Source: Andreprevotia lacus DSM 23236
GTDB taxonomy: Bacteria > Pseudomonadota > Gammaproteobacteria > Burkholderiales > Chitinibacteraceae
DNA length: 64,000 bases
Assembly (NCBI RefSeq): GCF_900176275.1
Contig: NZ_FWXD01000009.1
Span: 1 to 64,000, forward strand
Direction of reading: 5' to 3'
The notes under the pieces are model-generated. The model searched no databases. It saw only the letters and a list, made by a program, of their open reading frames with translations, and was not told the origin of the DNA. The first letter of the stretch is position 1, and each line of letters opens with the position of its first letter. Shown here in pieces: positions 1 through 64,000 of this stretch. The translations under genes were made by a program, and so were the position numbers.

Positions 1-204
1 GATGGGCAGATTACGAAACAGGGCAAGGCCGATGACGAGCCAGACCACATGTTCAGCTGGCAGCTTGCGCCTGCGGATTGAGGCTTTACCGGACGATGAG
101 AGGGCTTGTTCGATCCAGTCGGGGTCGATCAGCGTACTGAGTCGATCCAGATTGGTGGGGATCCGGCTCAGGGTATGTGCGAGTTCGTGGTGCAGGGGGG
201 TCAT
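1..204 (-). CDS. IS4-family transposase, N-terminal part (cut by window edge)
   Basis: The first 68 residues of a minus-strand protein starting at 204 run off the window. They match the N-terminal domain of IS4-type DDE transposases as I recall it: a segment reading WIEQALSSSGKASIRRRKLP followed by a hydrophobic WLVIGLALFRN stretch. This domain comes before the catalytic DDE core, which lies outside the window, so I cannot tell whether the element is intact. No terminal inverted repeat or target duplication could be defined. A strong inverted repeat lies immediately upstream of the start codon. Confidence 0.7.
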   Translation of the reverse strand, partial: MTPLHHELAHTLSRIPTNLDRLSTLIDPDWIEQALSSSGKASIRRRKLPAEHVVWLVIGLALFRNLPI

Positions 205-206
205 GT

Positions 207-237
207 AAAAAGAGGGCGTGAATCACGTCCTCTTTTT
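207..237. repeat. Inverted repeat just upstream of the transposase start
   Basis: Two 14-bp arms (207-220 and 224-237) pair with one G-T wobble around a 3-nt loop, with A5 and T5 at the outer ends. The hairpin occupies the transposase leader and the likely ribosome-binding region. In IS10/IS50-type elements such a structure blocks translation of transcripts entering from outside. It could instead act as a terminator in either direction because it is flanked by A and T runs. Confidence 0.6.
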
Positions 238-596
238 AACTCAATACCAGCGGCTAGCGCTTAACTGACTGGCATTAGGCCATGGCCGGGTTTTTTGTTT
301 GCTGGGACAGCGTCCTGCGTGATTCATTGCGTCGCCAGCCCCGGTCGCTTTGCATGGGGTTGCCAGGCAGGGTTGCCCACTGAGTATGGTAAATGCCTTT
401 GTCATGAAAGTGGGCCGACGAACGGTAGGGGTGCGAATGGGGTCAATGCGTAGTTCAGCAGGTCGACTTACACACAATGGTGCAAGTTAACGCTGACGCG
501 AGCCAGTAAGGTGCACGACCGCCGTAGCTGCCAGGGCGACAAACGGCGCCCATTTTAATACCACTGACATATGTGGGTGCACCGCAATGGTGCGGC
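238..596. other. Intergenic region without a recognisable gene
   Basis: I see no convincing coding region in these 359 bases. A 78-codon minus-strand reading frame (241-477) has no recognisable family signature and a proline/threonine/arginine-rich composition typical of a chance frame. The stretch could include the outer end of the IS element, but no terminal repeat was found. Confidence 0.4.
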
Positions 597-1019
597 TCAG
601 TCAGCCTCGACGATGACGAAGTCGTGGGTGATCTCGGCCGTCTTGGCCAGCATGATCGATGCCGAGCAGTACTTTTCGGCCGACAGCTTGATCGCGCGCT
701 CCACCTGCTCGGGCTTGAGCCCGCGGCCGGTGACCGTGAAGTGCATGTGGATGCGGGTAAACACCTTGGGATCGGTCTCGGCGCGGTCTGCGTCGACGTC
801 CACCACGCAGTCGCGCACATCGGCACGACCTTTTTTCAGGATGTGAATCACGTCATAAGTCGAGCAGCCGACGGTACCCATCAATACCAGTTCCATCGGT
901 CGCGGGCCCAGGTTGCGGCCGCCGCCCTCGGGGGCGCCATCCATCAAAACCGCGTGGCCAGAGCCCGATTCGGCCAGAAAGCTTACAGCCTCGACCCACT
1001 TCAAACGTGTTTTCATCAT
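597..1019 (-). CDS. yhfA: OsmC-family protein, YhfA-like
   Basis: A 140-residue protein resembling E. coli YhfA, a member of the OsmC/Ohr superfamily. Matching features are the N-terminal KTRLKWVEAVSFLAES, the central PMELVLMGTVGCSTYDVI with a conserved cysteine, and the later LSAEKYCSASIMLAK segment with a second cysteine. OsmC/Ohr enzymes use two such cysteines to reduce organic peroxides in the cytoplasm; YhfA itself has no firmly established substrate. The longer frame upstream lacks similarity, so the start is placed at the double methionine at 1019/1016. It is transcribed away from rplM. Confidence 0.85.
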   Translation of the reverse strand: MMKTRLKWVEAVSFLAESGSGHAVLMDGAPEGGGRNLGPRPMELVLMGTVGCSTYDVIHILKKGRADVRDCVVDVDADRAETDPKVFTRIHMHFTVTGRGLKPEQVERAIKLSAEKYCSASIMLAKTAEITHDFVIVEAD

Positions 1020-1200
1020 TGCATCCTCTCGTAAGCAGGGCCGCATTGTAGCTCGCTGAAAGCGCCTACAGCCATGCTGGTTGGTTAACTTGTGTAGAAG
1101 GGCTTGCTTAATTGAATAAGCTTTGGGAGAATGAAAGCTGGCAACGGGGCTCACGCCTTGTTGCCGTCTCCTCCATCCTCCTTCTTTGGTGGAATTCAGC

Positions 1201-1228
1201 GCAATCCGTACGGGTTGCGTTTTTTTTT
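1201..1228 (+). terminator. Rho-independent terminator without an obvious upstream gene
   Basis: An 8-bp stem (1201-1208 with 1211-1218, one G-T wobble) is followed by nine T residues, reading on the plus strand. No plus-strand gene precedes it before rplM, so it ends either an unrecognised short transcript or a leader/attenuator RNA. Confidence 0.6.
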
Positions 1229-1248
1229 GTACATCGTTTAAGCATGGT

Positions 1249-1277
1249 TTGACACGGCCTTGTCGGCTGCGATAGAC
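1249..1277 (+). promoter_or_regulatory. Sigma70-type promoter of rplM-rpsI
   Basis: A perfect -35 box TTGACA (1249-1254) is followed after 17 bp by ATAGAC (1272-1277) as a moderate -10 element. It lies 41 bp upstream of the rplM start and downstream of the terminator at 1201-1228. Confidence 0.55.
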
Positions 1278-1317
1278 TTTGCGACTTTCTCAAAATCAGA
1301 AACGTGGATTAGCAGTC

Positions 1318-1746
1318 ATGAAAACCTTTTCTGCCAAGCCGCACGAGGTAAAGCGCGAGTGGTTCGTCGTTGATGCGACGGATCTGGTGCTGGGTCGTCT
1401 CGCGGCTGAAATCGCCAAGCGTCTGCGCGGCAAACATAAAGCCGAGTACACTCCGCACGTCGACACCGGCGATTACATCGTTGTAGTGAACGCAGACAAG
1501 ATCCGCGTGACCGGCGACAAAGCACAATCGAAGAAGTACTACCGCCACACCGGCCATCCGGGTGGTATCTATGAGCGCACCTTTACCGAGATGCAAGACA
1601 AGTTCCCGGGTCGTGCGCTGGAAAAAGCGGTCAAGGGCATGCTGCCCAAGGGCCCGCTGGGCTACGCGATGCACAAGAAGCTGAAGGTTTATGCCGGCAG
1701 CGAGCATCCGCACACAGCGCAACAACCGAAGACGCTAGCTGTCTAA
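1318..1746 (+). CDS. rplM: 50S ribosomal protein L13
   Basis: A 142-residue protein, the usual bacterial L13 length. It shows the family's N-terminal W-(F/Y)-V-(V/I)-DA segment with LGRLA, the [13 protein letters not shown] core and the GMLPKGPLG motif. L13 binds 23S rRNA early in assembly of the large subunit. The start at 1318 is chosen because the protein then begins with [11 protein letters not shown] as in relatives; an upstream in-frame ATG would add 13 residues with no similarity. rpsI follows after 24 bp, the conserved bacterial L13-S9 operon. Confidence 0.98.
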
Positions 1747-1770
1747 GCGGCCGAACTAAGGAATTGCAAA

Positions 1771-2163
1771 ATGGTAGGTAAATACAATTACGGTACCGGC
1801 CGCCGCAAGAGCGCCGTTGCTCGCGTGTTCCTGAAGAAGGGCAGCGGCAACATCGTCGTGAACGGCAAGCCGGTTGACCAATACTTCAGCCGCGAAACCA
1901 GCCGCATGATCGTGCGCCAGCCGCTCGTCCTGACTTCCAATCTGGAAGGCTTCGACGTACTGGTGAACGTGGTTGGCGGTGGCGAAACCGGCCAAGCCGG
2001 TGCAGTGCGCCACGGTCTGACCCGTGCCCTGATCGACTACAGCGCAGACCTGAAGGGTGCTCTGAAGTCGGCAGGTCTGGTGACCCGCGATGCACGTGAA
2101 GTTGAACGTAAGAAAGTCGGTCTGCGCGGCGCCCGTCGTCGCAAGCAGTTCTCGAAGCGTTAA
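1771..2163 (+). CDS. rpsI: 30S ribosomal protein S9
   Basis: A 130-residue protein beginning with [16 protein letters not shown] and ending in the basic [11 protein letters not shown] tail typical of S9. The tail reaches into the decoding centre and contacts P-site tRNA. It is translated from an AAGGAA ribosome-binding site 24 bp after rplM and shares its promoter. Two terminators follow. Confidence 0.98.
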
Positions 2164-2186
2164 TCGCCCGGGATTTGCCGCAACAG

Positions 2187-2210
2187 AAGCCGCCTTCGGG
2201 CGGCTTTTGT
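2187..2210 (+). terminator. Terminator of rplM-rpsI
   Basis: An 8-bp stem around a TTCG tetraloop (2187-2206) followed by T residues, 24 bp after the rpsI stop codon. Confidence 0.85.
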
Positions 2211-2256
2211 GCTTTTTGCGTGCCAAATTGTCGCCAGCGACCAGTGCCGCATTCAA

Positions 2257-2282
2257 ACGCCCGAATCCGGGCGTTTTTCCTT
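2257..2282 (+). terminator. Second terminator before argC
   Basis: A 7-bp GC-rich stem (2257-2263 with 2268-2274) with an AATC loop and a T-rich tail. Together with the preceding hairpin it separates the ribosomal operon from argC. Confidence 0.7.
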
Positions 2283-2317
2283 TATGATTGAGCCCTTGTC
2301 TCTAGGGGGAATGGAAC

Positions 2318-3361
2318 ATGATCAAGGTTGGCATCGTCGGCGGCACGGGTTACACCGGCGTTGAATTGCTGCGTCTGTTGGCAGGGCACAAAGGCGTCAA
2401 GGTGCACGCCGTCACGTCGCGCAAGGAAGCCGGCATGCCGGTGGCCGACATGTTCCCCAGCCTGCGCGGCTGGGTCGACGTGGCCTTCTCCACCCCGGAA
2501 GAGGCCGACCTGAAGTCGTGTGATGTCGTTTTCTTTGCCACCCCGCACGGTGTGGCCATGGCGCAGGCGCCCGAGCTGCTGGCTGCCGGCGTCAAGGTGA
2601 TCGACCTCGCAGCCGATTTCCGCCTGAAAGACCCGGCCGAATTCCAGAAATGGTATGCCATGGAGCATAGCTGCACCGATCTGCTGGCCGAGGCCGTCTA
2701 TGGCCTGGCCGAGGTGAACCGTGAGCAAATCAAGTCGGCGCGCCTGATCGGCATGGCTGGTTGCTATCCCACCTCGGTGCAGCTGGGCCTGTTGCCGCTG
2801 CTGGAAGGCGGCAAGCAACTGATCGAAACCAATACCTTGATTGCCGACTGCAAGTCGGGGGTATCCGGTGCTGGCCGCAAGGCCGAGGTTGGTACGCTGT
2901 TCTCCGAAGCAGGCGACAATTTCAAGGCTTATGGCGTCAAGGGCCATCGCCACTCCCCGGAAATCAATCAGGGCTTGAGCGCGATCCACGGTGCGCCGGT
3001 ATCGTTGACCTTCGTGCCGCACCTCACGCCGATGATCCGTGGCATCCACTCCACCATTTACGCACGCATCAAGCCGGAAGGGCGTGATACCGACTTCCAA
3101 AAGCTGTTTGAAGAGCGCTTTGTCGATGAGCGCTTTGTTGATGTGCTGCCGGCTGGCTCGTGCCCGGAAACGCGCTCGGTGCGTGGCTCCAATATCGCGC
3201 GCATTGCCGTGCACCGCCCGGGCAATGGCGATCTGCTCGTCATTTTGGTAGTCGAAGACAATCTGGTGAAGGGCGCCTCCGGCCAGGCCGTGCAGGTGAT
3301 GAACCTGATGTTCGGCCTGCCGGAATCGCAGGGCCTCGAAGTCGTACCGCTGCTGCCCTAA
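2318..3361 (+). CDS. argC: N-acetyl-gamma-glutamyl-phosphate reductase
   Basis: A 347-residue cytoplasmic enzyme that reduces N-acetylglutamyl-5-phosphate to the semialdehyde with NADPH in arginine synthesis. The N-terminus has the dinucleotide-binding GGTGYTG motif. The catalytic cysteine is at about residue 149 in AGCYPTS, and the substrate-binding KGHRHSPEI segment is present. Length fits the type 1 ArgC family. A strong GGGGGA ribosome-binding site sits before the ATG. The gene after it begins 6 bp downstream, suggesting co-transcription. Confidence 0.97.
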
Positions 3362-3367
3362 GCTGCG

Positions 3368-4081
3368 ATGCCGCTGAAACGGCTGTACCGCATGCAGCGG
3401 GCGCGCTTGACGTCGCGACCGCTGAGCCTGAGTCCATCCCTGGGTTGGCGTGCGTATCTGCTGCGCCTGCTGGCTGCTTTGCTGCTGCTGGCGGGGGCCG
3501 CTGCCGCTGGCCTGTGGTTTGGCTACGATCAGGGTCTGAAAGCGGCGGGCGAGCGCCTGCGTGCCGAGACACGCGGCCTCGGTGCATTGCAGGAAAAACT
3601 CGAGAAGGCCGGCACGCAGGAAGAAAGCCTGCGCCAGCAGCTGATGGTGTCCGAGTCTGCCCGCGCCGCGCTGGCCAGCGCCGTGGCCAATGCCGAGCGC
3701 GAAGCCGCGCAGGCGCGCCAGTCGCTGAGTTTTTTTGATTCCCTGCTGACCAGCAATGATCGCAGCCGGCCGGTCAGCTTTGCCGCCTGCGATCTGCTGC
3801 CAGGCGACACCGCCGGACGCTGGCACTGGCGGCTGCTGGCCGTGCAGGGGGTGGATCGTGCAACCGAGTTCAGCGGCCAGCTGGCGCTGCAGATTGCATA
3901 TGCCGAGGGCGGCAAGCCCAAGCGGCTGGACGTGAAACCCATGCCGGTGCGTTTTCGCCACTATGGCCGGCTGGAAGGCGATATCGAATTGCCGGCGGGC
4001 GTACGCCCCAACTTGCTTGAAGCCGGCCTTACCATAGACGGGCAGCCGCAGCCGGCCGCCCAGTGCAACAAGAAACCATGA
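3368..4081 (+). CDS. Membrane-anchored coiled-coil protein (DUF6776-like), upstream of bactofilin
   Basis: A 237-residue protein with a short basic cytoplasmic N-terminus, one membrane helix (about residues 27-53, leucine/alanine rich), an alanine/glutamate-rich coiled coil (about 55-125) and a compact C-terminal domain. It looks like the uncharacterised DUF6776 protein that commonly precedes bactofilin in betaproteobacteria. Its stop codon overlaps a possible ATG of the bactofilin frame, so the two are probably co-translated. A partner role in anchoring or regulating bactofilin filaments is an inference from this linkage only. Confidence 0.75.
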   Translation: MPLKRLYRMQRARLTSRPLSLSPSLGWRAYLLRLLAALLLLAGAAAAGLWFGYDQGLKAAGERLRAETRGLGALQEKLEKAGTQEESLRQQLMVSESARAALASAVANAEREAAQARQSLSFFDSLLTSNDRSRPVSFAACDLLPGDTAGRWHWRLLAVQGVDRATEFSGQLALQIAYAEGGKPKRLDVKPMPVRFRHYGRLEGDIELPAGVRPNLLEAGLTIDGQPQPAAQCNKKP

Positions 4082-4092
4082 CGGGGAGTGCG

Positions 4093-4497
4093 ATGTTCAA
4101 GAACAAGAAAGGTAGCCAGAAAATCGACAGCCTGATCGGCCACGGCAGCGTGCTCTCCGGCGACATGAAATTTGCCGGCGGTCTGCGCGTGGATGGTAGC
4201 GTGATCGGCAACGTCACCAGCGCTGATGAAAAGAACGGCACCCTCGTGGTCTCGGAAAAAGCGCGTATCGAAGGGCGTGTGAAGGCCAGTCACCTGATCC
4301 TGAATGGCGAGATCGTCGGCCCGCTGGAGGTGACCCAGTATGTCGAGCTGCAACCCAGGGCGCGTGTGGTGGGCGATCTGACCTACAAGGTGCTGGAAAT
4401 GCACCCCGGCGCGGTGATCGAGGGCCGTTTGCTGCCGCTGGCCGGCGCCCGCGTGGTGACGCCGGAAGACAAGCCGGCAGACGCCAAGGATAAATAG
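4093..4497 (+). CDS. Bactofilin
   Basis: A 134-residue polymer-forming cytoskeletal protein. The middle is a right-handed beta-helix with regular short strands (for example GRVKASHLILNGEIVGPL and YVELQPRARVVGDL), flanked by a short basic N-terminus and a charged C-terminal tail, as in BacA/CcmA. Bactofilins assemble without nucleotides and scaffold envelope enzymes. The start at 4093 is preferred because GGGGAG lies just upstream; an ATG at 4078 overlapping the previous stop is the alternative. Confidence 0.9.
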   Translation: MFKNKKGSQKIDSLIGHGSVLSGDMKFAGGLRVDGSVIGNVTSADEKNGTLVVSEKARIEGRVKASHLILNGEIVGPLEVTQYVELQPRARVVGDLTYKVLEMHPGAVIEGRLLPLAGARVVTPEDKPADAKDK

Positions 4498-4548
4498 GAC
4501 GGGGGTTGTATCGGGCCTGGCCGGTAAAATGTGCAGTGCGCCTGTGCA

Positions 4549-4577
4549 TTGACCCGGCGACGCATCGGCGCGATAAT
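4549..4577 (+). promoter_or_regulatory. Sigma70-type promoter of erpA
   Basis: TTGACC (4549-4554) and GATAAT (4572-4577) are separated by exactly 17 bp, 37 bp before the erpA start. Confidence 0.65.
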
Positions 4578-4614
4578 CCTACTATCTTAGTCAACTATTC
4601 AGCGGGAGCCCGAT

Positions 4615-4971
4615 ATGACCACGGCCACCATGACCGAAATGCCCAGCCCGTTCAATTTCAGCGATTCCGCCGCCAGCAAGGTGGCCGAGCTGATCGCGGA
4701 GGAAGGCAATCCGGACCTGAAGCTGCGTGTATTCGTCACCGGCGGTGGCTGCTCGGGCTTTCAGTACGGCTTTACCTTTGATGAAATCGTCAACGAAGAC
4801 GACACCACGGTTGAAAAGGGCGGCGTGCAATTGCTGGTCGACCCGATGAGCTACCAGTATCTGGTTGGCGCTGAAATCGACTATGTGGAAAGCCTCGAAG
4901 GCTCGCAATTCACCATCAAGAACCCGAACGCGCAATCGACCTGTGGTTGCGGCTCGTCGTTCTCGGTCTGA
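4615..4971 (+). CDS. erpA: Iron-sulfur cluster insertion protein ErpA (A-type carrier)
   Basis: A 118-residue A-type carrier that receives Fe-S clusters from a scaffold and delivers them to apoproteins. The three cluster-binding cysteines are visible: one in GGGCSGFQY and two in the C-terminal CGCGSSFSV. Length and the start with an [15 protein letters not shown] segment agree with betaproteobacterial ErpA. It has its own promoter and a following terminator. The window also encodes another Fe-S maturation factor, YgfZ. Confidence 0.95.
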
Positions 4972-5008
4972 GTACCGGCTCGGCCCGTCGGCCCCGTTAC
5001 GGGGCAGG

Positions 5009-5041
5009 TGAAAAAGGGGAGGCTCATGCTTCCCTTTTTTC
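5009..5041 (+). terminator. Terminator after erpA
   Basis: A stem made of an A5-G4 arm and a C3-T6 arm (5011-5040) follows a second GC-rich hairpin (4991-5005). It ends the erpA transcript and, given its symmetry, may work in both directions. Confidence 0.7.
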
Positions 5042-5156
5042 TTGCCGTTCATCCCCCCAAGTACCTGTCATCCCGCCATAATGAAGCCGACAGGCGCGGC
5101 TTGCAGCCGTGCCATTGCTCACCCTGCTGCCGCCGGCAGCCACGCAGGAGTCCTGG

Positions 5157-6641
5157 ATGTTTGAATCCGCCGAGCTGGGCCATGCCATCGACAAAACCAC
5201 CTACAAAGAGCGTGAGGCTGCGTTGCGCGAAGCCCTGCTGGCGGCGCAGGTCGAGCTGAAGCGGCGCGGTGATTTTCCGGTCATCATCGTGCTCGCCGGC
5301 ATGCCGGCCGCCGGCAAGGGCGAGATTGCCAACCTGCTGGCCGAATGGATGGACCCACGGCACATCAGCACCCTGGCGTTCGATCCGCCCAATGATGAAG
5401 AAGCGGCCCGCCCGCCGTTCTGGCGTTTCTGGCGCGCGCTGCCACCCAAGGGCACCATAGGCATCGTGTTCGGCAGCTGGTATGCCGACCCGCTATGGCA
5501 TTGGGATAGCGAGCGGCACCAGGTGCAGATCGAGCGCCGTATCGAACGCATTCTGCGGCTGGAAAAACTGCTGACCGACGACGGCGCACTGGTGCTCAAG
5601 TTCTGGCTGCATCTGTCGGAAGACCGCCTGAAAAAGCGCCTGAAAACGCTGGAGGCCGATCCGCTGACCGCGTGGCGCGTCAGCAAGGAAGACAAGCATT
5701 TCCTCAAGCACTACGAGCAGAATGCCCAGCATGCGGAACAGCTGCTCACGCGCACCAACCAGGCCGATTCGTCGTGGCGCGTGGTGGAGGGCTGGGATGC
5801 CAATTACCGGGCGCTCAGCATCGGCCAGCAAGTGCTTGATGCCGTCAATCATCATCTGGCGCGTGATTCGATCAAACAGCGTCGTGCCGATGCCGCACCA
5901 TTGCAGCCGTCGATCGATGGTGTACGCCTGCTCGATACCCTGCCGCTCGGCCATGCACCCATCAAGGACTACAAGCAGCAGCTCGAAGCGCTGCAGGGCC
6001 GGCTGAACGGGCTGGTGCGTGATTCGCGTTTTGCCCGCCATGCCGTGGTGGCCGTGTTCGAGGGCATGGATGCCGCCGGCAAGGGCGGGGCCATTCGCCG
6101 TATTACCGGCGCACTGGATGCGCGCCAGTATCGCGTGGTCCCGATTGCCGCGCCGACCGATGAGGAAAAAGCCCAGCCCTATCTGTGGCGCTTCTGGCGC
6201 CATGTGCCATCCTGCGGCCGGCTGACCATTTTCGATCGCTCCTGGTATGGCCGCGTACTGGTCGAGCGTATCGAAGGCTTTGCCACCCCGGCCGAATGGC
6301 TGCGTGCCTATGGCGAGATCAACGATTTCGAGGCCCAGCTCGATGATGCCGGGGTGATCGTGGTCAAGTTCTGGCTGGCCATCGACAAGGATGAGCAACT
6401 GGCGCGCTTCAAGGCGCGCGAAGCCATCGACTGGAAGCGCTTCAAGATCACCGAGGAAGACTGGCGCAACCGCGACAAGTGGGATGATTACATCGCTGCC
6501 GGTAGTGATATGGTCGAGCGTACCAGCACCACCATCGCACCCTGGCACCTGATCGGCGCCAACAACAAACAACACGCACGCATCGCCGTCCTTACCGCAC
6601 TGTGCGACGCCATTGAATCCCGTCTCAAACGCAAGGATTGA
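5157..6641 (+). CDS. pap: Polyphosphate:AMP phosphotransferase (fused PPK2 domains)
   Basis: A 494-residue protein with two tandem PPK2 domains, the class II architecture that phosphorylates AMP to ADP from polyphosphate. Walker A motifs are GMPAAGKG (about residues 48-55) and GMDAAGKGG (about 303-311). The second domain keeps the lid/Walker B segment [13 protein letters not shown] (about 358-370), whereas the corresponding part of the first ([12 protein letters not shown]) is divergent, as is usual because only the C-terminal half is catalytic. The start at 5157 follows a CAGGAG site. The nitroreductase gene starts 2 bp after its stop. Confidence 0.93.
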
Positions 6642-6643
6642 CC

Positions 6644-7234
6644 ATGACCACCGCCCTCGACGCCCAGGCGCTCGACCAACTGTTCCGCACCGCCCGCACC
6701 TACAGCCATTTCCTGCCGCGCGAGGTCAGCGATGACACGCTGCAGGCGCTGTACGACCTGCTCAAGTGGGGGCCGACGTCGGCCAATGCCTCGCCGGCGC
6801 GTTTCGTGTTCGTCAAGTCGGCAGCGGCCAAGGAAAAGCTCAAGCCGGCGCTGTCGGCAGGCAATCTCGACAAGACCCTGATTGCGCCGGTGACGGTCAT
6901 CGTGGCCTACGATCTCGAATTCTATGAAGAGCTGGACTATCTCTTTCCGCATACCGATGCCAAGAGCTGGTTCGTCGGCAACGAAAAGTCGATCCAGACC
7001 ACCTGCATGCGCAATGGCAGCCTGCAGGGCGCCTATCTGATGCTGGCCGCACGCGCGCTGGGCCTGGATTGCGGGCCGATGTCGGGTTTTGACAATGCCA
7101 AGGTCGATGAGGCTTTTTTTGCTGGCACCAACTGGCGTTCCAACTTCCTGATCAACCTGGGTTACGGCGATCCGGCCCGTTTGCACGCACGCAATCCACG
7201 GCTGGATTTTGCCGATGTGTGCCGGATCGAATAA
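6644..7234 (+). CDS. Nitroreductase-family malonic semialdehyde reductase (RutE/HadB type)
   Basis: A 196-residue FMN-dependent flavoprotein of the RutE subfamily. Visible marks are the N-terminal ARTYSHF segment, [13 protein letters not shown] (FMN and partner contact), FVGNEKSIQ, and the C-terminal [11 protein letters not shown]. RutE reduces malonic semialdehyde to 3-hydroxypropionate in pyrimidine degradation, but no other rut genes are present here, so the physiological substrate is open. An in-frame TTG at 6638 overlaps the pap stop; the ATG at 6644 is preferred. Confidence 0.88.
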
Positions 7235-7279
7235 GCTGCGACATCGTACGTAACCATCGGATCGGGAAACCAGCAGGCA

Positions 7280-8356
7280 ATGGCGGAGTGGAGCATCTGG
7301 AGGGCCCTGGAAGAGTGGCGCAGCAAAAAGCACGAGCTCAATCCGGTCTTTGCGCGGGCCGGCATATTCAGCGACTTTGAAACGCAGATTAACCGCATCG
7401 CGCTGGATCTGCGCCGCGCACCGCCCACGCCGCCGCTGTTCAGCGGTGACGAGCATCGCGACCGTGAAGAACTGGGCCGCTTTCGCGATGGTTTTTACCG
7501 CCACTATGACGAAACGCTCTACAAGGTAGAGACGCTGCTGTCGCACGCCTGGGTGCCCGAGGCCGAGCCGATTGCCGGCGAGGTCCGCATGGAGCTGCTG
7601 CAGCTGCGCGGCCAGCTGCGCAGCGCGGCGGGCAAGGTGCCGGATTTCTCGCGGCTGGAGCAGTTGTTGTGGCATTACGCGCGGCTGGATCATCCGCAGC
7701 ACCCGATTCCATCCGAGCTGCTTGCAGAGCGGCGGCGCATGCTGATCGACATTGCCGGCTATCCGCTCACCGTGCAGCATGCGGTCAGCGAACCGTACAA
7801 CGACACCGTGCCGCCGCTGGCCAGCGATGATTTCCGCCAGCAGTATGCCGAGCATTTGCAGGCTTATCTGGACACACCGTGGCTGCATTGCCAGATCGTG
7901 ACCAACTGGTTTGTCACACTGGCGCTTGATGCGGCATTGGCCAGCAAGAAGCGTGATGTGGCCGACGAAATGCGTCTGGCGGCCATGCTGCCCAATCGGT
8001 GGCCATCGCTGTCACGCTGGGCGAGCTTCGAGCATGCCGATCAGGTGTGGTATCTGCTGATTGCCTGTGTGGCCATCGGCGCATTGTTTGTGGAATGGTG
8101 GTGGCTGGCCATTCCGGGCATGGTCTGGCTGGCGCTGTCCAAGGGCGCCCACCGGCGCGAGCGCAAGCAGATCGAGCTCAAGCGCGAGCAGATCGCCTCA
8201 CGCGCGATGCTGATCAAAAAGGTGCGTGATCGTTTCAAGACCGGCCACACCTCGCTGGAAAAGCTGGCCTACCAGCTCAAGCAGCTGGATGAGCGTGGCG
8301 AGTATTTTGACGACAACGTCTACGCCGCACTCAAGCTGCACCATCACGACGCGTGA
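7280..8356 (+). CDS. Uncharacterised protein with a paired membrane helix
   Basis: A 358-residue protein I do not recognise. The first 250 residues are soluble, helical and rich in charged residues. A hydrophobic hairpin follows (about 256-284, tryptophan-rich), then a basic/charged helical tail (about 285-358) beginning HRRERKQIELKREQ. This topology suggests a membrane-tethered cytoplasmic protein. Its 3' end overlaps the convergent amidotransferase gene by 13 bp. No function can be assigned. Confidence 0.7.
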   Translation: MAEWSIWRALEEWRSKKHELNPVFARAGIFSDFETQINRIALDLRRAPPTPPLFSGDEHRDREELGRFRDGFYRHYDETLYKVETLLSHAWVPEAEPIAGEVRMELLQLRGQLRSAAGKVPDFSRLEQLLWHYARLDHPQHPIPSELLAERRRMLIDIAGYPLTVQHAVSEPYNDTVPPLASDDFRQQYAEHLQAYLDTPWLHCQIVTNWFVTLALDAALASKKRDVADEMRLAAMLPNRWPSLSRWASFEHADQVWYLLIACVAIGALFVEWWWLAIPGMVWLALSKGAHRRERKQIELKREQIASRAMLIKKVRDRFKTGHTSLEKLAYQLKQLDERGEYFDDNVYAALKLHHHDA

Positions 8357-9135
8357 GCGTTGGCGGGCAGCAAGGGGCGCGGGTGGCCGTCCACGAACAT
8401 CAACAGCTCGCCCGAAGTCATGGGGCGCCAGTATTCGTTGTCGGTCAGCGGCTGGGTGGCAATGATGGCGACCTGATCCTGCGGCGTGGTCACGGTGGCA
8501 AAGTCGATCTGCACGTCGGCATCGGACAGATGTGCGGTCGAGAACGGCGCCTGCCGCACCACATAGTGCAGATTGGTGCTGCAATGCGCGAACAGCGCGC
8601 GGCCATCCGACAGCAGGAAGTTGAATGTGCCAAGTGCGGCCAGCTCCCGCGTCAGTTCAACCAGGCGGCGATGCAGTACCGCCAGCGCAGGCATGGTCGG
8701 GAATTCGTCTGCCAGATGATTGAGCAACCAGCAGAATGCATGTTCGCTGTCGGTGCTGCCCACCGGCAGGAAGCGGCTGCCGGTGAGTGGCGGCAGCGCG
8801 GTCAGGTTGCCGTTGTGCGCAAAAATCCAGTAACGCCCCCATAGCTCACGCTGGAAAGGATGGGTGTTGGCCAGCGAGGTCACGCCCTGCGTGGCCTTGC
8901 GGATGTGCGCGATCACGTTGCGGCTCTTGATCGGATAGTTGCGCACCAGATCGGCAACGGGCGAGGTGGCCGAGGCCTGGTAATCGAGGAACATGCGGCA
9001 GCCGTGCTCCTCAAAAAATGCGATGCCCCAGCCATCGGCGTGTTCATCAGTCAGCCCGCCGCGACGACGGAAGCCCTCGAACGAGAACACGATGTCGGTC
9101 GGCACATTGCAGCTCATGCCCAGCAACTGGCACAT
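8344..9135 (-). CDS. Class II glutamine amidotransferase (YafJ-like)
   Basis: A 263-residue protein starting MCQLLGM; the cysteine at position 2 becomes the N-terminal nucleophile that hydrolyses glutamine. The HADGWGIAF and FAHNGNL motifs place the glutamine-binding and oxyanion residues. There is no fused synthase domain, as in E. coli YafJ, so the ammonia acceptor is unknown. The start at 9135 is fixed by the Cys2 requirement and by a GGAAAG site upstream. It is divergent from the FliD-like gene. Confidence 0.9.
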   Translation of the reverse strand: MCQLLGMSCNVPTDIVFSFEGFRRRGGLTDEHADGWGIAFFEEHGCRMFLDYQASATSPVADLVRNYPIKSRNVIAHIRKATQGVTSLANTHPFQRELWGRYWIFAHNGNLTALPPLTGSRFLPVGSTDSEHAFCWLLNHLADEFPTMPALAVLHRRLVELTRELAALGTFNFLLSDGRALFAHCSTNLHYVVRQAPFSTAHLSDADVQIDFATVTTPQDQVAIIATQPLTDNEYWRPMTSGELLMFVDGHPRPLLPANAHAS

Positions 9136-9212
9136 CGTCGGCTTTCCCTTTTCAATCATTGACTTGGGGCGTAAAGTGAAAGCGTGGCACGTCAGACTGA
9201 CGGAGGTTTGCC

Positions 9213-10580
9213 ATGGCCGCTTCCTTGAGCCCTGTAACTGGATTGTACGGCGATCAGCGCGTTTATGCTGCGCAGTCTCAATCTGCAGTGGGCAGCAATC
9301 TGGACAGCGTATACGCGCTGCTGGGGGCGGGGGCTGTGCGCTCGGTTTCTCAGTCGGTTGCGCCCGGCAACATCGATGTTGGCCAGCTCTCCAGCCGGTA
9401 TATCGACAACGTCAGCCTGTCCAGCCTTGGCAAGGCGCGGCAGGCGCTCAGCGACTTCCGCCAGGCCCTGCAGCCCTATGCCGGTGATGCAGCCCGTTAT
9501 CCGGTGAAGGTGAGCAGCAGTGATGACAAGATCGTCAGCGCCACCGGCAATGCACAGACCACGGTACCGGAGCAGCAAACGGTGATCGTCAACCAGCTGG
9601 CAACGGCCCAGCAGGTCGAGACATCCCCTAGCAGCAATGCCGTCGTCGGCACTGGCCGGCTCACCATACAGCTGGGGCGGGTCAGTGCCAGCGGTTTCCA
9701 GCCGGCGGGCGATGCCAAATCCATCATCATCAACCCGGCCGATGCCAGCCCGAGCGGTATCGCCGCGCGCATCAACCAGGCCGGCGCGGGCATCAGTGCC
9801 AGCGTGGTCAGCGACAGCAACGGCAGCCGCTTGCGCATTACCGGCACGCAGACCGGCGAGCAGGCCGCCTTCCGCATCCAGGTCAGTGATGACGACGGCA
9901 GCAACGCCAACAACAGCGGACTCTCGCAGCTGGCATTCACGCCAGGCGCCGCTGCCGGCGGAGCAACCCAGACACAGGCCGCGCAGAATGCCAGCGTGAC
10001 CGTGGACGGCCGCACCATTGTGGCCGCCAGCAATACCGTCGCCGACAAGGTTGGCGGTACGGTGCTGACACTGAATGACACCGGCAGCGCCAGACTGGAC
10101 CTGAATCGCGATACCGCCGCGCTGTCCGCTTCGCTCAAGGGTCTGGTGGCGGCTTATAACACCGCGCAAAAACAGCTGGCGCAGGCAGGCGGCGATCAGG
10201 CCGGACAATCGCAGGCATTGCTTGCGCAGGCGGCAGGGCAGTTGAGCGGCCTGTCGGCCATTGGTGTCAGCCGGGCGGCAGACGGCAGCTTGCAGGTGAA
10301 CGAGAAAGCGCTGGCGAGCGCATTGGCCGGCAACCCGGATCAGGTCGGCACGCAACTGGCCACGGCCGAACAAACGCTGGATCAGGCTGCGCAGCGCGCG
10401 CAGGGTACCAATCTGGGCATCAGCCTGCGGCCGGTCAACAGCCTGCTGCCGGCCAGCCTGCAAGCCCTGAACGACAGCATCGGCCCGTACTCGCTGCTGC
10501 GCGTGGGGGGCTTCAACTTCGCGCTGAACAGCCGCACCCTGTACGGTCTGTCGCAGTACCTGACGGTAGCCGGACTGTAG
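9213..10580 (+). CDS. FliD-like flagellar cap/hook-associated protein 2 homologue, orphan
   Basis: A 455-residue secreted-type protein, rich in Ala, Gln, Ser and Asn and nearly without cysteine. The segment VIVNQLATAQQVETS resembles the FliD N-terminal domain. The AQNASVTVDG...SNTVADKV stretch is a hook-IN-type motif, and the C-terminal IGVSRAADGSLQVNEKALAS with NPDQV matches the FliD C-terminal domain signature. FliD caps the growing flagellar filament. The unusual N-terminus and the absence of any fliC/fliS/fliT neighbours suggest a paralogue with a changed role. A GGAGG site precedes the start, and a terminator follows the stop. Confidence 0.7.
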   Translation: MAASLSPVTGLYGDQRVYAAQSQSAVGSNLDSVYALLGAGAVRSVSQSVAPGNIDVGQLSSRYIDNVSLSSLGKARQALSDFRQALQPYAGDAARYPVKVSSSDDKIVSATGNAQTTVPEQQTVIVNQLATAQQVETSPSSNAVVGTGRLTIQLGRVSASGFQPAGDAKSIIINPADASPSGIAARINQAGAGISASVVSDSNGSRLRITGTQTGEQAAFRIQVSDDDGSNANNSGLSQLAFTPGAAAGGATQTQAAQNASVTVDGRTIVAASNTVADKVGGTVLTLNDTGSARLDLNRDTAALSASLKGLVAAYNTAQKQLAQAGGDQAGQSQALLAQAAGQLSGLSAIGVSRAADGSLQVNEKALASALAGNPDQVGTQLATAEQTLDQAAQRAQGTNLGISLRPVNSLLPASLQALNDSIGPYSLLRVGGFNFALNSRTLYGLSQYLTVAGL

Positions 10581-10601
10581 CGTTGTTGTGCTGCAGGCAA
10601 G

Positions 10602-10628
10602 AAAAAGCCCCGCGTTGCGGGGCTTTTT
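10602..10628. terminator. Bidirectional terminator between the FliD-like gene and fabI
   Basis: A perfect 12-bp stem with A5 and T5 ends and a GTT loop lies between two convergent genes, so it can serve both strands. Confidence 0.9.
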
Positions 10629-10644
10629 CGTGGTGGCCTGCCAA

Positions 10645-11436
10645 TCAGGCCGATTCGCCCAGCGACAGTGCGCCGATGCTGTAACCGGCATCGACGTGGA
10701 CGATGTTGCCGGTCATGCCCGAGGCCAGCGGCGACATCAGGAAGGCGGCGACGTTGCCCACTTCTTCCTGGCTGACGTTGCGCTTGAGCGGTGTGGCGTC
10801 GGCAGCGGCCTTCAGCAGCTTGCCAAAGCCCGAGATGCCGGCAGAGGCCAGCGTCTTGATCGGGCCGGCCGAGATGCCGTAGACGCGGATGCCCTTTTCC
10901 GAGCCGAGCGATGCCGCCATGAAGCGCACATTGGCTTCCAGCGATGCCTTGGCCAGGCCCATCACGTTGTAGTTGGGGATGGCGCGCTCGGCACCCAGGT
11001 AGCTCAGCGTGATCAGGCCGGCGTTTTCGTTCAGCATCGGGCGGGCGGATTTGGCCAGCGCGGCGAAGCTGTACGAGCTGATATCGTGCGAGATGCGGAA
11101 GTTTTCGCGGGTCACGGCATCGAGGTAATCACCCTTGAGCGCATCGCGCGGGGCGAAGGCAATCGAGTGCACCAGGCCGTCGAGGCTGTCCCAGTGCGAT
11201 TTCAGCAGTACGAACAATTGCTCGATCTGCTCGTCGCTGCCTACGTCGCAGGGCAGCACGATATTCGAATCGAAGTCGGCAGCCAGCTTGGCCACGCGGT
11301 CTTTCAGGTCTTCGCTCACATAGGTAAAGGCGAGTTCAGCGCCTTCGCGCTTGCAGGCGGTGGCAATGCCGTAGGCGATCGAGCGGTCGGACAGCAGACC
11401 GCAAATCAAAATCTTCTTGCCGGCGAGAAAGCCCAT
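10645..11436 (-). CDS. fabI: Enoyl-[acyl-carrier-protein] reductase (NADH)
   Basis: A 263-residue short-chain dehydrogenase-like enzyme that reduces the trans-2-enoyl-ACP double bond in fatty acid elongation; FabI is the triclosan target. It begins [13 protein letters not shown] with the modified cofactor motif and SIAYGIA. The catalytic tyrosine/lysine pair is in YNVMGLAK, and [10 protein letters not shown] forms the substrate loop. Start 11436 is chosen because AAGGA lies eight bases upstream; an ATG three codons earlier overlaps that site. It forms its own transcription unit. Confidence 0.96.
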
Positions 11437-11490
11437 CTGTTTCATCCTTGCTGATTCAAAGTGTCGCGCGATTATAGCGAAGCCGGCGCA

Positions 11491-11516
11491 AAAAACCCGG
11501 CTTGTGCCGGGTTTTT
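11491..11516 (-). terminator. Terminator downstream of ygfZ
   Basis: An 11-bp stem with A5/T5 flanks around a TTGT loop lies between the ygfZ stop and the fabI start region; it ends the ygfZ transcript on the minus strand. Confidence 0.8.
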
Positions 11517-11544
11517 CAGCAAACGCTCGTTTTGGGCTGTGTGC

Positions 11545-12561
11545 TTATGCGACCTCGTAGGGCAGGTCCAGCACCGTCAATGCCGGGCCATCGAGTGCGC
11601 CCAGATGCAGGCCGTGTTCGAGCGATGCAATCTGCACCACTGCCAGCGCCTCGATCCCGCCCTGCGGCGCCGGCGCCGTCAATAGCAGCTTGCCGCTGGC
11701 CTGACCGTTCATTTCCGCGCTGTAGACGTCATCGCCTGCAGCTGCGCTGGCGGCGATATGCACCCGGTACATGCGGCGCTTGAGCTTGCCCAGATACTGC
11801 GTGCGCGCGACGATTTCCTGGCCCGGATAGCAGCCCTTGGTAAAGCTGACCGCGCCGATCAATTCCATGTTCGCCATTTGTGCCACGAACTCTTCCTGCG
11901 TGGCAGCGGTAATCCATGGGCTGCCAGCGCGGATTTCACTCAGGCGCCAGGCGTCGTCGCCCGCTGCCACGGCACCGGCCGCCAACAATTGCGCCCACAA
12001 TGCCGCAGCCTGCCCGGCAGGTAGCGCCAGCTGGTAGCGCTGGCCGGGCAGCGCGATCACGCTGAAGGTATCGCCATGCCAGACCTTGAGCGCGGCATCG
12101 GGTACTTCACCACCAACTGCGCGCACCAGTCCGGCGGCTGCGGGGCCGGCCAGTCCGATTTGTGCGATCTCGGTGTTGGCGTCGCTGGCGCGGGTCTTGG
12201 TGCGCAGGATGAACATCGACAAGCGCTTCTGGATGGCTGCCTGCAGCTCGGCAGCGATCTGCAGCAGGTAATCATCGCCCTGACGCCAGACCAGAAAACT
12301 GGCCTGCATGCGGCCTTTGGGTGTGGAGTAGCTTGAATATTGCGCTTCATCGGGCTTGAGGTTGCGCACATCGCTGGACAGCTGGCCGTTCAGGAAGGCG
12401 GCGGTTTCTTCGCCGCTGAAGCGGATCAGTCCGAATTGCGTCAGCGGTGAGGCAATGGCGGTTTGCGCCAGCGCAGTCAACTCGGCTGCAGGGGCGCCGA
12501 AATCGGCAATGCGGCCGGCGGCATCGAGTCGTACTGCGGGCAGGGAGGCGGTCCAGGACAT
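11545..12561 (-). CDS. ygfZ: Folate-binding YgfZ-type Fe-S maturation/repair protein
   Basis: A 338-residue GcvT-fold protein with the YgfZ signature KGCYPGQE near residue 250, whose cysteine is essential in characterised homologues. YgfZ uses tetrahydrofolate to support the activity of certain Fe-S enzymes such as MiaB. The segment RFSGEETAAFLNGQLSSDV near the N-terminus is also typical. The start at 12561 gives MSWTASLP; longer frames add residues without similarity. It is separate from erpA but functionally related. Confidence 0.92.
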   Translation of the reverse strand: MSWTASLPAVRLDAAGRIADFGAPAAELTALAQTAIASPLTQFGLIRFSGEETAAFLNGQLSSDVRNLKPDEAQYSSYSTPKGRMQASFLVWRQGDDYLLQIAAELQAAIQKRLSMFILRTKTRASDANTEIAQIGLAGPAAAGLVRAVGGEVPDAALKVWHGDTFSVIALPGQRYQLALPAGQAAALWAQLLAAGAVAAGDDAWRLSEIRAGSPWITAATQEEFVAQMANMELIGAVSFTKGCYPGQEIVARTQYLGKLKRRMYRVHIAASAAAGDDVYSAEMNGQASGKLLLTAPAPQGGIEALAVVQIASLEHGLHLGALDGPALTVLDLPYEVA

Positions 12562-12663
12562 GGGCGGATTTCCGGTGTTGCGAATGCCGAACAGATGGGG
12601 GCGGCGGGGCGAAATGCAACCGGGCATGCAGACTGGCATGCCCGGCCATGACGTGAGGCGGGT

Positions 12664-13932
12664 TTACTGCGGGGCTGTTTCCTGGGGGCTGGCCATCGAT
12701 GCCTCGCCGCCGCGCGGGCGATAAGCTGCGCCGGTGCGCACCTGTGGTCGGCTCAGCTCTCCACCCACCTGCATCTGGTTGGATACCACCAGCGAGCCGC
12801 TGCTGACCTGTGCGGCAAAGCCGCCATTGAGCTTGCGTTCCTTGCCAATGGCCAGGCTGCCATTGGCGCGGAACTTGCCGCCCTCAATGGCTATCTTGTT
12901 GAACTGCACGGTGCCGGGGCGAACCTGCAGCAGTGTATTCAGTGTGTCGAAACGGGTCTGGCCGCCGCCGTAGTTACCGCCTTGTGATTTGAGCGGGGAG
13001 ACCAGATCCAGGTTGTGCACGAGGCCGTCCTTGAACTGCAAGGTGGCATCAATGGCAGGGGAGTCGAACAGTTGCGGATAATCCACTGCGTGATAAGCAA
13101 ACTTGGCCTCGCCGACCATGCGGCCGGAAATGTGCGTGGAATTACTGAATACCATGCTCAGCGGTTCCGACTGCAGGCCGTTGGTGCGCACCACGCCGGA
13201 CAATTGCCAGCCTTCGCTGCCCCAGCTCACCTGTGCATTGCCGGTGACGATGCCGCTGTACAGATCGCCACGGATGTCCTCGATCACGATGCCGGCGCTG
13301 TTGGCGATGCCCTTGAGCAGCAAGCCATCGAACTTGATCGGATAGCCGAACGGCAGCTCCCAGTTGCGTGCATTCAGCGTCAGCGCGAACACAGCATCCT
13401 TGGGCTCGATATGCAGTTCCAGACGGTTTTCCTGATCCGACAGCATGACTTCGGCCAGGGCACCGGCTTTGTCGAAGCTGATTTTGCCACTCGCCGGACC
13501 CAGATCGCGCTTGCCGACAGCAACGCTACAGTTGACGAGCCCCAAGTCGGCCATGCGCGGGGTGTCAGCTTCGGGTTTGAGGCGTTGCGGCAGGCTGAGT
13601 GCATAGGTGGGGCTGAAGTGCCCTCCCTCAATGGTGACATTGCGCAGCGCCTTGCCCCAGTTGAACACGTTGTAGGCATTGACAGGCACAACGATGCGCT
13701 CGATCTGGCCAACGGCGGGGTCGCTATCCAGCACGACGTTGCGAATGATCAGCGCGGGGGCCGGTGTATATTCAAAATTGATCTGCCCTGCTTTGACATT
13801 GCCGTGCGTCATGCGCTGCAACACGGGGCCAAGGCGTTCTTCATAGAAGCTCGATGGCAACGCCAGTGGCCCCAATGCCACGGCCAACAACAGGAACAGC
13901 AGAACCGACAGCACTATTTTTGTTTTTCGCAT
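12664..13932 (-). CDS. AsmA-like inner membrane-anchored periplasmic protein
   Basis: A 422-residue protein with one N-terminal membrane helix (about residues 5-25) and a long periplasmic region built from short beta-strands, ending in a Gly/Ala/Pro-rich tail. The repeated pattern of GG-containing strands and the C-terminal SGSLVVSNQMQVGGELSRPQV resemble AsmA family proteins, which bridge the envelope and affect lipid transport or outer membrane assembly. Family placement is by pattern only. Confidence 0.65.
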   Translation of the reverse strand: MRKTKIVLSVLLFLLLAVALGPLALPSSFYEERLGPVLQRMTHGNVKAGQINFEYTPAPALIIRNVVLDSDPAVGQIERIVVPVNAYNVFNWGKALRNVTIEGGHFSPTYALSLPQRLKPEADTPRMADLGLVNCSVAVGKRDLGPASGKISFDKAGALAEVMLSDQENRLELHIEPKDAVFALTLNARNWELPFGYPIKFDGLLLKGIANSAGIVIEDIRGDLYSGIVTGNAQVSWGSEGWQLSGVVRTNGLQSEPLSMVFSNSTHISGRMVGEAKFAYHAVDYPQLFDSPAIDATLQFKDGLVHNLDLVSPLKSQGGNYGGGQTRFDTLNTLLQVRPGTVQFNKIAIEGGKFRANGSLAIGKERKLNGGFAAQVSSGSLVVSNQMQVGGELSRPQVRTGAAYRPRGGEASMASPQETAPQ

Positions 13933-13962
13933 TAGCCCATCACCATTTTTTAAGAGTTGGCC

Positions 13963-13991
13963 TTGACACCGTCCCGGCGGCTGCCTATTAT
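13963..13991 (+). promoter_or_regulatory. Promoter of the tRNA-Asn pair
   Basis: TTGACA (13963-13968), a 17-bp spacer and TATTAT (13986-13991) form a near-consensus sigma70 promoter 15 bp before the first tRNA. The GC-rich spacer end and region just after -10 could act as a stringent discriminator. Confidence 0.85.
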
Positions 13992-14006
13992 ACGCAGCTC
14001 ATCGGT

Positions 14007-14082
14007 TCCCCGATAGCTCAGTCGGTAGAGCAACGGACTGTTAATCCGTGTGTCCCTGGTTCGAGCCCAGGTCGGGGAGCCA
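14007..14082 (+). tRNA. tRNA-Asn (GUU), copy 1
   Basis: A 76-nt tRNA with acceptor stem TCCCCGA/TCGGGGA, discriminator G and encoded CCA. The anticodon loop CTGTTAA carries GTT. The D-loop (AGCTCAGTCGGTAGAGC) and T-loop (GGTTCGAGCC) are canonical. Confidence 0.98.
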
Positions 14083-14145
14083 CCCAATTCCAAAGGGGCT
14101 GCAAAGCAGTCCCTTTTGTTTGAAAGCAGCAGAAAAAGTCTCTAT

Positions 14146-14221
14146 TCCCCGATAGCTCAGTCGGTAGAGCAACGGACTGTTAATCCGTGTGTCCCTGGTT
14201 CGAGCCCAGGTCGGGGAGCCA
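14146..14221 (+). tRNA. tRNA-Asn (GUU), copy 2
   Basis: Identical over 76 nt to the copy 63 bp upstream, including CCA. No promoter of its own was seen, so both probably come from one transcript ending at the following terminator. Confidence 0.98.
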
Positions 14222-14224
14222 AAT

Positions 14225-14257
14225 AAAAAGCCATGTCCGCTTGGACATGGCTTTTTT
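14225..14257 (+). terminator. Terminator of the tRNA-Asn operon
   Basis: A 14-bp perfect stem (A5 through GGACATGGC pairing) with a 4-nt loop and six T residues directly after the second tRNA. Confidence 0.9.
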
Positions 14258-14324
14258 CATGTCTCGGCACCAAGCCTCATAGTAGCCAAAAGCGCCGGTC
14301 TTTACCCGACCGGCGCGCTGTTGC

Positions 14325-15065
14325 TTAGTCGCAACGTGGCAAATATGCGTCAAAGCGGGTGCTTTCGCCCGGATAATCGAAATCGGGCTTCTGCTGGTTC
14401 AGCCACGGCGCAATGCGCGGCCGCTTGACCACCACGCGGCGCGTGGCCAGCCGGCGTGCCGGGGCCAGCAGCCCGTCGGCATCCACATCGCCGCCGATCA
14501 GGGTCTGGAATGCGGCCATGTCCTTTTTGGATTTGGCGCGCTTGCCCGGCTCGGGAAACATCGGATCCAGAAAAACCACCTCGAACTGCTGCGCACAGCC
14601 CCGCAGCCATTGCAGTGCATCGGCGTGAACGAGCTGCATGCGGGCAGCAATCGGCGCGGTGGCCTCATCGGCTGCAGCACGTGCCAGACCATCGGCCAGC
14701 AGCGCACAGGCCACGGCAGAGCGTTCCAGCAGCGTGACCGTGGCGCCCAGGCTGGCCAGCACAAAAGCATCGCGCCCCTGGCCGGCGGTGGCATCCAGCA
14801 CCGTCAGCGGCTGGCCCTGCTTGAGCCCGACCGCACGTGCCACCGGTTGCCCCAGCCCGCCGCCGAACTTGCGACGGTGTGCTTGCGCACCAGCGACGAA
14901 ATCGACGCTGACGCGCGCCTTGTCGCCCGCCTCGGCCAAGGCCAGCATGCCGTTTTCCCACACCAGATAGTGCCCCTGTGCCGGCGGTGCCTCCTGCAGC
15001 GGCAGGCCGAAGCGGTTGGCCAGTACTTCGGCCGCGGCGCTGCCGTTGCTGATCAGGCCGGTCAT
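14325..15065 (-). CDS. rsmJ: 16S rRNA (guanine1516-N2)-methyltransferase
   Basis: A 246-residue SAM-dependent methyltransferase. The SAM-binding motif I is LDATAGQGRDAFVLAS, and the catalytic region FLDPMFPEPGKRAKSKKDM is the RsmJ signature. RsmJ methylates G1516 of 16S rRNA. Start 15065 overlaps the stop of the upstream mtfA by ATGA, which implies translational coupling and excludes longer starts. Confidence 0.93.
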   Translation of the reverse strand: MTGLISNGSAAAEVLANRFGLPLQEAPPAQGHYLVWENGMLALAEAGDKARVSVDFVAGAQAHRRKFGGGLGQPVARAVGLKQGQPLTVLDATAGQGRDAFVLASLGATVTLLERSAVACALLADGLARAAADEATAPIAARMQLVHADALQWLRGCAQQFEVVFLDPMFPEPGKRAKSKKDMAAFQTLIGGDVDADGLLAPARRLATRRVVVKRPRIAPWLNQQKPDFDYPGESTRFDAYLPRCD

Positions 15066-15901
15066 ACCCACATGTCCTGATAGGGCACATACACAGGGCC
15101 GTAGCTCACCGGCTCGTAGGCCGGGCGGTAGCGTACGCGCGGCAGGCGCTGCAGCGGGTCTTGCTTGTAGAACTGACGCAGTTGTTCGTACACCGCGGGG
15201 TAGTGATCGGCAATCGCGTGCGGGGTCTCGAAGAAATATTCGGAGAACACGGCAAAACACTCGGCCGGATTTTCTGCGGCATACAGGTCTATGGGGCTGT
15301 ATTCATTGCGTTCGGCCAGCCACACCAGATGGTTGTAGGCGTTGCTGAAGGCGCGTTTCCAGGCATCGGCGCTCATGCCCTTGTGCAGCGGCGGGTCGCC
15401 ATTGGCTGCGCCGTTGCGTTGATCGAGCTTGTGGGCGAATTCGTGGATGACCACGTTCCAGCCATCCAGCCAGGCCGAGGCTTCGGCATCGGCCCACGAC
15501 AGCAGCACCGCGCCACCGGGGCGCGCCTGCCCGGCCAGGATCTGCTCGCGCTCGTGCACCAGGCCAAAGTGATCGGTGTAGCGGTCCCGTGCGCGGAAAT
15601 GACCGGGGTAGACGATGACCTCGTGCCAGTCGTCATAAGCATCAAAACCCAGGTGCAAAATGGGCAACACGGCCTGCGCAGCCAGCAGCACGCGCTGCTC
15701 GTCACTCAGTTCCAGCCCGTCGATGAGGGTGATGGTTTTCTCGTGCAGAAACCATGCGGCATGCTGGCGTAGGCCGGCTTGTTCGGCCAGGGTCAGGCCG
15801 ATGAACAGCGGCAGGGCCAGGATGCGATCCCAGATGGCATCGGGGATGGGTTGGCTGGCCAGAAAGCGGTCGCGCCGGTAGCGCTGCAGAAAATTAAACA
15901 T
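15062..15901 (-). CDS. mtfA: MtfA-type zinc aminopeptidase (M90)
   Basis: A 279-residue cytosolic protein. The zinc site HEFAH is at about residues 153-157 with the distal glutamate in ENPAECFAVFSEYF, as in E. coli MtfA (YeeI), which binds the glucose repressor Mlc and has peptidase activity. The arginine/tyrosine-rich C-terminus after residue 255 (RYRPAYEPVSYGPV) is longer than I would expect. It is the first gene of a two-gene unit with rsmJ. Confidence 0.9.
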   Translation of the reverse strand: MFNFLQRYRRDRFLASQPIPDAIWDRILALPLFIGLTLAEQAGLRQHAAWFLHEKTITLIDGLELSDEQRVLLAAQAVLPILHLGFDAYDDWHEVIVYPGHFRARDRYTDHFGLVHEREQILAGQARPGGAVLLSWADAEASAWLDGWNVVIHEFAHKLDQRNGAANGDPPLHKGMSADAWKRAFSNAYNHLVWLAERNEYSPIDLYAAENPAECFAVFSEYFFETPHAIADHYPAVYEQLRQFYKQDPLQRLPRVRYRPAYEPVSYGPVYVPYQDMWV

Positions 15902-15980
15902 GACATCTCCTGTGGATAGCCATCAGGTGGGCATGTTGAGGCGGGTTTCAAGATGAGGTCTGACGATCTCCCGGTGCGCG

Positions 15981-16193
15981 TCAGTCGCGGAAGAAATACA
16001 GTCCGGCGCACAGCGCAATGCCGATCAGGTACAGCAGCCAGGTTTGCTCGACGAAGTAGGGATACACCATCAGCAGGATGCCGATGACCATGGGCTGCCA
16101 CAGCATCTGCTTCTTGCCGTAACGGAATGCCACAAAGCCGACAACGCTGAACACCAGCATGGCGAGCAGGGCGGCAGGGGTGATGGAGAGCAT
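15981..16193 (-). CDS. Small membrane protein, 70 aa
   Basis: Two or three hydrophobic helices fill this 70-residue protein (residues 5-22, 32-47 and 50-67), with a conserved-looking FRYGKKQ loop after the first and an FFRD end. Similar small proteins are widespread in proteobacteria without known function. The start at 16193 is chosen because upstream in-frame residues are not hydrophobic and show no family character. Confidence 0.7.
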   Translation of the reverse strand: MLSITPAALLAMLVFSVVGFVAFRYGKKQMLWQPMVIGILLMVYPYFVEQTWLLYLIGIALCAGLYFFRD

Positions 16194-16383
16194 GAGCGGT
16201 TCGTTTGCTGGACGGCACAGACCGACCTCACCATTGTGCCTGAGCCCCGCTGCCTTGCCGCGATTACAAAGTACAACGCGCCTGCGGTATGGCAGGGTTG
16301 GCAGGGCTGCTTGTTTTCCAGAAGCGCGCTGCTTTCGGGGGAGGGCCAAACACTGCCGACCACGCAGTGGCTGCGGATTATGC

Positions 16384-17283
16384 TCAGTTCAGCGCCCCGT
16401 CGCTTTTCAATGCCTCCGCCATGAAGTCGACAAACGAACGAACCTTGGCTGAACCGTGCCTGCCCTCGCGATGCACGATGTGGATGGGGATGGGGGCGCC
16501 CTCGAATTCGCTCAGCACGGTTTTCAGCTCGCCGCTCTGCAGTAGCGCGGCAACCTGGTAGGAGAGCAGGCGCGTGATGCCCGCGCCGGCGCGTACTGCG
16601 GCGATGGCGCCGTCATTGCTGGTGACGGTCAGCCGCGGTTTGAGGCGCTGCGACTGGCTGCGGTCACCGTCGCCGAATTTCCATTCCACGGTCTGGGCCG
16701 TGTTGGTTGCGGCAACGATCTGGTGGCGTTGCAGATCGTCTGGCGTGTGCGGAATGCCGTGTTGCGCAAGGTAGTCCGGTGATGCGCACAGCACGCGGCG
16801 CACCCTGCCCACCCGGATGGCGCGCATGGCGCTGTCCTGCAGATTGCCGATGCGGATGCCTACGTCCACTCCTTCTTCCAGCATGTTCACCACGCGGTCG
16901 AGAAACAGGGCCGAGACATCCACGGCTGGATAGCGCTGCAGAAAGCGCACCACGTTGGGCATCACGAACAATTGCCCAAACAACACCGGTGCGGTGATGG
17001 CCAGATGGCCGCGTGGCTCGGCGTTCAGCCCGGCGGCGGCCTCGTCGGCTTCCTGCAGCTCGGCCAGGATCCGCCGTGCGTCATCCAGGTAGCGCTGGCC
17101 GGCATCGGTCACCCGCACGTGGCGCGTGGTGCGGATCAGCAGCTTGACGCCCAGTTCCTCTTCCAGCGCGGCCACGGCGCGGGTCACGGCCGGCGGTGAC
17201 AACGCCAGTTTGCGTGCAGCAGCAGAAAAACTCTCGGTTTCGGCCACGGCCACATAGACCGTCATCTGGTGAAAGCGGCTCAT
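16384..17283 (-). CDS. LysR-family transcriptional regulator
   Basis: A 299-residue LysR regulator with an N-terminal winged helix-turn-helix (residues 1-60, including SFSAAARKLALSPPAVTRAVAALEEELG) and an effector domain of the CrgA-like group (GHLAITAPVLFGQLFVMP). It is divergent from the AhpD-like gene across a 125-bp region. LysR proteins usually regulate the divergent gene, so the redox cluster at 17.4-20.9 kb is the likely target. The first codon in frame is TTG at 17286; the next codon ATG is used. Confidence 0.93.
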   Translation of the reverse strand: MSRFHQMTVYVAVAETESFSAAARKLALSPPAVTRAVAALEEELGVKLLIRTTRHVRVTDAGQRYLDDARRILAELQEADEAAAGLNAEPRGHLAITAPVLFGQLFVMPNVVRFLQRYPAVDVSALFLDRVVNMLEEGVDVGIRIGNLQDSAMRAIRVGRVRRVLCASPDYLAQHGIPHTPDDLQRHQIVAATNTAQTVEWKFGDGDRSQSQRLKPRLTVTSNDGAIAAVRAGAGITRLLSYQVAALLQSGELKTVLSEFEGAPIPIHIVHREGRHGSAKVRSFVDFMAEALKSDGALN

Positions 17284-17408
17284 CAAATTATTCCAAAATT
17301 CGCAATGATTTATTGTGTTTTATATGGATTCTTCTTTCAAGTGGATTTTAGCAGAATGCGCTCATTCGCTCGGCACCGAGTGAACCGATTGAAAATAAAG
17401 GATAAATC
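17284..17408 (+). promoter_or_regulatory. Divergent LysR/AhpD-like control region
   Basis: This AT-rich 125-bp gap holds the promoters for both genes. It contains several T-N11-A type arrangements that LysR proteins could bind, but no single site stands out. An AAAGGA ribosome-binding site precedes the downstream ATG. Confidence 0.4.
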
Positions 17409-17945
17409 ATGAGCCGCATCCCTCTTGTCACCACCGAAACTGCCACCGCCGAACAACAAGCGTTATTTGATGCGATTCACGCCCAACTGGGCATCGTGCC
17501 GAACTTCCTGAAAGTGTTTGCCCACTCGCCTGCGGCGCTGCGCGCCTTTCTGGGCCTGCATGGCATTGCCCGCGAAGGCAGCCTGGATGTGCAAACCCGC
17601 GAGCGCATTGCACTGGCGCTGGCCCAGCAAAATTCCTGCGAATACTGCCTGTCAGCGCATTCCGCCATCGGCAAGGGTGCCGGGTTGAATGGCGACGAGA
17701 TCGCTGCCAATCGCGCCGGCTCCAGCCAGGACGCCAAGGCCGCCATCGCGGTGAAGCTGGCGCGATCGCTGGCCGAGCACAAGGGCGAAATCACCACCGC
17801 CGAGTTGATCGAGGCGCGCAATGCCGGCTTCACCGAGGCCGACCTTGTCGAGATCATCACGCATGTGGGCATGAACCTGCTCACCAACATCCTGGGTAAA
17901 GCCAGCCGCGTGGAGATCGATTTTCCCAAGGTGGCGCTGACCTGA
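17409..17945 (+). CDS. AhpD/carboxymuconolactone decarboxylase-like protein
   Basis: A 178-residue protein of the CMD family. The redox-active CEYC motif (C77, C80) with a histidine at 84 is the AhpD-type peroxidase signature. Such proteins reduce hydroperoxides or handle electrophiles using the disulfide. It is the first gene opposite the LysR regulator and is followed by an oxidoreductase fusion and a glutathione transferase, so a role in oxidative or electrophile stress is likely. Confidence 0.85.
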   Translation: MSRIPLVTTETATAEQQALFDAIHAQLGIVPNFLKVFAHSPAALRAFLGLHGIAREGSLDVQTRERIALALAQQNSCEYCLSAHSAIGKGAGLNGDEIAANRAGSSQDAKAAIAVKLARSLAEHKGEITTAELIEARNAGFTEADLVEIITHVGMNLLTNILGKASRVEIDFPKVALT

Positions 17946-18014
17946 GTGGCGGTACCGAATTCGTCCAGTGTTCCGGGGCCGGGTAGGCTGATTCGCCAGC
18001 CTTCAATTTTTTCT

Positions 18015-18043
18015 ATTTCAAAAACTGAAATGATCAATTGATC
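18015..18043 (+). promoter_or_regulatory. Palindromic segment before the oxidoreductase fusion gene
   Basis: Two adjacent inverted repeats lie in the 183-bp gap: ATTTCA/TGAAAT around a 5-nt centre, and the perfect palindrome GATCAATTGATC (18032-18043). The region is AT-rich and may be an operator or internal promoter for the downstream genes. Confidence 0.35.
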
Positions 18044-18128
18044 TGCGCAGTCATTCTATCCGGGCCGCATGTGGCGCAGACTGACGTCAGTACCGTTGCG
18101 GCCCGCGCCGCTCAGCAGGAGAAGCACC

Positions 18129-19712
18129 ATGCCCCGCGCTTTTGCCGCCATTACCTTCACCGACAGCGTCAAGGCTGCACAGACGCGTTACCACAGCCGC
18201 GAAAGCAATCTGGGTTTCGAGCTGGCGGAAGACAGCCGCAGCGCGTTGACCGGGCGTGAGGCCGAGTTCATTGCCGAGCGTGACAGTTTTTACATGGCCA
18301 CGGTCAATGAGGATGGATGGCCCTATGTGCAACATCGTGGCGGCCCGGCCGGCTTTTTGAAGGTGCTGGATGCGCACACGCTGGGCTTTGCCGATTTCCG
18401 CGGCAACATGCAGTACCTGTCGGTGGGCAATTTGCAGGCGAACGACCGGGTGTCGTTGATCCTGATGGATTATCCCAATCGCCGCCGCCTGAAAATCTGG
18501 GGGCGGGTACAGATCGTGCACGAGATCGATGCCCCCGCACTGATTGCCGCGCTGGAAAGCCCGGCCTATCGCGCTCGCATCGAGCGCGCCATGGTCATCC
18601 GGGTCGAAGCGTGGGACTGGAATTGTCCGCAGCACATCACCCCGCGCTATACCGATGCGGATATCGAACAACTGCTGGCGCCGCTGCAGGCTGAACTTGC
18701 TGCCAGCAAGGCGCGGGCAGCGCCAGCACCGCTGACCAGCCTGGGGGAGGGTGAGCTGGCGCTGGTGATCAGCGGCATCCGCCAGCTGACGCCTCGCATC
18801 CGTGCGTATGAGCTGCGCCACCCGGACGGGCTGGCATTGCCCGAGGTCAGCGCTGGCGCACACCTCAAGCTGCCGGTGTTGCTGGGCAATGGCCAGCCAG
18901 GTCTGCGCCACTATTCAATCGCTTCGAATCCGGCGCGGCGCGACATTTACGAAGTCGCCGTGTTGCGCCATGACGATGGCGAGGGCGGTTCGCGGTTCGT
19001 GCACGAGCACTATCAGCTGGGCATGACGTTGCGCTGCGCACTGCCGCAAAACGATTTCAGCTTGGCCGAACAAACTGATGAAGCGGCCCCGCTCATCCTG
19101 ATTGCCGGTGGCATCGGCATTACGCCGATCAAGGCGATGGCGCAGACGCTGCTGGCGCAGGGACGGCCATTCCAGTTGCATTATGCGGCGCGCAGCCGCC
19201 GCGAGATGGCCTACGGTGATCGCTTGCAGCGTGATCTGGGCGAGCGGATCCGCTGCTACTTCAGTGAGGAGGGCGCGCGCATGGCGCTGGGCAATGTCCT
19301 GGCCGCCGTTCCCGATACACCCGGCATTTACGTGTGTGGTCCTGCCGGCCTGATCGACGCCGTGCGTGGTGCCGCAGCTCAGCTTGGGATTGTGGACGAG
19401 CGCATTCATTTCGAGCGTTTTGCCGCCGTCACCAGCGGGCAGGATAGGGCATTCGAGGTGGTATTGCGCCGCTCGCAGCGTGTTATTCCCGTTGCGGCGG
19501 ATCAGACGGTGCTGATGGCGGTGCAGGCGGCCGGCGTGGACGTCTTGTCCGACTGCGGTGTGGGCAATTGCGGTACCTGTGCCGTGAAGGTGCTCGCCGG
19601 CAAAGTCGAACACAGGGACAGTGCGCTCAGCCGTAACGAACGCGAGCGCGCCGGGTTGATGTGCATCTGCGTATCCCGGGCGCGCGGGCCGCGCCTCGAG
19701 CTGGATCTGTAA
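18129..19712 (+). CDS. Fusion of PNPOx-like flavin domain with ferredoxin-NAD reductase and 2Fe-2S ferredoxin
   Basis: A 527-residue fusion. Residues 1-200 form a pyridoxamine-phosphate-oxidase-like split barrel (FYMATVNEDGWPYVQHRGGP). Residues 220-430 are an FAD/NAD(P)H reductase domain (RHYSIASNP for FAD; LIAGGIGITPIKAM and YVCGPAGLID for NAD). Residues 440-527 are a plant-type ferredoxin with cysteines C476, C481 and C484 plus a fourth in MCICVS. Electrons could pass from NAD(P)H via FAD and 2Fe-2S to the N-terminal flavin site. The start at 18129 follows CAGGAG. The substrate is unknown. Confidence 0.88.
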   Translation: MPRAFAAITFTDSVKAAQTRYHSRESNLGFELAEDSRSALTGREAEFIAERDSFYMATVNEDGWPYVQHRGGPAGFLKVLDAHTLGFADFRGNMQYLSVGNLQANDRVSLILMDYPNRRRLKIWGRVQIVHEIDAPALIAALESPAYRARIERAMVIRVEAWDWNCPQHITPRYTDADIEQLLAPLQAELAASKARAAPAPLTSLGEGELALVISGIRQLTPRIRAYELRHPDGLALPEVSAGAHLKLPVLLGNGQPGLRHYSIASNPARRDIYEVAVLRHDDGEGGSRFVHEHYQLGMTLRCALPQNDFSLAEQTDEAAPLILIAGGIGITPIKAMAQTLLAQGRPFQLHYAARSRREMAYGDRLQRDLGERIRCYFSEEGARMALGNVLAAVPDTPGIYVCGPAGLIDAVRGAAAQLGIVDERIHFERFAAVTSGQDRAFEVVLRRSQRVIPVAADQTVLMAVQAAGVDVLSDCGVGNCGTCAVKVLAGKVEHRDSALSRNERERAGLMCICVSRARGPRLELDL

Positions 19713-19774
19713 CGCATTCCGCCAGACGGCGGAAGTCGACATGAACAATGGCCCGTCGGGGAGGAGGAGACGTG

Positions 19775-20395
19775 ATGATCAAACTGTATGAATTTGCCTT
19801 GTCGGGCAATTGCCACAAGGTGCGCCTGTTGTTATCGCTGCTGGGGGTGCCCTACGAGCGCATCGCGGTCGATGGCGCGGCGAAGCAACACAAGACGGCA
19901 ACCTTTCTGGCGATGAACCCGCTCGGCCAGGTGCCGGTGCTGGTCGATGGCGACGTCGTACTGCGCGACAGCCAGGCAATTCTGGTCTACCTCGCCCGCC
20001 GCTATGGCGGTGCGCACGCGCTGCACTGGTTGCCCGAAGCGCCGGCGGCGCTGGCAAACGTGATCGCCTGGCTTTCGGTTGCCAACAGTGAAGTCAGTCG
20101 CGGGCCTGCTGCGTTGCGCTTGCTGCACAAATGGGGACGCCCTGTGCCTCAGGCTGAGGCCGAGGCATTGACCCGGCAACTGCTGGACATGCTGGAGAGC
20201 CGGCTGCAAACGTCAAGCTGGCTGGCAAGCGAGCAGTTGAGCATCGCCGATATTGCGCTCTACCCCTATGTGGCGTTAGCCCCCGAGGGGCTGGTGGAGC
20301 TGGCCCGTTTTCCGGCCATTTGCGGCTGGCTGGCGCGCATTGAAGCACTGGATGGCTACGTGGCCATGCCGGGCATCCTTCCTCAGGTAGCGTGA
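19775..20395 (+). CDS. Glutathione S-transferase family protein
   Basis: A 206-residue GST. The N-terminal thioredoxin-like domain ([20 protein letters not shown]) places a serine/asparagine near the usual catalytic position. [13 protein letters not shown] and [15 protein letters not shown] form the glutathione site. The C-terminal helical domain has [12 protein letters not shown]. Start 19775 follows a GGAGGAGGAGA site. Its place in the LysR-linked cluster suggests conjugation or reduction of an electrophile. Confidence 0.9.
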
Positions 20396-20427
20396 GCTGC
20401 CACATTGTTTCTGATCAGGAGCGCTGT

Positions 20428-20898
20428 ATGACTACCCTTCGTCCCCCTTTGCCACCCTTTTCGTTTGAAACAGCCGTGCAGAAGGTGCGGCTGGCCGAAG
20501 ACGGCTGGAACTCGCGTGATCCGCAACGCGTCGCGCTGGCGTATACCGAAGACAGCCAATGGCGCAACCGCCATGAGTTTCCGCGTGGCCGGACAGAAAT
20601 CGTCACCTTCCTCACCCGCAAATGGCAGCGTGAGCACGAGTATCGGCTGATCAAAGAGTTGTGGGCTTTTGACGGCCACCGCATTGCGGTGCGTTTTGCC
20701 TATGAGTGGCACGATGATGCCGGGCAATGGTATCGCTCGTACGGCAATGAAAACTGGGAATTCGACGCGCAAGGCTTGATGCAGCAACGCTTCGCCAGCA
20801 TCAACGACCTGCCCATCAGCGACGCCGACCGCCTGTTCCACTGGCCGCAGGGTCGGCGCCCCGATGACCATCCAGGCTTGAGCGCGCTGGGCTTGTAG
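20428..20898 (+). CDS. DUF1348 / NTF2-like protein
   Basis: A 156-residue protein with the family features [26 protein letters not shown], a segment [19 protein letters not shown] and the C-terminal [11 protein letters not shown]. The fold is NTF2-like. Members are common in environmental proteobacteria, and their function is unknown. A CAGGAG site precedes the ATG. It ends the LysR-linked cluster; a short GC hairpin without a T-run (20906-20921) follows. Confidence 0.85.
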
Positions 20899-20926
20899 CC
20901 GCTAAGGGGGCTTGCGCCCCCTGGCA

Positions 20927-21985
20927 TCATTCGCCGGCTTGCCAGGCGGCATCGCTCTGCAGTGCGCGCAATTCCTGTTGCCCATCTGGGGTAAACGGAT
21001 GCAGATGGTCAAGGAACTGGCGGCTGGCCGCCGCCCACGAGTAACGCTCGGCAAAGCGGCGTACTTCCTCGCGGTCGATTTTCAGTGCGTCGATGCAGGC
21101 TTGCTGCAGGTCGTGCTTGAGCGCGCCCGGGCCGTCTTCGCCGATCACGTCGATCGGCCCGGTGACCGGGTAGGCTGCCACCGGGCAGCCGCAGGCCATG
21201 GCCTCCAGCAGCACCAGACCGAAGGTATCTGTCTTGCTGGGGAACACGAACACGTCGGCCGAGTTGTAGACCTCGGCCAGTTCGGGCTGGCTCAGTACGC
21301 CCAGCCAGCTCACGTTCGGGTACTTGGTACGCAGCGCGGCAGCGGCCGGGCCATCGCCACATACCCATTTGGAACCGGGCAGATCGAGTTCAAGAAAGGC
21401 TTCGACGTTCTTTTCCACCGCCACGCGGCCGACGTAGACGAAGATGGGGCGGCGCGTCTGCAGTTTTTCGCGGCCGCCCGGCTTGAACAGATCGAGATCG
21501 ACGCCGCGCGACCACATCACCACCTTCTTGAAGCCGCGCGCTTCCAGATCACGCACCACCACCTTGGTCGGCGCCATCACGGCTTCGGCTGCGTTGTGGA
21601 AATTGGCCAGCCACTTGTAGGTCCACGACAGCGGAATGCCAAAGCGCAGCTGCACGTATTCCGGAAAGCGCGAGTGATACGCGGTGGTGAACGGGAGCTT
21701 GTTCTTGAGGCAATACTTGCGCGCAGCCAGGCCCAATGGGCCTTCGGTGGCAATGTGGATGGCATCGGGCTTGAAGGTTTCGATGCGTGCGGCAATTTTT
21801 CTGCCCGGCCGCCACGACAGCCGGATTTCCGGATAAGTGGGGCAGGGGAAGGTCTTGAATTCCTTGGGGCTGATCAGGTCTACCGCGTGACCGAGCTTTT
21901 CCAGCTCGGCACGTGTTTGCTTGAGCGTGCGTACCACGCCGTTGACTTGCGGTTCCCAGGCATCGGTCACGATCAGGATTTTCAT
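20927..21985 (-). CDS. Glycosyltransferase family 4-type
   Basis: A 352-residue GT-B glycosyltransferase. Markers are the N-terminal TDAWEPQVNGVVRTL, GVDLDLFKPG, VGRVAVEKN (donor binding) and the PSKTDTFGLVLLEAMACGCPV segment with the EX7E motif. It resembles the mannosyltransferase group that modifies glycolipids. Its start overlaps the stop of the LpxH-like phosphoesterase by ATGA, a pairing often seen in beta- and gammaproteobacteria. A role in envelope glycolipid synthesis is inferred. Confidence 0.88.
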   Translation of the reverse strand: MKILIVTDAWEPQVNGVVRTLKQTRAELEKLGHAVDLISPKEFKTFPCPTYPEIRLSWRPGRKIAARIETFKPDAIHIATEGPLGLAARKYCLKNKLPFTTAYHSRFPEYVQLRFGIPLSWTYKWLANFHNAAEAVMAPTKVVVRDLEARGFKKVVMWSRGVDLDLFKPGGREKLQTRRPIFVYVGRVAVEKNVEAFLELDLPGSKWVCGDGPAAAALRTKYPNVSWLGVLSQPELAEVYNSADVFVFPSKTDTFGLVLLEAMACGCPVAAYPVTGPIDVIGEDGPGALKHDLQQACIDALKIDREEVRRFAERYSWAAASRQFLDHLHPFTPDGQQELRALQSDAAWQAGE

Positions 21986-22800
21986 GCGGCAATTCCCACG
22001 GGGTTGGTAGCGGTTGGTGTCGCGGCAGCCGGAACGGTCTGCTGCTCGGTATAGAACTTCTGCCAGGTGACGATTTCCAGCTCGCCGCTGGCGTGTTCCA
22101 CCAGCGCGGTCAGGCTTTCCACCCAGTCTCCGTCGTTGCAATAGAGAATGCCGCCGATGTCGCGCATCTCGGCCTTGTGGATGTGGCCACAGATCACGCC
22201 ATCCAGATTGAGGTGGCGTGCCTCGGCCGCCACGGCCTCCTCGAACTTGCCGACGAAGCTCACGGCGGTTTTCACTTTCAGCTTGAGGTATTGCGACAGC
22301 GACCAGTAGCCCAGCCCCAGCCGGGCGCGGGCGCGGTTGAACCAGTGGTTGAGCTTGAGGGTGAAGCCGTACAGCCGGTCGCCGACGATGGCCAGCCATT
22401 TGGCGCACTGCACCACGCCGTCGAATTTGTCGCCGTGCAGCACCAGGAAGCGGCGGCCGTCGGCGGTGGTGTGGATCACTTCGTCCTCGATGCGGATATC
22501 ACCGAACATCAGGCCCAGGAACTGCCGTGCGCCTTCGTCGTGATTGCCCGGCACATAGGTCACGTGCGTGCCCTTGCGCGCCTTGCGCAGCACCTTCTGG
22601 ATCACGTCGTTGTGGCTTTGCTTCCAGTACCAGTTGCGCTTGAGCGCCCAGCCGTCAATGATGTCGCCGACCAGATAAAGGTACTCACAGTCGGTATGCT
22701 TGAGAAAATCGAGCAGATAGTCCGCCTGGCAGCCCGAGGTGCCCAGGTGAACGTCGGAAATCCAGATACTGCGGAACTTGAGTGGCGTGTCTTCGCTCAT
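21982..22800 (-). CDS. LpxH-like metallophosphoesterase (UDP-2,3-diacylglucosamine diphosphatase family)
   Basis: A 272-residue calcineurin-like phosphoesterase. The metal-binding motifs appear in order: SDVHLGT, GDIIDGW, GNHDE, LHGDKFD and GHIHKAE. It belongs to the group annotated as UDP-2,3-diacylglucosamine diphosphatase, distinct from canonical LpxH; another LpxH may exist elsewhere. Start 22800 is the last ATG before the conserved core. It is translationally coupled to the glycosyltransferase. Confidence 0.85.
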   Translation of the reverse strand: MSEDTPLKFRSIWISDVHLGTSGCQADYLLDFLKHTDCEYLYLVGDIIDGWALKRNWYWKQSHNDVIQKVLRKARKGTHVTYVPGNHDEGARQFLGLMFGDIRIEDEVIHTTADGRRFLVLHGDKFDGVVQCAKWLAIVGDRLYGFTLKLNHWFNRARARLGLGYWSLSQYLKLKVKTAVSFVGKFEEAVAAEARHLNLDGVICGHIHKAEMRDIGGILYCNDGDWVESLTALVEHASGELEIVTWQKFYTEQQTVPAAATPTATNPVGIAA

Positions 22801-22966
22801 GCCTGTCTCGTGGTGGTCAACTCGCTGTAACGTAGCCCAGCTGTGTGACGCTTCCACGACAAATCAAAGTCGATTTGATGACACCCGCCCGCCGGTCGGC
22901 GCTCGCCAGCAAACGCGCAGCCCGGTAGGATTCCGGCTTTGCAATCAGCATGTTGTATTCCTGCCC

Positions 22967-23179
22967 ATGTCAGCCAATTCCCGCCCCGATTCCCCCTGCG
23001 TTGCCATCTGCTCCACTGCACTGGGTGACGATATTTGCCGGGGTTGCGGCCGTACTTTCTTTGAGGTCGCCAACTGGGTGGCCATGAGCACGGCGGAAAA
23101 AGACGAAGTCTGGCAGCGGCTGGAGCAGCACTGGGCCACGCAAGGCCTGCCGCCGCCCTGGCTGGCTCGCGGCCGTTAA
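22967..23179 (+). CDS. DUF1289 small cysteine-rich protein
   Basis: A 70-residue protein with the DUF1289 pattern: SPCVAICSTA, DICRGCGRTF and a C-terminal tryptophan-rich WVAMSTAEKDEVWQRL. The four cysteines probably bind zinc or an Fe-S cluster. Function is unknown. It stands alone, divergent from the phosphoesterase and upstream of tRNA-Leu. Confidence 0.85.
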   Translation: MSANSRPDSPCVAICSTALGDDICRGCGRTFFEVANWVAMSTAEKDEVWQRLEQHWATQGLPPPWLARGR

Positions 23180-23315
23180 ACCTGCCCACGATCTGGCTGC
23201 GAGGGGCTGATCGGGGATCATGTGCCGCTCGAAATCCTCATGTACCAGAGTACATTCCGGTTTCTGCGCTGCGCTTCACCCCGCTAAGCAGCCTCTCGCC
23301 GAGATCGTGAACAGG

Positions 23316-23345
23316 TTCGCCGCCGCTGGTGCAAGCTGCTAGAAT
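23316..23345 (+). promoter_or_regulatory. Likely promoter of tRNA-Leu
   Basis: TAGAAT (23340-23345) is placed 10 bp before the tRNA. A weak TTCGCC (23316-23321) lies 18 bp upstream of it as the -35 element. Confidence 0.4.
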
Positions 23346-23355
23346 GCGCACCCCT

Positions 23356-23440
23356 GCCCCGATGGTGAAATTGGTAGACACAAGGGACTTAAAATCCCTC
23401 GACTTCGGTTGTGCCGGTTCGACCCCGGCTCGGGGCACCA
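23356..23440 (+). tRNA. tRNA-Leu (UAA), prophage attachment target
   Basis: An 85-nt class II tRNA with acceptor stem GCCCCGA/TCGGGGC, a long variable arm and encoded CCA. The anticodon loop CTTAAAA gives TAA. The prophage has integrated into its 3' part, which is rebuilt by the phage-borne copy, so the gene remains intact. Confidence 0.97.
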
Positions 23441-23441
23441 C
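23385..23441 (+). repeat. attL, 57-bp direct repeat within tRNA-Leu
   Basis: It starts in the anticodon stem and extends to one base past the CCA end. It is identical to 59553-59609; the bases on each side differ, which defines the repeat edges. Confidence 0.93.
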
Positions 23442-23497
23442 TGTATAATCAGTGACTTAGCGCAGTTTTTCCTGACGAAACAACTTGCGCGAATATT

Positions 23498-23522
23498 TTT
23501 TTGTTGCAACTTGCAACAAAAA
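23498..23522. repeat. Perfect 12-bp inverted repeat
   Basis: Arms TTTTTGTTGCAA and its complement flank a single C, 57 bp inside attL. It could be a binding site for integrase, a directionality factor or repressor. Confidence 0.5.
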
Positions 23523-23531
23523 TCCGAAAAC

Positions 23532-23555
23532 AGCCCGGCATTGCCGGGCTTTTTC
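23532..23555 (+). terminator. Terminator downstream of tRNA-Leu, supplied by the phage
   Basis: AGCCCGG/CCGGGCT pairs around CATTG and is followed by five T residues. It probably replaces the original tRNA terminator, which now lies beyond attR. Confidence 0.7.
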
Positions 23556-23748
23556 ATGCGCGTGGTTTGCAGAAAATGCCCCAAGTTTTGGGCCGCGTGT
23601 GAAGCCTTCCCGGGCCTGCATGGAAACTGCATGACTCTGCAAGATTCTGCGTGATTTTCTGGTGCGGAGAATCGGTCGCCTAGCCTGCGTGCTTGCTGGA
23701 TTTCTCCGGGCCGCCTGACCGCATGAAAAGCATCCCATTTAGCGGGCA

Positions 23749-23771
23749 GGCGTGGAGGGGAGACGACTGCG
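23749..23771. other. Candidate cos site
   Basis: GGCGTGGAGGGGAGACGACTG and following bases resemble the P2 cohesive-end sequence as I remember it (GGCGAGGCGGGGAAAGCAC), at the same map position next to gene Q. Recall of the P2 sequence has not been verified. Confidence 0.45.
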
Positions 23772-23877
23772 ACCGCGCGGCGGCGAATCTTACGATTTTT
23801 CGCAAAAATGGCTTATTTCTTACGGTTTGGCATGGCCGCGCTGCGCTGCTGATCGAGGTATGAGAGAGCCACAAAGC

Positions 23878-23908
23878 AAAACGGCGAGCCATGCATGCTC
23901 GCCGTTTT
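23878..23908 (-). terminator. Terminator of the leftward Q-P operon
   Basis: A perfect 12-bp stem (23878-23889 with 23897-23908) with A4/T4 ends lies 16 bp past the portal gene stop on the minus strand. Confidence 0.8.
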
Positions 23909-23924
23909 CGTTGGGGCGGCCAGG

Positions 23925-24962
23925 TCAGCCGGTGGGTGTGTCTGCCAAGGCATAAGGCTTGAAGCGGATGACCTCTTCGCCCAGCCAGTCATTCAGCTCC
24001 ATGAAGCGCGCTTGCAGCGGGGCAATCTCGTTGCGGTTGAATACATCCGCTGCTGCGGCCGGCGAGCCAAAGCCGCCGGTGTTCGTCGGGATGATGCCCA
24101 TCAGCACGGGCGGCACGCGATGCGCGGCGAGCTGGTCGTCGCGGGTGGTGTTCTTGATGTTCAAGAACTCGTCCTTGGCCGCCACCTCGCTGATGGGGAT
24201 CAGCTGGATACCGTCCTTCTTGCCGCCCGGGGCATACACCAGCAGGTTGCGGAAGTTGCCCGGCCCCTTGGAGTTTTTCAAGGCGGTGCGCATGTTGTCG
24301 ATATCGTCGTTGTTCTGCACCGTGTCGGTCATGTACAGAATGAAGCCCGCATGGTTGCCGTTCTTGTAGTACCGGCGACGAAACAGCGTGGCCGACTCGT
24401 TCAGCCAGGCAGAGTTGAGCGCGCTGAGGTATTCCGGCAGCCCGTACACCTCTTGATCGATATCGTGCTCCATCAGGTGGAACACCTCGCCGCGCTCGAA
24501 CTCGTGCTCGTCCCGCCCATTGGGCACGTAAAAGTAACGATCCAGGTCAACGCCCCGGCGCGTGTATTTGGCCAGCGAGCATTTCATGCTGATCGTTCGC
24601 CCGGTCACGGCCCGGCGCCGTTCAAGGTAGGCATTGCCGAACACGATGTAATCCAGCGCAGCGCGCGCGAATTCGCCGCGCGGCAGCAGCGGGTGGGGGA
24701 TGTAGCTGCTCACCAGCACGTTGCGTTTCACGTAGATCGGCGAGCTGTGGTGCGGCGTCGCGCGAAAGCTCTTGGCCAGCCCGTCGAGCGACAACGGCGG
24801 TTCGTACCAGCGCCCGTTGCTCATGCACTCCAGGTAATCGAGGATGCCGCGCCGGTCGAGCACCGCCTCGGGGTCGCCAAAGGTGAACATTTCCAGACCA
24901 CCGCCAGCCCCGACCGGCGGCGGCTCATCTTGGCTTAGCGGGTAATTCGTCATCCTTTCCAT
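23925..24962 (-). CDS. Phage portal protein (P2 gpQ family)
   Basis: A 345-residue portal that forms the dodecameric DNA channel at the capsid vertex. Typical stretches are FTFGDPEAVLDRR near the start, YYKNGNHAGFILYM, and the C-terminal PVLMGIIPTNTGGFG. Length agrees with P2 gpQ. The start at 24962 has GGAG eight bases upstream and overlaps the terminase stop in TGATG; an ATG at 24953 has poor spacing. Confidence 0.95.
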   Translation of the reverse strand: MERMTNYPLSQDEPPPVGAGGGLEMFTFGDPEAVLDRRGILDYLECMSNGRWYEPPLSLDGLAKSFRATPHHSSPIYVKRNVLVSSYIPHPLLPRGEFARAALDYIVFGNAYLERRRAVTGRTISMKCSLAKYTRRGVDLDRYFYVPNGRDEHEFERGEVFHLMEHDIDQEVYGLPEYLSALNSAWLNESATLFRRRYYKNGNHAGFILYMTDTVQNNDDIDNMRTALKNSKGPGNFRNLLVYAPGGKKDGIQLIPISEVAAKDEFLNIKNTTRDDQLAAHRVPPVLMGIIPTNTGGFGSPAAAADVFNRNEIAPLQARFMELNDWLGEEVIRFKPYALADTPTG

Positions 24963-26722
24963 CAACACATCTCCATGAAACTTTGGTTGGTCGCCGTCGC
25001 GCCCTCAAGCGGCTCATGCAACAGCGCATGCATGCAAGCCCAAGCAAGGTCGGCATGCCCGGATTCATCGCGCCCGGCTTCATAGGTCACCTGCCGGCCG
25101 CTGGCAGTCATCGTTTTGCGGATCGCCATGAACGCTTGCGCCAGGTCAGACCACCCGGCATCGAACTCAAGGCGGCCCTTGCTGATGACGTCATACGCTT
25201 TGAGCACCAGCCGCCCCTTTACTTCGGGCGAGTAGCTGATCTGCTCGGTGCCCGGGAAGAACTGCCGCACCAACTGGTAAACGCCTTGGCCGATCCCGGT
25301 CGCATCAATACCGATGTAGGCCACGTTGTAGCGCCGGCAGATGGCCCGGATGGCCTCGGCCTGCGCCTGAAAATCCATGCCGCGCCACTGGTGCTTTTCC
25401 AGCGCACGAAACTTGCCGCCAGGCACCAGCGGCGGCGCCAGCACCACCAGCCCGGCGCTATCACCGGTCAGCGACGGGTCGTAGCCCAGCCATACCGGCC
25501 GCTCACCAAACGGGCGCCCGGCAAACGGCTTGAAGTCGCTCCATACGTCCCATGCATCGACCATGCCGCGCTGCAGCAGCGCCAGCGGAAACACCGACGC
25601 GGTGTCGTCGATGAAATTGCACATCAGCAGGTTGTCGAACTCATCCGGGCTGTATTCGTAGGCCCGCAGTTCCTCGATGTCGAACAGATCGCACCCGCCG
25701 CGCTCGGCATCCAGAATCGTGACCACCTGCCGCCAAATCTTGTCGGCGCAGTGCACACCGTTGGCCAGAAACTGGGGCGTCACATTGAAAGTGGCTTGTT
25801 CCCGCTTGGCCCGGCGCTTGTTGAACTGGTCGCCGTTCCAGAACGGGTAGGCTTCATGGGTGATGCTCGAAGGCGTCGAGAAATAGGTCTTGCGCCACTG
25901 CTTGTGCAGCGCCATCCCCGATGCCACCTTGTTCAGCTCGGTAAACTTGTTCGTCCAGAAGAATTCGTCGAAGTAGAAATTGCCGTGATAGCCCTGCGCC
26001 GTGCGGGCATTGGTGCCAAGGAAATACAGGTGCGCACCGTTGTCCAAAACGATGGGGTCGCCGGTCAGGTCAACGCCGGCGGCTTCGCGGGCAAACTGAA
26101 TGATGTACTGCTTGAAAACGTGCGCCTGCGATTTGGAAGCGGATAGAAAAATCTGATTCCGCCCGGTCTGGATCGCATCGACCAGCGCCTCACGGGCGAA
26201 GTACCAGGTCGCTCCGATCTGGCGGGATTTCAGAATCATGCGGGTGCGCTGGTTGGCGTTGTCGAACCACGCGCGCTGATAGTCGAACAGCGAATCGCGG
26301 AACGCATCGACCAGCTTTTCGCCCTGATCCTCGTCGAACACGTTGCGTGCCGGCTTCTGCTTTGGCCCGGCATTGCGCGCCGCGATGTTCGGGTTGAGAT
26401 CGGTTTCACTGCCGCCGCCGCTATATCGGCGTACCCTCGCCACTCGCTCAATCTGCCGGCCCAGCAAGTCGATTTCCTTGAAGTCACCCCCGGTCTTGCT
26501 CTCCTTCATGATGAGCTGGGTCAGCCGTGCCTCAAGGGCAAAATCCACCCGGTCTATGGGGGCGGCATCGTCCCAGCGGTCGCGCTTCTTCCAGCTATCC
26601 AGCGTGCCGCGCGGGGTCTGGGTCAGCTCGGCAATCTGCGCGATGCTGAACCCCTGCCAGTACAACCCGCGAGCCTGTCGGCGCGGGTCTGATTCGATGA
26701 TCGGTTCGGCTATTGTCGTCAT
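24962..26722 (-). CDS. Terminase large (ATPase) subunit, P2 gpP family
   Basis: A 586-residue packaging motor. The N-terminus has a helix-turn-helix (ARGLYWQGFSIAQIAELTQT). The ATPase part has a Walker-A-like KSRQIGATWYFA and a Walker B in FYFDEFFW, and the C-terminal nuclease part contains IGIDATGIGQG. It works with the endonuclease subunit gpM at cos. The start at 26722 matches the length of P2 gpP; longer in-frame starts run into the promoter region. Confidence 0.95.
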   Translation of the reverse strand: MTTIAEPIIESDPRRQARGLYWQGFSIAQIAELTQTPRGTLDSWKKRDRWDDAAPIDRVDFALEARLTQLIMKESKTGGDFKEIDLLGRQIERVARVRRYSGGGSETDLNPNIAARNAGPKQKPARNVFDEDQGEKLVDAFRDSLFDYQRAWFDNANQRTRMILKSRQIGATWYFAREALVDAIQTGRNQIFLSASKSQAHVFKQYIIQFAREAAGVDLTGDPIVLDNGAHLYFLGTNARTAQGYHGNFYFDEFFWTNKFTELNKVASGMALHKQWRKTYFSTPSSITHEAYPFWNGDQFNKRRAKREQATFNVTPQFLANGVHCADKIWRQVVTILDAERGGCDLFDIEELRAYEYSPDEFDNLLMCNFIDDTASVFPLALLQRGMVDAWDVWSDFKPFAGRPFGERPVWLGYDPSLTGDSAGLVVLAPPLVPGGKFRALEKHQWRGMDFQAQAEAIRAICRRYNVAYIGIDATGIGQGVYQLVRQFFPGTEQISYSPEVKGRLVLKAYDVISKGRLEFDAGWSDLAQAFMAIRKTMTASGRQVTYEAGRDESGHADLAWACMHALLHEPLEGATATNQSFMEMC

Positions 26723-26865
26723 GCCCAGATGATGGGGTGCCCCACGCGCGCGGGCAGTCGGCCCGCTGCGTGCCGGCGGGTGGCACAACAGCCCGCGATT
26801 GCCCGGCACCCCGCAATGTCACGACCATGCAGCTATCACTTGCGCAACCGCAGAGAGCTGCCAGC
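26723..26865. promoter_or_regulatory. Divergent late promoter region between P and O
   Basis: This 143-bp gap corresponds to the P2 PP/PO promoters. On the plus strand it has ACAACA (26785-26790) followed 11 bp later by CCCGGC (26802-26807), matching the motif found before V and FI. On the minus strand an alternating CG tract (26743-26754) faces gene P. These probably bind the Ogr-type activator. Confidence 0.55.
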
Positions 26866-27702
26866 ATGGCCACAAAGCAAAACCCCAAGTCCAAGAAATT
26901 TCGCGTTGCCGTCGAGGGCGCAACCTGCGATGGCCGCGAGATTTCGCGCCTGTTCATCCAGCAGATGGCGGCAACCTATGATCCCGAGGTGCGCGGCGCT
27001 CGCGTGAATCTGGAGCACTTTAAATCGGTGCTGCCGGATAGCCCGTTCAAGCGCTTCGGTGATGTGCTGGCCCTCACGGCCGAAGAGATCAAGGGTGGCC
27101 CGCTCAATGGCAAGCTGGCCCTCTATGCCGTGATCGACCCCACTGACGAGCTGGTCAGCATGACCACCGCGCGCCAGAAGATTTACAGCTCCATCGAGAT
27201 CGAGCCGAATTTCGCCCAGACCGGCCAGGCATACCTGATGGGGCTGGCTGTCACCGATGACCCGGCCAGCCTCGGCACGCAAATGCTGCAATTCCGCGCT
27301 GGTGCCACCGGCCGCTACGCACTCGACGAGGGCCACCTCTACTCACTGGGTCTGGAAACCGCGATCGAGTTCGAGGAAGAAAGCGGCGCCGGCACCGGTA
27401 TTCAGCTTTTCACCAAGGTGAGCGAGCTGCTGGGCCGGTTCAGCAAGAAAACCGCTGCTGATGACGCCCGCTTTGCCGACGTCGGCGAGGCCGTCACCCT
27501 GCTGGCGCAAAACCAGCGCGACCAAGCCGGGCAGATCGCCGGGTTTGCTGCCATCCCGCAGCAAGTTGGCCAGGTCGAAACCGATCTGGGTGAACTGCGC
27601 AAGGAATTCGACGCCTTCGTCACCCAGCTGAACAGTACCGAGGCAGGCAAGCCCCGCCCGGTTGCCAGTGGCGGCAACAGCGGCATCGTCACCGACTGCT
27701 AA
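26866..27702 (+). CDS. Capsid scaffolding protein/protease (gpO family)
   Basis: A 278-residue protein. The N-terminal half is the serine protease of gpO; D22 (CDGREI), H51 (NLEHFKS) and S108/S109 (KIYSSIEIE) align with the catalytic triad expected from P2. The C-terminal half is helical with an alanine/glutamine-rich coiled coil (about 195-255) that acts as scaffold. It cleaves itself and the capsid protein during prohead maturation. An alternative start at 26827 would add 13 residues. Confidence 0.93.
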   Translation: MATKQNPKSKKFRVAVEGATCDGREISRLFIQQMAATYDPEVRGARVNLEHFKSVLPDSPFKRFGDVLALTAEEIKGGPLNGKLALYAVIDPTDELVSMTTARQKIYSSIEIEPNFAQTGQAYLMGLAVTDDPASLGTQMLQFRAGATGRYALDEGHLYSLGLETAIEFEEESGAGTGIQLFTKVSELLGRFSKKTAADDARFADVGEAVTLLAQNQRDQAGQIAGFAAIPQQVGQVETDLGELRKEFDAFVTQLNSTEAGKPRPVASGGNSGIVTDC

Positions 27703-27728
27703 GCACCCATATAACCCGGAGCACTTCA

Positions 27729-28748
27729 ATGAAGAATGAAACGCGCCTTGCCTTTAACGCATTCGTCGCGCAGTTGGCCAGCCTCAACGGTATCGCCGAC
27801 GCCACCAAATCCTTTACCGTTGCGCCGAGCGTACAGCAGACGCTGGAAAACAAAATCCAGCTGTCGAGCGAGTTCCTCACCAAGATCAACATGCCCATCG
27901 TGGTGGAGCAGGAAAGCGAAAAGCTGGGTCTGGGCGTCATTGGCACCATCGCCGGCCGCACCAATACCAAGCTCAATCCGCGCCGCCCGCGCAACGTCGC
28001 AGACATGAGCAGCGGCCGCTATCGCTGCGTCCAGACCAATTTCGACACAGCATTCAGTTACGAACAGCTCGACATGTGGGCACGGTTCCCCGACTTTCAG
28101 ACCCGCCTGCGCAATGCCATCGTCAAACAGCAGGCACTGGATCGCATCATGATCGGTTTCAACGGCGTCACCGTTGCCCTGCAAACAGATCGCGTCGCAA
28201 ATCCGCTGCTGCAGGACGTCAATATCGGCTGGCTGCAGAAGTACCGCACGGAAGCCCCGCAGCGCGTCATGAACCATGGCACCAAGGTGGCCGGCAAGGT
28301 CACGGTCGGCCCGGGCGGCGACTATGAAAACCTCGACGCGTTGGTGTTCGATGCCGTCAACAACATGATCGAGCCGCAGTTCCGCAAAGATCCCGATCTC
28401 GTGGTGGTGATGAGTGACGACCTGTTGGCCGACAAGTATTTCCCGCTCATCAACAAGACCAATGCGCCGACCGAGCAACAGGCGCTCGACATGATCGTCA
28501 GCAACAAGCGCGTGGGTGGCAAGGCGGCTGTGACCGTGCCGTTCTTCCCCGACGGCACGATCCTGATTACCAAGCTGGCCAACCTGTCGCTGTACACCCA
28601 GGAAGGCGCCCGCCGCCGCAACATGCGCGAAGAGCCGGATTACGACCAGGTTGCCGACTATCAGAGCGCCAACGATGCCTATGTCGTCGAAGCTTATGAA
28701 GCCGGCTGCATGATCGAAAACATCCAGATGCTGCCGCAGGTGCATTGA
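27729..28748 (+). CDS. Major capsid protein (gpN family)
   Basis: A 339-residue capsid protein of the HK97 fold as in P2 gpN. Recognisable parts are the N-terminal FNAFVAQLASLNGI, IAGRTNTKLNPRRPRN, and the C-terminal NDAYVVEAYEAGCMIENI. A CCCGGAG site precedes the start. The stop overlaps the gpM start (TGATG). Confidence 0.96.
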   Translation: MKNETRLAFNAFVAQLASLNGIADATKSFTVAPSVQQTLENKIQLSSEFLTKINMPIVVEQESEKLGLGVIGTIAGRTNTKLNPRRPRNVADMSSGRYRCVQTNFDTAFSYEQLDMWARFPDFQTRLRNAIVKQQALDRIMIGFNGVTVALQTDRVANPLLQDVNIGWLQKYRTEAPQRVMNHGTKVAGKVTVGPGGDYENLDALVFDAVNNMIEPQFRKDPDLVVVMSDDLLADKYFPLINKTNAPTEQQALDMIVSNKRVGGKAAVTVPFFPDGTILITKLANLSLYTQEGARRRNMREEPDYDQVADYQSANDAYVVEAYEAGCMIENIQMLPQVH

Positions 28749-29407
28749 TGACCAGCCCGGCAAAAGCGCATTTCCAGCGTACTACCGCCGCGCTTGAGGC
28801 CGCCAAAGCCTCGGCCGGCAGCCCGATGCAGGGCGCGACCGGTTACGAGCTGATGCTCGCCCAGCTCGATGGCCACAAGCGCCGGCTCAAGCAGGTGCAA
28901 TCCATCGCCCGCAAGGTCGAGATCAAGCGCGAGCTGCTGGTCGAGTATGACCCCTATGTCGAGGGCGTGCTCTCCGGCGGTCGTGGCGCTCAGGACGATG
29001 TGTTGATGACGGTGATGGTATGGCGCATCGACACCGGCGATACCGCCGGCGCGCTGGCCATCGCGCGCTATGCCATCGCACACGGCCTGACCATGCCGGA
29101 TCAATACAGCCGCACCACCGCAACCCTCATTGCCGAAGAGTTCGCCGGGGCCGCTTTCTCGGCGCGCGGTGACGGTGAGGCCATCGACGCGCCGCTGTTG
29201 CTGGACGTCCTTGCGCTGGTCGACGAGCAAGACATGCCGGATGAGGTCAAGGCCAAGCTGCACAAGGCGATTGCCTACGCGCTGGAGCCGGACAACAAGC
29301 CGGAAGCGCTCAACCACCTGCAGCAGGCATTGCGGCTGCATGACCGGGTGGGCGTGAAAGACGACATCAAGCGCATCGAGCGCGATATCAAGAACACGTC
29401 GGTATAA
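28748..29407 (+). CDS. Terminase endonuclease subunit (gpM family)
   Basis: A 219-residue protein with the gpM features SPAKAHFQRTTAA at the start, YELMLAQLDGHKRRLKQVQS and DVLMTVMVWRIDTGD. gpM cuts at cos and partners with gpP. The first in-frame codon is TTG at 28745; the ATG at 28748 is used. Confidence 0.93.
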   Translation: MTSPAKAHFQRTTAALEAAKASAGSPMQGATGYELMLAQLDGHKRRLKQVQSIARKVEIKRELLVEYDPYVEGVLSGGRGAQDDVLMTVMVWRIDTGDTAGALAIARYAIAHGLTMPDQYSRTTATLIAEEFAGAAFSARGDGEAIDAPLLLDVLALVDEQDMPDEVKAKLHKAIAYALEPDNKPEALNHLQQALRLHDRVGVKDDIKRIERDIKNTSV

Positions 29408-29500
29408 ACCGACTAACCGGGCGACTCCCGCAGCAAGGCGGCGCGGGGTGGCGAGCGGCTTGCCGACTCAAAGCCCCGCCCACCGCCTCCAGGTGAAACG

Positions 29501-29971
29501 ATGAACGGATTTGTAGCAACCGGCGGTATCCCGCCAGCAACCGGCGCCACGATTCCCAATAGCGGGTTCTGGCCTGACATTTCGATGGATGACGCCCGGG
29601 ATGTGATGCGGGTGAGCGACACCGCGCCGGATGCACGCCTTAAACACGCGCTGATCGAGGCGATGGTCAGCGTGAACCACGATCTGCGGGCGTACCGCAA
29701 CGGGCGCGAGGCGGTGGGCGTTACCACACTGGCAGCCGTACCGGCCGAGCAGGTCGACGGCGAAAGCATCCAGCTCTACCGCTACCGCCGCGCTGTCTAC
29801 TGCATTGCCAAGGCAAATCTGGTCGAGCGTTTCCGCGACGTCGATAGCACCGGCGCCGGCAACAAGCGTGCTGACCAGCTCGATGAATCAGTCGATGACC
29901 TGCGCCGCGATGGCCGTTTTGCAATCTGTGACCTGCTGGGCCGCAGCCGCTGCGCCATCGAGCTGATCTGA
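29501..29971 (+). CDS. Head completion/stabilisation protein (gpL family)
   Basis: A 156-residue head-tail joining protein. NSGFWPDISMDDARDVMRV and the RYRRAVYCIAKANLVERF segment are typical of gpL. It seals filled heads. Its stop overlaps the start of the tail gene X (TGATG), showing a tight late operon. Confidence 0.92.
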   Translation: MNGFVATGGIPPATGATIPNSGFWPDISMDDARDVMRVSDTAPDARLKHALIEAMVSVNHDLRAYRNGREAVGVTTLAAVPAEQVDGESIQLYRYRRAVYCIAKANLVERFRDVDSTGAGNKRADQLDESVDDLRRDGRFAICDLLGRSRCAIELI

Positions 29972-30174
29972 TGCAGGTTTACGCCAAACAGGGCGACACG
30001 CTGGACATGATTTGTCAGCGCTATTTCGGCCGCACGGCCGGCATCACCGAACAGGTGTTGGCAGCCAATCGGGGCGTGGCTGAGCTGGGCGCGGTACTGC
30101 CGCTGGGCCAGGTCATCCAGCTGCCTGATCAGGCACCACAGGCGCAACGCGCCGTCATTCAACTATGGGATTGA
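29971..30174 (+). CDS. Tail protein X (gpX, LysM-like)
   Basis: A 67-residue protein with a single LysM-like domain (QGDTLDMICQRYFG...LPLGQVIQLP), as in P2 gpX, which is essential for tail assembly. Confidence 0.93.
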   Translation: MQVYAKQGDTLDMICQRYFGRTAGITEQVLAANRGVAELGAVLPLGQVIQLPDQAPQAQRAVIQLWD

Positions 30175-30177
30175 GAA

Positions 30178-30549
30178 ATGGCTGAACCAATCAGTACCAC
30201 CGCCGCCAGCGCCAGTTTGGGCATTCCGGCATTGCTTTCGCTGGTGCCGGGGGTAGACCCGGCCGTCGTATGGGGCGCATTTGCCGGCGCCGTGGTGTTC
30301 GTGCTCGCCTCGGACGAGCTGACCCGCCTCAAGAAAGTCGTCTTTTTCTGCATCAGCTTCGGTGCGGGCTGCCTGTGCGCCTCGCTGGTCACCGGCCTGA
30401 TTGCGGGGGTCATCCCGCGCACCGTGGAAGTCAGCCGGGGCATCGGTGCCATGGTGGCCGCAGCCGTCATCGTCAAAATCCTGCAGTGGCTGATTCGTCG
30501 GGCCGACAACCCGGATCAGGCGCTGAAAGACTGGAGGGCGCCAAAGTGA
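30178..30549 (+). CDS. Putative holin (gpY position)
   Basis: A 123-residue membrane protein with three hydrophobic helices (about residues 15-47, 55-80 and 87-103), in the position of the P2 holin gene Y. Holins make the lesion that releases the muramidase. It ends in GTGA, overlapping the next membrane gene. Confidence 0.8.
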   Translation: MAEPISTTAASASLGIPALLSLVPGVDPAVVWGAFAGAVVFVLASDELTRLKKVVFFCISFGAGCLCASLVTGLIAGVIPRTVEVSRGIGAMVAAAVIVKILQWLIRRADNPDQALKDWRAPK

Positions 30550-30866
30550 CCGTCATCGAGCTGCTGAACGCAATCGCCTGCGGCCTGATCGCCGTGCGCC
30601 TGCTGCTGTATAGCCGCGATGGCGCAGCACACCGGCCGGTCGCCAGCGCACTGGCGTATCTGGTCATCGTGGCCGCTGGCGCCGTTGCCGTGTTTTCCGT
30701 TGCTGGCTGGCTGCATTACGTCGGCGCCGCTCAGCTCGTTCTGAATGTCGTGTTGTGCCTTGCCGTGCAGGCCACGCGCGGCAACATCGTCGAGCTGTGC
30801 AGCCTGTCCGACGGCAGCGACAGCCTGATTACCCGCCTGTTGAGGAAAGAAACATGGACACTTTGA
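30546..30866 (+). CDS. Second small phage membrane protein, holin/antiholin candidate
   Basis: A 106-residue protein beginning with GTG that overlaps the preceding stop. It has three hydrophobic helices (about 5-20, 30-52 and 55-75) and a polar C-terminus. Two adjacent membrane proteins before an endolysin suggest a holin/antiholin or holin/pinholin pair; which is which cannot be told. Confidence 0.7.
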   Translation: MTVIELLNAIACGLIAVRLLLYSRDGAAHRPVASALAYLVIVAAGAVAVFSVAGWLHYVGAAQLVLNVVLCLAVQATRGNIVELCSLSDGSDSLITRLLRKETWTL

Positions 30867-31669
30867 AAATGGGCGCCCACGGGCTGGCCGTATCCAGCCT
30901 GCAGCAGATGCTGAATGCTGCTGGCGCTTCGCTGGTGGTCGATGGCTGGTTCGGCGATGCCACGGCCGATGCCGTGGCCGCTTACCAGCAACGCATTGGC
31001 TTGGTGGTCGATGGCGTCGCAGGCCCCAAAACGCTCCAGGTGCTGGCCGCCGGCAGCAAGCCGGCCGGCATGCTGGGCGCTGCCGATCTGCAGGCTGCTG
31101 CCGAGAAGCTGGACGTATCCGTGGCGGCAATCCGTGCCGTCAACGAAGTGGAAAGCGCCGGCGCCGGCTTCCTGCCCGATGGCCGCTGCAAAGTCTTGTT
31201 CGAGCGTCACGTCATGCATCAGCGGCTGCAGGCGGCTGGCGCCGATGTGGCCGCACTGGCTGCGCGTTATCCGCTGCTCATCAACCCGCAGCGCGGTGGT
31301 TATGCCGGTGGTGCCGCCGAATGGCAGCGCCTGACCAATGCCGGGCTGGTCAGCGGTTACCCCGATCTGGCCGTCGAGGCGGCCAGTTGGGGCGCCTTCC
31401 AGATCATGGGCTATCACTGGCAACGCTTGGGCTACGCCTCGGCGGCCGAGTTCGAGGCCGCCATGCAGGACAGCGAGGCCGGCCAGCTGGATGGTTTTAT
31501 GCGCTTCATCGCGGCAGACCCCGTGCTGTTGAAGGCGTTGCGCACCCGCAAGTGGGCTGACTTTGCCCATGGCTACAATGGGCCGGCGTATGCCGCCAAC
31601 CTCTACGACGTGAAGCTTGCCCGCGCATACGAGCGCTACGCCAGCCAGGCCGAGGCGGTGGCAGCGTGA
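30854..31669 (+). CDS. Endolysin: peptidoglycan-binding domain plus N-acetylmuramidase
   Basis: A 271-residue lysin. Residues 1-70 form a PG_binding_1 domain (LQQMLNAAGASLVVDGWFGD...AYQQRIGL). Residues 85-265 match the N-acetylmuramidase family (DUF3380) with the catalytic glutamate in NEVESAG and the FERHVMH and WGAFQIMG segments. It cleaves peptidoglycan glycan strands and replaces the P2 gpK lysozyme. A GAGGAAAG site precedes the ATG; there is no signal peptide, so it depends on a holin. Confidence 0.92.
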   Translation: MDTLKMGAHGLAVSSLQQMLNAAGASLVVDGWFGDATADAVAAYQQRIGLVVDGVAGPKTLQVLAAGSKPAGMLGAADLQAAAEKLDVSVAAIRAVNEVESAGAGFLPDGRCKVLFERHVMHQRLQAAGADVAALAARYPLLINPQRGGYAGGAAEWQRLTNAGLVSGYPDLAVEAASWGAFQIMGYHWQRLGYASAAEFEAAMQDSEAGQLDGFMRFIAADPVLLKALRTRKWADFAHGYNGPAYAANLYDVKLARAYERYASQAEAVAA

Positions 31670-31878
31670 GTGACGTCATGGTGGCTGTGCGCAAGATCGA
31701 TCTGCAGGACGGCGATGTGCTGCAGCTGGGCGAGGGCGCATTTCCGCCGGCCGAGCTGCCCAGGTTCATCGACCAACTGCGCCATGTGGTGGGCGAGCGC
31801 CGGGTCATGGTCATCATGGGCGACGTGCGCCAGCTCAGCGAGGCCGACATGAACGCGGCAGGCTGGTACAGAAAATGA
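31666..31878 (+). CDS. Small phage protein between endolysin and Rz
   Basis: A 70-residue cytoplasmic protein starting at GTG that overlaps the endolysin stop, and whose stop overlaps the Rz start (ATGA). It has no signal or membrane helix. The family is not recognised; coupling on both sides shows that it is translated in the lysis module. Confidence 0.7.
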   Translation: MSDVMVAVRKIDLQDGDVLQLGEGAFPPAELPRFIDQLRHVVGERRVMVIMGDVRQLSEADMNAAGWYRK

Positions 31879-32384
31879 TCGTGCCGCCCATCGTGTTGCG
31901 CTGGCTGGTCATTGCCGGCCTGTTCGCTGCTGCGGTCGCCTTCGGCTGGGTCAAGGGCGCCGGCCATGTGCAAGGGCGGTGGGATGCCGAGCGCGCCGCC
32001 CAGTCGCTGGCCGTGGCGCATGACACCATCCGGCAGCAGGCCATTTCTGCCAGCGCGGTGACCCGCTACGTGGATCGCGTGCGTGTGGTCTATGAATCGG
32101 CCGAGCCGATCATCAAAGAGGTTCCCGTCTATGTTTCTGCAAAAGCTGATGCCGCTGCTCCTGTGCCTGTCGGCTTTGTCCGGCTGTGGAACGGCGCCAA
32201 CCGTGGCGAGCTGCCCGAACCCGCCGGCGCTGCTGATGAGGCCACCGCCGCTGTTGTCCTCACAGACATTGCAGCACAACACGGCATCGAAGCCCGCCAG
32301 TGCCGCGCCGTCGAAGTCCAATTGATCGAGCTGCAGGAATGGTTGCGGCAACAGCTGGCGCTGTCCGATGAAAAAGCCGAATAG
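31875..32384 (+). CDS. Rz-like inner membrane spanin
   Basis: A 169-residue protein with one N-terminal membrane helix (about residues 6-26) and an alanine/glutamine-rich periplasmic region, the i-spanin topology. It contains the Rz1 gene in another frame. Spanins fuse inner and outer membranes in the last lysis step. Its 3' end overlaps gene R by 17 bp. Confidence 0.8.
   Translation: MIVPPIVLRWLVIAGLFAAAVAFGWVKGAGHVQGRWDAERAAQSLAVAHDTIRQQAISASAVTRYVDRVRVVYESAEPIIKEVPVYVSAKADAAAPVPVGFVRLWNGANRGELPEPAGAADEATAAVVLTDIAAQHGIEARQCRAVEVQLIELQEWLRQQLALSDEKAE
32131..32325 (+). CDS. Rz1-like outer membrane spanin lipoprotein, nested in Rz
   Basis: A 64-residue protein read in a different frame fully inside the Rz-like gene. 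It begins MFLQKLMPLLLCLSALSGC with a clear lipobox (LSGC, cysteine 19) and has a proline-rich mature part, the hallmarks of Rz1. AAAGAGG lies upstream at good spacing. The embedded arrangement is as in lambda and P2. Confidence 0.85.
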   Translation: MFLQKLMPLLLCLSALSGCGTAPTVASCPNPPALLMRPPPLLSSQTLQHNTASKPASAAPSKSN

Positions 32385-32817
32385 CCTGCGCCAGCGCCTG
32401 TTGCTGGCCATCCCCACGCTGGCACGCGATCCCGATCAACTGCTCGTGTTCATCGACAAGGGCCGGGTGATTTCCACCGGCACCCCGTCGCGCAGCTACG
32501 AATACCAGTACACGTTGAACCTGATCCTGCAGAACTATCAGGGCAGCCCGGATGTGCTCATGCTGGCTATCGTCGACTGGCTGGCCATCAATCAGCCCGA
32601 ACTGCTCGACAACAGCGAGCGGCGGGCTGATGCCATCCAGTTCGAGGCCGATATCATCGACGAAGAACGCGCCGACCTGTCCATAGAGCTGCCGCTCACC
32701 GAGCGGGTGATCTGCCGCCAGGTCGATGGTGTGTGGCAGACCGAAACGGTTGATGAGCCGCCGCCGGTGGAAAGCGATTGGCTCGCCATCTTCGAGCGCC
32801 AGCATGCCGGCGGCTGA
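32368..32817 (+). CDS. Tail completion protein R (gpR family)
   Basis: A 149-residue tail completion protein with the gpR patterns SLRQRLLLAIPTLARDPDQL and YEYQYTLNLILQNY. It is needed for finishing the tail tip with gpS. It overlaps the spanin gene upstream and gpS downstream (14 bp). Confidence 0.92.
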   Translation: MKKPNSLRQRLLLAIPTLARDPDQLLVFIDKGRVISTGTPSRSYEYQYTLNLILQNYQGSPDVLMLAIVDWLAINQPELLDNSERRADAIQFEADIIDEERADLSIELPLTERVICRQVDGVWQTETVDEPPPVESDWLAIFERQHAGG

Positions 32818-33223
32818 TATCGACGATCTGCACGGCTGGGCCGGCACCTTGCTGGCCAAGCTGCAGCCCGCCGAGCGGCGCAAGCTCTCCCGCCAGATTG
32901 CCACGACCCTGCGGCAAGGTCAGGCCGCGCGCATTGCCAGCCAGAAGAACCCGGACGGCACCCCCTATGTGCCCCGCAAGCATCTGCGCCGCAAGAAAGG
33001 GCGCATCGCGCGTGTCGTGTTCCTCAAGCTGCGCAAGGCCAGTCACCTCAAGGCCAACGGCAACGCCAGCGAGGCCAGCGTCGGATTCAGCGGGCGCGAT
33101 GCCGGCATCGCCCGCCAGCATCAGGCCGGCGGCGCCAAGCTGCCACGCCGTGGCCTGCTCGGCTTCACCAAGGCCGACCGAGAGCGCATCAAAGACCAGG
33201 TACTCGCCGTACTGGCCCGATAG
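32804..33223 (+). CDS. Tail completion protein S (gpS family)
   Basis: A 139-residue basic protein with RKLSRQIATTLRQGQAARIA and a C-terminal PRRGLLGFTKADRERI typical of gpS/virion morphogenesis proteins. It is translated from an ATG within the end of gpR. Confidence 0.92.
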   Translation: MPAADIDDLHGWAGTLLAKLQPAERRKLSRQIATTLRQGQAARIASQKNPDGTPYVPRKHLRRKKGRIARVVFLKLRKASHLKANGNASEASVGFSGRDAGIARQHQAGGAKLPRRGLLGFTKADRERIKDQVLAVLAR

Positions 33224-33231
33224 CACTGGCG

Positions 33232-33283
33232 TGTGCGGGCGCGGCACAACAGCCACCGCGCGACCCGGCGACGCGCGCGCGGC
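33232..33283 (+). promoter_or_regulatory. Putative late promoter of the V operon
   Basis: The motif CACAACA ending at 33251, 12 bp, CCCGGC (33264-33269), then CGCGCGCGCGGCA (33272-33283) lies just before V. It is nearly identical to the one before FI, at the position of the P2 PV promoter. Confidence 0.6.
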
Positions 33284-33294
33284 ACGATTGCCGC

Positions 33295-33957
33295 ATGACG
33301 AATTCCTCTGCATTCAATCCCTCCGATCTGCCAAGGCGGATCGAAAGCACCATCCGCACCGGCGTGGTGATCGCGGTCGACCATGCCGGTGAGGTGTGCC
33401 GTGTATCAAGCGGCGAGCTGGAAACCGACTGGCTGCATTGGCTGACCTTCAGGGCAGGTGCAACGCGCAGCTGGTGCCCGCCCACGGTGGGCGAGCAGTG
33501 CATTGTGCTGTCGCCATCGGGTGAAACCGGCGCCGGGCTGGTGCTGCTGGGCTTGTTCAGCGACACCAATCCCAGCCCCAGCCACAGCCCCGACGAGCAC
33601 CTGACCGTTTACCCGGATGGCGCCCAGGTGCTCTACAACCACGCTACCGGTGCGCTGCAGTTCAGCGGTGTGCAATCGGCGCTGATCGAGGCTGCCGGCA
33701 CCATCACGCTGCGTGCAGGGGGTGAGATCAAGCTCGATGCACCGCAGACCACCAGCACCGGCAAGCACACCGTCAAGGGGCTGCTCAGCTATCTGGCCGG
33801 CTTGGCCGGCTGGGGCGATGGCGGCGCCGGATCGGTCATCAATGGCCCGCTTACCCAGCAGGGTGGCAATCTCACATCCAACGGCATCGTGCTGCACACC
33901 CACAAGCACACCGGCGTGCAGGCCGGTGCCAGCAACACGGGCGGGCCGTCAGCATGA
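33295..33957 (+). CDS. Baseplate assembly protein V, tail spike (gpV family)
   Basis: A 220-residue spike. The N-terminal OB-like domain (residues 15-95) is followed by a beta-helical region with short repeats (LIEAAGTITLRAGGEIKLDAP). The C-terminus HTHKHTGVQAG carries the HxH iron-binding tip seen in P2 gpV. The spike punctures the outer membrane. It is the first gene of the V-W-J-I-fibre operon. Confidence 0.94.
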   Translation: MTNSSAFNPSDLPRRIESTIRTGVVIAVDHAGEVCRVSSGELETDWLHWLTFRAGATRSWCPPTVGEQCIVLSPSGETGAGLVLLGLFSDTNPSPSHSPDEHLTVYPDGAQVLYNHATGALQFSGVQSALIEAAGTITLRAGGEIKLDAPQTTSTGKHTVKGLLSYLAGLAGWGDGGAGSVINGPLTQQGGNLTSNGIVLHTHKHTGVQAGASNTGGPSA

Positions 33958-34313
33958 GCGCGGGCATGAATGCCGGCAGCGGGCGCACGCTGCGCGACCT
34001 GCCCCACATTGCCCAGTCTGTGGCGACCATCATCGGCACGTCGATAGGCAGCAGGGTGATGCGCCGCGACTTCGGTTCACTGGTGCCCGATCTGATCGAT
34101 GCACCGTCGAACGCAGTGGGCATGCAGTTGCTTCGCGCGGCCATCGTGTCGGCCCTGCAGCGCTGGGAGCCGCGAATCACGGTAACGCGCATCGCTTTCC
34201 GTCGCGGTGCAGCTGACGGGCAGATGCTGGTTGACCTCGACTTTGACCGGATCGACGGCGCGCGCCGCGAGGCCGCGCAGCTGCAGGTGCCATTGCGGGG
34301 GCTTGCCGCATGA
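33954..34313 (+). CDS. Baseplate protein W (gp25-like)
   Basis: A 119-residue baseplate wedge protein with IGTSIGSRVMRRDFGS and LQRWEPRITVTRI, the gp25/gpW signature. It overlaps V and J by 4 bp each. Confidence 0.95.
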   Translation: MSAGMNAGSGRTLRDLPHIAQSVATIIGTSIGSRVMRRDFGSLVPDLIDAPSNAVGMQLLRAAIVSALQRWEPRITVTRIAFRRGAADGQMLVDLDFDRIDGARREAAQLQVPLRGLAA

Positions 34314-35221
34314 GTGACCTGTTCAATTTTTCCCGCTTGCCGCCGCCTGATGTGGTCGAAGAGATCCGCTATGAGGTGATCTATGCCGACCTCAAGGCGC
34401 TGTTTCTCTCCCTCGTTCCGGCCGAGCAGCGCACCGAGGTGGCCAGAACACTCGAACTGGAAACCGAGCCGGTCGCCATCCTGCTGCAGGTCAGCGCCTA
34501 TCAGGAAATGATCTGGCGCCAGCGCGTGAACGAAGCTGCGCGCGCCGTCATGCTGGCCCAAGCATACGGCGCCGACCTCGACCAGCTGGCGGCCAACAAC
34601 AAGACACAGCGTTTGGTGGTCACGCCGGCCGATCCGTCGACCGTGCCGCCCACGCCGGCCGTCATGGAATCGGACGAATCGTTGCGCGTGCGCGCGCAGG
34701 AAGCGTTTGAACGGTTGAGCGTGGCCGGGCCGCGTGCGGCCTATGCCGGTTATGCACGCGCAGCAGATGGGCGGATTTCCGACGTCAGCGTGGTTAGCCC
34801 CAACCCGTGCGAGGTGGTGGTCACCGTGCTGTCGCTGCAGGGCAATGGCTCGGCGCCGGCTGATCTGCTGGCCAACGTATCGGCCGCGCTCTCGGCCGAG
34901 GATGTACGGCCGATCAGTGATCTGGTCACGGTGCAGTCGGCGGTCATTGTCGATTACAGCATCGCGGTGCGGCTGTGGCTGTTTCCGGGGCCGGAGTCCG
35001 AGCCGATCCTCGCCGCCGTGCGCCAGCGGCTGGCCGCCTACGCCGACGAACAGCGGCGCTTGGGGCGTGATATCCGCCGCTCGGCCATCACCGGTGTGGC
35101 CTATGTGCCGGGTGTGCAGCGTATCGAGGTCGACAGCCCGGCGGCTGATCTGGTGATTTCGCCGGTGCAATCCTCCCGTTGCACCAGCATGGCGGTCACC
35201 TTGGCGGGCACCGATGAATAG
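34310..35221 (+). CDS. Baseplate assembly protein J
   Basis: A 303-residue wedge component with the gpJ patterns LPPPDVVEEIRYEVI at the start, AGPRAAYAGYARAADG in the middle and DLVTVQSAVIVDYSI later. The ends overlap W and I. Confidence 0.95.
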   Translation: MSDLFNFSRLPPPDVVEEIRYEVIYADLKALFLSLVPAEQRTEVARTLELETEPVAILLQVSAYQEMIWRQRVNEAARAVMLAQAYGADLDQLAANNKTQRLVVTPADPSTVPPTPAVMESDESLRVRAQEAFERLSVAGPRAAYAGYARAADGRISDVSVVSPNPCEVVVTVLSLQGNGSAPADLLANVSAALSAEDVRPISDLVTVQSAVIVDYSIAVRLWLFPGPESEPILAAVRQRLAAYADEQRRLGRDIRRSAITGVAYVPGVQRIEVDSPAADLVISPVQSSRCTSMAVTLAGTDE

Positions 35222-35747
35222 CCTGCTGCCCCCCAATGCAACACCGCTGCAGCGGGCCATTGTCCAGGCATGCGCATCGCACGCGGTGCCGATACCGCTG
35301 CGCGATCTCTGGCGCGTCGATTCATGCCCGGTTGCCCTGTTGCCGTGGCTGGCATGGGCGCGCTCGGTAGATCGCTGGGATGAGAACTGGCCCGAGGCTA
35401 CCAAGCGGGCCGTGATCGCCGCCTCGTGGGGCGTGCATGAGCACAAGGGCACCATCGCCGCCGTGCGCCGCGTGGTGGCCCCGATTGCCGAGCTGCTGGC
35501 CATTGTCGAATGGTGGCAGACCAACCCGCGCCAGCAGCGCGGCACTTTCTCGCTGCGCTTGGGCGTCACCGCGAACGGCATCACCGAGGCTATGCATGCC
35601 GATCTCGACAGCATGATCGCCGACGCCAGGCCGGTGAGCCGCCACCTCTCATCGCTGCAGATCGAAACGACAGTCGTATCCGACGTGCCGGTCGTGGCTG
35701 CCACCACGCTGGCCGGCGAGATCGTCACGCTTTACCCCAAGGAATGA
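35214..35747 (+). CDS. Tail protein I (gpI family)
   Basis: A 177-residue baseplate protein with LLPPNATPLQRAIVQA, LPWLAWARSVDRWDENWPE and HKGTIAAVRRVV, typical of gpI, which links wedge and fibres. One base separates its stop from the fibre gene. Confidence 0.94.
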   Translation: MNSLLPPNATPLQRAIVQACASHAVPIPLRDLWRVDSCPVALLPWLAWARSVDRWDENWPEATKRAVIAASWGVHEHKGTIAAVRRVVAPIAELLAIVEWWQTNPRQQRGTFSLRLGVTANGITEAMHADLDSMIADARPVSRHLSSLQIETTVVSDVPVVAATTLAGEIVTLYPKE

Positions 35748-35748
35748 C

Positions 35749-36282
35749 ATGCCGGATTTCTATTCACTCGTCACCACCACCGGCAAGGCCCGCTTGGCCG
35801 CCGCCATTGCAGCGGGCCAGCCGCTGCAGCTGGTGCAATTCGCCGTGGGCGATGGCGACAACGGCGCCAGCTATAACCCGGACGAGTCGCAAGTCGCGCT
35901 CAAGCATGAGGTGTGGCGTGGCCAGGTCAATCAGGTGCTGGTCGATCCCGCCAACCCGGGCCGCGTCATCGTCGAGGGGTTGTTACCAGACTCGGCCGGC
36001 CCGTTCACGGTGCGCGAGGTCGGCATTTTCAGCCCGGCGGGCGAGCTGATCGCCATTGGCAAGTACCCGTCCAGCTACAAGCCGGTGTTCGGCGCCGGCG
36101 CCAACAAGCAGATGTACGTGCGCATGGTGCTGGCCGTCACCAATACCGCAGCGGTGAGCCTCACCCTCGACCCCTCGGTCGTGATCGCCAGTCAAACCTA
36201 TGTCGATCAGAAGGTCACCACTGCTCTTAACCAACTCTCGGCCCAGCTCTCGGCCGAGCTGTATTTCTTCGGCCAACTGTGA
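35749..36282 (+). CDS. Short tail fibre protein (N-terminal fibre domain only)
   Basis: A 177-residue protein corresponding to the phage tail-collar fibre N-terminal domain (DUF3751-like): FYSLVTTTGKARLAAAIA, LVQFAVGDGD, and REVGIFSPAGELIAIGKYP. P2 gpH is several hundred residues, so this one attaches to the baseplate but lacks a shaft and receptor tip. The following two genes may provide them. Confidence 0.88.
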   Translation: MPDFYSLVTTTGKARLAAAIAAGQPLQLVQFAVGDGDNGASYNPDESQVALKHEVWRGQVNQVLVDPANPGRVIVEGLLPDSAGPFTVREVGIFSPAGELIAIGKYPSSYKPVFGAGANKQMYVRMVLAVTNTAAVSLTLDPSVVIASQTYVDQKVTTALNQLSAQLSAELYFFGQL

Positions 36283-36291
36283 GGATTCTTC

Positions 36292-36624
36292 ATGGCAAAC
36301 GGATTGCTGGGCCGCGCGCGGCTCGCTGCGGCCACCATTACCCAACTCGGGCAGCCAGTGGATGCCGGCAAGGTCAAGGTGGTCAACATCAACATGGTCA
36401 ACTGCGGCGCGACTGATGCACTGGTGCGCATTGCCGTCAGCACCAGCGCCATTCTGCAAGATGCCGACTGGCTCGAATACGATGCCAAGCTCGCCCCGGC
36501 CGGCACCAACGCCAACGTGATCGAGCGCACTGCCGTCATCCTTAGCGGCGGCGAGCGCGTGTTCGTCTATGCCAGCACCGCCAACGTCAGCGCCGTGGCC
36601 TATGCCATGGAAAGGCTGGCCTGA
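36292..36624 (+). CDS. Phage fibre-associated protein, unknown
   Basis: A 110-residue protein with beta-rich composition (VVNINMVNCGATDALVRIAV) and no cleavage signal. It lies between the short fibre and the Gly-rich protein with a GAGGA site. Similar small proteins accompany Gly-rich adhesins in some phages, where they act as linker or coat; that function is inferred from position only. Confidence 0.65.
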   Translation: MANGLLGRARLAAATITQLGQPVDAGKVKVVNINMVNCGATDALVRIAVSTSAILQDADWLEYDAKLAPAGTNANVIERTAVILSGGERVFVYASTANVSAVAYAMERLA

Positions 36625-36625
36625 T

Positions 36626-37699
36626 ATGGGGCGCTCGATTCGATCCATGCCGCAACAGCAGTCGCTGGTCTACGGCTATGGCGTGGTCAAGGTGTTGAAC
36701 AAGCCCGGCCCGGGGCAGTTCATCGTGCCAGCAGGTGTATATCGTTTGCGTGTGACCCCAACCGGGGCAGGCGGTGGTGGTGCTGGGTGGCATTGTGGCT
36801 CCAACTCGGCACTGACTGCCGGTGGCGCGCAAGGTGGCGCTGGTGGTGGTTGCGCCATGAAAGAAATCCCGGTGCAGCCCGGTGACGTCATCAACTACAA
36901 CATCGGGGCTGCTGGTCTAGGCGGCAACGATGCAAACGGCAGCGATGGCGGCACGACCACATTCGGCACCAGCCTGTATGCCACTGGCGGCAAGGGCGGC
37001 AAACGTACTGGGCTCCCTGTCGCTGGTGCATTGGGTGGCATGGGGTACGGTGGCGATATCAACACCAAGGGCGGCGACAGCGGCGCATTCACGATCGCGC
37101 CCGCAAGCTCGGCAACGGGTGGCGGTGCTGCGGGTACGCCTTTGGGGGATGGCGGTCGCGGTGGCGATATCTCCATCACCGGTGATGCTGCGAACCCGGT
37201 TCATGCCACAGGTGGCGGTGCGGTGGGCGGCATTCCCGGGGGCAATATCACCTCCAAGAGCTGCGCCTATTCCGGTGGCGCAGGTACTTCATCGGCGCCT
37301 GCAGACAACACCACTACCGGTGGCAATGGCATCCCGGCCGGCGTATTCCCGACTACGGCCGACACCCCGCCTGCAACAACGCTGGTATCAAACCCGACCA
37401 TGGGCGGCATGACCGGGCGCGGCGGTGATGCCGCCCCGTCAACGTCCAGTGCGACAGCGCCAGGTCGTGGCGCCGGTGCGGGTGGTGTCGCGTCAACGAC
37501 GATGGCTGTTGCCGGTATCCGTGGCGGTTACAAGGGTGGCGGCTCTGCTGCTGCGGCGACGAATGGCAACAACAATGCCATCGGCGGTGCGGGCAATGCC
37601 GGCTCAGGTGGTGGCGGTGGCATGGGCAACGCATCCGGGGTCAACGGTGGCGGTATCGGCGGCCCAGGCGGTGATGGCGAAATCGTCATCGAATATTGA
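36626..37699 (+). CDS. Glycine-rich putative receptor-binding adhesin
   Basis: A 357-residue protein. About 50 N-terminal residues lead into a beta domain (QFIVPAGVYRLRVTPTGAGGG), then some 270 residues made mostly of Gly, Ala, Ser and Thr, with repeated GG motifs, ending GGPGGDGEIVIEY. Gly-rich tracts of this kind form polyglycine-helix sandwiches in T-even gp38-type tip adhesins and vary for host range. With the truncated fibre gene it probably forms the receptor-binding tip. The GC-rich low-complexity DNA is prone to recombination. Confidence 0.7.
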   Translation: MGRSIRSMPQQQSLVYGYGVVKVLNKPGPGQFIVPAGVYRLRVTPTGAGGGGAGWHCGSNSALTAGGAQGGAGGGCAMKEIPVQPGDVINYNIGAAGLGGNDANGSDGGTTTFGTSLYATGGKGGKRTGLPVAGALGGMGYGGDINTKGGDSGAFTIAPASSATGGGAAGTPLGDGGRGGDISITGDAANPVHATGGGAVGGIPGGNITSKSCAYSGGAGTSSAPADNTTTGGNGIPAGVFPTTADTPPATTLVSNPTMGGMTGRGGDAAPSTSSATAPGRGAGAGGVASTTMAVAGIRGGYKGGGSAAAATNGNNNAIGGAGNAGSGGGGGMGNASGVNGGGIGGPGGDGEIVIEY

Positions 37700-37710
37700 T
37701 AGGGGAACGC

Positions 37711-38244
37711 ATGAACTTTGCACGTGTAGTTGATGGTGTCGCAGTCGACGTGAGCCGCGAGCCGGCTGTTTATTTTCCGGCGTTGCTCGTTGCCGAATTC
37801 GTCGAAGTGCCGGACGAGGTGGCCCCGCAATGGCGGCTGAATGAAGCGGGCGAATGGGTGTCACCAGCCGGCGCCGGTGCGTACCTGCCCGAGCTGGTCA
37901 TCGTGGCTATCGAGCCGGATGCCGACCACGCGGCGGCAGTGCTGCTGAATGGCCTGCATGATGTGACCTGCCCGGCAGGCACCGTGTTGACGTTTCGTGC
38001 CGAGCTGCGCGGCCCGGCCGGCGTGCTGATCCCGGTGTCGGATGTTTTCCGCATGCCGCTGCGCGCCCGCGATGGTCGGGAGCGTATGGTATTGGCGGTC
38101 ATGGAGGAGGGCGCGATGACCGTCAACGTGCCGCTGCGTGAGTCCGGCGCGTGGGCGGTCGACGAGGCCACCATCAACGAAAGCTTGCCGCTGGAAAAGC
38201 GCATGCGCTTTGCCGGCGTCCAAGTATTCGTTGTCGAGGTATGA
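37711..38244 (+). CDS. Putative tail fibre assembly or tip protein
   Basis: A 177-residue protein with a TAGGGGAAC ribosome-binding site. The N-terminal NFARVVDGVAVDVSREP and EFVEVPDEVAPQWRLNEAGEWV resemble the start of fibre-assembly or virion proteins that follow fibre genes. I cannot identify the family with confidence. It ends next to a convergent gene. Confidence 0.6.
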   Translation: MNFARVVDGVAVDVSREPAVYFPALLVAEFVEVPDEVAPQWRLNEAGEWVSPAGAGAYLPELVIVAIEPDADHAAAVLLNGLHDVTCPAGTVLTFRAELRGPAGVLIPVSDVFRMPLRARDGRERMVLAVMEEGAMTVNVPLRESGAWAVDEATINESLPLEKRMRFAGVQVFVVEV

Positions 38245-38268
38245 AAAAATGGGCCAGCATGCTGGCCC
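38244..38268 (-). terminator. Terminator of the DUF4145 gene
   Basis: An 18-bp perfect palindrome (38251-38268) is followed on the minus strand by a run of T residues (38244-38249 as A on plus). It isolates the cargo gene from the late operon. Confidence 0.7.
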
Positions 38269-38272
38269 GCAT

Positions 38273-38950
38273 TCACGGTTTGGAAGGCTTTGGCTGGTCT
38301 CGCTGAGCAACGCCAGCTAGCTTGCCTGCAGGAAGTGAGCTGTAGAAGTTGGCTAGTTGTTTCGGTTCCGCGATCATTTTTTCAACTACCAGGTTCACAT
38401 ATGTGAACAGGTGAAGGGCAATTTCAGGCGTATCGTTCAGATCAATTTCGCCTGGATGGACTGATGAGTTACCGACGATGCGTACCGCATCCAGTGCTTG
38501 TTGTAGTGTTGTAGGTAGCCCTTTGGCGACGAGCTTGCCTATATCCTTGTTGATATCGTTGCCGCTTTCGCCTAGGTGCACACATAACTTCTGCACAACT
38601 AGTCGAAGCAGGGCTGCAGAGGCTCTAGGTGAATGATGCAGAACGGCTCGCGCTTCCAGAAAGTCCGATGTGCAATCAGCTGGCAGGTCGTCGTGTGGCA
38701 TCGGTGCTACAGAATGGTCCGGGATCACCATTCGCGCTTGTTCTCGCTCCTCATCAGACAGCCCTGCCGCATACCAATAACTGGACTCCTTGCAGTGAGC
38801 ACAGACCGCTTCGAAAATTTGCCGGAGATGTCCCGAATACCTTTGCAGGCTGTACCAACTTTGCTGGGCATAGGCATTACAGAGAGGGCAATTAAATGCG
38901 TTAAGCAGGCCACGCGGAGAGGTGTAAGTAGACTCTGACATCTTTGGCAT
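38273..38950 (-). CDS. DUF4145 protein with zinc ribbon, cargo gene in the tail cluster
   Basis: A 225-residue protein. The N-terminus has two CxxC pairs (CPLC and CAHC), a likely zinc ribbon. The C-terminal part (ASAALLRLVVQKLCVHLGE...IRIVGNSSVHPGEIDLND type) is the DUF4145 helical domain, often found alone or fused to defence nucleases. It is opposite in strand to the late genes, AT-richer, and has its own terminator. A role in phage exclusion is plausible but unproven. Confidence 0.75.
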   Translation of the reverse strand: MPKMSESTYTSPRGLLNAFNCPLCNAYAQQSWYSLQRYSGHLRQIFEAVCAHCKESSYWYAAGLSDEEREQARMVIPDHSVAPMPHDDLPADCTSDFLEARAVLHHSPRASAALLRLVVQKLCVHLGESGNDINKDIGKLVAKGLPTTLQQALDAVRIVGNSSVHPGEIDLNDTPEIALHLFTYVNLVVEKMIAEPKQLANFYSSLPAGKLAGVAQRDQPKPSKP

Positions 38951-39012
38951 ATCCCTTTTTTTCGGTGAAGAAAATAGTATCTACTTACTTAAAGGAACTG
39001 CAAGGCTGATCG

Positions 39013-39065
39013 TGCGGGAACCTGCCACAACACCCACCGCAAGACCCGGCGCCGCGCGCGCGGCA
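39013..39065 (+). promoter_or_regulatory. Putative late promoter of the FI operon
   Basis: ACAACA (39027-39032), 12 bp, CCCGGC (39045-39050), 2 bp, CGCGCGCGCGGCA (39053-39065). The same motif precedes V, and a partial one precedes O. Position equals P2 PF. Confidence 0.6.
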
Positions 39066-39097
39066 TGCTGCAAGCACCATAAACCGGAGCATGCAGC

Positions 39098-40267
39098 ATG
39101 GCCGAATATCACCACGGCGCACGCGTCATTGAATTGAGCGATGGCACGCGCCCCATCAGAACTGTCGATACCGCCGTCATCGGCATGGTCTGCGTTGCAG
39201 AAGATGCCGACCCGGCAATGTTCCCCCTCAATACTCCCGTACTGCTGACCAACCTTCAGGCCGCCATCGGCAAAGCCGGTGTCGATGGCACCCTCGCCAA
39301 GTCGCTCAGTGCCATTGTTGCCCAGGCCAACGCGGCCACGGTCGTGGTGCGGGTGGCCAAAGGCACGTCACTGGCGCAGAACATCAGCAACATCATCGGC
39401 ACTACCACGCCAGACGGTCGCTATACGGGCTTGAAGGCACTACTCAGCGCCGAGGCGCGCTTGAAGGTGAAGCCGCGCATTCTGGCTGTGCCAGGCATGG
39501 ATGCGCTGCCGGTGGCTACCGAGCTGGCCAGCATCGCGCAGAAGCTGCGGGCATTTGCCTATGTCAGCGCCTACGGCGTAAACACCAAGGAAGAAGCCAC
39601 AACCTACCGCGCCAATTTCGGCCAGCGCGAGCTGATGGTCGTGTGGCCGGATTTCGTGGGTTGGGACACCACCGCCAATGCCGAGATGCCGGCGTTTGCC
39701 ACTGCCCGCGCGCTCGGCCTGTGCGCCAAGATCGACAACACCATCGGCTGGCACAAGACCATTTCCAACGTCGCCGTCAATGGCGTGGACGGCATCACCG
39801 CCGACGTGTTCTTTGATCTGCAAGAACCCACCAGCGACAGCAACTACCTCAACAGCAATGAGGTCACCACCCTCATCAATCGCGGTGGCTATCGCTTCTG
39901 GGGTTCGCGCACCTGCAGTGATGATCCGCTGTTCGCCTTCGAGAACTACACCCGCAGCGCGCAGATCATCGCCGACACCATGGCCGAGGCGCATATGTGG
40001 GCTGTCGACGGCCCGCTGACCCCTAGCCGCGTGCGCGACATCATCGAGGGCTTGAACGCCAAGTTCCGCGAGTGGGTGCAGGCCGGTTGCCTGCTTGGCG
40101 GCGGCGCTTGGTATGACCCGCTCGCCAACACCAAGGACACCCTCAAGGCCGGCAAGCTGGCCATCGACTACGACTATACCCCCGTGCCGCCGCTGGAGGA
40201 TTTGACCTTCCGCCAGCGCATCACGGATCGCTACTTGCTGGATTTCGCTACCCAGGTAGCGGGCTAA
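39098..40267 (+). CDS. Tail sheath protein (gpFI family)
   Basis: A 389-residue contractile sheath protein. It starts with YHHGARVIELSDGTRPIRTV and contains FRFWGSRT-like YRFWGSRTCSDDPLFAFENY and the C-terminal LTFRQRITDRYLLDF, the conserved FI hallmarks. It is the first gene of the FI-D operon. Confidence 0.97.
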   Translation: MAEYHHGARVIELSDGTRPIRTVDTAVIGMVCVAEDADPAMFPLNTPVLLTNLQAAIGKAGVDGTLAKSLSAIVAQANAATVVVRVAKGTSLAQNISNIIGTTTPDGRYTGLKALLSAEARLKVKPRILAVPGMDALPVATELASIAQKLRAFAYVSAYGVNTKEEATTYRANFGQRELMVVWPDFVGWDTTANAEMPAFATARALGLCAKIDNTIGWHKTISNVAVNGVDGITADVFFDLQEPTSDSNYLNSNEVTTLINRGGYRFWGSRTCSDDPLFAFENYTRSAQIIADTMAEAHMWAVDGPLTPSRVRDIIEGLNAKFREWVQAGCLLGGGAWYDPLANTKDTLKAGKLAIDYDYTPVPPLEDLTFRQRITDRYLLDFATQVAG

Positions 40268-40294
40268 TCCGGCGCAGGAAAGGAGACTCTGACG

Positions 40295-40807
40295 ATGGGC
40301 ATGCCCAGTAAGCTCAAGAACATGATGCTGTTCAACGACGGCACCAGCTATGCCGGCCAGGTTGATGAAGTGAACCTGCCCAAGCTGGCGCGCAAGACCG
40401 AAGAGGTGCGCGCTGGCGGCATGAATGCCCCGGTAGAGGCCGACCTCGGCCTTGAAAAGCTCGAAATGGAATGGACGTGCGGCGGCCTGATGCGCCAGGT
40501 GCTGGAGCAATTCGCCATCACCAAGGCGGCCGGCGTGCTGCTGCGCTTTGCCGGTGCCTACCAGCGCGATGACACCGGCGAAGTCGATGCCGTCGAGCTG
40601 GTGGTGCGTGGCCGCCACCGTGAAATCGACATGGGCAAGGCCAAGCCCGGCGACAACACCGAGTTCAAGGTCAACACCGCCATCAGCTACTACAAGCTCA
40701 CCATCAACGGCAGCGTGGTGATCGAGATCGACGTGCCCGGCTTTGTTGAAACGGTTGGTGGTGTCGACCGTCTGGCCGAACAGCGCCGCGCGCTCGGCCT
40801 CGCGTAA
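40295..40807 (+). CDS. Tail tube protein (gpFII family)
   Basis: A 170-residue tube protein beginning PSKLKNMMLFNDGTSYAG, with VNTAISYYKLTINGSVVIEID near the C-terminus. Length and order match P2 FII. Confidence 0.96.
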   Translation: MGMPSKLKNMMLFNDGTSYAGQVDEVNLPKLARKTEEVRAGGMNAPVEADLGLEKLEMEWTCGGLMRQVLEQFAITKAAGVLLRFAGAYQRDDTGEVDAVELVVRGRHREIDMGKAKPGDNTEFKVNTAISYYKLTINGSVVIEIDVPGFVETVGGVDRLAEQRRALGLA

Positions 40808-40811
40808 AGAA

Positions 40812-40885
40812 AGCGCCCCGCTCGCAGTTGCGAAACGGGGCACTGCCCGACCTGCAATCGGCTACGGGCCAATTCACTCTATCCC
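40812..40885 (+). other. Hairpin-forming intergenic stretch between FII and E
   Basis: GCCCCG and CGGGGC (40812-40839) enclose an inner TCGCA/TGCGA stem, and a second CCCG/CGGG hairpin follows. There is no T-run, so this may be an RNA stabiliser or attenuator between the abundant tube gene and low-level gene E. Confidence 0.5.
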
Positions 40886-40897
40886 AAGGAAACCATC

Positions 40898-41227
40898 ATG
40901 GCATCCCCAGTTACCGCAGTTGTCGATCTTGATACCCCGATCATCCGTGGCGAGCAGCGCATCGAGAAAGTCACCGTGCGCAAGCCCGGCTCGGGCGAGC
41001 TGCGCGGCGTAGCGCTCGCCAGCCTGCTGCAAATGGACGTCGACGCCCTGCATACCGTGCTGCCCCGCATCACCGACCCGCTGCTGACCAAGCAAGACGT
41101 GGCCAACCTTGACCCTGCCGATCTGGTGCAGCTCGGTTCCGAGGTCGCCGGTTTTTTGGTGCCGAAGGCCGCGCGGCCGGATGCATCCCCCACTGTGTCG
41201 ACGACGCCTACGCCGACATTGCAGTGA
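40898..41227 (+). CDS. Tail assembly protein E (gpE family), unshifted product
   Basis: A 109-residue tail assembly chaperone (IRGEQRIEKVTVRKPGSGEL, LLQMDVDALHTVLPRITDP). It carries the slippery heptamer T-TTT-TTG at 41152-41158, as in P2, giving a longer product by -1 frameshift. E and E+E' are thought to chaperone tape measure protein T. Confidence 0.93.
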   Translation: MASPVTAVVDLDTPIIRGEQRIEKVTVRKPGSGELRGVALASLLQMDVDALHTVLPRITDPLLTKQDVANLDPADLVQLGSEVAGFLVPKAARPDASPTVSTTPTPTLQ

Positions 41228-41325
41228 TTTTTCATTGGGGGCCGGATGTGCTCGACCCCATGTCGTTGACGGAACTGATGCACTGGCGCGAGTTGGCCAG
41301 GCAGCGAAGCGGGGTGGATGATTGA
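40898..41325 (+). CDS. Tail assembly protein E+E' by -1 ribosomal frameshift
   Basis: After the slippery site (zero-frame codons TTT TTG ending at 41158) a -1 shift continues as ...DDAYADIAVIFHWGP, then LTELMHWRELARQRSG and stops at 41325. This tail is the typical E' sequence. The fusion would be about 142 residues: 87 from E and 55 from E'. The E' frame has no start codon of its own, which supports frameshifting. Confidence 0.85.
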
Positions 41326-44162
41326 GCGGCAATGATCTCAAGCTGCGGGTGTTGATGGAGCTGGCAGATCGGGTGAGCAAGCCGCTCAAGCAGGTCATGG
41401 CCAGTAGTTCCGGGCTGGCCAAGGCCGTGCAGGCTACCCGTGAACAGCTCAAGGGGCTGGGCAAGGCCCAGCAAGAGGCGCAGGCGCTGCGCGCCCTATC
41501 GGCCGAAGCCAAGGCCACCGGCAACAGCCTGCACGTGGCAGACGCCTACGCCAAGGCGCTGGGCAGCCAGCTTGCTCGCACCGCCAATCCCACGCGGGAC
41601 ATGGTGCGCCAGTTCAAGGACGCCGATAAGGCAGCTGCCAAGTTGCGCGAACAGCACGCCGGGCAAACCAAGGAACTGCTGCGCCTGCGTAGTGCCATGA
41701 ATGCCGCCGGGGTACGCAACCTTGCCCAGCACGAACAGCAGCTGGCCGGCGCCGTTGCCCGTGCCAATGTCGAGCTGGCCCGGCAAGATGCTGCGCTTGC
41801 ACGTGCCAACAAGCGCGCCCAGCAGATGCAGTCCATCCGCCAGCGCTACGACAAGACCATTGCCGCGCGCGACAAGCTGGCCGGCGCCGGCGTGGCAATG
41901 GGTGCCGCCGGCGCTGGCCTGACCGCGCCAGTGGTGGGCATCGCCAAGGAATTTGCCAATGCCGAGAACGCCGGCATGCGCCTCAAGGTGGCCATGATGG
42001 GCGTAGGTGGTGTTGTCGGCCCGCAGTTCGACCAGATCAACCGCCAAGCCATGAAGCTGGGCGACAAGCTGCCCGGCGCCACCAGCGATTTCCAGGACAT
42101 GATGACCATGCTGCTTCGTCAGGGCATGACCCCGCAAACCATCCTCGGCGGCATGGGCGAGGCCACTGCCTATCTGGCCGTACAGCTGGAAAAGACCCCG
42201 ACCGCTGCCGCCGAATTCGCATCCAAGATGCAAGATGCCACCCGCACCACCGAGCGCGACATGATGGGCCTGATGGATGTGATCCAGCGCGCTTATTACC
42301 TCGGCGTTGACGACAACAACATGCTGCAGGGCTTTACCAAGCTCTCTCCCGCGCTCGACATCATCAAGGCCAAGGGGCTGGATGCTGCCAAGGCGCTGGC
42401 GCCGCTGCTGGTCATGTCCGATCAGGCCGGCATGGCCGGTGAGGCTGCCGGCAATGCCTACCGCAAGGTGTTTCAGGCCGGGCTGGATATCAAGAAGGTG
42501 GCCAAGGGCAACGCGCTGCTGGGCGGGACTGGCATCAAGCTCGATTTCACCAACGGCAAGGGCCAGTTCGGCGGCATGGACAACCTGTTTGCCCAGTTGG
42601 CCAAGCTCAAGGGCATACAGCAAGACACCAAGCGCATCGCGGTCATCAAGCAGATTTTTGGCGACGATGCCGAAACGCTCCAGGTCGTCGGCCTGCTGAT
42701 CGACAAGGGCAAGGAAGGCTATGCCGAGGTGCAGGCCAAGATGGCTGCGCAGGCCGATCTGCAAACCCGCGTGAACGCCCAGTTGGGCACGCTCAAGAAC
42801 CTGTGGGAATCAGCGGCCGGCACCTTCACCAACGGCCTCGTGGCCTTTGGCGAAACCATCGCGCCCGAGCTGAAAGCGCTGACCACGTGGCTGGGTGATG
42901 TGGCCGAAAAAACCGGTGCATGGGCGCGTGCCAATCCCGAGCTGGCCGGGCTGCTGGTCAAGACCGCCGGCGTGCTCGGCGTGCTGCTGGTGGTGCTGGG
43001 CACCCTCAGCATTGCGATATCGGCGCTGCTCGGCCCGCTGGCGGTGCTGGGCGCGGTGTTCTCGTTCTTGGCGGCAAACCCGATCATCATTGCCATCGGC
43101 CTGATCGCGGTGGCCGCGCTGCTCATCTACAAGAACTGGCAGCCGCTGGCCGCGTTTTTCAGCGGGCTATGGTCAAGCGTTGATGGCGTGTTCGCCAAGT
43201 ACCCAATCCTGAACTGGATATTCCCCATCATCGGCATTCCACGCCTCATCGCGCGCCACTGGGGTGAAATCACCGGGTTTTTCGGGCGTGTGTGGAGTGA
43301 GGTCAAGGCGGCATTTAGCGGGGGTATCGGCGGCGTTGCCGCGCTTATCGTCAACTGGTCGCCGCTGGGCCTTTTTTATCGCGCCTTTGCCGGTGTGCTC
43401 AGCTGGTTCGGCATCGAGCTGCCAGGCAAATTCACCGACTTTGCCGGGCAGTGCATGCGCAGCGTCTGGAACGGCATCACAGCGGCAGCATCCGGCGCAT
43501 GGCAGGCGGTGGGCGCGGTATGGCAAACCATCAAGGATGCCTTTGCCGGCGGCATTACCGGCGTGTCGGAACTCATCGTCAACTGGTCGCCGGTGGGCCT
43601 GTTCTATCAGGCATTCGCTGAAGTGCTCAGCTGGTTCGGGGTAGAGCTACCCGGCAAGTTCACCGAGTTTGGCCGCAACCTGATGCAGGGCATGGTCAAC
43701 GGTATCACCGGCATGCTGGGCACGGTAAAGGACACGATTACCGGCGCCGCCGACAACACCGTCAGCTGGTTCAAGGAAAAGCTCGGCATACATTCGCCGT
43801 CGCGCGTGTTTGCCCAGCTTGGCAACTTCACCATGCAGGGGCTGGATAAAGGGTTGCAGCAAGGGCAGGGCGGGCCGATTTCGTCAGTGATCGGCCTTGG
43901 CAAGCAGCTCGCCACCGTGGCCGCGGGCTTCGCAGTGGGCACGGCTGCAGCTGCCGGGGTGCGTGTTGATACGCGCGCGCCGATCTCGTCGGCAGTGGCG
44001 GCGCCGGCCGGCACGGGCCAGGTGGTGCAGCTGGGCGGCATTCATATCTACCCGGCGCCAGGCATGGATGAGCGCCAGCTTGCCGAGCTGGTCGAGCGCA
44101 AGGTCGCGGCGCTGCTGCGCCAGGTCAACAACCCGCGCAGCCGTCTGGTTGATTCGGAGTAA
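41322..44162 (+). CDS. Tail tape measure protein T
   Basis: A 946-residue protein. Residues 1-170 are helical and coiled coil, the middle (about 545-610) has strong hydrophobic helices, and the C-terminal part holds a tandem repeat of 76 residues. The end has the motif GIHSPSRVFAQLGNFTMQGL common to tape measures. Protein length sets tail length. The start is TTG at 41322, overlapping the E' stop; an upstream in-frame stop and GGGGTGG spacing support this. Confidence 0.92.
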   Translation: MSGNDLKLRVLMELADRVSKPLKQVMASSSGLAKAVQATREQLKGLGKAQQEAQALRALSAEAKATGNSLHVADAYAKALGSQLARTANPTRDMVRQFKDADKAAAKLREQHAGQTKELLRLRSAMNAAGVRNLAQHEQQLAGAVARANVELARQDAALARANKRAQQMQSIRQRYDKTIAARDKLAGAGVAMGAAGAGLTAPVVGIAKEFANAENAGMRLKVAMMGVGGVVGPQFDQINRQAMKLGDKLPGATSDFQDMMTMLLRQGMTPQTILGGMGEATAYLAVQLEKTPTAAAEFASKMQDATRTTERDMMGLMDVIQRAYYLGVDDNNMLQGFTKLSPALDIIKAKGLDAAKALAPLLVMSDQAGMAGEAAGNAYRKVFQAGLDIKKVAKGNALLGGTGIKLDFTNGKGQFGGMDNLFAQLAKLKGIQQDTKRIAVIKQIFGDDAETLQVVGLLIDKGKEGYAEVQAKMAAQADLQTRVNAQLGTLKNLWESAAGTFTNGLVAFGETIAPELKALTTWLGDVAEKTGAWARANPELAGLLVKTAGVLGVLLVVLGTLSIAISALLGPLAVLGAVFSFLAANPIIIAIGLIAVAALLIYKNWQPLAAFFSGLWSSVDGVFAKYPILNWIFPIIGIPRLIARHWGEITGFFGRVWSEVKAAFSGGIGGVAALIVNWSPLGLFYRAFAGVLSWFGIELPGKFTDFAGQCMRSVWNGITAAASGAWQAVGAVWQTIKDAFAGGITGVSELIVNWSPVGLFYQAFAEVLSWFGVELPGKFTEFGRNLMQGMVNGITGMLGTVKDTITGAADNTVSWFKEKLGIHSPSRVFAQLGNFTMQGLDKGLQQGQGGPISSVIGLGKQLATVAAGFAVGTAAAAGVRVDTRAPISSAVAAPAGTGQVVQLGGIHIYPAPGMDERQLAELVERKVAALLRQVNNPRSRLVDSE
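43302..43757 (+). repeat. Tandem duplication inside the tape measure gene
   Basis: Two copies offset by 228 bp (76 codons). Each contains LIVNWSPxGLFYxAF and LSWFGxELPGKF, for example at 43344 and 43572. The DNA copies have diverged, so the duplication is old. Confidence 0.8.
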
Positions 44163-44164
44163 GC

Positions 44165-44746
44165 ATGGATTTCGACGTACTGCGCGCGCTCTATGATTCG
44201 TCGGCCGACCTCACCGAGGGCGAGCCGCCGGCAGCGCGCAACAGCAATTTGCTCAGCCTCGGCATGTTCGTGTTCCAGCTGAAAACCCTGCCGTACCAAG
44301 AGCTGCAGCGGCAAGCCAGCTGGCGCCACCCATCCGGTGCCCGTGTGGGTGCCCGGCCGGTGGCGCAATACCTTGGGCCGGACGATGAAAGCATCACGCT
44401 CAGTGGGGTTTGCCTGCCCGAGCTGACCGGTGGTGTATCGTTCATCGACCAACTGCGCGACATGGCCGATGCGGGTGATGGCTATCCCATGATCGAGGGC
44501 AGCGGCTATGTATACGGCACCTTCGTGATCGAGAAGATCGACGAAACCAGAAGCCTGTTCTTTTGGGATGGTGCCGCGCGCCGCATCGAGTTCACCATCA
44601 GCCTCAAGCGCGTGGATGATGCCGCCACGCCGCCGGCCGCCGATCAAGCCCAGGTCGACGCCATGACGGCGCGTGGCGATGCGCTGCGCAACGGCATCAA
44701 CAAGCGCACGGCTGATGCCGTGGCTGCCGCCAACGGTGCAGGCTGA
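44165..44746 (+). CDS. Tail protein U (gpU family)
   Basis: A 193-residue tail terminator. The central GMFVFQLKTLPYQELQRQ and YLGPDDESITLSGV segments are characteristic. About 40 residues at the C-terminus are extra alanine-rich sequence compared with P2 gpU, as I recall it. The stop overlaps the gpD start. Confidence 0.93.
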   Translation: MDFDVLRALYDSSADLTEGEPPAARNSNLLSLGMFVFQLKTLPYQELQRQASWRHPSGARVGARPVAQYLGPDDESITLSGVCLPELTGGVSFIDQLRDMADAGDGYPMIEGSGYVYGTFVIEKIDETRSLFFWDGAARRIEFTISLKRVDDAATPPAADQAQVDAMTARGDALRNGINKRTADAVAAANGAG

Positions 44747-45744
44747 TGACTGGCCAGCGCATACCCCGACCCATCTTCCGGGTGGTGGTCAACGGGCGCG
44801 ATATTTCCAGCCTGATCGACAACCGGTTGGAATCGCTCACCGTGACTGACAATCGCGGCTTTGAGGCGGATCAGCTCGATCTGGTGCTGCACGATCATGA
44901 TGGCAGCCTTGCCCTGCCGCCGCTCAAGGCCAAGGTAGCCGTGTGGCTGGGCTGGCAGGATAGCGGCCTGATCGACAAAGGGCTGTTCGTGGTCGACGAG
45001 ATCGAGCACAGTGGCGCGCCGGACAAGCTCACTATCCGCGCCAGTAGTGCCGACTTTGCCAGCGGCCTGCTCATGCAGCGCGAGCGCTCGTTTCACGGCA
45101 AGACCGTGGCCGAGATCGTGGCCACTGTCGCCAAGGCGGCCAAGCTCATGCCCGCCGTGTCGCCGGCGCTGGCCGGCCAGGTCATCAGCCATATCGACCA
45201 GACCAACGAAAGCGACGCCAATTTCCTGACGCGGCTGGCCCGTCAGTTCGATGCCGTGGCCACAGTGAAAGCCGGCCGGCTGCTGTTCGCCCCGCTGGGC
45301 GCCGGCCTGACCGCCAGCGGCCAGCTGCTGCCGGCAGTGCTGATCGAGCGCCGTAGTGGTGACAGCCACCGCTACAGCGTGGCCAACCGCGATAACTTCA
45401 CCGGCGTGCGCGCCGAGTACCAGAACACCAAGAAGGGCAAGAAAGGCGAGGTTGTGGCCGGCGAGCGCGACAACCTCAAAACCCTGCGCCACGTCTACGC
45501 CACGCAGAAATCGGCCGAGCGGGCAGCAAAAAGCAGCTGGAATCGCATACAGCGCGGCGTGGCCGAGTTCGGCATCACACTGGCCATCGCCCAGCCCGAG
45601 CTGTTCCCCGAGCTGCCGGCCACGGTGCGCGGCTTCAAGGCCGAGGTCGACAGCAGCGCATGGATCATCACCAAGGCCACCCACACACTGGCCGACCGGT
45701 TCAGCACCGCGCTGGAGTTTGAGTTCAAGCTCGATGATTTGTAA
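44746..45744 (+). CDS. Late control protein D (gpD family)
   Basis: A 332-residue baseplate hub protein. PIFRVVVNGRDISSLIDNRL, QTNESDANFLTRLARQFDAV and the C-terminal ITKATHTLADRFSTALEFE are typical. It is the last gene of the FI operon. Confidence 0.95.
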   Translation: MTGQRIPRPIFRVVVNGRDISSLIDNRLESLTVTDNRGFEADQLDLVLHDHDGSLALPPLKAKVAVWLGWQDSGLIDKGLFVVDEIEHSGAPDKLTIRASSADFASGLLMQRERSFHGKTVAEIVATVAKAAKLMPAVSPALAGQVISHIDQTNESDANFLTRLARQFDAVATVKAGRLLFAPLGAGLTASGQLLPAVLIERRSGDSHRYSVANRDNFTGVRAEYQNTKKGKKGEVVAGERDNLKTLRHVYATQKSAERAAKSSWNRIQRGVAEFGITLAIAQPELFPELPATVRGFKAEVDSSAWIITKATHTLADRFSTALEFEFKLDDL

Positions 45745-45754
45745 GTATTTTCCT

Positions 45755-45782
45755 TTGAACTCCGCCTTGAGTATTTTATAAA
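45755..45782 (+). promoter_or_regulatory. Promoter of the lipoprotein gene
   Basis: TTGAAC (45755-45760), 16 bp, TATAAA (45777-45782) in an AT-rich gap after D. It suggests expression from the prophage without the late activator. Confidence 0.5.
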
Positions 45783-45844
45783 TCTTTCTTAATTTACAAG
45801 TTGCAATGAGGGAAAACGCAAATTTCAACTGGGAGATTTCAGAA

Positions 45845-47182
45845 ATGCGTGTCACTAGGCTATCCCTTCTACTCTCTGGCCTTGCTGTGGTAATGACTTT
45901 GGGTGCATGTGGCAGCCCATACAACAAAGATTTTTACGTTCAGAAAGACCCTTCCACCGAAGTGCCCAAGCCTGGAACGACCCCTTTACCATATCAACCA
46001 TATGGAAAAGACGTGCATGCAATTAGTCTGGATATAAAACAACGGATGGTTTTTTTTAAAGATGGGGTTGTTTGCCCGGAGCCAAGCCCTGATGCAATAT
46101 CTGCGGCCTTTTCCGAGTTGGATTTAAACGGGACGGTGGAAAATGCGGCGGCAAAGGGGATAATTGGTGCGGCATACCGATCAGGGGAAAATGCTGGTTA
46201 TGTTGGGCTAAGAACAACATCCGTCCAGCTGCTACGCGATAGTTTGACTGGGATATGTTTGGCATATCTGAATACTGGCGATAAAACTGAATATCAAATT
46301 CAGTTACGCAGGCACCAGCGCTTGTTGCTTGGGCTGCTTGCGATTGAACAGTACACTCAAGCGGTTAAAGCTGAAGCAGTAGTGCTCAGCGCCATGCCCA
46401 AGCCCACTGCTAACCCTTCACCAACGCCTGAAGCTACGCCGGCCCCAACTCCCAAGCCTACTGCTGCACCTACTGCGGTACCGTCGCCTACTCCTACAAA
46501 GCCAGCAGATGCGACTAAAGCCCAAGCTCAAAAAGCAAAGCAAGACGCTTCTGCGGCCTCAGGAGAGCAACTGCCAACTCCGGGCCCGACCGCCAAGCCC
46601 GCTGCTAAACCGGTGGCCAAGGCGGTTGCCAAGCCCAAGCCAACTGCTACCCCAATACCAACCCCTCGCCCCGTTGCTGATAGCCAGGACAAGACTTCTA
46701 ATAAAATTGACAAGAATGTAATCGTGCAGCTCGAGCAAGATGTTATCGGTAGTGGTTTTGCTGCTGAAGAATGCCTTAGCTTGTTTCGCGTATGGGTAAA
46801 TGATCGGCAACCCATCAATGCGGATCTCCAGGTTTTAAGAGATAGCGTGTCAACGTATTGTCAAAGGATTTTGAACGTAGACGCGGTTGCAGTCGAGAAT
46901 GGTGTGTTGGCGAAAGCAACACCGGCGCAAAGAACGGAATACGAGAGCTCACAGAATTTGCAGAATGGTTATGCTGCCTTGGCTAAGGGGGATGTACAGA
47001 GGGCGCGAAAGGAGTTTTCACTTGCTGAAGAGAAAAAGCCGGGTGAAAAATGCACATATGAAATAATAACGATTCTGAAATCGTCTGGTGATTCTCTTGA
47101 TAAGGGAACCGCAGGTAAGCTATTGAATAAATGTAGATGGTATTTTCCCCAGTCAACAAGAGATGCATTGGAAAATATCTAG
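45845..47182 (+). CDS. Prophage-encoded lipoprotein with proline-rich linker
   Basis: A 445-residue protein with a lipoprotein signal (VVMTLGAC, cysteine about 22). An N-terminal domain (about 25-180), a long Pro/Thr/Ala/Lys linker (about 183-285) and a C-terminal helical domain (about 290-445) follow, with cysteine pairs in both domains. It is AT-richer than the phage and has its own promoter and terminator. No family is recognised. Likely a lysogenic-conversion gene acting at the outer membrane, possibly in exclusion. Confidence 0.75.
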   Translation: MRVTRLSLLLSGLAVVMTLGACGSPYNKDFYVQKDPSTEVPKPGTTPLPYQPYGKDVHAISLDIKQRMVFFKDGVVCPEPSPDAISAAFSELDLNGTVENAAAKGIIGAAYRSGENAGYVGLRTTSVQLLRDSLTGICLAYLNTGDKTEYQIQLRRHQRLLLGLLAIEQYTQAVKAEAVVLSAMPKPTANPSPTPEATPAPTPKPTAAPTAVPSPTPTKPADATKAQAQKAKQDASAASGEQLPTPGPTAKPAAKPVAKAVAKPKPTATPIPTPRPVADSQDKTSNKIDKNVIVQLEQDVIGSGFAAEECLSLFRVWVNDRQPINADLQVLRDSVSTYCQRILNVDAVAVENGVLAKATPAQRTEYESSQNLQNGYAALAKGDVQRARKEFSLAEEKKPGEKCTYEIITILKSSGDSLDKGTAGKLLNKCRWYFPQSTRDALENI

Positions 47183-47211
47183 AACAAATAGCTACGCTAA
47201 GTGCTAAATAG

Positions 47212-47241
47212 AAGAAGCCCCGCCAAGTGCGGGGCTTTTTG
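47212..47241. terminator. Terminator between the lipoprotein gene and the lysogenic operon
   Basis: AAGCCCCGC and GCGGGGCTT pair around CAAGT with five T residues on the plus strand. It also lies at the 3' end of the convergent minus-strand operon. Confidence 0.85.
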
Positions 47242-47242
47242 T

Positions 47243-47788
47243 TTATGGTTGGGCTTGCCGCTGGCGCCAGGCAGCGAGGGCGGCGGGCAGTTGCCTGTTG
47301 ACTGAATCCACCAACGGCTCAATCCGTTTCGAGATGGTGTAGCGCGCATACTCGCCATTGGTCAGCAGGATGGCTACACCAAAGACAAAGAGCCACCCAA
47401 AAATCAATGGAGCGATAATCGCAACAGCTGCGTTGAAGGCCATGCAGGTGCCCATTGCGATGGTAATGCACGTCAGGCCAGCCATCACCAACCAGTAGAT
47501 CACTGGCGTGCCCGGGAAAATCTTCAAGTCGAACTGGTCGTCATGAAAATACAGGCCCTTTTGCCAGATTTTCGCCAGCGATTTGGCCGAGACATCCTGA
47601 TGCATCAACAGGTCGAGGCCCACGCGCGCCGGCGCTGAGGCCCATATGCCAGTCTGCTTGGCAAACTGCTGCTCTTGCGCAGCCAGCGTGCTGGCGTGGT
47701 CGCTGATGAATTGCTGTTGCAGTTGGCCGACTCGAACATCGCGGCCGGCAACCACGCCGGCGTCGCCGTGAAAGTGCTGCAGATGCAT
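47243..47788 (-). CDS. Membrane protein with N-terminal VVAGRDV segment
   Basis: A 181-residue protein. The first 20 residues (FHGDAGVVAGRDVRVGQL) resemble the start of the gene product at 48555-49250. A polar helical part follows, then two membrane helices (about 100-115 and 122-145) and a cytoplasmic tail. The function is unknown. It is the last gene of the repressor operon, 80 bp after the previous one. Confidence 0.7.
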   Translation of the reverse strand: MHLQHFHGDAGVVAGRDVRVGQLQQQFISDHASTLAAQEQQFAKQTGIWASAPARVGLDLLMHQDVSAKSLAKIWQKGLYFHDDQFDLKIFPGTPVIYWLVMAGLTCITIAMGTCMAFNAAVAIIAPLIFGWLFVFGVAILLTNGEYARYTISKRIEPLVDSVNRQLPAALAAWRQRQAQP

Positions 47789-47868
47789 AATGGATTCCTC
47801 GCGGAGTTGGTGGAAGCCACATTATGCGGTCGTGCAAAACTACCGTTCGCAATGGAAAGTGACAAATG

Positions 47869-48552
47869 TCACATTTCTTCGGTTATTCTCTTTTTGAGGT
47901 TGGGGTGCCGTTTGATAAATAAATTCCGTAGATCGGGTATTAGATCGACCTTTCCTGAACGTTTAAGAGCTGACCTTTCATAATGGTTGATGATTAATTC
48001 GAAATGGTCTTTGCAAAATTCCATGGAATCACCACGCGCATTTACTTTTATGTCGGCCCGTATTTTCAGTGCCAGTTCGCAGGCTCTCTGACCATATAGT
48101 GCGATGCGCTGTTTTTGGTAGATCCACATATCAAAGTGGTCTGAAATGTCCCAGACTGATTTCATCCAATATTCAACTGCATTATAATCTCGAAATACAT
48201 CTTTGACTTCGGCGACAAACTCAACTGGTAGGTTTTTCCATTCTATTTCTCCTTCGAAAGAAATGGAAGGTAGCTTTAGATCATATGATTGCTCTTCGTG
48301 GTTTTCGGAGAATTCGGCTAATATTTCTTCTATGCTGGCTAGAGTGTTGCTGCAGTCCTCTGCAAATCGTTCTAGTATGTATGCTATTTCGAGTTTTATA
48401 AGCGCATGGACGTGGTTTTGTTTTTTTTTCTCCTTATGGGAGTCAATTAATTTTGCAATGAAATTCCATCCCACGGTGATGGTCGCACTGACCGCCGCAC
48501 TTGACAAAATAATCAGCAGCCAATTTGGCTCTGTCACTGGTGTTGCACTCAT
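47869..48552 (-). CDS. Single-pass membrane protein, unknown
   Basis: A 227-residue protein. An N-terminal membrane helix (about residues 10-30) is followed by a lysine-rich KEKKKQNH and a long helical cytoplasmic or periplasmic domain. It is AT-rich. The start at 48552 lies 2 bp from the stop of the VVAGGDV gene, so they are co-translated. A long overlapping frame upstream of this start is a shadow of that gene. No family is recognised. Confidence 0.7.
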   Translation of the reverse strand: MSATPVTEPNWLLIILSSAAVSATITVGWNFIAKLIDSHKEKKKQNHVHALIKLEIAYILERFAEDCSNTLASIEEILAEFSENHEEQSYDLKLPSISFEGEIEWKNLPVEFVAEVKDVFRDYNAVEYWMKSVWDISDHFDMWIYQKQRIALYGQRACELALKIRADIKVNARGDSMEFCKDHFELIINHYERSALKRSGKVDLIPDLRNLFIKRHPNLKKRITEEM

Positions 48553-48554
48553 CC

Positions 48555-49250
48555 TTACCCCCGATAGTTGAACTGCCACGCACCCAGCATCAGCCCCACG
48601 GTCAGGCCTGATACGGCCATGGTCAGTATCCATTGCCGGGCGCGGGTGCGTTGGTATTTCATTTCTGCGCGCAAGGCGTGCTCTTTGCAGCGCTGTGCCT
48701 TGGCCTGCTCGCCTTCCAGTGCGGTGCGCAGTTGCATGATCTCTTGCCCGGCGGCGGTGTCGGGCGCCGGTGCCATTTGCCAGGTCTGGAACAGGCCAAG
48801 CAGCTCGCGCAGCTCGTCCATGCCAAGGTCGAGAAAGCGGGTTTTGCCCCAGCGAATCACGCAATGATCTATGGCGCGGTTCTGCAATGCCGGGTCGTTG
48901 CCAATGTGGGCGCGCACCCGGGCCACCATGCGCTGTATTGCTGCGGCTTCCTCGATCTCGTCCAGCATCCTGCCCAGTACGGCCACGGCCGGCGCGTAGT
49001 GGGCGCTGCTCATGGCATCCAGCGCGTCGACTTCAATCTCGCGGAACACCCGGCCCCATATCTGGCCGACAGGCAGCCCGGGCCGCAGATTGGATACCTG
49101 CAACACCAGCTCCATCAAGTGGTTGCGCTGTGCCTGCAATATCTTTGGTCGCTCGTCTGTTGGCCGAACCAGATGAATGACGCTGCCGTGGTAATTCACA
49201 TCACCACCGGCCACCACGCCCACATCCTGCCGGAAAACCTGCCCAGTCAT
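48555..49250 (-). CDS. Protein with N-terminal VVAGGDV segment and C-terminal membrane helix
   Basis: A 231-residue protein. It begins VFRQDVGVVAGGDVNYHG, continues with a helical domain (about 35-195) and ends in a membrane helix (about 208-225). This is an N-terminal short motif, helical domain, tail anchor layout. Start and stop are linked to both neighbours (4-bp overlap upstream, 2-bp gap downstream). The function is unknown. Confidence 0.75.
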   Translation of the reverse strand: MTGQVFRQDVGVVAGGDVNYHGSVIHLVRPTDERPKILQAQRNHLMELVLQVSNLRPGLPVGQIWGRVFREIEVDALDAMSSAHYAPAVAVLGRMLDEIEEAAAIQRMVARVRAHIGNDPALQNRAIDHCVIRWGKTRFLDLGMDELRELLGLFQTWQMAPAPDTAAGQEIMQLRTALEGEQAKAQRCKEHALRAEMKYQRTRARQWILTMAVSGLTVGLMLGAWQFNYRG

Positions 49251-49507
49251 ACCCGTTGCGGTTGGTACTCAAAAACCTCGTCGTAACCTTCCGCACGGCC
49301 GGTGATGGCAAAGCCGGCTTCTTTCAGCCGCACATACTCGCCCATGCCCCAGGCGCGCACCACGCGGTAAACCTCGCCGGCCGGCGTGCGTATGGCCACA
49401 TCCATGGCATGCGCGCCGCCGCCCCAAGGATCGGCTGCAACTTTGATTGCCGCATCGATCCGGTGGTCATAGGCGGGGCGTTCGTCAATCAGATATTCGT
49501 TTTCCAT
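49247..49507 (-). CDS. Small soluble prophage protein, 86 aa
   Basis: An acidic 86-residue protein (ERPAYDHRIDAAIKVAADP...YDEVFEYQ) without membrane helix. It overlaps the next gene by ATGA. Related small proteins are seen in phage accessory regions, but no function is known. Confidence 0.65.
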   Translation of the reverse strand: MENEYLIDERPAYDHRIDAAIKVAADPWGGGAHAMDVAIRTPAGEVYRVVRAWGMGEYVRLKEAGFAITGRAEGYDEVFEYQPQRV

Positions 49508-49512
49508 TTGGG

Positions 49513-50358
49513 TTAATGCTCTGCTGTGGTTTCGCTTTTAGCTTTGAAGTTAACAAGCAGGAAAATAGACGTTGCTGAAAATACCTCGGCAAGGATATTG
49601 GCAATTAATTGATAGGTCGGACGGTTTTGGGGTTCGGTTGTGAATTCTGGTGTAATTATATATGCGGCTACAAGCACGATTGAAAAAATCGCGATAATAT
49701 TTAATGAGTAACCTGGTCGTTCGAAGGTTGCGGCAAAGTACAATAAAATTATTGATGCTAAAATATAGGCGGCGATAGGTGCAGTGTAAATAAAATATTC
49801 ACAAAGGCGGCTGGGGGGTGAATGCAGGGGCGAAAGAAATAACGTTACAATGAGTGTGAGAAAAATTCCACACGGTAGAGAGACTGCAAAGTATAGAGGG
49901 CGGTCTTTTGCATCCTTTGAAATAAGCTCGGCGAGAATATGTCCACAAGGTAAAGCAATTAAAAACAAAGCGAGGGCTTTGATGTACTGTAAGGCCGGTT
50001 TTGTTCCTGGGTCGATTGTTAAAGTCGAATTTGCTCCTGAGGCAAAATCTTTTTTGATTGCTTTTATAACTTCTAGTATGTATTCAGTCGAATATTCTGA
50101 TAAGGCTATGAATAGTATCGGTAAAATGTATAGGAATATGCGAGGACAGAATTTTCTGACATCTGATCCTAATAGTAAAATGGCCCCCAGTAATGCGAAA
50201 GGTAGAATGTAGTTAGGAAAGAAGAACTCGTGTTCGATGTGGATGTTTTTTGTAAGGAGGTAAAGGGCATACACCAGAGCAGGGTATATGGCTACCAAAG
50301 CAAGGAATGCTGCTGGTGTAAGTGGGAATTTGGTGCGTGGGTTGATGTTTCCAGACAT
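49513..50358 (-). CDS. Polytopic membrane protein, unknown
   Basis: A 281-residue protein with about eight hydrophobic helices, AT-rich and unlike the phage backbone in codon use. The start at 50358 follows a GGGG site; the in-frame region before it is AT-rich and non-conserved. It stands 131 bp from the upstream gene, so it may have an added promoter. A superinfection-exclusion role is possible but not shown by sequence. Confidence 0.65.
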   Translation of the reverse strand: MSGNINPRTKFPLTPAAFLALVAIYPALVYALYLLTKNIHIEHEFFFPNYILPFALLGAILLLGSDVRKFCPRIFLYILPILFIALSEYSTEYILEVIKAIKKDFASGANSTLTIDPGTKPALQYIKALALFLIALPCGHILAELISKDAKDRPLYFAVSLPCGIFLTLIVTLFLSPLHSPPSRLCEYFIYTAPIAAYILASIILLYFAATFERPGYSLNIIAIFSIVLVAAYIITPEFTTEPQNRPTYQLIANILAEVFSATSIFLLVNFKAKSETTAEH

Positions 50359-50489
50359 TTTTCGACCCCTTGTTGAATGTGTCTGATTTGATTTTTTTAC
50401 TGAATTTGAGCGTGTATGTTTGAGTTTATTGGCGAACACGCCCTGATTTTTTCTTGATTGGAATGTTCTGAGCACTGATTGACAGGAAG

Positions 50490-51668
50490 TTACGCACTCA
50501 ACCCCAGCGCCCACTGCCGCGCCGGCAAATACTCGCCTGTCTTGGTGGACGTCACATGCCCATCAATCCGTTCGATCAGGAACGTGCGCAGCGCTTTGCG
50601 CGTGGTGCAGATCCCTTTCACGTAAATGCCATCTACCGATTGCACCATCACATTGCGGGTGGTGCATTTGCCTGCAGAATCCACGTAATCAAACTCCACT
50701 TCATCTAGGTAAACACGCTCGGCTTTGGGCTTTTTGGTACTCGGTGCTTTGGCAGCGGGCTCGGCCGGCGGCTTGGTGGTTTTGATTGAGGGGGTAGGAG
50801 CCAAAACCGGTGGCTTGCTCGGCTTGACCGGGAAGGCATCGCGGGTGCCGTCGGCGCGCCATTCGCCAGCGCTGATTTCCAGCAGCAGCTCCAGCAGATC
50901 AAGGCGCTCGTCTGCCGCGATGACGCCATCGGCCAGAATATCGGCCACTTTGGCGGCGATTGCTGCACCAGGTAGCGTGCGCTTTACCTCCGCGTGCGTA
51001 TCGATCCACTTGGCGAGGAAGTGCACTTCGTCATCAAGCAGGGCGCTGTCTGCTACCAGTGCACCGCATACCGTTGTCAGTTGTTCGGCCAGTTGCTGTA
51101 GCGGGGTGGTTGGCTGTTGCTGTTCCAGCAGTTGCTTGTACAGCGCTTCGCGTTCGGTCGTTTCGGCCAATCTAACGGCTAGGCTGTCGTTCATGTAGTT
51201 GGCGTTGGCGCGGACTGTAGCCAGCTCAGCTTGCAGCGCCCGTATTTCCTTGGCGGCATCTTCCTGCACGTTTTCCAGCGTGGTACGCAACAGCGCTACT
51301 TCGTTTTGCTGTGGGGTGCTGGCTTGGGCCGGTTTATTGGTTACCACTTTGGGCGGTAGCTTCTGATCGGCTTTTGCTGGCATCGGGCTGAACCAGCGAG
51401 CCGGCCAAGAATCAGGTCTGTGTCGGCGCTGTACCTGTACCCATACAACCAAGATTGCCAGGTAAAGTGCCTCGCCAAACATGGCAAAGCCGGTTTCGGC
51501 ATTGCCAATCGAACCGCCCACAAGGAACAAGGCCAGACCGCCACAAATGGCGCCAACCAGGTGCGAAACCGGCTTGCTGGTGTTTGCGGCGGTTATCTTC
51601 AGATAGAGCACGTTCCAGACCATATAGATGGCCATGACCGTTATGACGAGGATGACGAGTTCTCGCAT
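50490..51668 (-). CDS. Membrane-anchored protein with coiled coil, TerB-like and WYL-like regions
   Basis: A 392-residue protein. Three hydrophobic N-terminal segments (about residues 3-20, 35-52 and 60-78) are followed by a coiled coil (about 120-180), a helical region with ADGVIAADERLDLLELLLEI (TerB-like), a Pro/Lys linker (about 290-320) and a C-terminal domain with VEFDYVDSAGKCTTRNVMV and RKALRTFLIERIDG, which resembles WYL domains. WYL domains sense ligands or nucleic acids. It begins 8 bp after the repressor stop, so it is expressed in the lysogen. Confidence 0.7.
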   Translation of the reverse strand: MRELVILVITVMAIYMVWNVLYLKITAANTSKPVSHLVGAICGGLALFLVGGSIGNAETGFAMFGEALYLAILVVWVQVQRRHRPDSWPARWFSPMPAKADQKLPPKVVTNKPAQASTPQQNEVALLRTTLENVQEDAAKEIRALQAELATVRANANYMNDSLAVRLAETTEREALYKQLLEQQQPTTPLQQLAEQLTTVCGALVADSALLDDEVHFLAKWIDTHAEVKRTLPGAAIAAKVADILADGVIAADERLDLLELLLEISAGEWRADGTRDAFPVKPSKPPVLAPTPSIKTTKPPAEPAAKAPSTKKPKAERVYLDEVEFDYVDSAGKCTTRNVMVQSVDGIYVKGICTTRKALRTFLIERIDGHVTSTKTGEYLPARQWALGLSA

Positions 51669-51676
51669 GGGCGCCC

Positions 51677-52138
51677 CTACTTTTTCTGCTTGTTGATGCC
51701 GAAGGTGAAGTCGGTATTGCCGGTGATGGTGATATCCCCGGTGTTGGATTGCCCTACGTCACCTTTGAAGTTCTGCTGAACCTGTGTGGCCGCCGTGCCG
51801 GGCGGTGCCGCGCCGGCGGTACCTGCGCTTGCCGCAGCCACAGCCGCAACCGAACCGAGCGCGGCCGGCTTGAGCTGGGCGGGTATCTGGCGGTAGTGCT
51901 GCAGCAACTGTGCTTCGTCATGGGCCAGCGTTGCGCCGCCGGGCTGTCCGGTCAGCACATAAAGCACATCTACACCTGCGGCAGCGATGGCGATCAGGTA
52001 GGCCGCGTCGGGCGACCGTTCGTCGGATTCGTAGTTGGTCTGAGTGCGCCGCTGCACCCCGCCGGCTGTTGCCAAAGCCTCTTGGTTCAAGCCTAAGCGC
52101 TTACGTTCCGCTTTGATGCGCTCACCGATAGTGCTCAT
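51677..52138 (-). CDS. CI-like repressor, XRE helix-turn-helix
   Basis: A 153-residue regulator. Residues 4-65 form a helix-turn-helix (IGERIKAERKRLGLNQEALA...NYESDERSPDAAYLIAIA). The rest is an Ala-rich linker and a tail QQNFKGDVGQSNTGDITITG, with no LexA-type peptidase site, so cleavage-based induction is unlikely. It is divergent from the early operon across an operator-like palindrome and heads the minus-strand accessory operon. Confidence 0.85.
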   Translation of the reverse strand: MSTIGERIKAERKRLGLNQEALATAGGVQRRTQTNYESDERSPDAAYLIAIAAAGVDVLYVLTGQPGGATLAHDEAQLLQHYRQIPAQLKPAALGSVAAVAAASAGTAGAAPPGTAATQVQQNFKGDVGQSNTGDITITGNTDFTFGINKQKK

Positions 52139-52218
52139 ATGTTCTCTAAAAATATTGCATTGAGCACAATCGTGCGCAATACTCTGGTTATGGGCCACTA
52201 GACAAGGCTGATCGTAAC
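52139..52218. promoter_or_regulatory. Lysis/lysogeny control region with divergent promoters
   Basis: A 22-bp imperfect palindrome (52159-52180) has GCAC/GTGC inner and ATTG/CAAT outer arms. On the plus strand TTGCAT-17 bp-AATACT and on the minus strand TTGCGC-17 bp-AATATT overlap it, so one bound repressor would cover both promoters. Confidence 0.6.
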
Positions 52219-52527
52219 ATGTTGAAAGCAGCATGCAAGAAACGCGCGCACTTCGATGCGAACTCGCCACGCTCTGACAAGCGCGTAAAGCTTTCCCTCT
52301 CCGTGATGGAGACAGACCAACTTGCCGCCACGGCGGCCGAGCTGGGCGTAAAGGAATCGTTGTTTGCCCAAACCATGTATCGCATGGGCTTGGCCTGCTT
52401 CGTGCCGGATCGGGATGACGGTGTTTTACCGGAAGCCCTGCAGCGCCGATGTGGCCACGGCCACAAAGCCGGTGCGCCGGTGATGGCCAATACACTGGTC
52501 CACAACGGAGCTTGTCATGTGGCCTAG
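52219..52527 (+). CDS. Early protein next to the repressor, possible Cro/RHH-type regulator
   Basis: A 102-residue basic protein. The stretch KRVKLSLSVMETDQLAATAA with LGVKESLFAQTMYRMGL looks like a ribbon-helix-helix: a beta-strand then two helices. Its place as the first early gene opposite CI suits a Cro-like or Cox-like role. The assignment is tentative. Confidence 0.6.
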   Translation: MLKAACKKRAHFDANSPRSDKRVKLSLSVMETDQLAATAAELGVKESLFAQTMYRMGLACFVPDRDDGVLPEALQRRCGHGHKAGAPVMANTLVHNGACHVA

Positions 52528-52756
52528 ACCGCCGTCTTTGGATATGGACGATAGGTGGCTGCTTACCATCAATCATGTCACTGCTTCGGTTCACGCAGGC
52601 CGTTACGGTTTGAATGAGCTGCTACCACTGGCGGGCAAACTTGCGGCAGGCCTCGATCAGCAGCAATCCGAACTGTTGATCGCAGTCTTGCTGGAGCGCA
52701 TGAAAGAACAGGGGCAAGGCGTGATTGCCTGCCGGTGCTGCCATGCCAAGCCTTAA
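52517..52756 (+). CDS. Small early phage protein, unknown
   Basis: A 79-residue protein overlapping the previous gene by 11 bp, with an ACGGAG site at good spacing. It is helical and ends in a CRCCHAKP cysteine cluster. The family is not recognised. Confidence 0.6.
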   Translation: MWPRPPSLDMDDRWLLTINHVTASVHAGRYGLNELLPLAGKLAAGLDQQQSELLIAVLLERMKEQGQGVIACRCCHAKP

Positions 52757-52775
52757 TGCAACGCCGGATGCCGCC

Positions 52776-53156
52776 ATGACCAATCAAAAAAATCGTACCA
52801 GCTGCCCGCCAGCAATCCCCAGCAGCCGCCACAGCACGCCGCCGGATCAGCAGCATCAACACCCGCGCCGGGCTGAGCGTGTCGCACGTGCGCCGCGCAG
52901 CAAGCCCAGCCACGCCACGTGCCCCTACTGCGGGGCCACCCTGAATACCCGATCCAGCCGCAAGCTCAGCGAGCTGAGCACCATGCGCTATCTGCAGTGC
53001 GGCGATTTCGCCTGCGGCCGGCGCTTCAAGGCGGTGCTGGAAATCATTAGCGAGATCGTGCCAGACCCTGCGGCGCGGATTCGCGGCAGTTCATCGTTGC
53101 CGGTTGAGCACTTGCTTGGCAGCCAGCAGATGACGATGGATTTTGCCCCGGGCTGA
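52776..53156 (+). CDS. Ogr/Delta-like zinc finger late transcription activator
   Basis: A 126-residue protein with the Ogr zinc finger C49-x2-C52-x22-C75-x4-C80, the exact spacing of P2 Ogr, in HATCPYCGATLNTRSSRKLS and RYLQCGDFACGRRF. Ogr activates the four P2 late promoters with host RNA polymerase. The 48 residues before the finger are polar, Pro/Arg-rich and not part of P2 Ogr. The start could also be 52743. It sits in the early operon, not after D. Confidence 0.88.
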   Translation: MTNQKNRTSCPPAIPSSRHSTPPDQQHQHPRRAERVARAPRSKPSHATCPYCGATLNTRSSRKLSELSTMRYLQCGDFACGRRFKAVLEIISEIVPDPAARIRGSSSLPVEHLLGSQQMTMDFAPG

Positions 53157-53245
53157 TCGGCCCGGGCTTCCTTCCCCTGATTTAACCCCCTCCCAATGCG
53201 CCCGTTTTCGGGCGTAGCGGGATTCCTTTGCCCGGAGAAATCGCA

Positions 53246-53791
53246 ATGTCGCTGCTCGACCGCATGGCTGTACGCAAGTCCACGATCATTGAACGCCTTT
53301 ACGAGCTGGAGCGCGCCGCGCTGCAAGCCGGCATGGTTTGCCTGCTGGTGACGCTGAGCACGCCGGCGCGTTTCCATCCGTCCTCGCCGCACTTCGATGG
53401 CGCCACGCCGGCCGATGCGCAGGGTTGGTTGCTGCGGGTATGGGCCAGCGCCCGTGCCACGTTGCGGGCGCAGGGCATTGGCTTTGCCGGCCTGCGTGTG
53501 GCCGAGCCGCAGCACGATGGCAACGCACACTGGCACTTGCTGCTGTGGGTTGACCCGGCGACGGCGGTGGAGCTGACCCAGGCGATCCGCGATGCGGTGC
53601 GCGAGCACTGCAGCGATGATCGCTGCGCCGTTGTGCTGCCGCTGTTGCCGGGCCGGGTGGTGGGCAGCGTCAGCCGCTATTTTGATGCGGCCGAGGCGGG
53701 CGACCGCTGGTTTGTGCTGGGCGTGTGGGCGGTGACGTGGCGTATCCGGCTGGCCACGTTCCTGAGCAACCGCAACCCGTTGGCCGCGTGA
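53246..53791 (+). CDS. Mini GPA-like HUH replication protein
   Basis: A 181-residue protein matching only the nuclease core of the phage GPA endonuclease. LLVTLSTPARFHP corresponds to motif 1, and GLRVAEPQHDGNAHWHLLLW is the metal-binding HUH motif (H95, H97). The expected YxxxY is SVSRY, so only the second tyrosine (about residue 145) remains. WAVTWRIRLATFL matches the region after the tyrosines of the full protein. It is either a degenerate copy or a regulator of the full-length enzyme 1.1 kb downstream. A CCCGGAG site precedes it. Confidence 0.8.
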   Translation: MSLLDRMAVRKSTIIERLYELERAALQAGMVCLLVTLSTPARFHPSSPHFDGATPADAQGWLLRVWASARATLRAQGIGFAGLRVAEPQHDGNAHWHLLLWVDPATAVELTQAIRDAVREHCSDDRCAVVLPLLPGRVVGSVSRYFDAAEAGDRWFVLGVWAVTWRIRLATFLSNRNPLAA

Positions 53792-53803
53792 GGTTGCCAT
53801 GCC

Positions 53804-54271
53804 ATGGCTGAAAACCAATTACGCCCTGCCGAGCCAGTCGCGCGTGATGCACGCGCGCTACTCTTGGCCCGCGTGGCTGCTTTCCCCGCACTGCCGGGAT
53901 CGGCTTTCGCTCGACCGCCCGAAGCGAGTACGCAACCAGCCGGGGGCCGTGCGTGGTCGCCAGCATTGCCAATCAGGTCGCTTGATATGCCGATGACCAA
54001 AGCGCAGCGCGACATGGTGGCCGAGGTGGCCGCCATCACCGCCGAGATCATGGACAACTGCGGCGAGCGCTTGCACCAACTGGCCGCCGCCATGGAGCTG
54101 CAGGGCGTGCAGATCGTGCAGCCCGCCGCCCTGCGCGCCATCGTGGTGGCGTGCTCGATGACCAATGCCCAGGCACACGACCGGCTGGCCCGCGACGAGT
54201 GCGCCCGCATGCGTGCGGTGAAGTCGGGCAGTTTTACGCGGCTGGATGAGCCGTTGCGGGCGGCGGCGTGA
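53804..54271 (+). CDS. Early phage protein, unknown
   Basis: A 155-residue frame. The C-terminal 95 residues (from MTKAQRDMVAEVAAI at about 53993) look like a compact helical protein. The first 60 residues are Pro/Ala/Arg-rich and may not be translated, so the true start could be near 53987-53993. It abuts the next gene at TGATG. The family is not recognised. Confidence 0.5.
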   Translation: MAENQLRPAEPVARDARALLLARVAAFPALPGSAFARPPEASTQPAGGRAWSPALPIRSLDMPMTKAQRDMVAEVAAITAEIMDNCGERLHQLAAAMELQGVQIVQPAALRAIVVACSMTNAQAHDRLARDECARMRAVKSGSFTRLDEPLRAAA

Positions 54272-54894
54272 TGAGTTTGAGCACTGTGGCCGTGCTGTTC
54301 GCTCGCGCAGACAGCACTTACAAATCGCTGCCCGGGTGTGATGTGTGGGATGCCGCACGTGATGCGCGCTGCTGGAATGGTGGTGCGCCTGTTGTTGCCC
54401 ATCCCCCGTGCCGCGCGTGGGGCCGCCTGCGCCAGTTTGCCAAGCCGCGTGATGACGAGCGCGACCTCGCTCCGTATGCAATCGAGCGCGTGCGAGCAGA
54501 AGGCGGGGTGCTTGAGCATCCGGCGCATTCCAGCTTGTGGGATGTGCTGAGCCTGCCGAAGCCAGGTCAGGGCCGTGATGAATTCGGCGGCTGGACATTG
54601 CCAGTCATGCAGCACTGGTGGGGGCATCGTGCGGAAAAGGCGACGTGGCTTTATATCGTGGGCATCAACGCGGCCGAGTTGCCGGAAATCCCCATGGTGC
54701 TGGGGTCGTCCACGCATGTGATTGCGCAAAGCAAGACCCGCACGAACGGCCTGCGCCGCCGCAAAGGGCAGGCTGGTTGGCGCCCCGAGGTGAGCAAGGC
54801 CGAGCGTGAGGCGACACCCCCCCCTGTTCGCGCAGTGGTTATGCGAGGTGGCGCGCCGCTGCCGTCATGGGCTGCCGTCCGGGCAGGGCGTTGA
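54271..54894 (+). CDS. Phage protein with PPC motif, unknown
   Basis: A 207-residue protein often present near phage replication genes. HPPCRAWGRLRQFAKPRD contains a Pro-Pro-Cys (residues 45-47) like motif IV of cytosine methylases, and LEHPAHSSLWDV follows. No SAM-binding glycine motif is visible, so it is not a standard methyltransferase. The start ATG 54271 is coupled to the previous stop, and its stop directly precedes the GPA start. Confidence 0.7.
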   Translation: MSLSTVAVLFARADSTYKSLPGCDVWDAARDARCWNGGAPVVAHPPCRAWGRLRQFAKPRDDERDLAPYAIERVRAEGGVLEHPAHSSLWDVLSLPKPGQGRDEFGGWTLPVMQHWWGHRAEKATWLYIVGINAAELPEIPMVLGSSTHVIAQSKTRTNGLRRRKGQAGWRPEVSKAEREATPPPVRAVVMRGGAPLPSWAAVRAGR

Positions 54895-57012
54895 ATGACC
54901 GCTGCCAGCCAGATTGCGGCCGAGATCGCATCGCAGATCGCGCAAGCGCGCTTTGCCGCGAGCAACGATGGCCCGGCCACTGACCCAATCCAGCGTGTGC
55001 GCTATCGGGTTGAGCGCAGCCAGGTGGCCGACTTTGACCGGCTCTCGATAGGCTTGCCCGACTACCTGAAACGCCCGCTGCGTGCGAGCTGGCACCGGCT
55101 GCGCAAGCAGAAAGAGGCCGGGGCGTTGGCCCGTGCCAATACCTTCGTGCGCGAGTTCATGACCGAGTTACCCACCGTAGCCGGTGGTTTGCCCATCGGA
55201 ATGGATGACGATGAACTCGGCAGCGTTGCCCATGCTGCTGCCAATGACTGCGCAAAGATCATGGCGCAGGCGGAATCGGGCGAGGCCGTGCCCGTGGTGG
55301 CGGCCGGTGGCCGCTGCGTGCGCCGGCCGCGCTTTGTGCTGGAGGCATTTGCCAAGGCGCTGGATATGGGCGTGCTGCCGTCGCTGGACGGCTTGACCCC
55401 GGCACAGTTCGACACGCTGCAGAAGCGGTTGGCTGATGAGAAGTGGTGGCGCGGGCGCCTCAAGCGCTTTGTCACCCGGGCGGTAGAGCAACTGCTGATC
55501 CGCTTGGGCTGCGTGCATCGCAAGCGCTCGCCCTATCTGTCCGAAGGGTCGTTGACCCGTTTGCTGGCCCGCGATGCCCGTAATGAAAAAGCGCTGGCGC
55601 TGGCCGAGGCGACGAACGAGCGCGGCCAGACTTACACATTGGCCGAGTTGAGCCGCCGCACGGTGGCCAACCCTGCGATCAGGCGTACCGAGTTGATGGT
55701 GAGGGTGCGTGGCACCGAAGAACTGATGAATGCGCTGGGCTACGAGGGCTATTTCATCACCATCACGGCACCGAGCAAGTACCACGCATGTAGCGACAAG
55801 TACGGCACCAATGGCAACCCGCGCTATAACCCGCGCGACACGCAGGACTATCTGTGCGCCAACTGGGCGCAGTGCCGTGCGCAGTTCAACAGCAAGCACA
55901 ACCAGATACCTGTGATCGGTGTCCGGGTGGTTGAACCCCATCACGATGCAACGCCCCACTGGCACATGCTGGTATGGGTGCCGCCGCACCAGGCAGAGAA
56001 GATGCTCGCCATCATGCGCGCCAAGGCGCTGGAGGTGGACGGCTGCGAGCCGGGCGCGGCCGACCATCGCATGACGGTGGAGAAGATCGACCCCCGCAAA
56101 GGGTCAGCGGTGGGGTACATCGCCAAATATCTGGCCAAGAACATTGATGGCGAGTTTGTGGGCACCGATGACGAATCGGGCCTTGCTGCCGACAGTGGCG
56201 CGCGCCGTGTGGCCAAGTGGGCAACGTGCTGGCGCATCCGGCAGTTCCAGATGTTTGGCCAGCCGCCGGTGACGATCTGGCGCGAGCTGCGCAAGGTGCG
56301 CGCGTTGAACCCCGAGCACGGCGACGAGCTGATCTTGCGCCCGCTGCATGCGGCTGCCGATGCCGGCGACTGGGCCAGGTACTGCAATGCCTATCGCAGC
56401 GTGCAGGGCGGCCTGCGGATCGGCTTCGAGCAGCTGACCGAGCCGAACAAAACCAGCGGCGAAATGCTGATCCCCCTGAACAAGTACGGCGAACCCAAGT
56501 TCGTGCGTGCGGCCGTGGCCGTGTTCGACGGCACCGGCGAGGTGATTGAGCGGATTCAGACCCGGCTGCATGAGTGGGATGTGAAGTGGGGTCGCGACCA
56601 GACTGTTTCCAACCTCTTGGGCCGCATTGAGGCGGCGCCTTTGGGTGTTGATTTTGAGCGCAGCGGCGCAGCCGCGAGCACTTGGACTTGTGTGAATAAC
56701 TGTAATCGGTCGGAGCGGGATGACCTCGCGCAGCGGGATTTGCTCCACCGATTGGATCAGGAAATCGCGTCCATTCAGACCGATTCAGCGGCGCAGATTG
56801 CGACGCCAGATTTTGCGGCAGCGCTGAACCAGCTTGCTGCCCGCAACCGAACCACCGCCCAGCGCGGCAGAAGCTACAGCCAGGCACTGGCAGACCTCGA
56901 CGCGACCATAGCCCGGGTGGCCACACACAGCCCGGCCGGTGCCGGGCATCTGCGGGAGCAACGCGCTGTACTCGAATCAATCGGCCCGGCGGCCTATGAC
57001 GTCCGGCCTTGA
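54895..57012 (+). CDS. Phage replication endonuclease (GPA/gpA family)
   Basis: A 705-residue rolling-circle initiator. Motif 1 is YEGYFITITAPSKYH, the HUH motif is EPHHDATPHWHMLVW (H355, H357), and the catalytic tyrosines are in GYIAKYLAKN (Y408, Y412). P2 gpA nicks its own origin inside the gene and forms a covalent link. The arginine-rich N-terminal third and helical C-terminus are normal for the family. It is preceded immediately by the PPC protein gene. Confidence 0.93.
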   Translation: MTAASQIAAEIASQIAQARFAASNDGPATDPIQRVRYRVERSQVADFDRLSIGLPDYLKRPLRASWHRLRKQKEAGALARANTFVREFMTELPTVAGGLPIGMDDDELGSVAHAAANDCAKIMAQAESGEAVPVVAAGGRCVRRPRFVLEAFAKALDMGVLPSLDGLTPAQFDTLQKRLADEKWWRGRLKRFVTRAVEQLLIRLGCVHRKRSPYLSEGSLTRLLARDARNEKALALAEATNERGQTYTLAELSRRTVANPAIRRTELMVRVRGTEELMNALGYEGYFITITAPSKYHACSDKYGTNGNPRYNPRDTQDYLCANWAQCRAQFNSKHNQIPVIGVRVVEPHHDATPHWHMLVWVPPHQAEKMLAIMRAKALEVDGCEPGAADHRMTVEKIDPRKGSAVGYIAKYLAKNIDGEFVGTDDESGLAADSGARRVAKWATCWRIRQFQMFGQPPVTIWRELRKVRALNPEHGDELILRPLHAAADAGDWARYCNAYRSVQGGLRIGFEQLTEPNKTSGEMLIPLNKYGEPKFVRAAVAVFDGTGEVIERIQTRLHEWDVKWGRDQTVSNLLGRIEAAPLGVDFERSGAAASTWTCVNNCNRSERDDLAQRDLLHRLDQEIASIQTDSAAQIATPDFAAALNQLAARNRTTAQRGRSYSQALADLDATIARVATHSPAGAGHLREQRAVLESIGPAAYDVRP

Positions 57013-57032
57013 CCAGCAAAGGAGGCAACACC

Positions 57033-57266
57033 ATGAGTAAAGCCATCGATCTATCCAGCGACCGCGAGCAGCTGGAGCGCGACCAAGCCCTTGCGCGGCT
57101 GCGGGCCAATGCCAAACGGGAAACACCAGCGCCGTCCGGCGAGTGCTCGTGGTGCGGCGACCCGACCGAACCGGGGCAAGTATTCTGCTGCAGCGAATGC
57201 GCCAAGGACTGGCAGGAACACAATCGCCGCCGGCAGCTGGCTGCCCGCATTGGTGGCCGCGCATGA
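57033..57266 (+). CDS. Small zinc-finger phage protein
   Basis: A 77-residue protein. An N-terminal charged helix precedes CSWCGDPTEPGQVFCCSECA, a four-cysteine zinc finger. AGGAGG precedes the ATG at 57033. A DNA-binding or replication accessory role is possible. The stop overlaps the next start (ATGA). Confidence 0.75.
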   Translation: MSKAIDLSSDREQLERDQALARLRANAKRETPAPSGECSWCGDPTEPGQVFCCSECAKDWQEHNRRRQLAARIGGRA

Positions 57267-57535
57267 TGGCTACCGTACCGGTGGTCAATCTCGTGCCACC
57301 GTCGCCGTGGCTATCCCGCGACGAGCTGCTTGAGCTGGCCGGTGTGCCGGCAGAGCAGGGCGCTGCGGCGAGAATCCGCCGCTGGTTGAAGCGCAACCAC
57401 ATTCCCTATCTTTCCGCCGTCAACGGCTGGCCGCAGGTCAGCCGATTGAAGGTGCGCCAGGCACTGGGCGAAGAGATGGCCGGGCCGTCGCAAGGCGAGC
57501 TGACGCTCGAACCGAATTTTGATGCATTGAACTGA
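57263..57535 (+). CDS. DUF4224 protein, excisionase-like
   Basis: A 90-residue protein with SRDELLELAGVPAEQGAAAR, RRWLKRNHIPY and NGWPQVSRLKV, the DUF4224 pattern (winged helix related to excisionases). It is 7 bp before the integrase gene, so it is a good candidate for the recombination directionality factor. Confidence 0.75.
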   Translation: MMATVPVVNLVPPSPWLSRDELLELAGVPAEQGAAARIRRWLKRNHIPYLSAVNGWPQVSRLKVRQALGEEMAGPSQGELTLEPNFDALN

Positions 57536-57542
57536 GGGCACC

Positions 57543-58538
57543 ATGGGCCGCTTGAAATCGAAGAACCGTGATCTGCCGGCGCGCATGTTTGCGCGTGAAG
57601 GCGTGAAGGGCACCACGTACTACTATCTTGCCGACAAGCCAGAGGGCGGGCGCAAGTGGGTGAACCTTGGGCGGGACAAGGTTGCTGCGATCAAGCTATA
57701 TGCCGATCTCGACAATGTGCAGCCGGAAGCGAAGCCGGAGAATCTGTTCTCCGAGGTGGTGGCCCGCTACAAGCGCGAGGTCTACCTATCCAAGAAGCCG
57801 GCCACCCAGCGCGACAACGACCGCGAGTTTGCCAAGCTGCTGGCGGTGTTTGGCGCCTTGCCCATCGACAATATCAAGCCGGTGCATGTGCGCAAATACA
57901 TGGACATGCGTGGCAAGAAGGCCAAGATTCGGGCCAACCGGGAAAAGGCGCTGTTGTCCCACCTGTTCAACATGGCCAGGTCGTGGGGGCTGACCGAGTC
58001 GCCCAACCCGTGCGACGGCATCAAGGGTTTCAAGGAAACAGGCCGCGACAAATACGTGTTCGATGACGAGTTCCGCGCGGTCTATGAAGCAGCCGAGCAG
58101 CCGTTGCGCGATGCCATGGATTTGTATCTGCTGATGGGCCAACGCGTGAGCGATGCGCTGAAGCTCAAGCGCACCGATATCCGCGATGGCCGAATCTGGA
58201 CGCGGCAAGGCAAGACCGGGAAGCTGGTTGGCATGCTGATCGCTGGCGAGCTGGAGGTGGTGATCAAGCGCATCCTCGCCCGCGCCCCGGCCGGCAAGGT
58301 GATCCCGCTACACCTGCTGCTGGATGCGAAGGGTGAGGGCATGACGTATGCCAAGCTACGCCGGATGTTTGACCAGGCACGCGAGAAATCCGGTGTGACT
58401 TTCCAGCTGCGCGATCTGCGGGCCAAGTCCGCGACCGACGAGGATAGCTTGCTTGTGGCCAATGAGCGGCTGGCGCATTCGAATATGACGATGACCAAGC
58501 ACTACCGGCGGGCTACGAAGGTGGGGCCGCTGAGATAA
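57543..58538 (+). CDS. Tyrosine recombinase/integrase
   Basis: A 331-residue phage integrase. The N-terminus is an AP2-like DNA-binding part (KGTTYYYLADKP), followed by a SAM-like core domain (about 70-170) and the catalytic domain. Catalytic residues are R in GQRVSDALKL, K in RQGKTGK, R in LRDLRAKSATD, H in LAHSNMTMTKHY and the nucleophilic tyrosine in the last segment. It inserts into tRNA-Leu. Confidence 0.94.
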   Translation: MGRLKSKNRDLPARMFAREGVKGTTYYYLADKPEGGRKWVNLGRDKVAAIKLYADLDNVQPEAKPENLFSEVVARYKREVYLSKKPATQRDNDREFAKLLAVFGALPIDNIKPVHVRKYMDMRGKKAKIRANREKALLSHLFNMARSWGLTESPNPCDGIKGFKETGRDKYVFDDEFRAVYEAAEQPLRDAMDLYLLMGQRVSDALKLKRTDIRDGRIWTRQGKTGKLVGMLIAGELEVVIKRILARAPAGKVIPLHLLLDAKGEGMTYAKLRRMFDQAREKSGVTFQLRDLRAKSATDEDSLLVANERLAHSNMTMTKHYRRATKVGPLR

Positions 58539-58557
58539 TATAAAATCGAATTTTTTG

Positions 58558-59382
58558 CTAAGAACTCAATTTAGGGGCTAGGCAAGCATTGGCGAATAGC
58601 CTCCCCATAGAGGTGATTCGAAGAAATTTTCTTTCAATCGAAAATGAGCAGTCAGGGTCTTTTTGAATCAGTTCCTTGATGTCGATCACAAGCTTGTTGT
58701 TTTCGAGTTCAGTGTAGTTGCTGGAATCAACGTACTCTAGACCGACAGGGATTTCTGCCAATCCTAGTCGGCACAAATTATCAATATAAACGGGTGTGTT
58801 TTCATTGTGTTCTACCCCGGCAAATTCCCCGATTAATGAAAAGTTGCTGAGGATTTCGTGTGTGCCACGTGTTGGCATGGATTGGTTATGCCCTTCGCGT
58901 TTAATGGTGATAATTGGGTAATTGATTGGAAATGGAAAGAGGGCGATTATTTTTGCTTCGTCGGAAGTCAATTGCTTGATAATTTCTACAAATGACGGGT
59001 GCGCATAATGAGCTGAGTTTTTACTCATTGATGTGGCCAGTAAATTTGCGTAAAGATCGCTTAGGCTGGCCTCAAAACCAGCGTAGCGAAGGGCCTCTAG
59101 AGCAGGCCCTGCGATATTAGGCTTAGGGGAGACGATTTCTTCTGGTGGGACGTGTTTGAGCTTTTCTGCCACTTTGCTTGCGACAAAATCCCTGATCTGG
59201 TCATAGCCCCATACCAGCATGCTGACAGGGGCTAGCGCGACATTTATCGTTTGAGCAACAGTACCCAACGCCTTGCCAAGTTCTTTGGCTGCCGGTTGTA
59301 CGGCGTCCTGATAGATCGGAACCGCTTTTACAAGCTCTGTTACAGCGCCAACAGTATCTTTCAGTTTTTCATCACTGCTCAT
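58558..59382 (-). CDS. DUF4393 (Abi-alpha-like) protein
   Basis: A 274-residue protein with the DUF4393 pattern: a helix with VKAVPIYQDAVQPAAKELGKA, a hydrophobic NVALAPVSMLVWGYDQI, then FEASLSDLYANLLATSM. Abi-alpha proteins act in abortive phage infection in some bacteria. It is AT-rich, convergent with int and next to attR, a typical place for exclusion cargo. Confidence 0.8.
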   Translation of the reverse strand: MSSDEKLKDTVGAVTELVKAVPIYQDAVQPAAKELGKALGTVAQTINVALAPVSMLVWGYDQIRDFVASKVAEKLKHVPPEEIVSPKPNIAGPALEALRYAGFEASLSDLYANLLATSMSKNSAHYAHPSFVEIIKQLTSDEAKIIALFPFPINYPIITIKREGHNQSMPTRGTHEILSNFSLIGEFAGVEHNENTPVYIDNLCRLGLAEIPVGLEYVDSSNYTELENNKLVIDIKELIQKDPDCSFSIERKFLRITSMGRLFANACLAPKLSS

Positions 59383-59552
59383 CGGAGATCCTTATATGCA
59401 GTACTTGGACACGTTAGGGCAGGTAAGCCCCTTCGTGCCTCTGCAACATTCATTAACACAGGCTAGTTTTCTCAGCGGCTGTAGGCGGCACTTAAAACTT
59501 ACAAATTGTTGTTAATTGTCTCTATGGTCATGATTGTAAAGGATTTGTGTGT
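59383..59552. other. Right-end non-coding region of the prophage
   Basis: AT-rich; it contains the promoter region for the DUF4393 gene (minus strand). No gene is seen. Confidence 0.5.
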
Positions 59553-59609
59553 GGACTTAAAATCCCTCGACTTCGGTTGTGCCGGTTCGACCCCGGCTCG
59601 GGGCACCAC
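59553..59609 (+). repeat. attR, 57-bp direct repeat of the tRNA-Leu 3' part
   Basis: Identical to 23385-23441. The 5' part of the tRNA is missing on the left, so this copy is not a functional tRNA. It is the original chromosomal 3' end. Confidence 0.93.
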
Positions 59610-59833
59610 CAAGAATGACGCGGGTACAGCGATGCCCCCGCGTTTTTTCTTGCCCGGACTCTGTTCCGCATTTTTGCGTTTGTTCCGCATCCTGACCGAA
59701 AAGCGCATCGGCGGGACGGGCTGACCGTCTTGCCTATCATGTGCCGGATATATGTATCCGTGGTGCGCGGGGCCGAGTGATTTGCAGGCCCTGGGCATCA
59801 TCTTGTTGCTTTGGTCATGCACTTCCGCCCCTG
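59610..59833 (+). other. Original tRNA-Leu downstream region
   Basis: It contains the displaced native terminator (59619-59648) and otherwise no gene before the LysR stop. Confidence 0.5.
59619..59648 (+). terminator. Displaced chromosomal tRNA-Leu terminator
   Basis: CGCGGG and CCCGCG pair around 12 bases and are followed by six T residues. Before integration this sat 10 bp after the tRNA. Confidence 0.7.
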
Positions 59834-60691
59834 CTACTGCTGCAATGCCGCGATAAATCCCGACACTTTCAGCGGAACAAAGCGGTTGCGCGGGTAGTTG
59901 GCCCAGATGCCATCGGTCATGGTGTAGGCGCCCAGCAGGCTGCGCAGGGCGCCGCTGGCGATGTGCTGGTGCACATAATAATCGGGCAACTGCACCAGCC
60001 CGAGGCCGTTGAGTGCGGCGTTGACGAGGGCGGCGCCGCTGTTGCAGCGCAATTTGCCGGCCACGCTGATCTCGCGCATGCGACCATCCGGCTCCTTGAA
60101 GCGCCACACATTGACCGTGCCGACCAGGCACTGGTGCTGTTTGAGTTCGGCCAGGGTGTGTGGCTCGCCGTGCCGTGCCAGATAGCCGGGCGATGCGCAA
60201 ACGTAGTGCGTGCGGGTACCCAACTGTTTGACCATCAACGATGATTCGTCCATCGGGCCCAGCCGGATGCCCAGATCGTAACCTTCGGCCACCAGATCGA
60301 TCTTGCGGTTATCGAGATTGAGCTCGGCGGTGACTGCCGGGTGATCTTGCAGATAGCGGTGCAGCACCGGGGCAATCACGCTTTCACCGTAATGCACCGG
60401 TGCGGTGATGCGCAGGTGCCCGTTGGGCCGATCCAGTGCATGGGCCAGCGCTTGCTCGGCCTGGCGCAGGCCGTCCAGCAAGGGGCGGCAATGCAGGTAG
60501 TAGAGCTGGCCGGCCTCGGTCACGCTGACCTTGCGGGTGGTGCGGTACAACAGTCGCGTGGCCAGCCGTTGCTCCAGTGCCGATACCTGCCGGCTGACCT
60601 GTGCCACCGACAGCCCCAGCCGTTGCGCCGCGCCAGTGAAACTGTGCGTTTCCACCACGGCAACGAATTCGCTCACCCCTAGCCAATCCAT
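59834..60691 (-). CDS. LysR-family regulator divergent from adhC
   Basis: A 285-residue LysR protein of the CrgA/YafC-like group with an N-terminal helix-turn-helix (SFTGAAQRLGLSVAQVSRQVSALEQRL) and the effector domain start NGHLRITAPVHYGESV. It is divergent from the formaldehyde pathway genes, a common arrangement that implies control of them. The start at 60691 gives MDWLGVSEFVAVVE; an upstream methionine adds 11 atypical residues. Confidence 0.93.
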   Translation of the reverse strand: MDWLGVSEFVAVVETHSFTGAAQRLGLSVAQVSRQVSALEQRLATRLLYRTTRKVSVTEAGQLYYLHCRPLLDGLRQAEQALAHALDRPNGHLRITAPVHYGESVIAPVLHRYLQDHPAVTAELNLDNRKIDLVAEGYDLGIRLGPMDESSLMVKQLGTRTHYVCASPGYLARHGEPHTLAELKQHQCLVGTVNVWRFKEPDGRMREISVAGKLRCNSGAALVNAALNGLGLVQLPDYYVHQHIASGALRSLLGAYTMTDGIWANYPRNRFVPLKVSGFIAALQQ

Positions 60692-60733
60692 GATTTTTAC
60701 CTGTATGCAAAAATATCTTTCCATTTAGCCAGA

Positions 60734-61922
<1,189 letters not shown>

Positions 61923-61931
61923 GCAGCGGAT

Positions 61932-62768
61932 ATGGCCGATACCCTGGAACTGATCTCGAGCAATTGCGCATTCGGTGGCTGGCACAAGCGCTATCGCCAC
62001 CAGTCTGTCGCCACCGGCACAAGCATGACGTTTGCCATCTATCTGCCGCCGCAAGCGGCCAGTGGCAAAGTGCCGGTGCTGTACTGGCTTTCGGGCCTGA
62101 CCTGCACCGACGAGAACTTTGCCACCAAGGCCGGCGCACAACGCGTGGCGGCCGAATTGGGCATGGCGCTGGTGCTGCCCGATACCAGCCCGCGCGGCGA
62201 TGGCATCGCCGATGCAGAGGGCTATGACCTGGGCCAGGGGGCCGGTTTTTACGTGAACGCCACGCAAGCACCGTGGGCGCAGCATTACCGCATGTATGAC
62301 TATGTGGTGGACGAGTTGCCGGCGCTGGTGGAAACGCACTTCCCGGTCACCACCCAACGCGCCATCAGCGGGCACTCGATGGGGGGGCACGGCGCGCTGA
62401 TGGTGGCGCTACGCAACCCGGGGCGCTACAGCTCTGCCTCTGCCTTCGCCCCCATCGTCAATCCCAGCCAGGTGCCGTGGGGCCAGAACGCTTTTGCCCA
62501 TTACCTGGGGGACGATCGCAGCAATTGGCTGGCCTACGACAGCTGCCAATTGCTGGCCGCGGCCGAGACGGAAATCCCCATGCTGATCGATCAAGGCGAG
62601 CAGGACAGCTTCATGCCGCTGCAGCTGCAACCGGATGCATTTGCCAGCCTTGCGCAGCAACGCAACTGGCCGCTGACATTGCGCCGGCAGCCGGGCTATG
62701 ACCATAGCTACTACTTCATCGCCAGCTTCATTGAGGACCATCTGCGGTTTCATTCCGCTCATTGGTGA
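61932..62768 (+). CDS. fghA: S-formylglutathione hydrolase
   Basis: A 278-residue alpha/beta hydrolase of the esterase D family. The nucleophile motif is [10 protein letters not shown], and the conserved [20 protein letters not shown] and DTSPRG segments are present; the catalytic histidine is in GYDHSYYFI. It releases formate and glutathione, completing formaldehyde detoxification with adhC. A homologue is called frmB in E. coli. Confidence 0.95.
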
Positions 62769-62867
62769 TGATTGCGGGGCTGACTGACTGCCCTTCGGCG
62801 CACCGCAGCGCCGGGAAATCATCATTTCTGACAGATTGGACGTCTGTTGGCAGGGGGCAGATCAGGC

Positions 62868-63626
62868 TCAGAACGGCATCTGTTTGCTGGTGGAGAAAAA
62901 GTACTTCGACTTGATCTTCACCAGCGTGCCGTCCTGCTTCATGTCGCGTATCGCCTGCGAAAATTTTTTGGCCAGCTCTTCCCCACGCGCGCCCAGGGTC
63001 CTCGAAAACGCGATGTACTGCGGATTGTCCGACAGCACCTGTACCGTTTCCAGCGGTGCCGCCTTGGTCTGATGCACGAAGTACTCGATGACATGCTCAT
63101 CGGTCGCAATCAGTCGGTAGCGCTGCAGTTGCAGTTTTTTCAGCAGGGCCTGGTTGTCCATGCTCGGGTCGCGGCGCAGCGCAAGGTTCTGGTCGAAGGT
63201 GGCGCCATAGCTGTAGCCCAGCACTACGCCGATCAGCTCGTTTTTGACGTCCTCCAGCGAACTGGCGTGCACCCCGGCGCCTTTGAGTGCCATTAGCGAG
63301 ATGCGCTCATGGCCGGCGGCTTCGTCGGTGAAAAACAGAAACTCGGCGCGCTCCTTGCTGAATACGGGCATGAAGATACCGTCGCTCTGACCGCTTCTGG
63401 CCGAAGCCAGCGCCCGGTTCCATGGCATGACGCTGATATCGGCCTCGCAGCCCAGCCGCTTGCACAACTCGCGCACTACATCAACTTCTGCACCGGAAAG
63501 CCGCCCTCCCTGCTGGATCACGTAGGGCGGGAATTCAGTCGTCGCAAAAACGAGTTTTTCGGCGTGGGCGGGCAGGGTTGCCAAGATGAGCAGCGTCAGT
63601 ATGGCAAGGCGGCAGGGCATGTTCAT
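62868..63626 (-). CDS. Periplasmic solute-binding protein (SBP family 3)
   Basis: A 252-residue protein with a signal peptide (cleavage after PAHA, about residue 22) and the two-lobe binding fold: FATTEFPPYVIQQGGRLSGAEVDV at the start and GTLVKIKSKYF at the end. No transporter genes are nearby, so it may feed an unlinked ABC system or be a stand-alone sensor-type protein. The ligand is probably an amino acid or similar small molecule. Confidence 0.85.
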   Translation of the reverse strand: MNMPCRLAILTLLILATLPAHAEKLVFATTEFPPYVIQQGGRLSGAEVDVVRELCKRLGCEADISVMPWNRALASARSGQSDGIFMPVFSKERAEFLFFTDEAAGHERISLMALKGAGVHASSLEDVKNELIGVVLGYSYGATFDQNLALRRDPSMDNQALLKKLQLQRYRLIATDEHVIEYFVHQTKAAPLETVQVLSDNPQYIAFSRTLGARGEELAKKFSQAIRDMKQDGTLVKIKSKYFFSTSKQMPF

Positions 63627-63932
63627 GGTCTATACGGGTAGCAGGCGGTTTTCGAGGCGCTTTGATACATCTTAGGTCGCCGCGTGATGCTTACAAATCG
63701 TACGCCCATGGGACATGGTCTGCGCTGTCTTTACGTCGTATCCCTGCCTTGGTGAGTTGCATCACACGCATCGGCAGAAATCGAGTCAACCCGGATCGGG
63801 TCGCGCCCGTTTTTAGGCTGCAAAGGCCATGCATGCTTCGGGCCCAGTGGTGAAACAGGGTGATGTGCTAACTGATGTTCCCGATACGGTTTCACTGATC
63901 CATATTGGATGTATCGCTTGCGGGAGTTGGCC
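63627..63932. other. Intergenic region, nothing recognised
   Basis: This stretch of 306 bp separates the solute-binding protein gene from the lipoprotein gene and must hold their promoters. I see no gene, terminator or strong promoter box. Confidence 0.4.
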
Positions 63933-64000
63933 ATGACCAGAGTGCTCGTGTCTGTCTTGCTGTCGGGTTTGTTGCTGAGCGGGTGTGGTGGCGGGGGAGA
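63933..64000 (+). CDS. Lipoprotein, N-terminal fragment (cut by window edge)
   Basis: The first 22 residues form a lipoprotein signal peptide: MTRVLVSVLLSGLLLSGC followed by glycines, with the lipid-bearing cysteine at residue 18. GGGAG precedes the ATG. The rest lies outside the window, so no function can be given. Confidence 0.65.
   Translation, partial: MTRVLVSVLLSGLLLSGCGGGG

Follow-up and report, generated by a model that had tools for sequence, protein, structure and literature searches.

The repressor heading a seven-gene operon in the 64,000-nucleotide stretch of DNA analysed here (the window) ends in a Gly-rich tail, and the short motif in this tail recurs in membrane proteins encoded downstream. 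Such matched ends, present in many other prophages as well, suggest a possible physical connection between the prophage switch and the cell membrane. We see about an even chance that these matched ends form a module that couples the prophage repressor to the membrane through binding of the two ends.

A seven-gene repressor operon

Seven minus-strand genes (A-G), rightly described beforehand as closely packed, fill positions 47243-52138, with gaps from A-B through F-G of 8, 131, 5, -4, 2 and 80 nt. The features of the operon are as follows.

51677-52138, minus strand: A, putative immunity-type repressor, 153 aa, with HTH, two further helices and a predicted disordered C-terminal tail (HTH_3, E 1.3e-8; phrog_8 transcriptional regulator, 4.5e-15; AlphaFold2)
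51716-51775, minus strand: repressor tail motif, residues 122-141 of A, QNFKGDVGQSNTGDITITGN (aligned with E and G)
50490-51668, minus strand: B, 392 aa, with hydrophobic N-terminus, phrog_3989-matching middle and weak WYL-like C-terminus (phrog_3989, 7.3e-17; phrog_6785, 1.4e-9)
49513-50358, minus strand: C, 281 aa hydrophobic protein, probable inserted cargo (composition)
49247-49507, minus strand: D, 86 aa, 4-nt overlap with the start of E (phrog_19905, 4.9e-6)
48555-49250, minus strand: E, putative membrane partner, 231 aa, with N-terminal motif, helical body and long C-terminal helix with hydrophobic end (phrog_5825, 1.1e-16; AlphaFold2; homologue alignment)
49182-49241, minus strand: N-terminal motif of E, residues 4-23, QVFRQDVGVVAGGDVNYHGS (same-place counterparts in loci L035 and L037)
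48945-49142, minus strand: body of E, residues 37-102, whose predicted shape recalls the C-terminal domain found in phage annealing proteins (Sak, Red beta)
47869-48552, minus strand: F, 227 aa, with N-terminal hydrophobic stretch, candidate defence cargo (PADLOC PDC-S67, 1.4e-8)
47243-47788, minus strand: G, putative second membrane partner, 181 aa, with N-terminal motif and two hydrophobic segments (hydropathy)
47729-47779, minus strand: N-terminal motif of G, residues 4-20, QHFHGDAGVVAGRDVRV (tail-only profile match, E 1.9, residues 4-18)
47237-47215, minus strand: terminator-like hairpin after G, 9-pair stem with 7 G-C pairs

The hairpin scan gave 16 such sites in the region versus 7.8 in shuffles, and the same scan of the region found no promoter-like site upstream of A. 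The operon is part of a P2-like prophage, with Ogr_Delta at 52725-53156 and a partial Phage_GPA at 53228-53791 detected by domain search and a gene-D-like ORF at 44746-45744 judged by eye. The putative repressor A resembles a P2-like immunity repressor in being an HTH protein that lies between ogr/GpA and gene D and lacks a folded C-terminal domain. Judging by the layout, expression of the operon in the lysogen is expected, since its first gene is the repressor.

Two genes of low G+C, C and F (0.405 and 0.409, compared to 0.61 for the window), look like inserted cargo. In Pfam and PHROG-type profile searches C had no family match except a weak holin PHROG at 0.16. The match of F to PDC-S67, a candidate family with no curated cut-off, covers residues 35-195. 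The D-E pair recurs in two related prophages, where D is 53 and 55% identical to that of the window (L006 and L008). Relatives of B are present in other loci of the set; its WYL match (0.022) is below the cut-off, and its middle part appears TerB-like by eye, phrog_3989 and phrog_6785 both being unnamed.

The repressor tail and the membrane partners

An HTH repressor-type protein does head the operon, but the label 'CI-like' given to it in the preliminary description fits only in part. Unlike lambda CI, A is a small HTH_3 protein whose AlphaFold2 model shows, from residue 115 onwards, nothing but a disordered tail in place of a folded C-terminal domain (residues 115-126 and 128-153 are below pLDDT 50). 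The related Gly-rich segment noticed earlier at the repressor end lies within this tail, and the near-identical segments reported in two membrane proteins are GVVAGGDVNY (residues 11-20 of E) and GVVAGRDVRV (residues 11-20 of G).

The tail of A shares 8 identities in 20 columns with residues 4-23 of E and 6 identities in 17 columns with G. The tail/E match has a z of 1.6, with 14 of 200 shuffled tails scoring as well; in the permutation matrix described below its cognate score ranks 7th of 36 in its row and 10th in its column. The window alone is weak evidence that the tail/E likeness exceeds chance, and with statistics this modest the case for matched ends rests on the wider family.

The model of E has a mean pLDDT of 86, with residues 5-19 below 50. 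Most of the protein is covered by its phrog_5825 match (residues 25-173 of 231, profile positions 33-172 of 208). Window E missed the hydropathy threshold, which its homologues in L028, L037 and L098 reached. Homologues of G were found among the fetched loci in only one related genome (L004, L033, L034) and in L047. A segment with two conserved cysteines beyond the anchor could be aligned in ten partners chosen for having it; a pattern for this segment, which proved too narrow, matched 3 of 29.

Structure comparison matched the body of E to chain 1A of 8qe9 (80alpha Sak; Z 9.2, rmsd 1.4, 62 residues aligned), although helical Z values below 13 may mean a common arrangement only. Foldseek returned E-values of 0.87 for chain 1A and 0.2 for chain 1F, and none below 0.01. 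No relative of E turned up when solved structures were searched by sequence (best E 1.1). Partner bodies also match phage antirepressors weakly (0.0017 to 0.0043). A helical body with a hydrophobic C-terminal end, resembling Sak, Red beta, ORF6C and GemA domains and, weakly, antirepressors, favours a regulatory role.

Matched ends across loci

The segments are retained at the N-terminus in E homologues that are only 24-26% identical to window E, and the repressors of those homologues keep a C-terminal segment of the same kind. The motif reads roughly h-x-G-x-h-G-Q-x-h-x-G-D, and R-[VI]-A-G-R-D-[YF] in enterobacteria. We trained a profile on repressor tails only and searched it against 3,155 called genes from 171 loci. 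Out of 18 matches, 15 lay no further in than residue 50 of a gene downstream of the repressor, two were on C-terminal tails of other HTH genes, and one was a stray. With 5.2% of residues expected in such downstream N-terminal positions, this count has a P of about 3e-17 (4e-15 with near-duplicates collapsed), assuming independent matches. The profile, trained on tails of the same loci with a loose selection pattern that admits a few motif-free tails, recovered window G and missed window E. For 14 of the 15 downstream matches the anchor repressor of the locus has the tail pattern, which is present in 54 of 171 loci; the remaining one (L098) comes from a locus with a second, tailed HTH gene. The converse also holds: an AGRD-type repressor tail lies within 1.5 kb upstream in 74 of 74 viral contigs carrying the enterobacterial partner (contigs found by peptide patterns in the partner body and then confirmed with the whole partner). 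The link between repressor and membrane proteins proposed earlier is thus well supported as a sequence fact, by homologue conservation and profile search.

The match between a tail and the downstream genes is better within a locus than between loci. In permutations the mean cognate score was 37.1 versus 29.2 for 43 loci with Gly-rich tails and 34.5 versus 28.6 for a strict set of 36 loci (0 of 20,000 permutations in both cases). Loci with Gly-poor tails gave a small cognate excess (29.75 versus 27.46, p 0.0013), so that shared composition contributes something.

Identical residues of paired ends use the same codon at 95 of 213 positions (0.446), compared with about 0.441 for independent choice given an approximate residue mix; some of the aligned columns lie outside the motif (all of them in L069, part of them in L193 and L139). 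Codon sharing at the chance level argues against a DNA element or recent duplication, and an origin of the likeness from either is disfavoured. A 47-base word shared in L145 turned out to be the gene overlap itself, the partner frame beginning 49 bases before the repressor end.

Not every tail has a partner in sight. Among 17 re-examined tailed or possibly tailed repressors, 12 had no visible partner in the locus (L051, L055, L056, L060, L070, L101, L112, L120, L153, L166, L167 and L172), implying that the tail acts without a partner or that the partner lies elsewhere. In one locus, L054, tails of one kind occur on two HTH genes. A second motif type (G of L034; E of L007 and L028, VQGIVTPQVLQTGN) resembles its repressor tails by eye only; it was not counted, since the local alignment for L034 is not significant and the L028 tail is confined to a second frame that follows the HTH frame.

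Distribution of the pair

The stretch with the enterobacterial pair of phage 520873 has matches in 515 of 5,426 complete E. coli genomes, and in 499 of these the match covers at least 80% of the query; for the enterobacterial pair of L077, E. coli genomes gave no close match. In tblastn searches of phage GenBank the repressor gave matches, as did the enterobacterial partner (two records of one phage); G, E, the D homologue of L008 and the E homologues of L008 and L007 gave nothing. IMG/VR scans with G alone, E alone or the G alignment returned a single contig, identical to the window genes, and the first E alignment added one more (L028).

At the class level, a search with G found no genome besides that of the window. 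With the first E alignment, 17 of 321 genomes gave matches, but the non-self matches lay at positions 149-261 of 265, in the coiled-coil/membrane end, and were discarded as unrelated. In a phylum sample, 22 of 398 genomes, own genome included, had matches to a wider E alignment; we do not use this as a prevalence figure because many matches are frames of 337-429 aa, several with two body copies, which are probably Flk or relatives. The database records examined give the pair no functional name, and among the matches listed in our search of openly licensed papers no title or abstract describes a pairing of repressor and membrane partner.

Proposed coupling of the repressor to the membrane and alternative explanations

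Sequences and models show the module itself, with its matched ends, their positions, their conservation at the protein level and, for the two proteins of the window that were modelled, disorder of the ends; from this we infer binding and tethering, as well as topology, signal and phenotype. The repressor carries, in place of a folded C-terminal domain, a predicted disordered Gly-rich tail with a short motif, and one or two downstream genes encode putative membrane-anchored proteins with an N-terminal motif of the same type, at an end that is disordered in the model of window E. Binding between the two ends, probably through stacking of short beta strands, would allow the partner to hold or concentrate the repressor at the membrane. 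A change in the state of the partner would then tune repression and hence lysogeny or superinfection immunity, with the helical body, or in some relatives the two-cysteine segment, as the sensor.

The main rival is a Rex-like exclusion system, a possible but rather unlikely reading. Here E and G would be effectors in the membrane and the repressor their sensor or adaptor; superinfection would shift the repressor, the ends would assemble, and the effector would damage the membrane and abort infection. Exclusion or abortive infection, as proposed in the preliminary description, is plausible from the position of the operon, which starts at the repressor with lysogen expression expected from the layout. 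Two hydrophobic segments in 4 of 29 parsed partners (window G, L034 G, L109 and L193) and the PDC-S67 match of the neighbouring cargo F point the same way, as does RexAB of Pseudomonas putida, where, according to the part of the source available, a DNA-binding protein can trigger a membrane effector. Against this, PADLOC had no match for E or G and only weak matches for ten related partners (best 0.0053, in the coiled-coil region of one protein), the enterobacterial partner has a single anchor and a regulatory-looking body, and this analysis gave no sign of partner toxicity. No Rex-type match for operon proteins or partners was found in Pfam or in PADLOC, which may not include RexAB models.

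Other readings concern the nature of the ends. Amyloid-type templating, in which the motifs would form a cross-beta seed and repressor or partner would convert the other in a prion-like switch, appears improbable to us. It would agree with terminal motifs on neighbouring gene products, one of them membrane-bound, as in the available part of the description of bacterial amyloid signalosomes, and with ends rich in G, Q, N and V that are disordered in models; yet the seven operon proteins gave no NLR-type match at E up to 1, and the motif core is unlike the G-phi-Q-phi-G core described for RHIM-like motifs. The likeness to amyloid motifs is one of layout and Gly-rich composition. Of similarly low probability is that the ends are independent oligomerisation tags: repressor and membrane proteins would each self-associate by the same kind of Gly-rich motif, alike through shared chemistry and exchange, with no direct contact. 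Partnerless tails and the two tailed HTH genes of L054 would fit such tags, but the better match of cognate pairs, the constant company of a tailed repressor for the enterobacterial partner (74/74) and the independent codons do not. Chance or composition, that is, short Gly-rich ends alike without meaning, draws on the weak statistics of the window alone and the slight cognate excess seen with Gly-poor tails; the tail-only profile and its converse contradict this explanation, the permutation also speaks against it, and it is very improbable.

How prophages without a cleavable repressor sense the host is, to our knowledge, an open question, and a repressor and a membrane protein sharing a terminal motif would provide a direct physical route from the envelope to the lysogeny switch. 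More speculatively, and with a probability well short of even, many P2-like prophages might control lysogeny by a membrane receptor, with sequence-matched assembly, amyloid-like or not, moving the repressor between DNA and membrane. If true, this would be a non-SOS, envelope-linked prophage switch with lineage-specific motif codes, and about one in eleven complete E. coli genomes would carry its genes. Alternatively, a repressor-triggered exclusion system could be at hand. The search for paired terminal signalling motifs is also widened beyond NLR systems, and the pair is common, small and easy to test in a laboratory strain.

Comparison with known systems

The body of E resembles the C-terminal domains of 80alpha Sak and Red beta in shape (Z 9.2 and about 7), with ORF6C, RecT and GemA among the first rows from the viral library; in contrast to these annealing proteins, E is membrane-anchored and has no annealing domain. 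The body also matches the profile of the flagellar regulator Flk (E 2.1e-8; 8.6e-16 for the E. coli partner), but scores of 33.9 and 58.1 bits are far from the curated cut-off of 353, and the match begins after the N-terminal motif. E and the partners from Burkholderia and enterobacteria match PHROGs 5825 (unknown function) and 6521 (membrane protein, moron). In the E. coli partner the phrog_5825 match starts at residue 1 and takes in the motif; the entries as shown do not mention pairing with a repressor.

In the lambda cI-rexA-rexB genes a prophage membrane protein is encoded beside a DNA-binding protein. RexAB of P. putida shares this arrangement, and, as far as the available parts of the Rex sources go, the difference is that here the repressor itself carries the matching end. 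Genes 43-45 of the Gordonia phage CarolAnn are likewise a repressor-linked set, in which defence genes are co-transcribed with the repressor and defence works without the repressor gene; the part of that source available mentions no shared end motif.

In BASS 1-10 and NLR/Bell pairs, as described in the excerpts available, two neighbouring genes encode products with a common short motif, which is C-terminal in one product and N-terminal in the other, and one partner is thought to be membrane-targeted. BASS are found mainly in actinobacteria and cyanobacteria, whereas the hosts here are proteobacteria, and no NLR with an N-terminal motif was matched among the seven operon proteins. The repressor/partner pairs do carry their motif at opposite termini of neighbouring products, one member of each pair being a phage repressor instead of an NLR.

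The window operon and its prophage

The preliminary description had placed seven tightly spaced minus-strand genes (A to G), headed by the repressor gene A, at 47243-52138, and we found them at these coordinates, with a terminator-like hairpin 3′ of the last one. The shared segment reported for membrane proteins E and G was likewise recovered: both carry GVVAG[GR]DV at residues 11-18, inside the segments 11-20. The claim of a related repressor end also holds, as A reads QNFKGDVGQSNTGDITITGN followed by 12 more residues to the C-terminus. The surrounding prophage is P2-like.

Prophage genes near the operon
44746-45744: gene-D-like ORF, assigned by eye
52725-53156: Ogr/Delta zinc finger, family match
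53228-53791: GpA (Phage_GPA), partial family match (positions 160-277 of 321)

A second replication-protein-like ORF (705 aa, 54895-57012) looks like a fuller copy than the ORF at 53228-53791. Opposite the operon end lies a plus-strand ORF of 458 aa (45806-47182) that starts like a lipoprotein and contains a long P/T/A-rich stretch; family searches gave no convincing match to it, and among the fetched loci its only relatives were copies of the window's own region.

The G+C of genes C and F is far below that of their neighbours, and the two are probably separate cargo. Low-G+C gene F (47869-48552) matches the PADLOC candidate PDC-S67 (1.4e-8). Gene B (50490-51668) fuses a TerB-like region, recognized by eye, to a WYL-like end. 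B-like parts are separate genes in related prophages, near a tailed repressor and an E-type partner, and some occur with a BRCT-like region, also recognized by eye (loci L224 and L078).

Repressor tails resemble the N-termini of downstream membrane proteins

Searches found E in four and G in two of 150 related genomes of the same bacterial family, the own genome counted. By eye, the four 18-kb regions fetched look like prophages of this kind: variable cargo separates the repressor from a gene-D-like ORF. Identity of the E homologues to window E is just 24-26%. Their ends match those of the repressors: in G013 the repressor C-terminus is QVAGDLGQNVAGNVTIEGGFNMGGKKK and RIAGDVGLVAHGSVTIHGGLKM stands near the E start, while in G023 the repressor end is HVAGDIGQQVAGNVTVKGGFNM and the E end HIAGDVGVVAHGSVTIHGGLQM. 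This suggested the repressor tail as the motif's counterpart.

Searches with the repressor alignment supplied the best 80 of at least 489 viral-contig relatives and the best 80 of at least 291 genome loci; tblastn gave 63 phage records, seven of which were fetched. Adding the window and three family regions gave a set of 171 loci (96 after dereplication), in which genes were called by a simple script rather than an annotation pipeline. The repressor tail is missing at one extreme and bears a clear motif at the other, and 54 of the 171 loci match a loose tail pattern.

Typical repressor tails, each with the N-terminus encoded downstream
Burkholderia phage Carl1: tail QNFEGANIGQHVTGDV; N-terminus MNQKFDGEIGQVAGGDV
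Undibacterium: tail IIHGSIGQVIEGNL; N-terminus NEIKGDVGQLVMGDS
Janthinobacterium: tail HHGDIGQNIYGDI; N-terminus FSGDVGQNVFGNI
Thiothrix: tail VVIHGEVGQSF; N-terminus KVEIQGDVGQVF
Pseudacidovorax: tail HGHAAGRDVNV; N-terminus HGHAAGRDVNV
Pseudomonas toyotomiensis: tail QQFNGPVGSVTSGDV; N-terminus QQFNGAVEQVAAGDI

Matching was evaluated by permutation, leaving out two of the 96 loci that lack a downstream ORF. Loci with a Gly-rich tail (at least five Gly among the last 45 residues; n = 43) scored 37.1 against their own downstream genes versus 29.2 against those of others, and strict dereplication left 34.5 versus 28.6 (n = 36); neither difference arose in 20,000 permutations. Gly-poor loci (n = 51) also showed an excess (29.75 versus 27.46, P = 0.0013), and a small background effect is therefore present. 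The window's own tail/partner pair is statistically modest.

Next, the 3,155 genes called in the 171 loci were searched with a profile built from 42 tails alone, partners excluded; since its training tails come from the same loci, it tests matching within the family and not by an outside model. Fifteen of its 18 matches are N-terminal parts of downstream genes, a region holding 5.2% of residues (P ~3e-17, or ~4e-15 with near-duplicates collapsed, hits being assumed independent). Window G is matched; window E is not matched in this search. In 14 of the 15 cases the anchor repressor of the same locus has the tail pattern, and in the fifteenth (L098) the tail sits on a second HTH gene. The other three matches are tails of other HTH genes in L098 and L054 and one stray in L108. 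The 22 aligned pairs hold 213 identical residues with degenerate codons, of which 95 share the codon (0.446); independent choice predicts about 0.441 for an approximate residue mix.

The downstream position of the partner was partly built into the search, and a converse search served as a check free of that assumption. Patterns of peptides from the body of the enterobacterial partner, followed by confirmation against the full-length protein, yielded 74 viral contigs, many near-identical (36 distinct tail/N-terminus combinations are listed). All 74 have an AGRD-type motif at the partner N-terminus and a frame with an AGRD-type tail within 1.5 kb upstream; L233 has R replaced by C, and L211 an additional small frame between repressor and partner. 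For 12 of the 17 tailed or possibly tailed repressors re-examined, no partner is visible in the locus.

Several loci depart from the simple pair. In L054 a second HTH gene (7953-8444) directly 3′ of the tailed repressor has the same kind of tail (GQQINGDVYGEVSG). The repressor and B-like frames of L028 and L036, one prophage type, are apparently broken, with tail-like letters in a different frame after the HTH part. A protein of 193 aa, whose end we take to be SHOCT-like, follows the repressor in L034 (11289-11870) and L036 (8179-8760), both prophages of the second motif type.

Anatomy of the partners

By a simple hydropathy rule, 20 of 29 parsed partners have one hydrophobic segment and four have two; five fall below the threshold (window E, L103, L139, L141 and L145). 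A profile of seven E proteins matched ten partners outside its training set at 1.8e-11 to 9e-5 (L069, L084, L137, L047, L139, L040, L038, L052, L109 and L104). With the motif columns removed, seven of the ten stayed below 0.001, L040, L038 and L104 moved to 0.006-0.017, and window G was no longer matched; thus, the motif itself makes part of the likeness, and the body of G is different. G-like proteins were found in three prophages, and L047, like the window, combines a repressor with E-like and G-like proteins. Ten partners, chosen for this feature, extend past the anchor into a terminal segment that has a pair of conserved cysteines plus a tryptophan and would be periplasmic; two of them (L040 and L047) weakly match DUF1496.

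AlphaFold2 models show a confident helical body with a disordered N-terminus for E, and a confident HTH with a disordered tail for the repressor. Residues 37-102 of E resemble in structure the C-terminal domains of Red beta and of 80alpha Sak, the latter from an entry where Sak is bound to the SaPI2 Stl regulator. As no Foldseek E-value for E was below 0.01, we treat the resemblance as no more than a lead. Weak PHROG antirepressor matches agree with it in direction.

Prevalence in E. coli

Among 5,426 complete E. coli genomes, 515 match the repressor-partner stretch of phage 520873, 499 of them at no less than 80% coverage. Annotations among the matches listed are HTH protein, transcriptional regulator, membrane protein, hypothetical protein and DUF2511 protein. 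Two matched genomes (L125 and L126) were read by gene, and L125 has an intact partner of 216 aa; the copy in phage 520873 is broken into short frames. The gene after the L125 partner (5191-5538) is annotated DUF2511, and a small lipoprotein- or secreted-type gene occupies the same place in Burkholderia loci L048 and L049.

Possible roles of the pairing and comparison with known systems

Because the modelled repressor lacks a folded C-terminal domain, induction of the cleavage type appears unlikely. The matched ends, terminal and disordered in the models, suggest direct contact between the repressor and its membrane partner, of which amyloid assembly is one possible form. We favour a reading in which the partner would tether the repressor and so modulate repression, acting as a sensor or regulator. 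Its chief competitor is Rex-like exclusion, where the repressor would be the adaptor and its partner the effector. The present evidence does not tell tethering and exclusion apart.

The operon position is reminiscent of cI-rexAB. Pseudomonas putida RexAB and CarolAnn are also similar in position to the window-type module, but CarolAnn's own repressor is reported to be dispensable for its defence. Among the literature matches listed, none describes a terminal motif that a membrane protein has in common with a prophage repressor. Bacterial amyloid signalosomes have the same layout, but with an NLR where the window has a phage repressor, and with different protein bodies.
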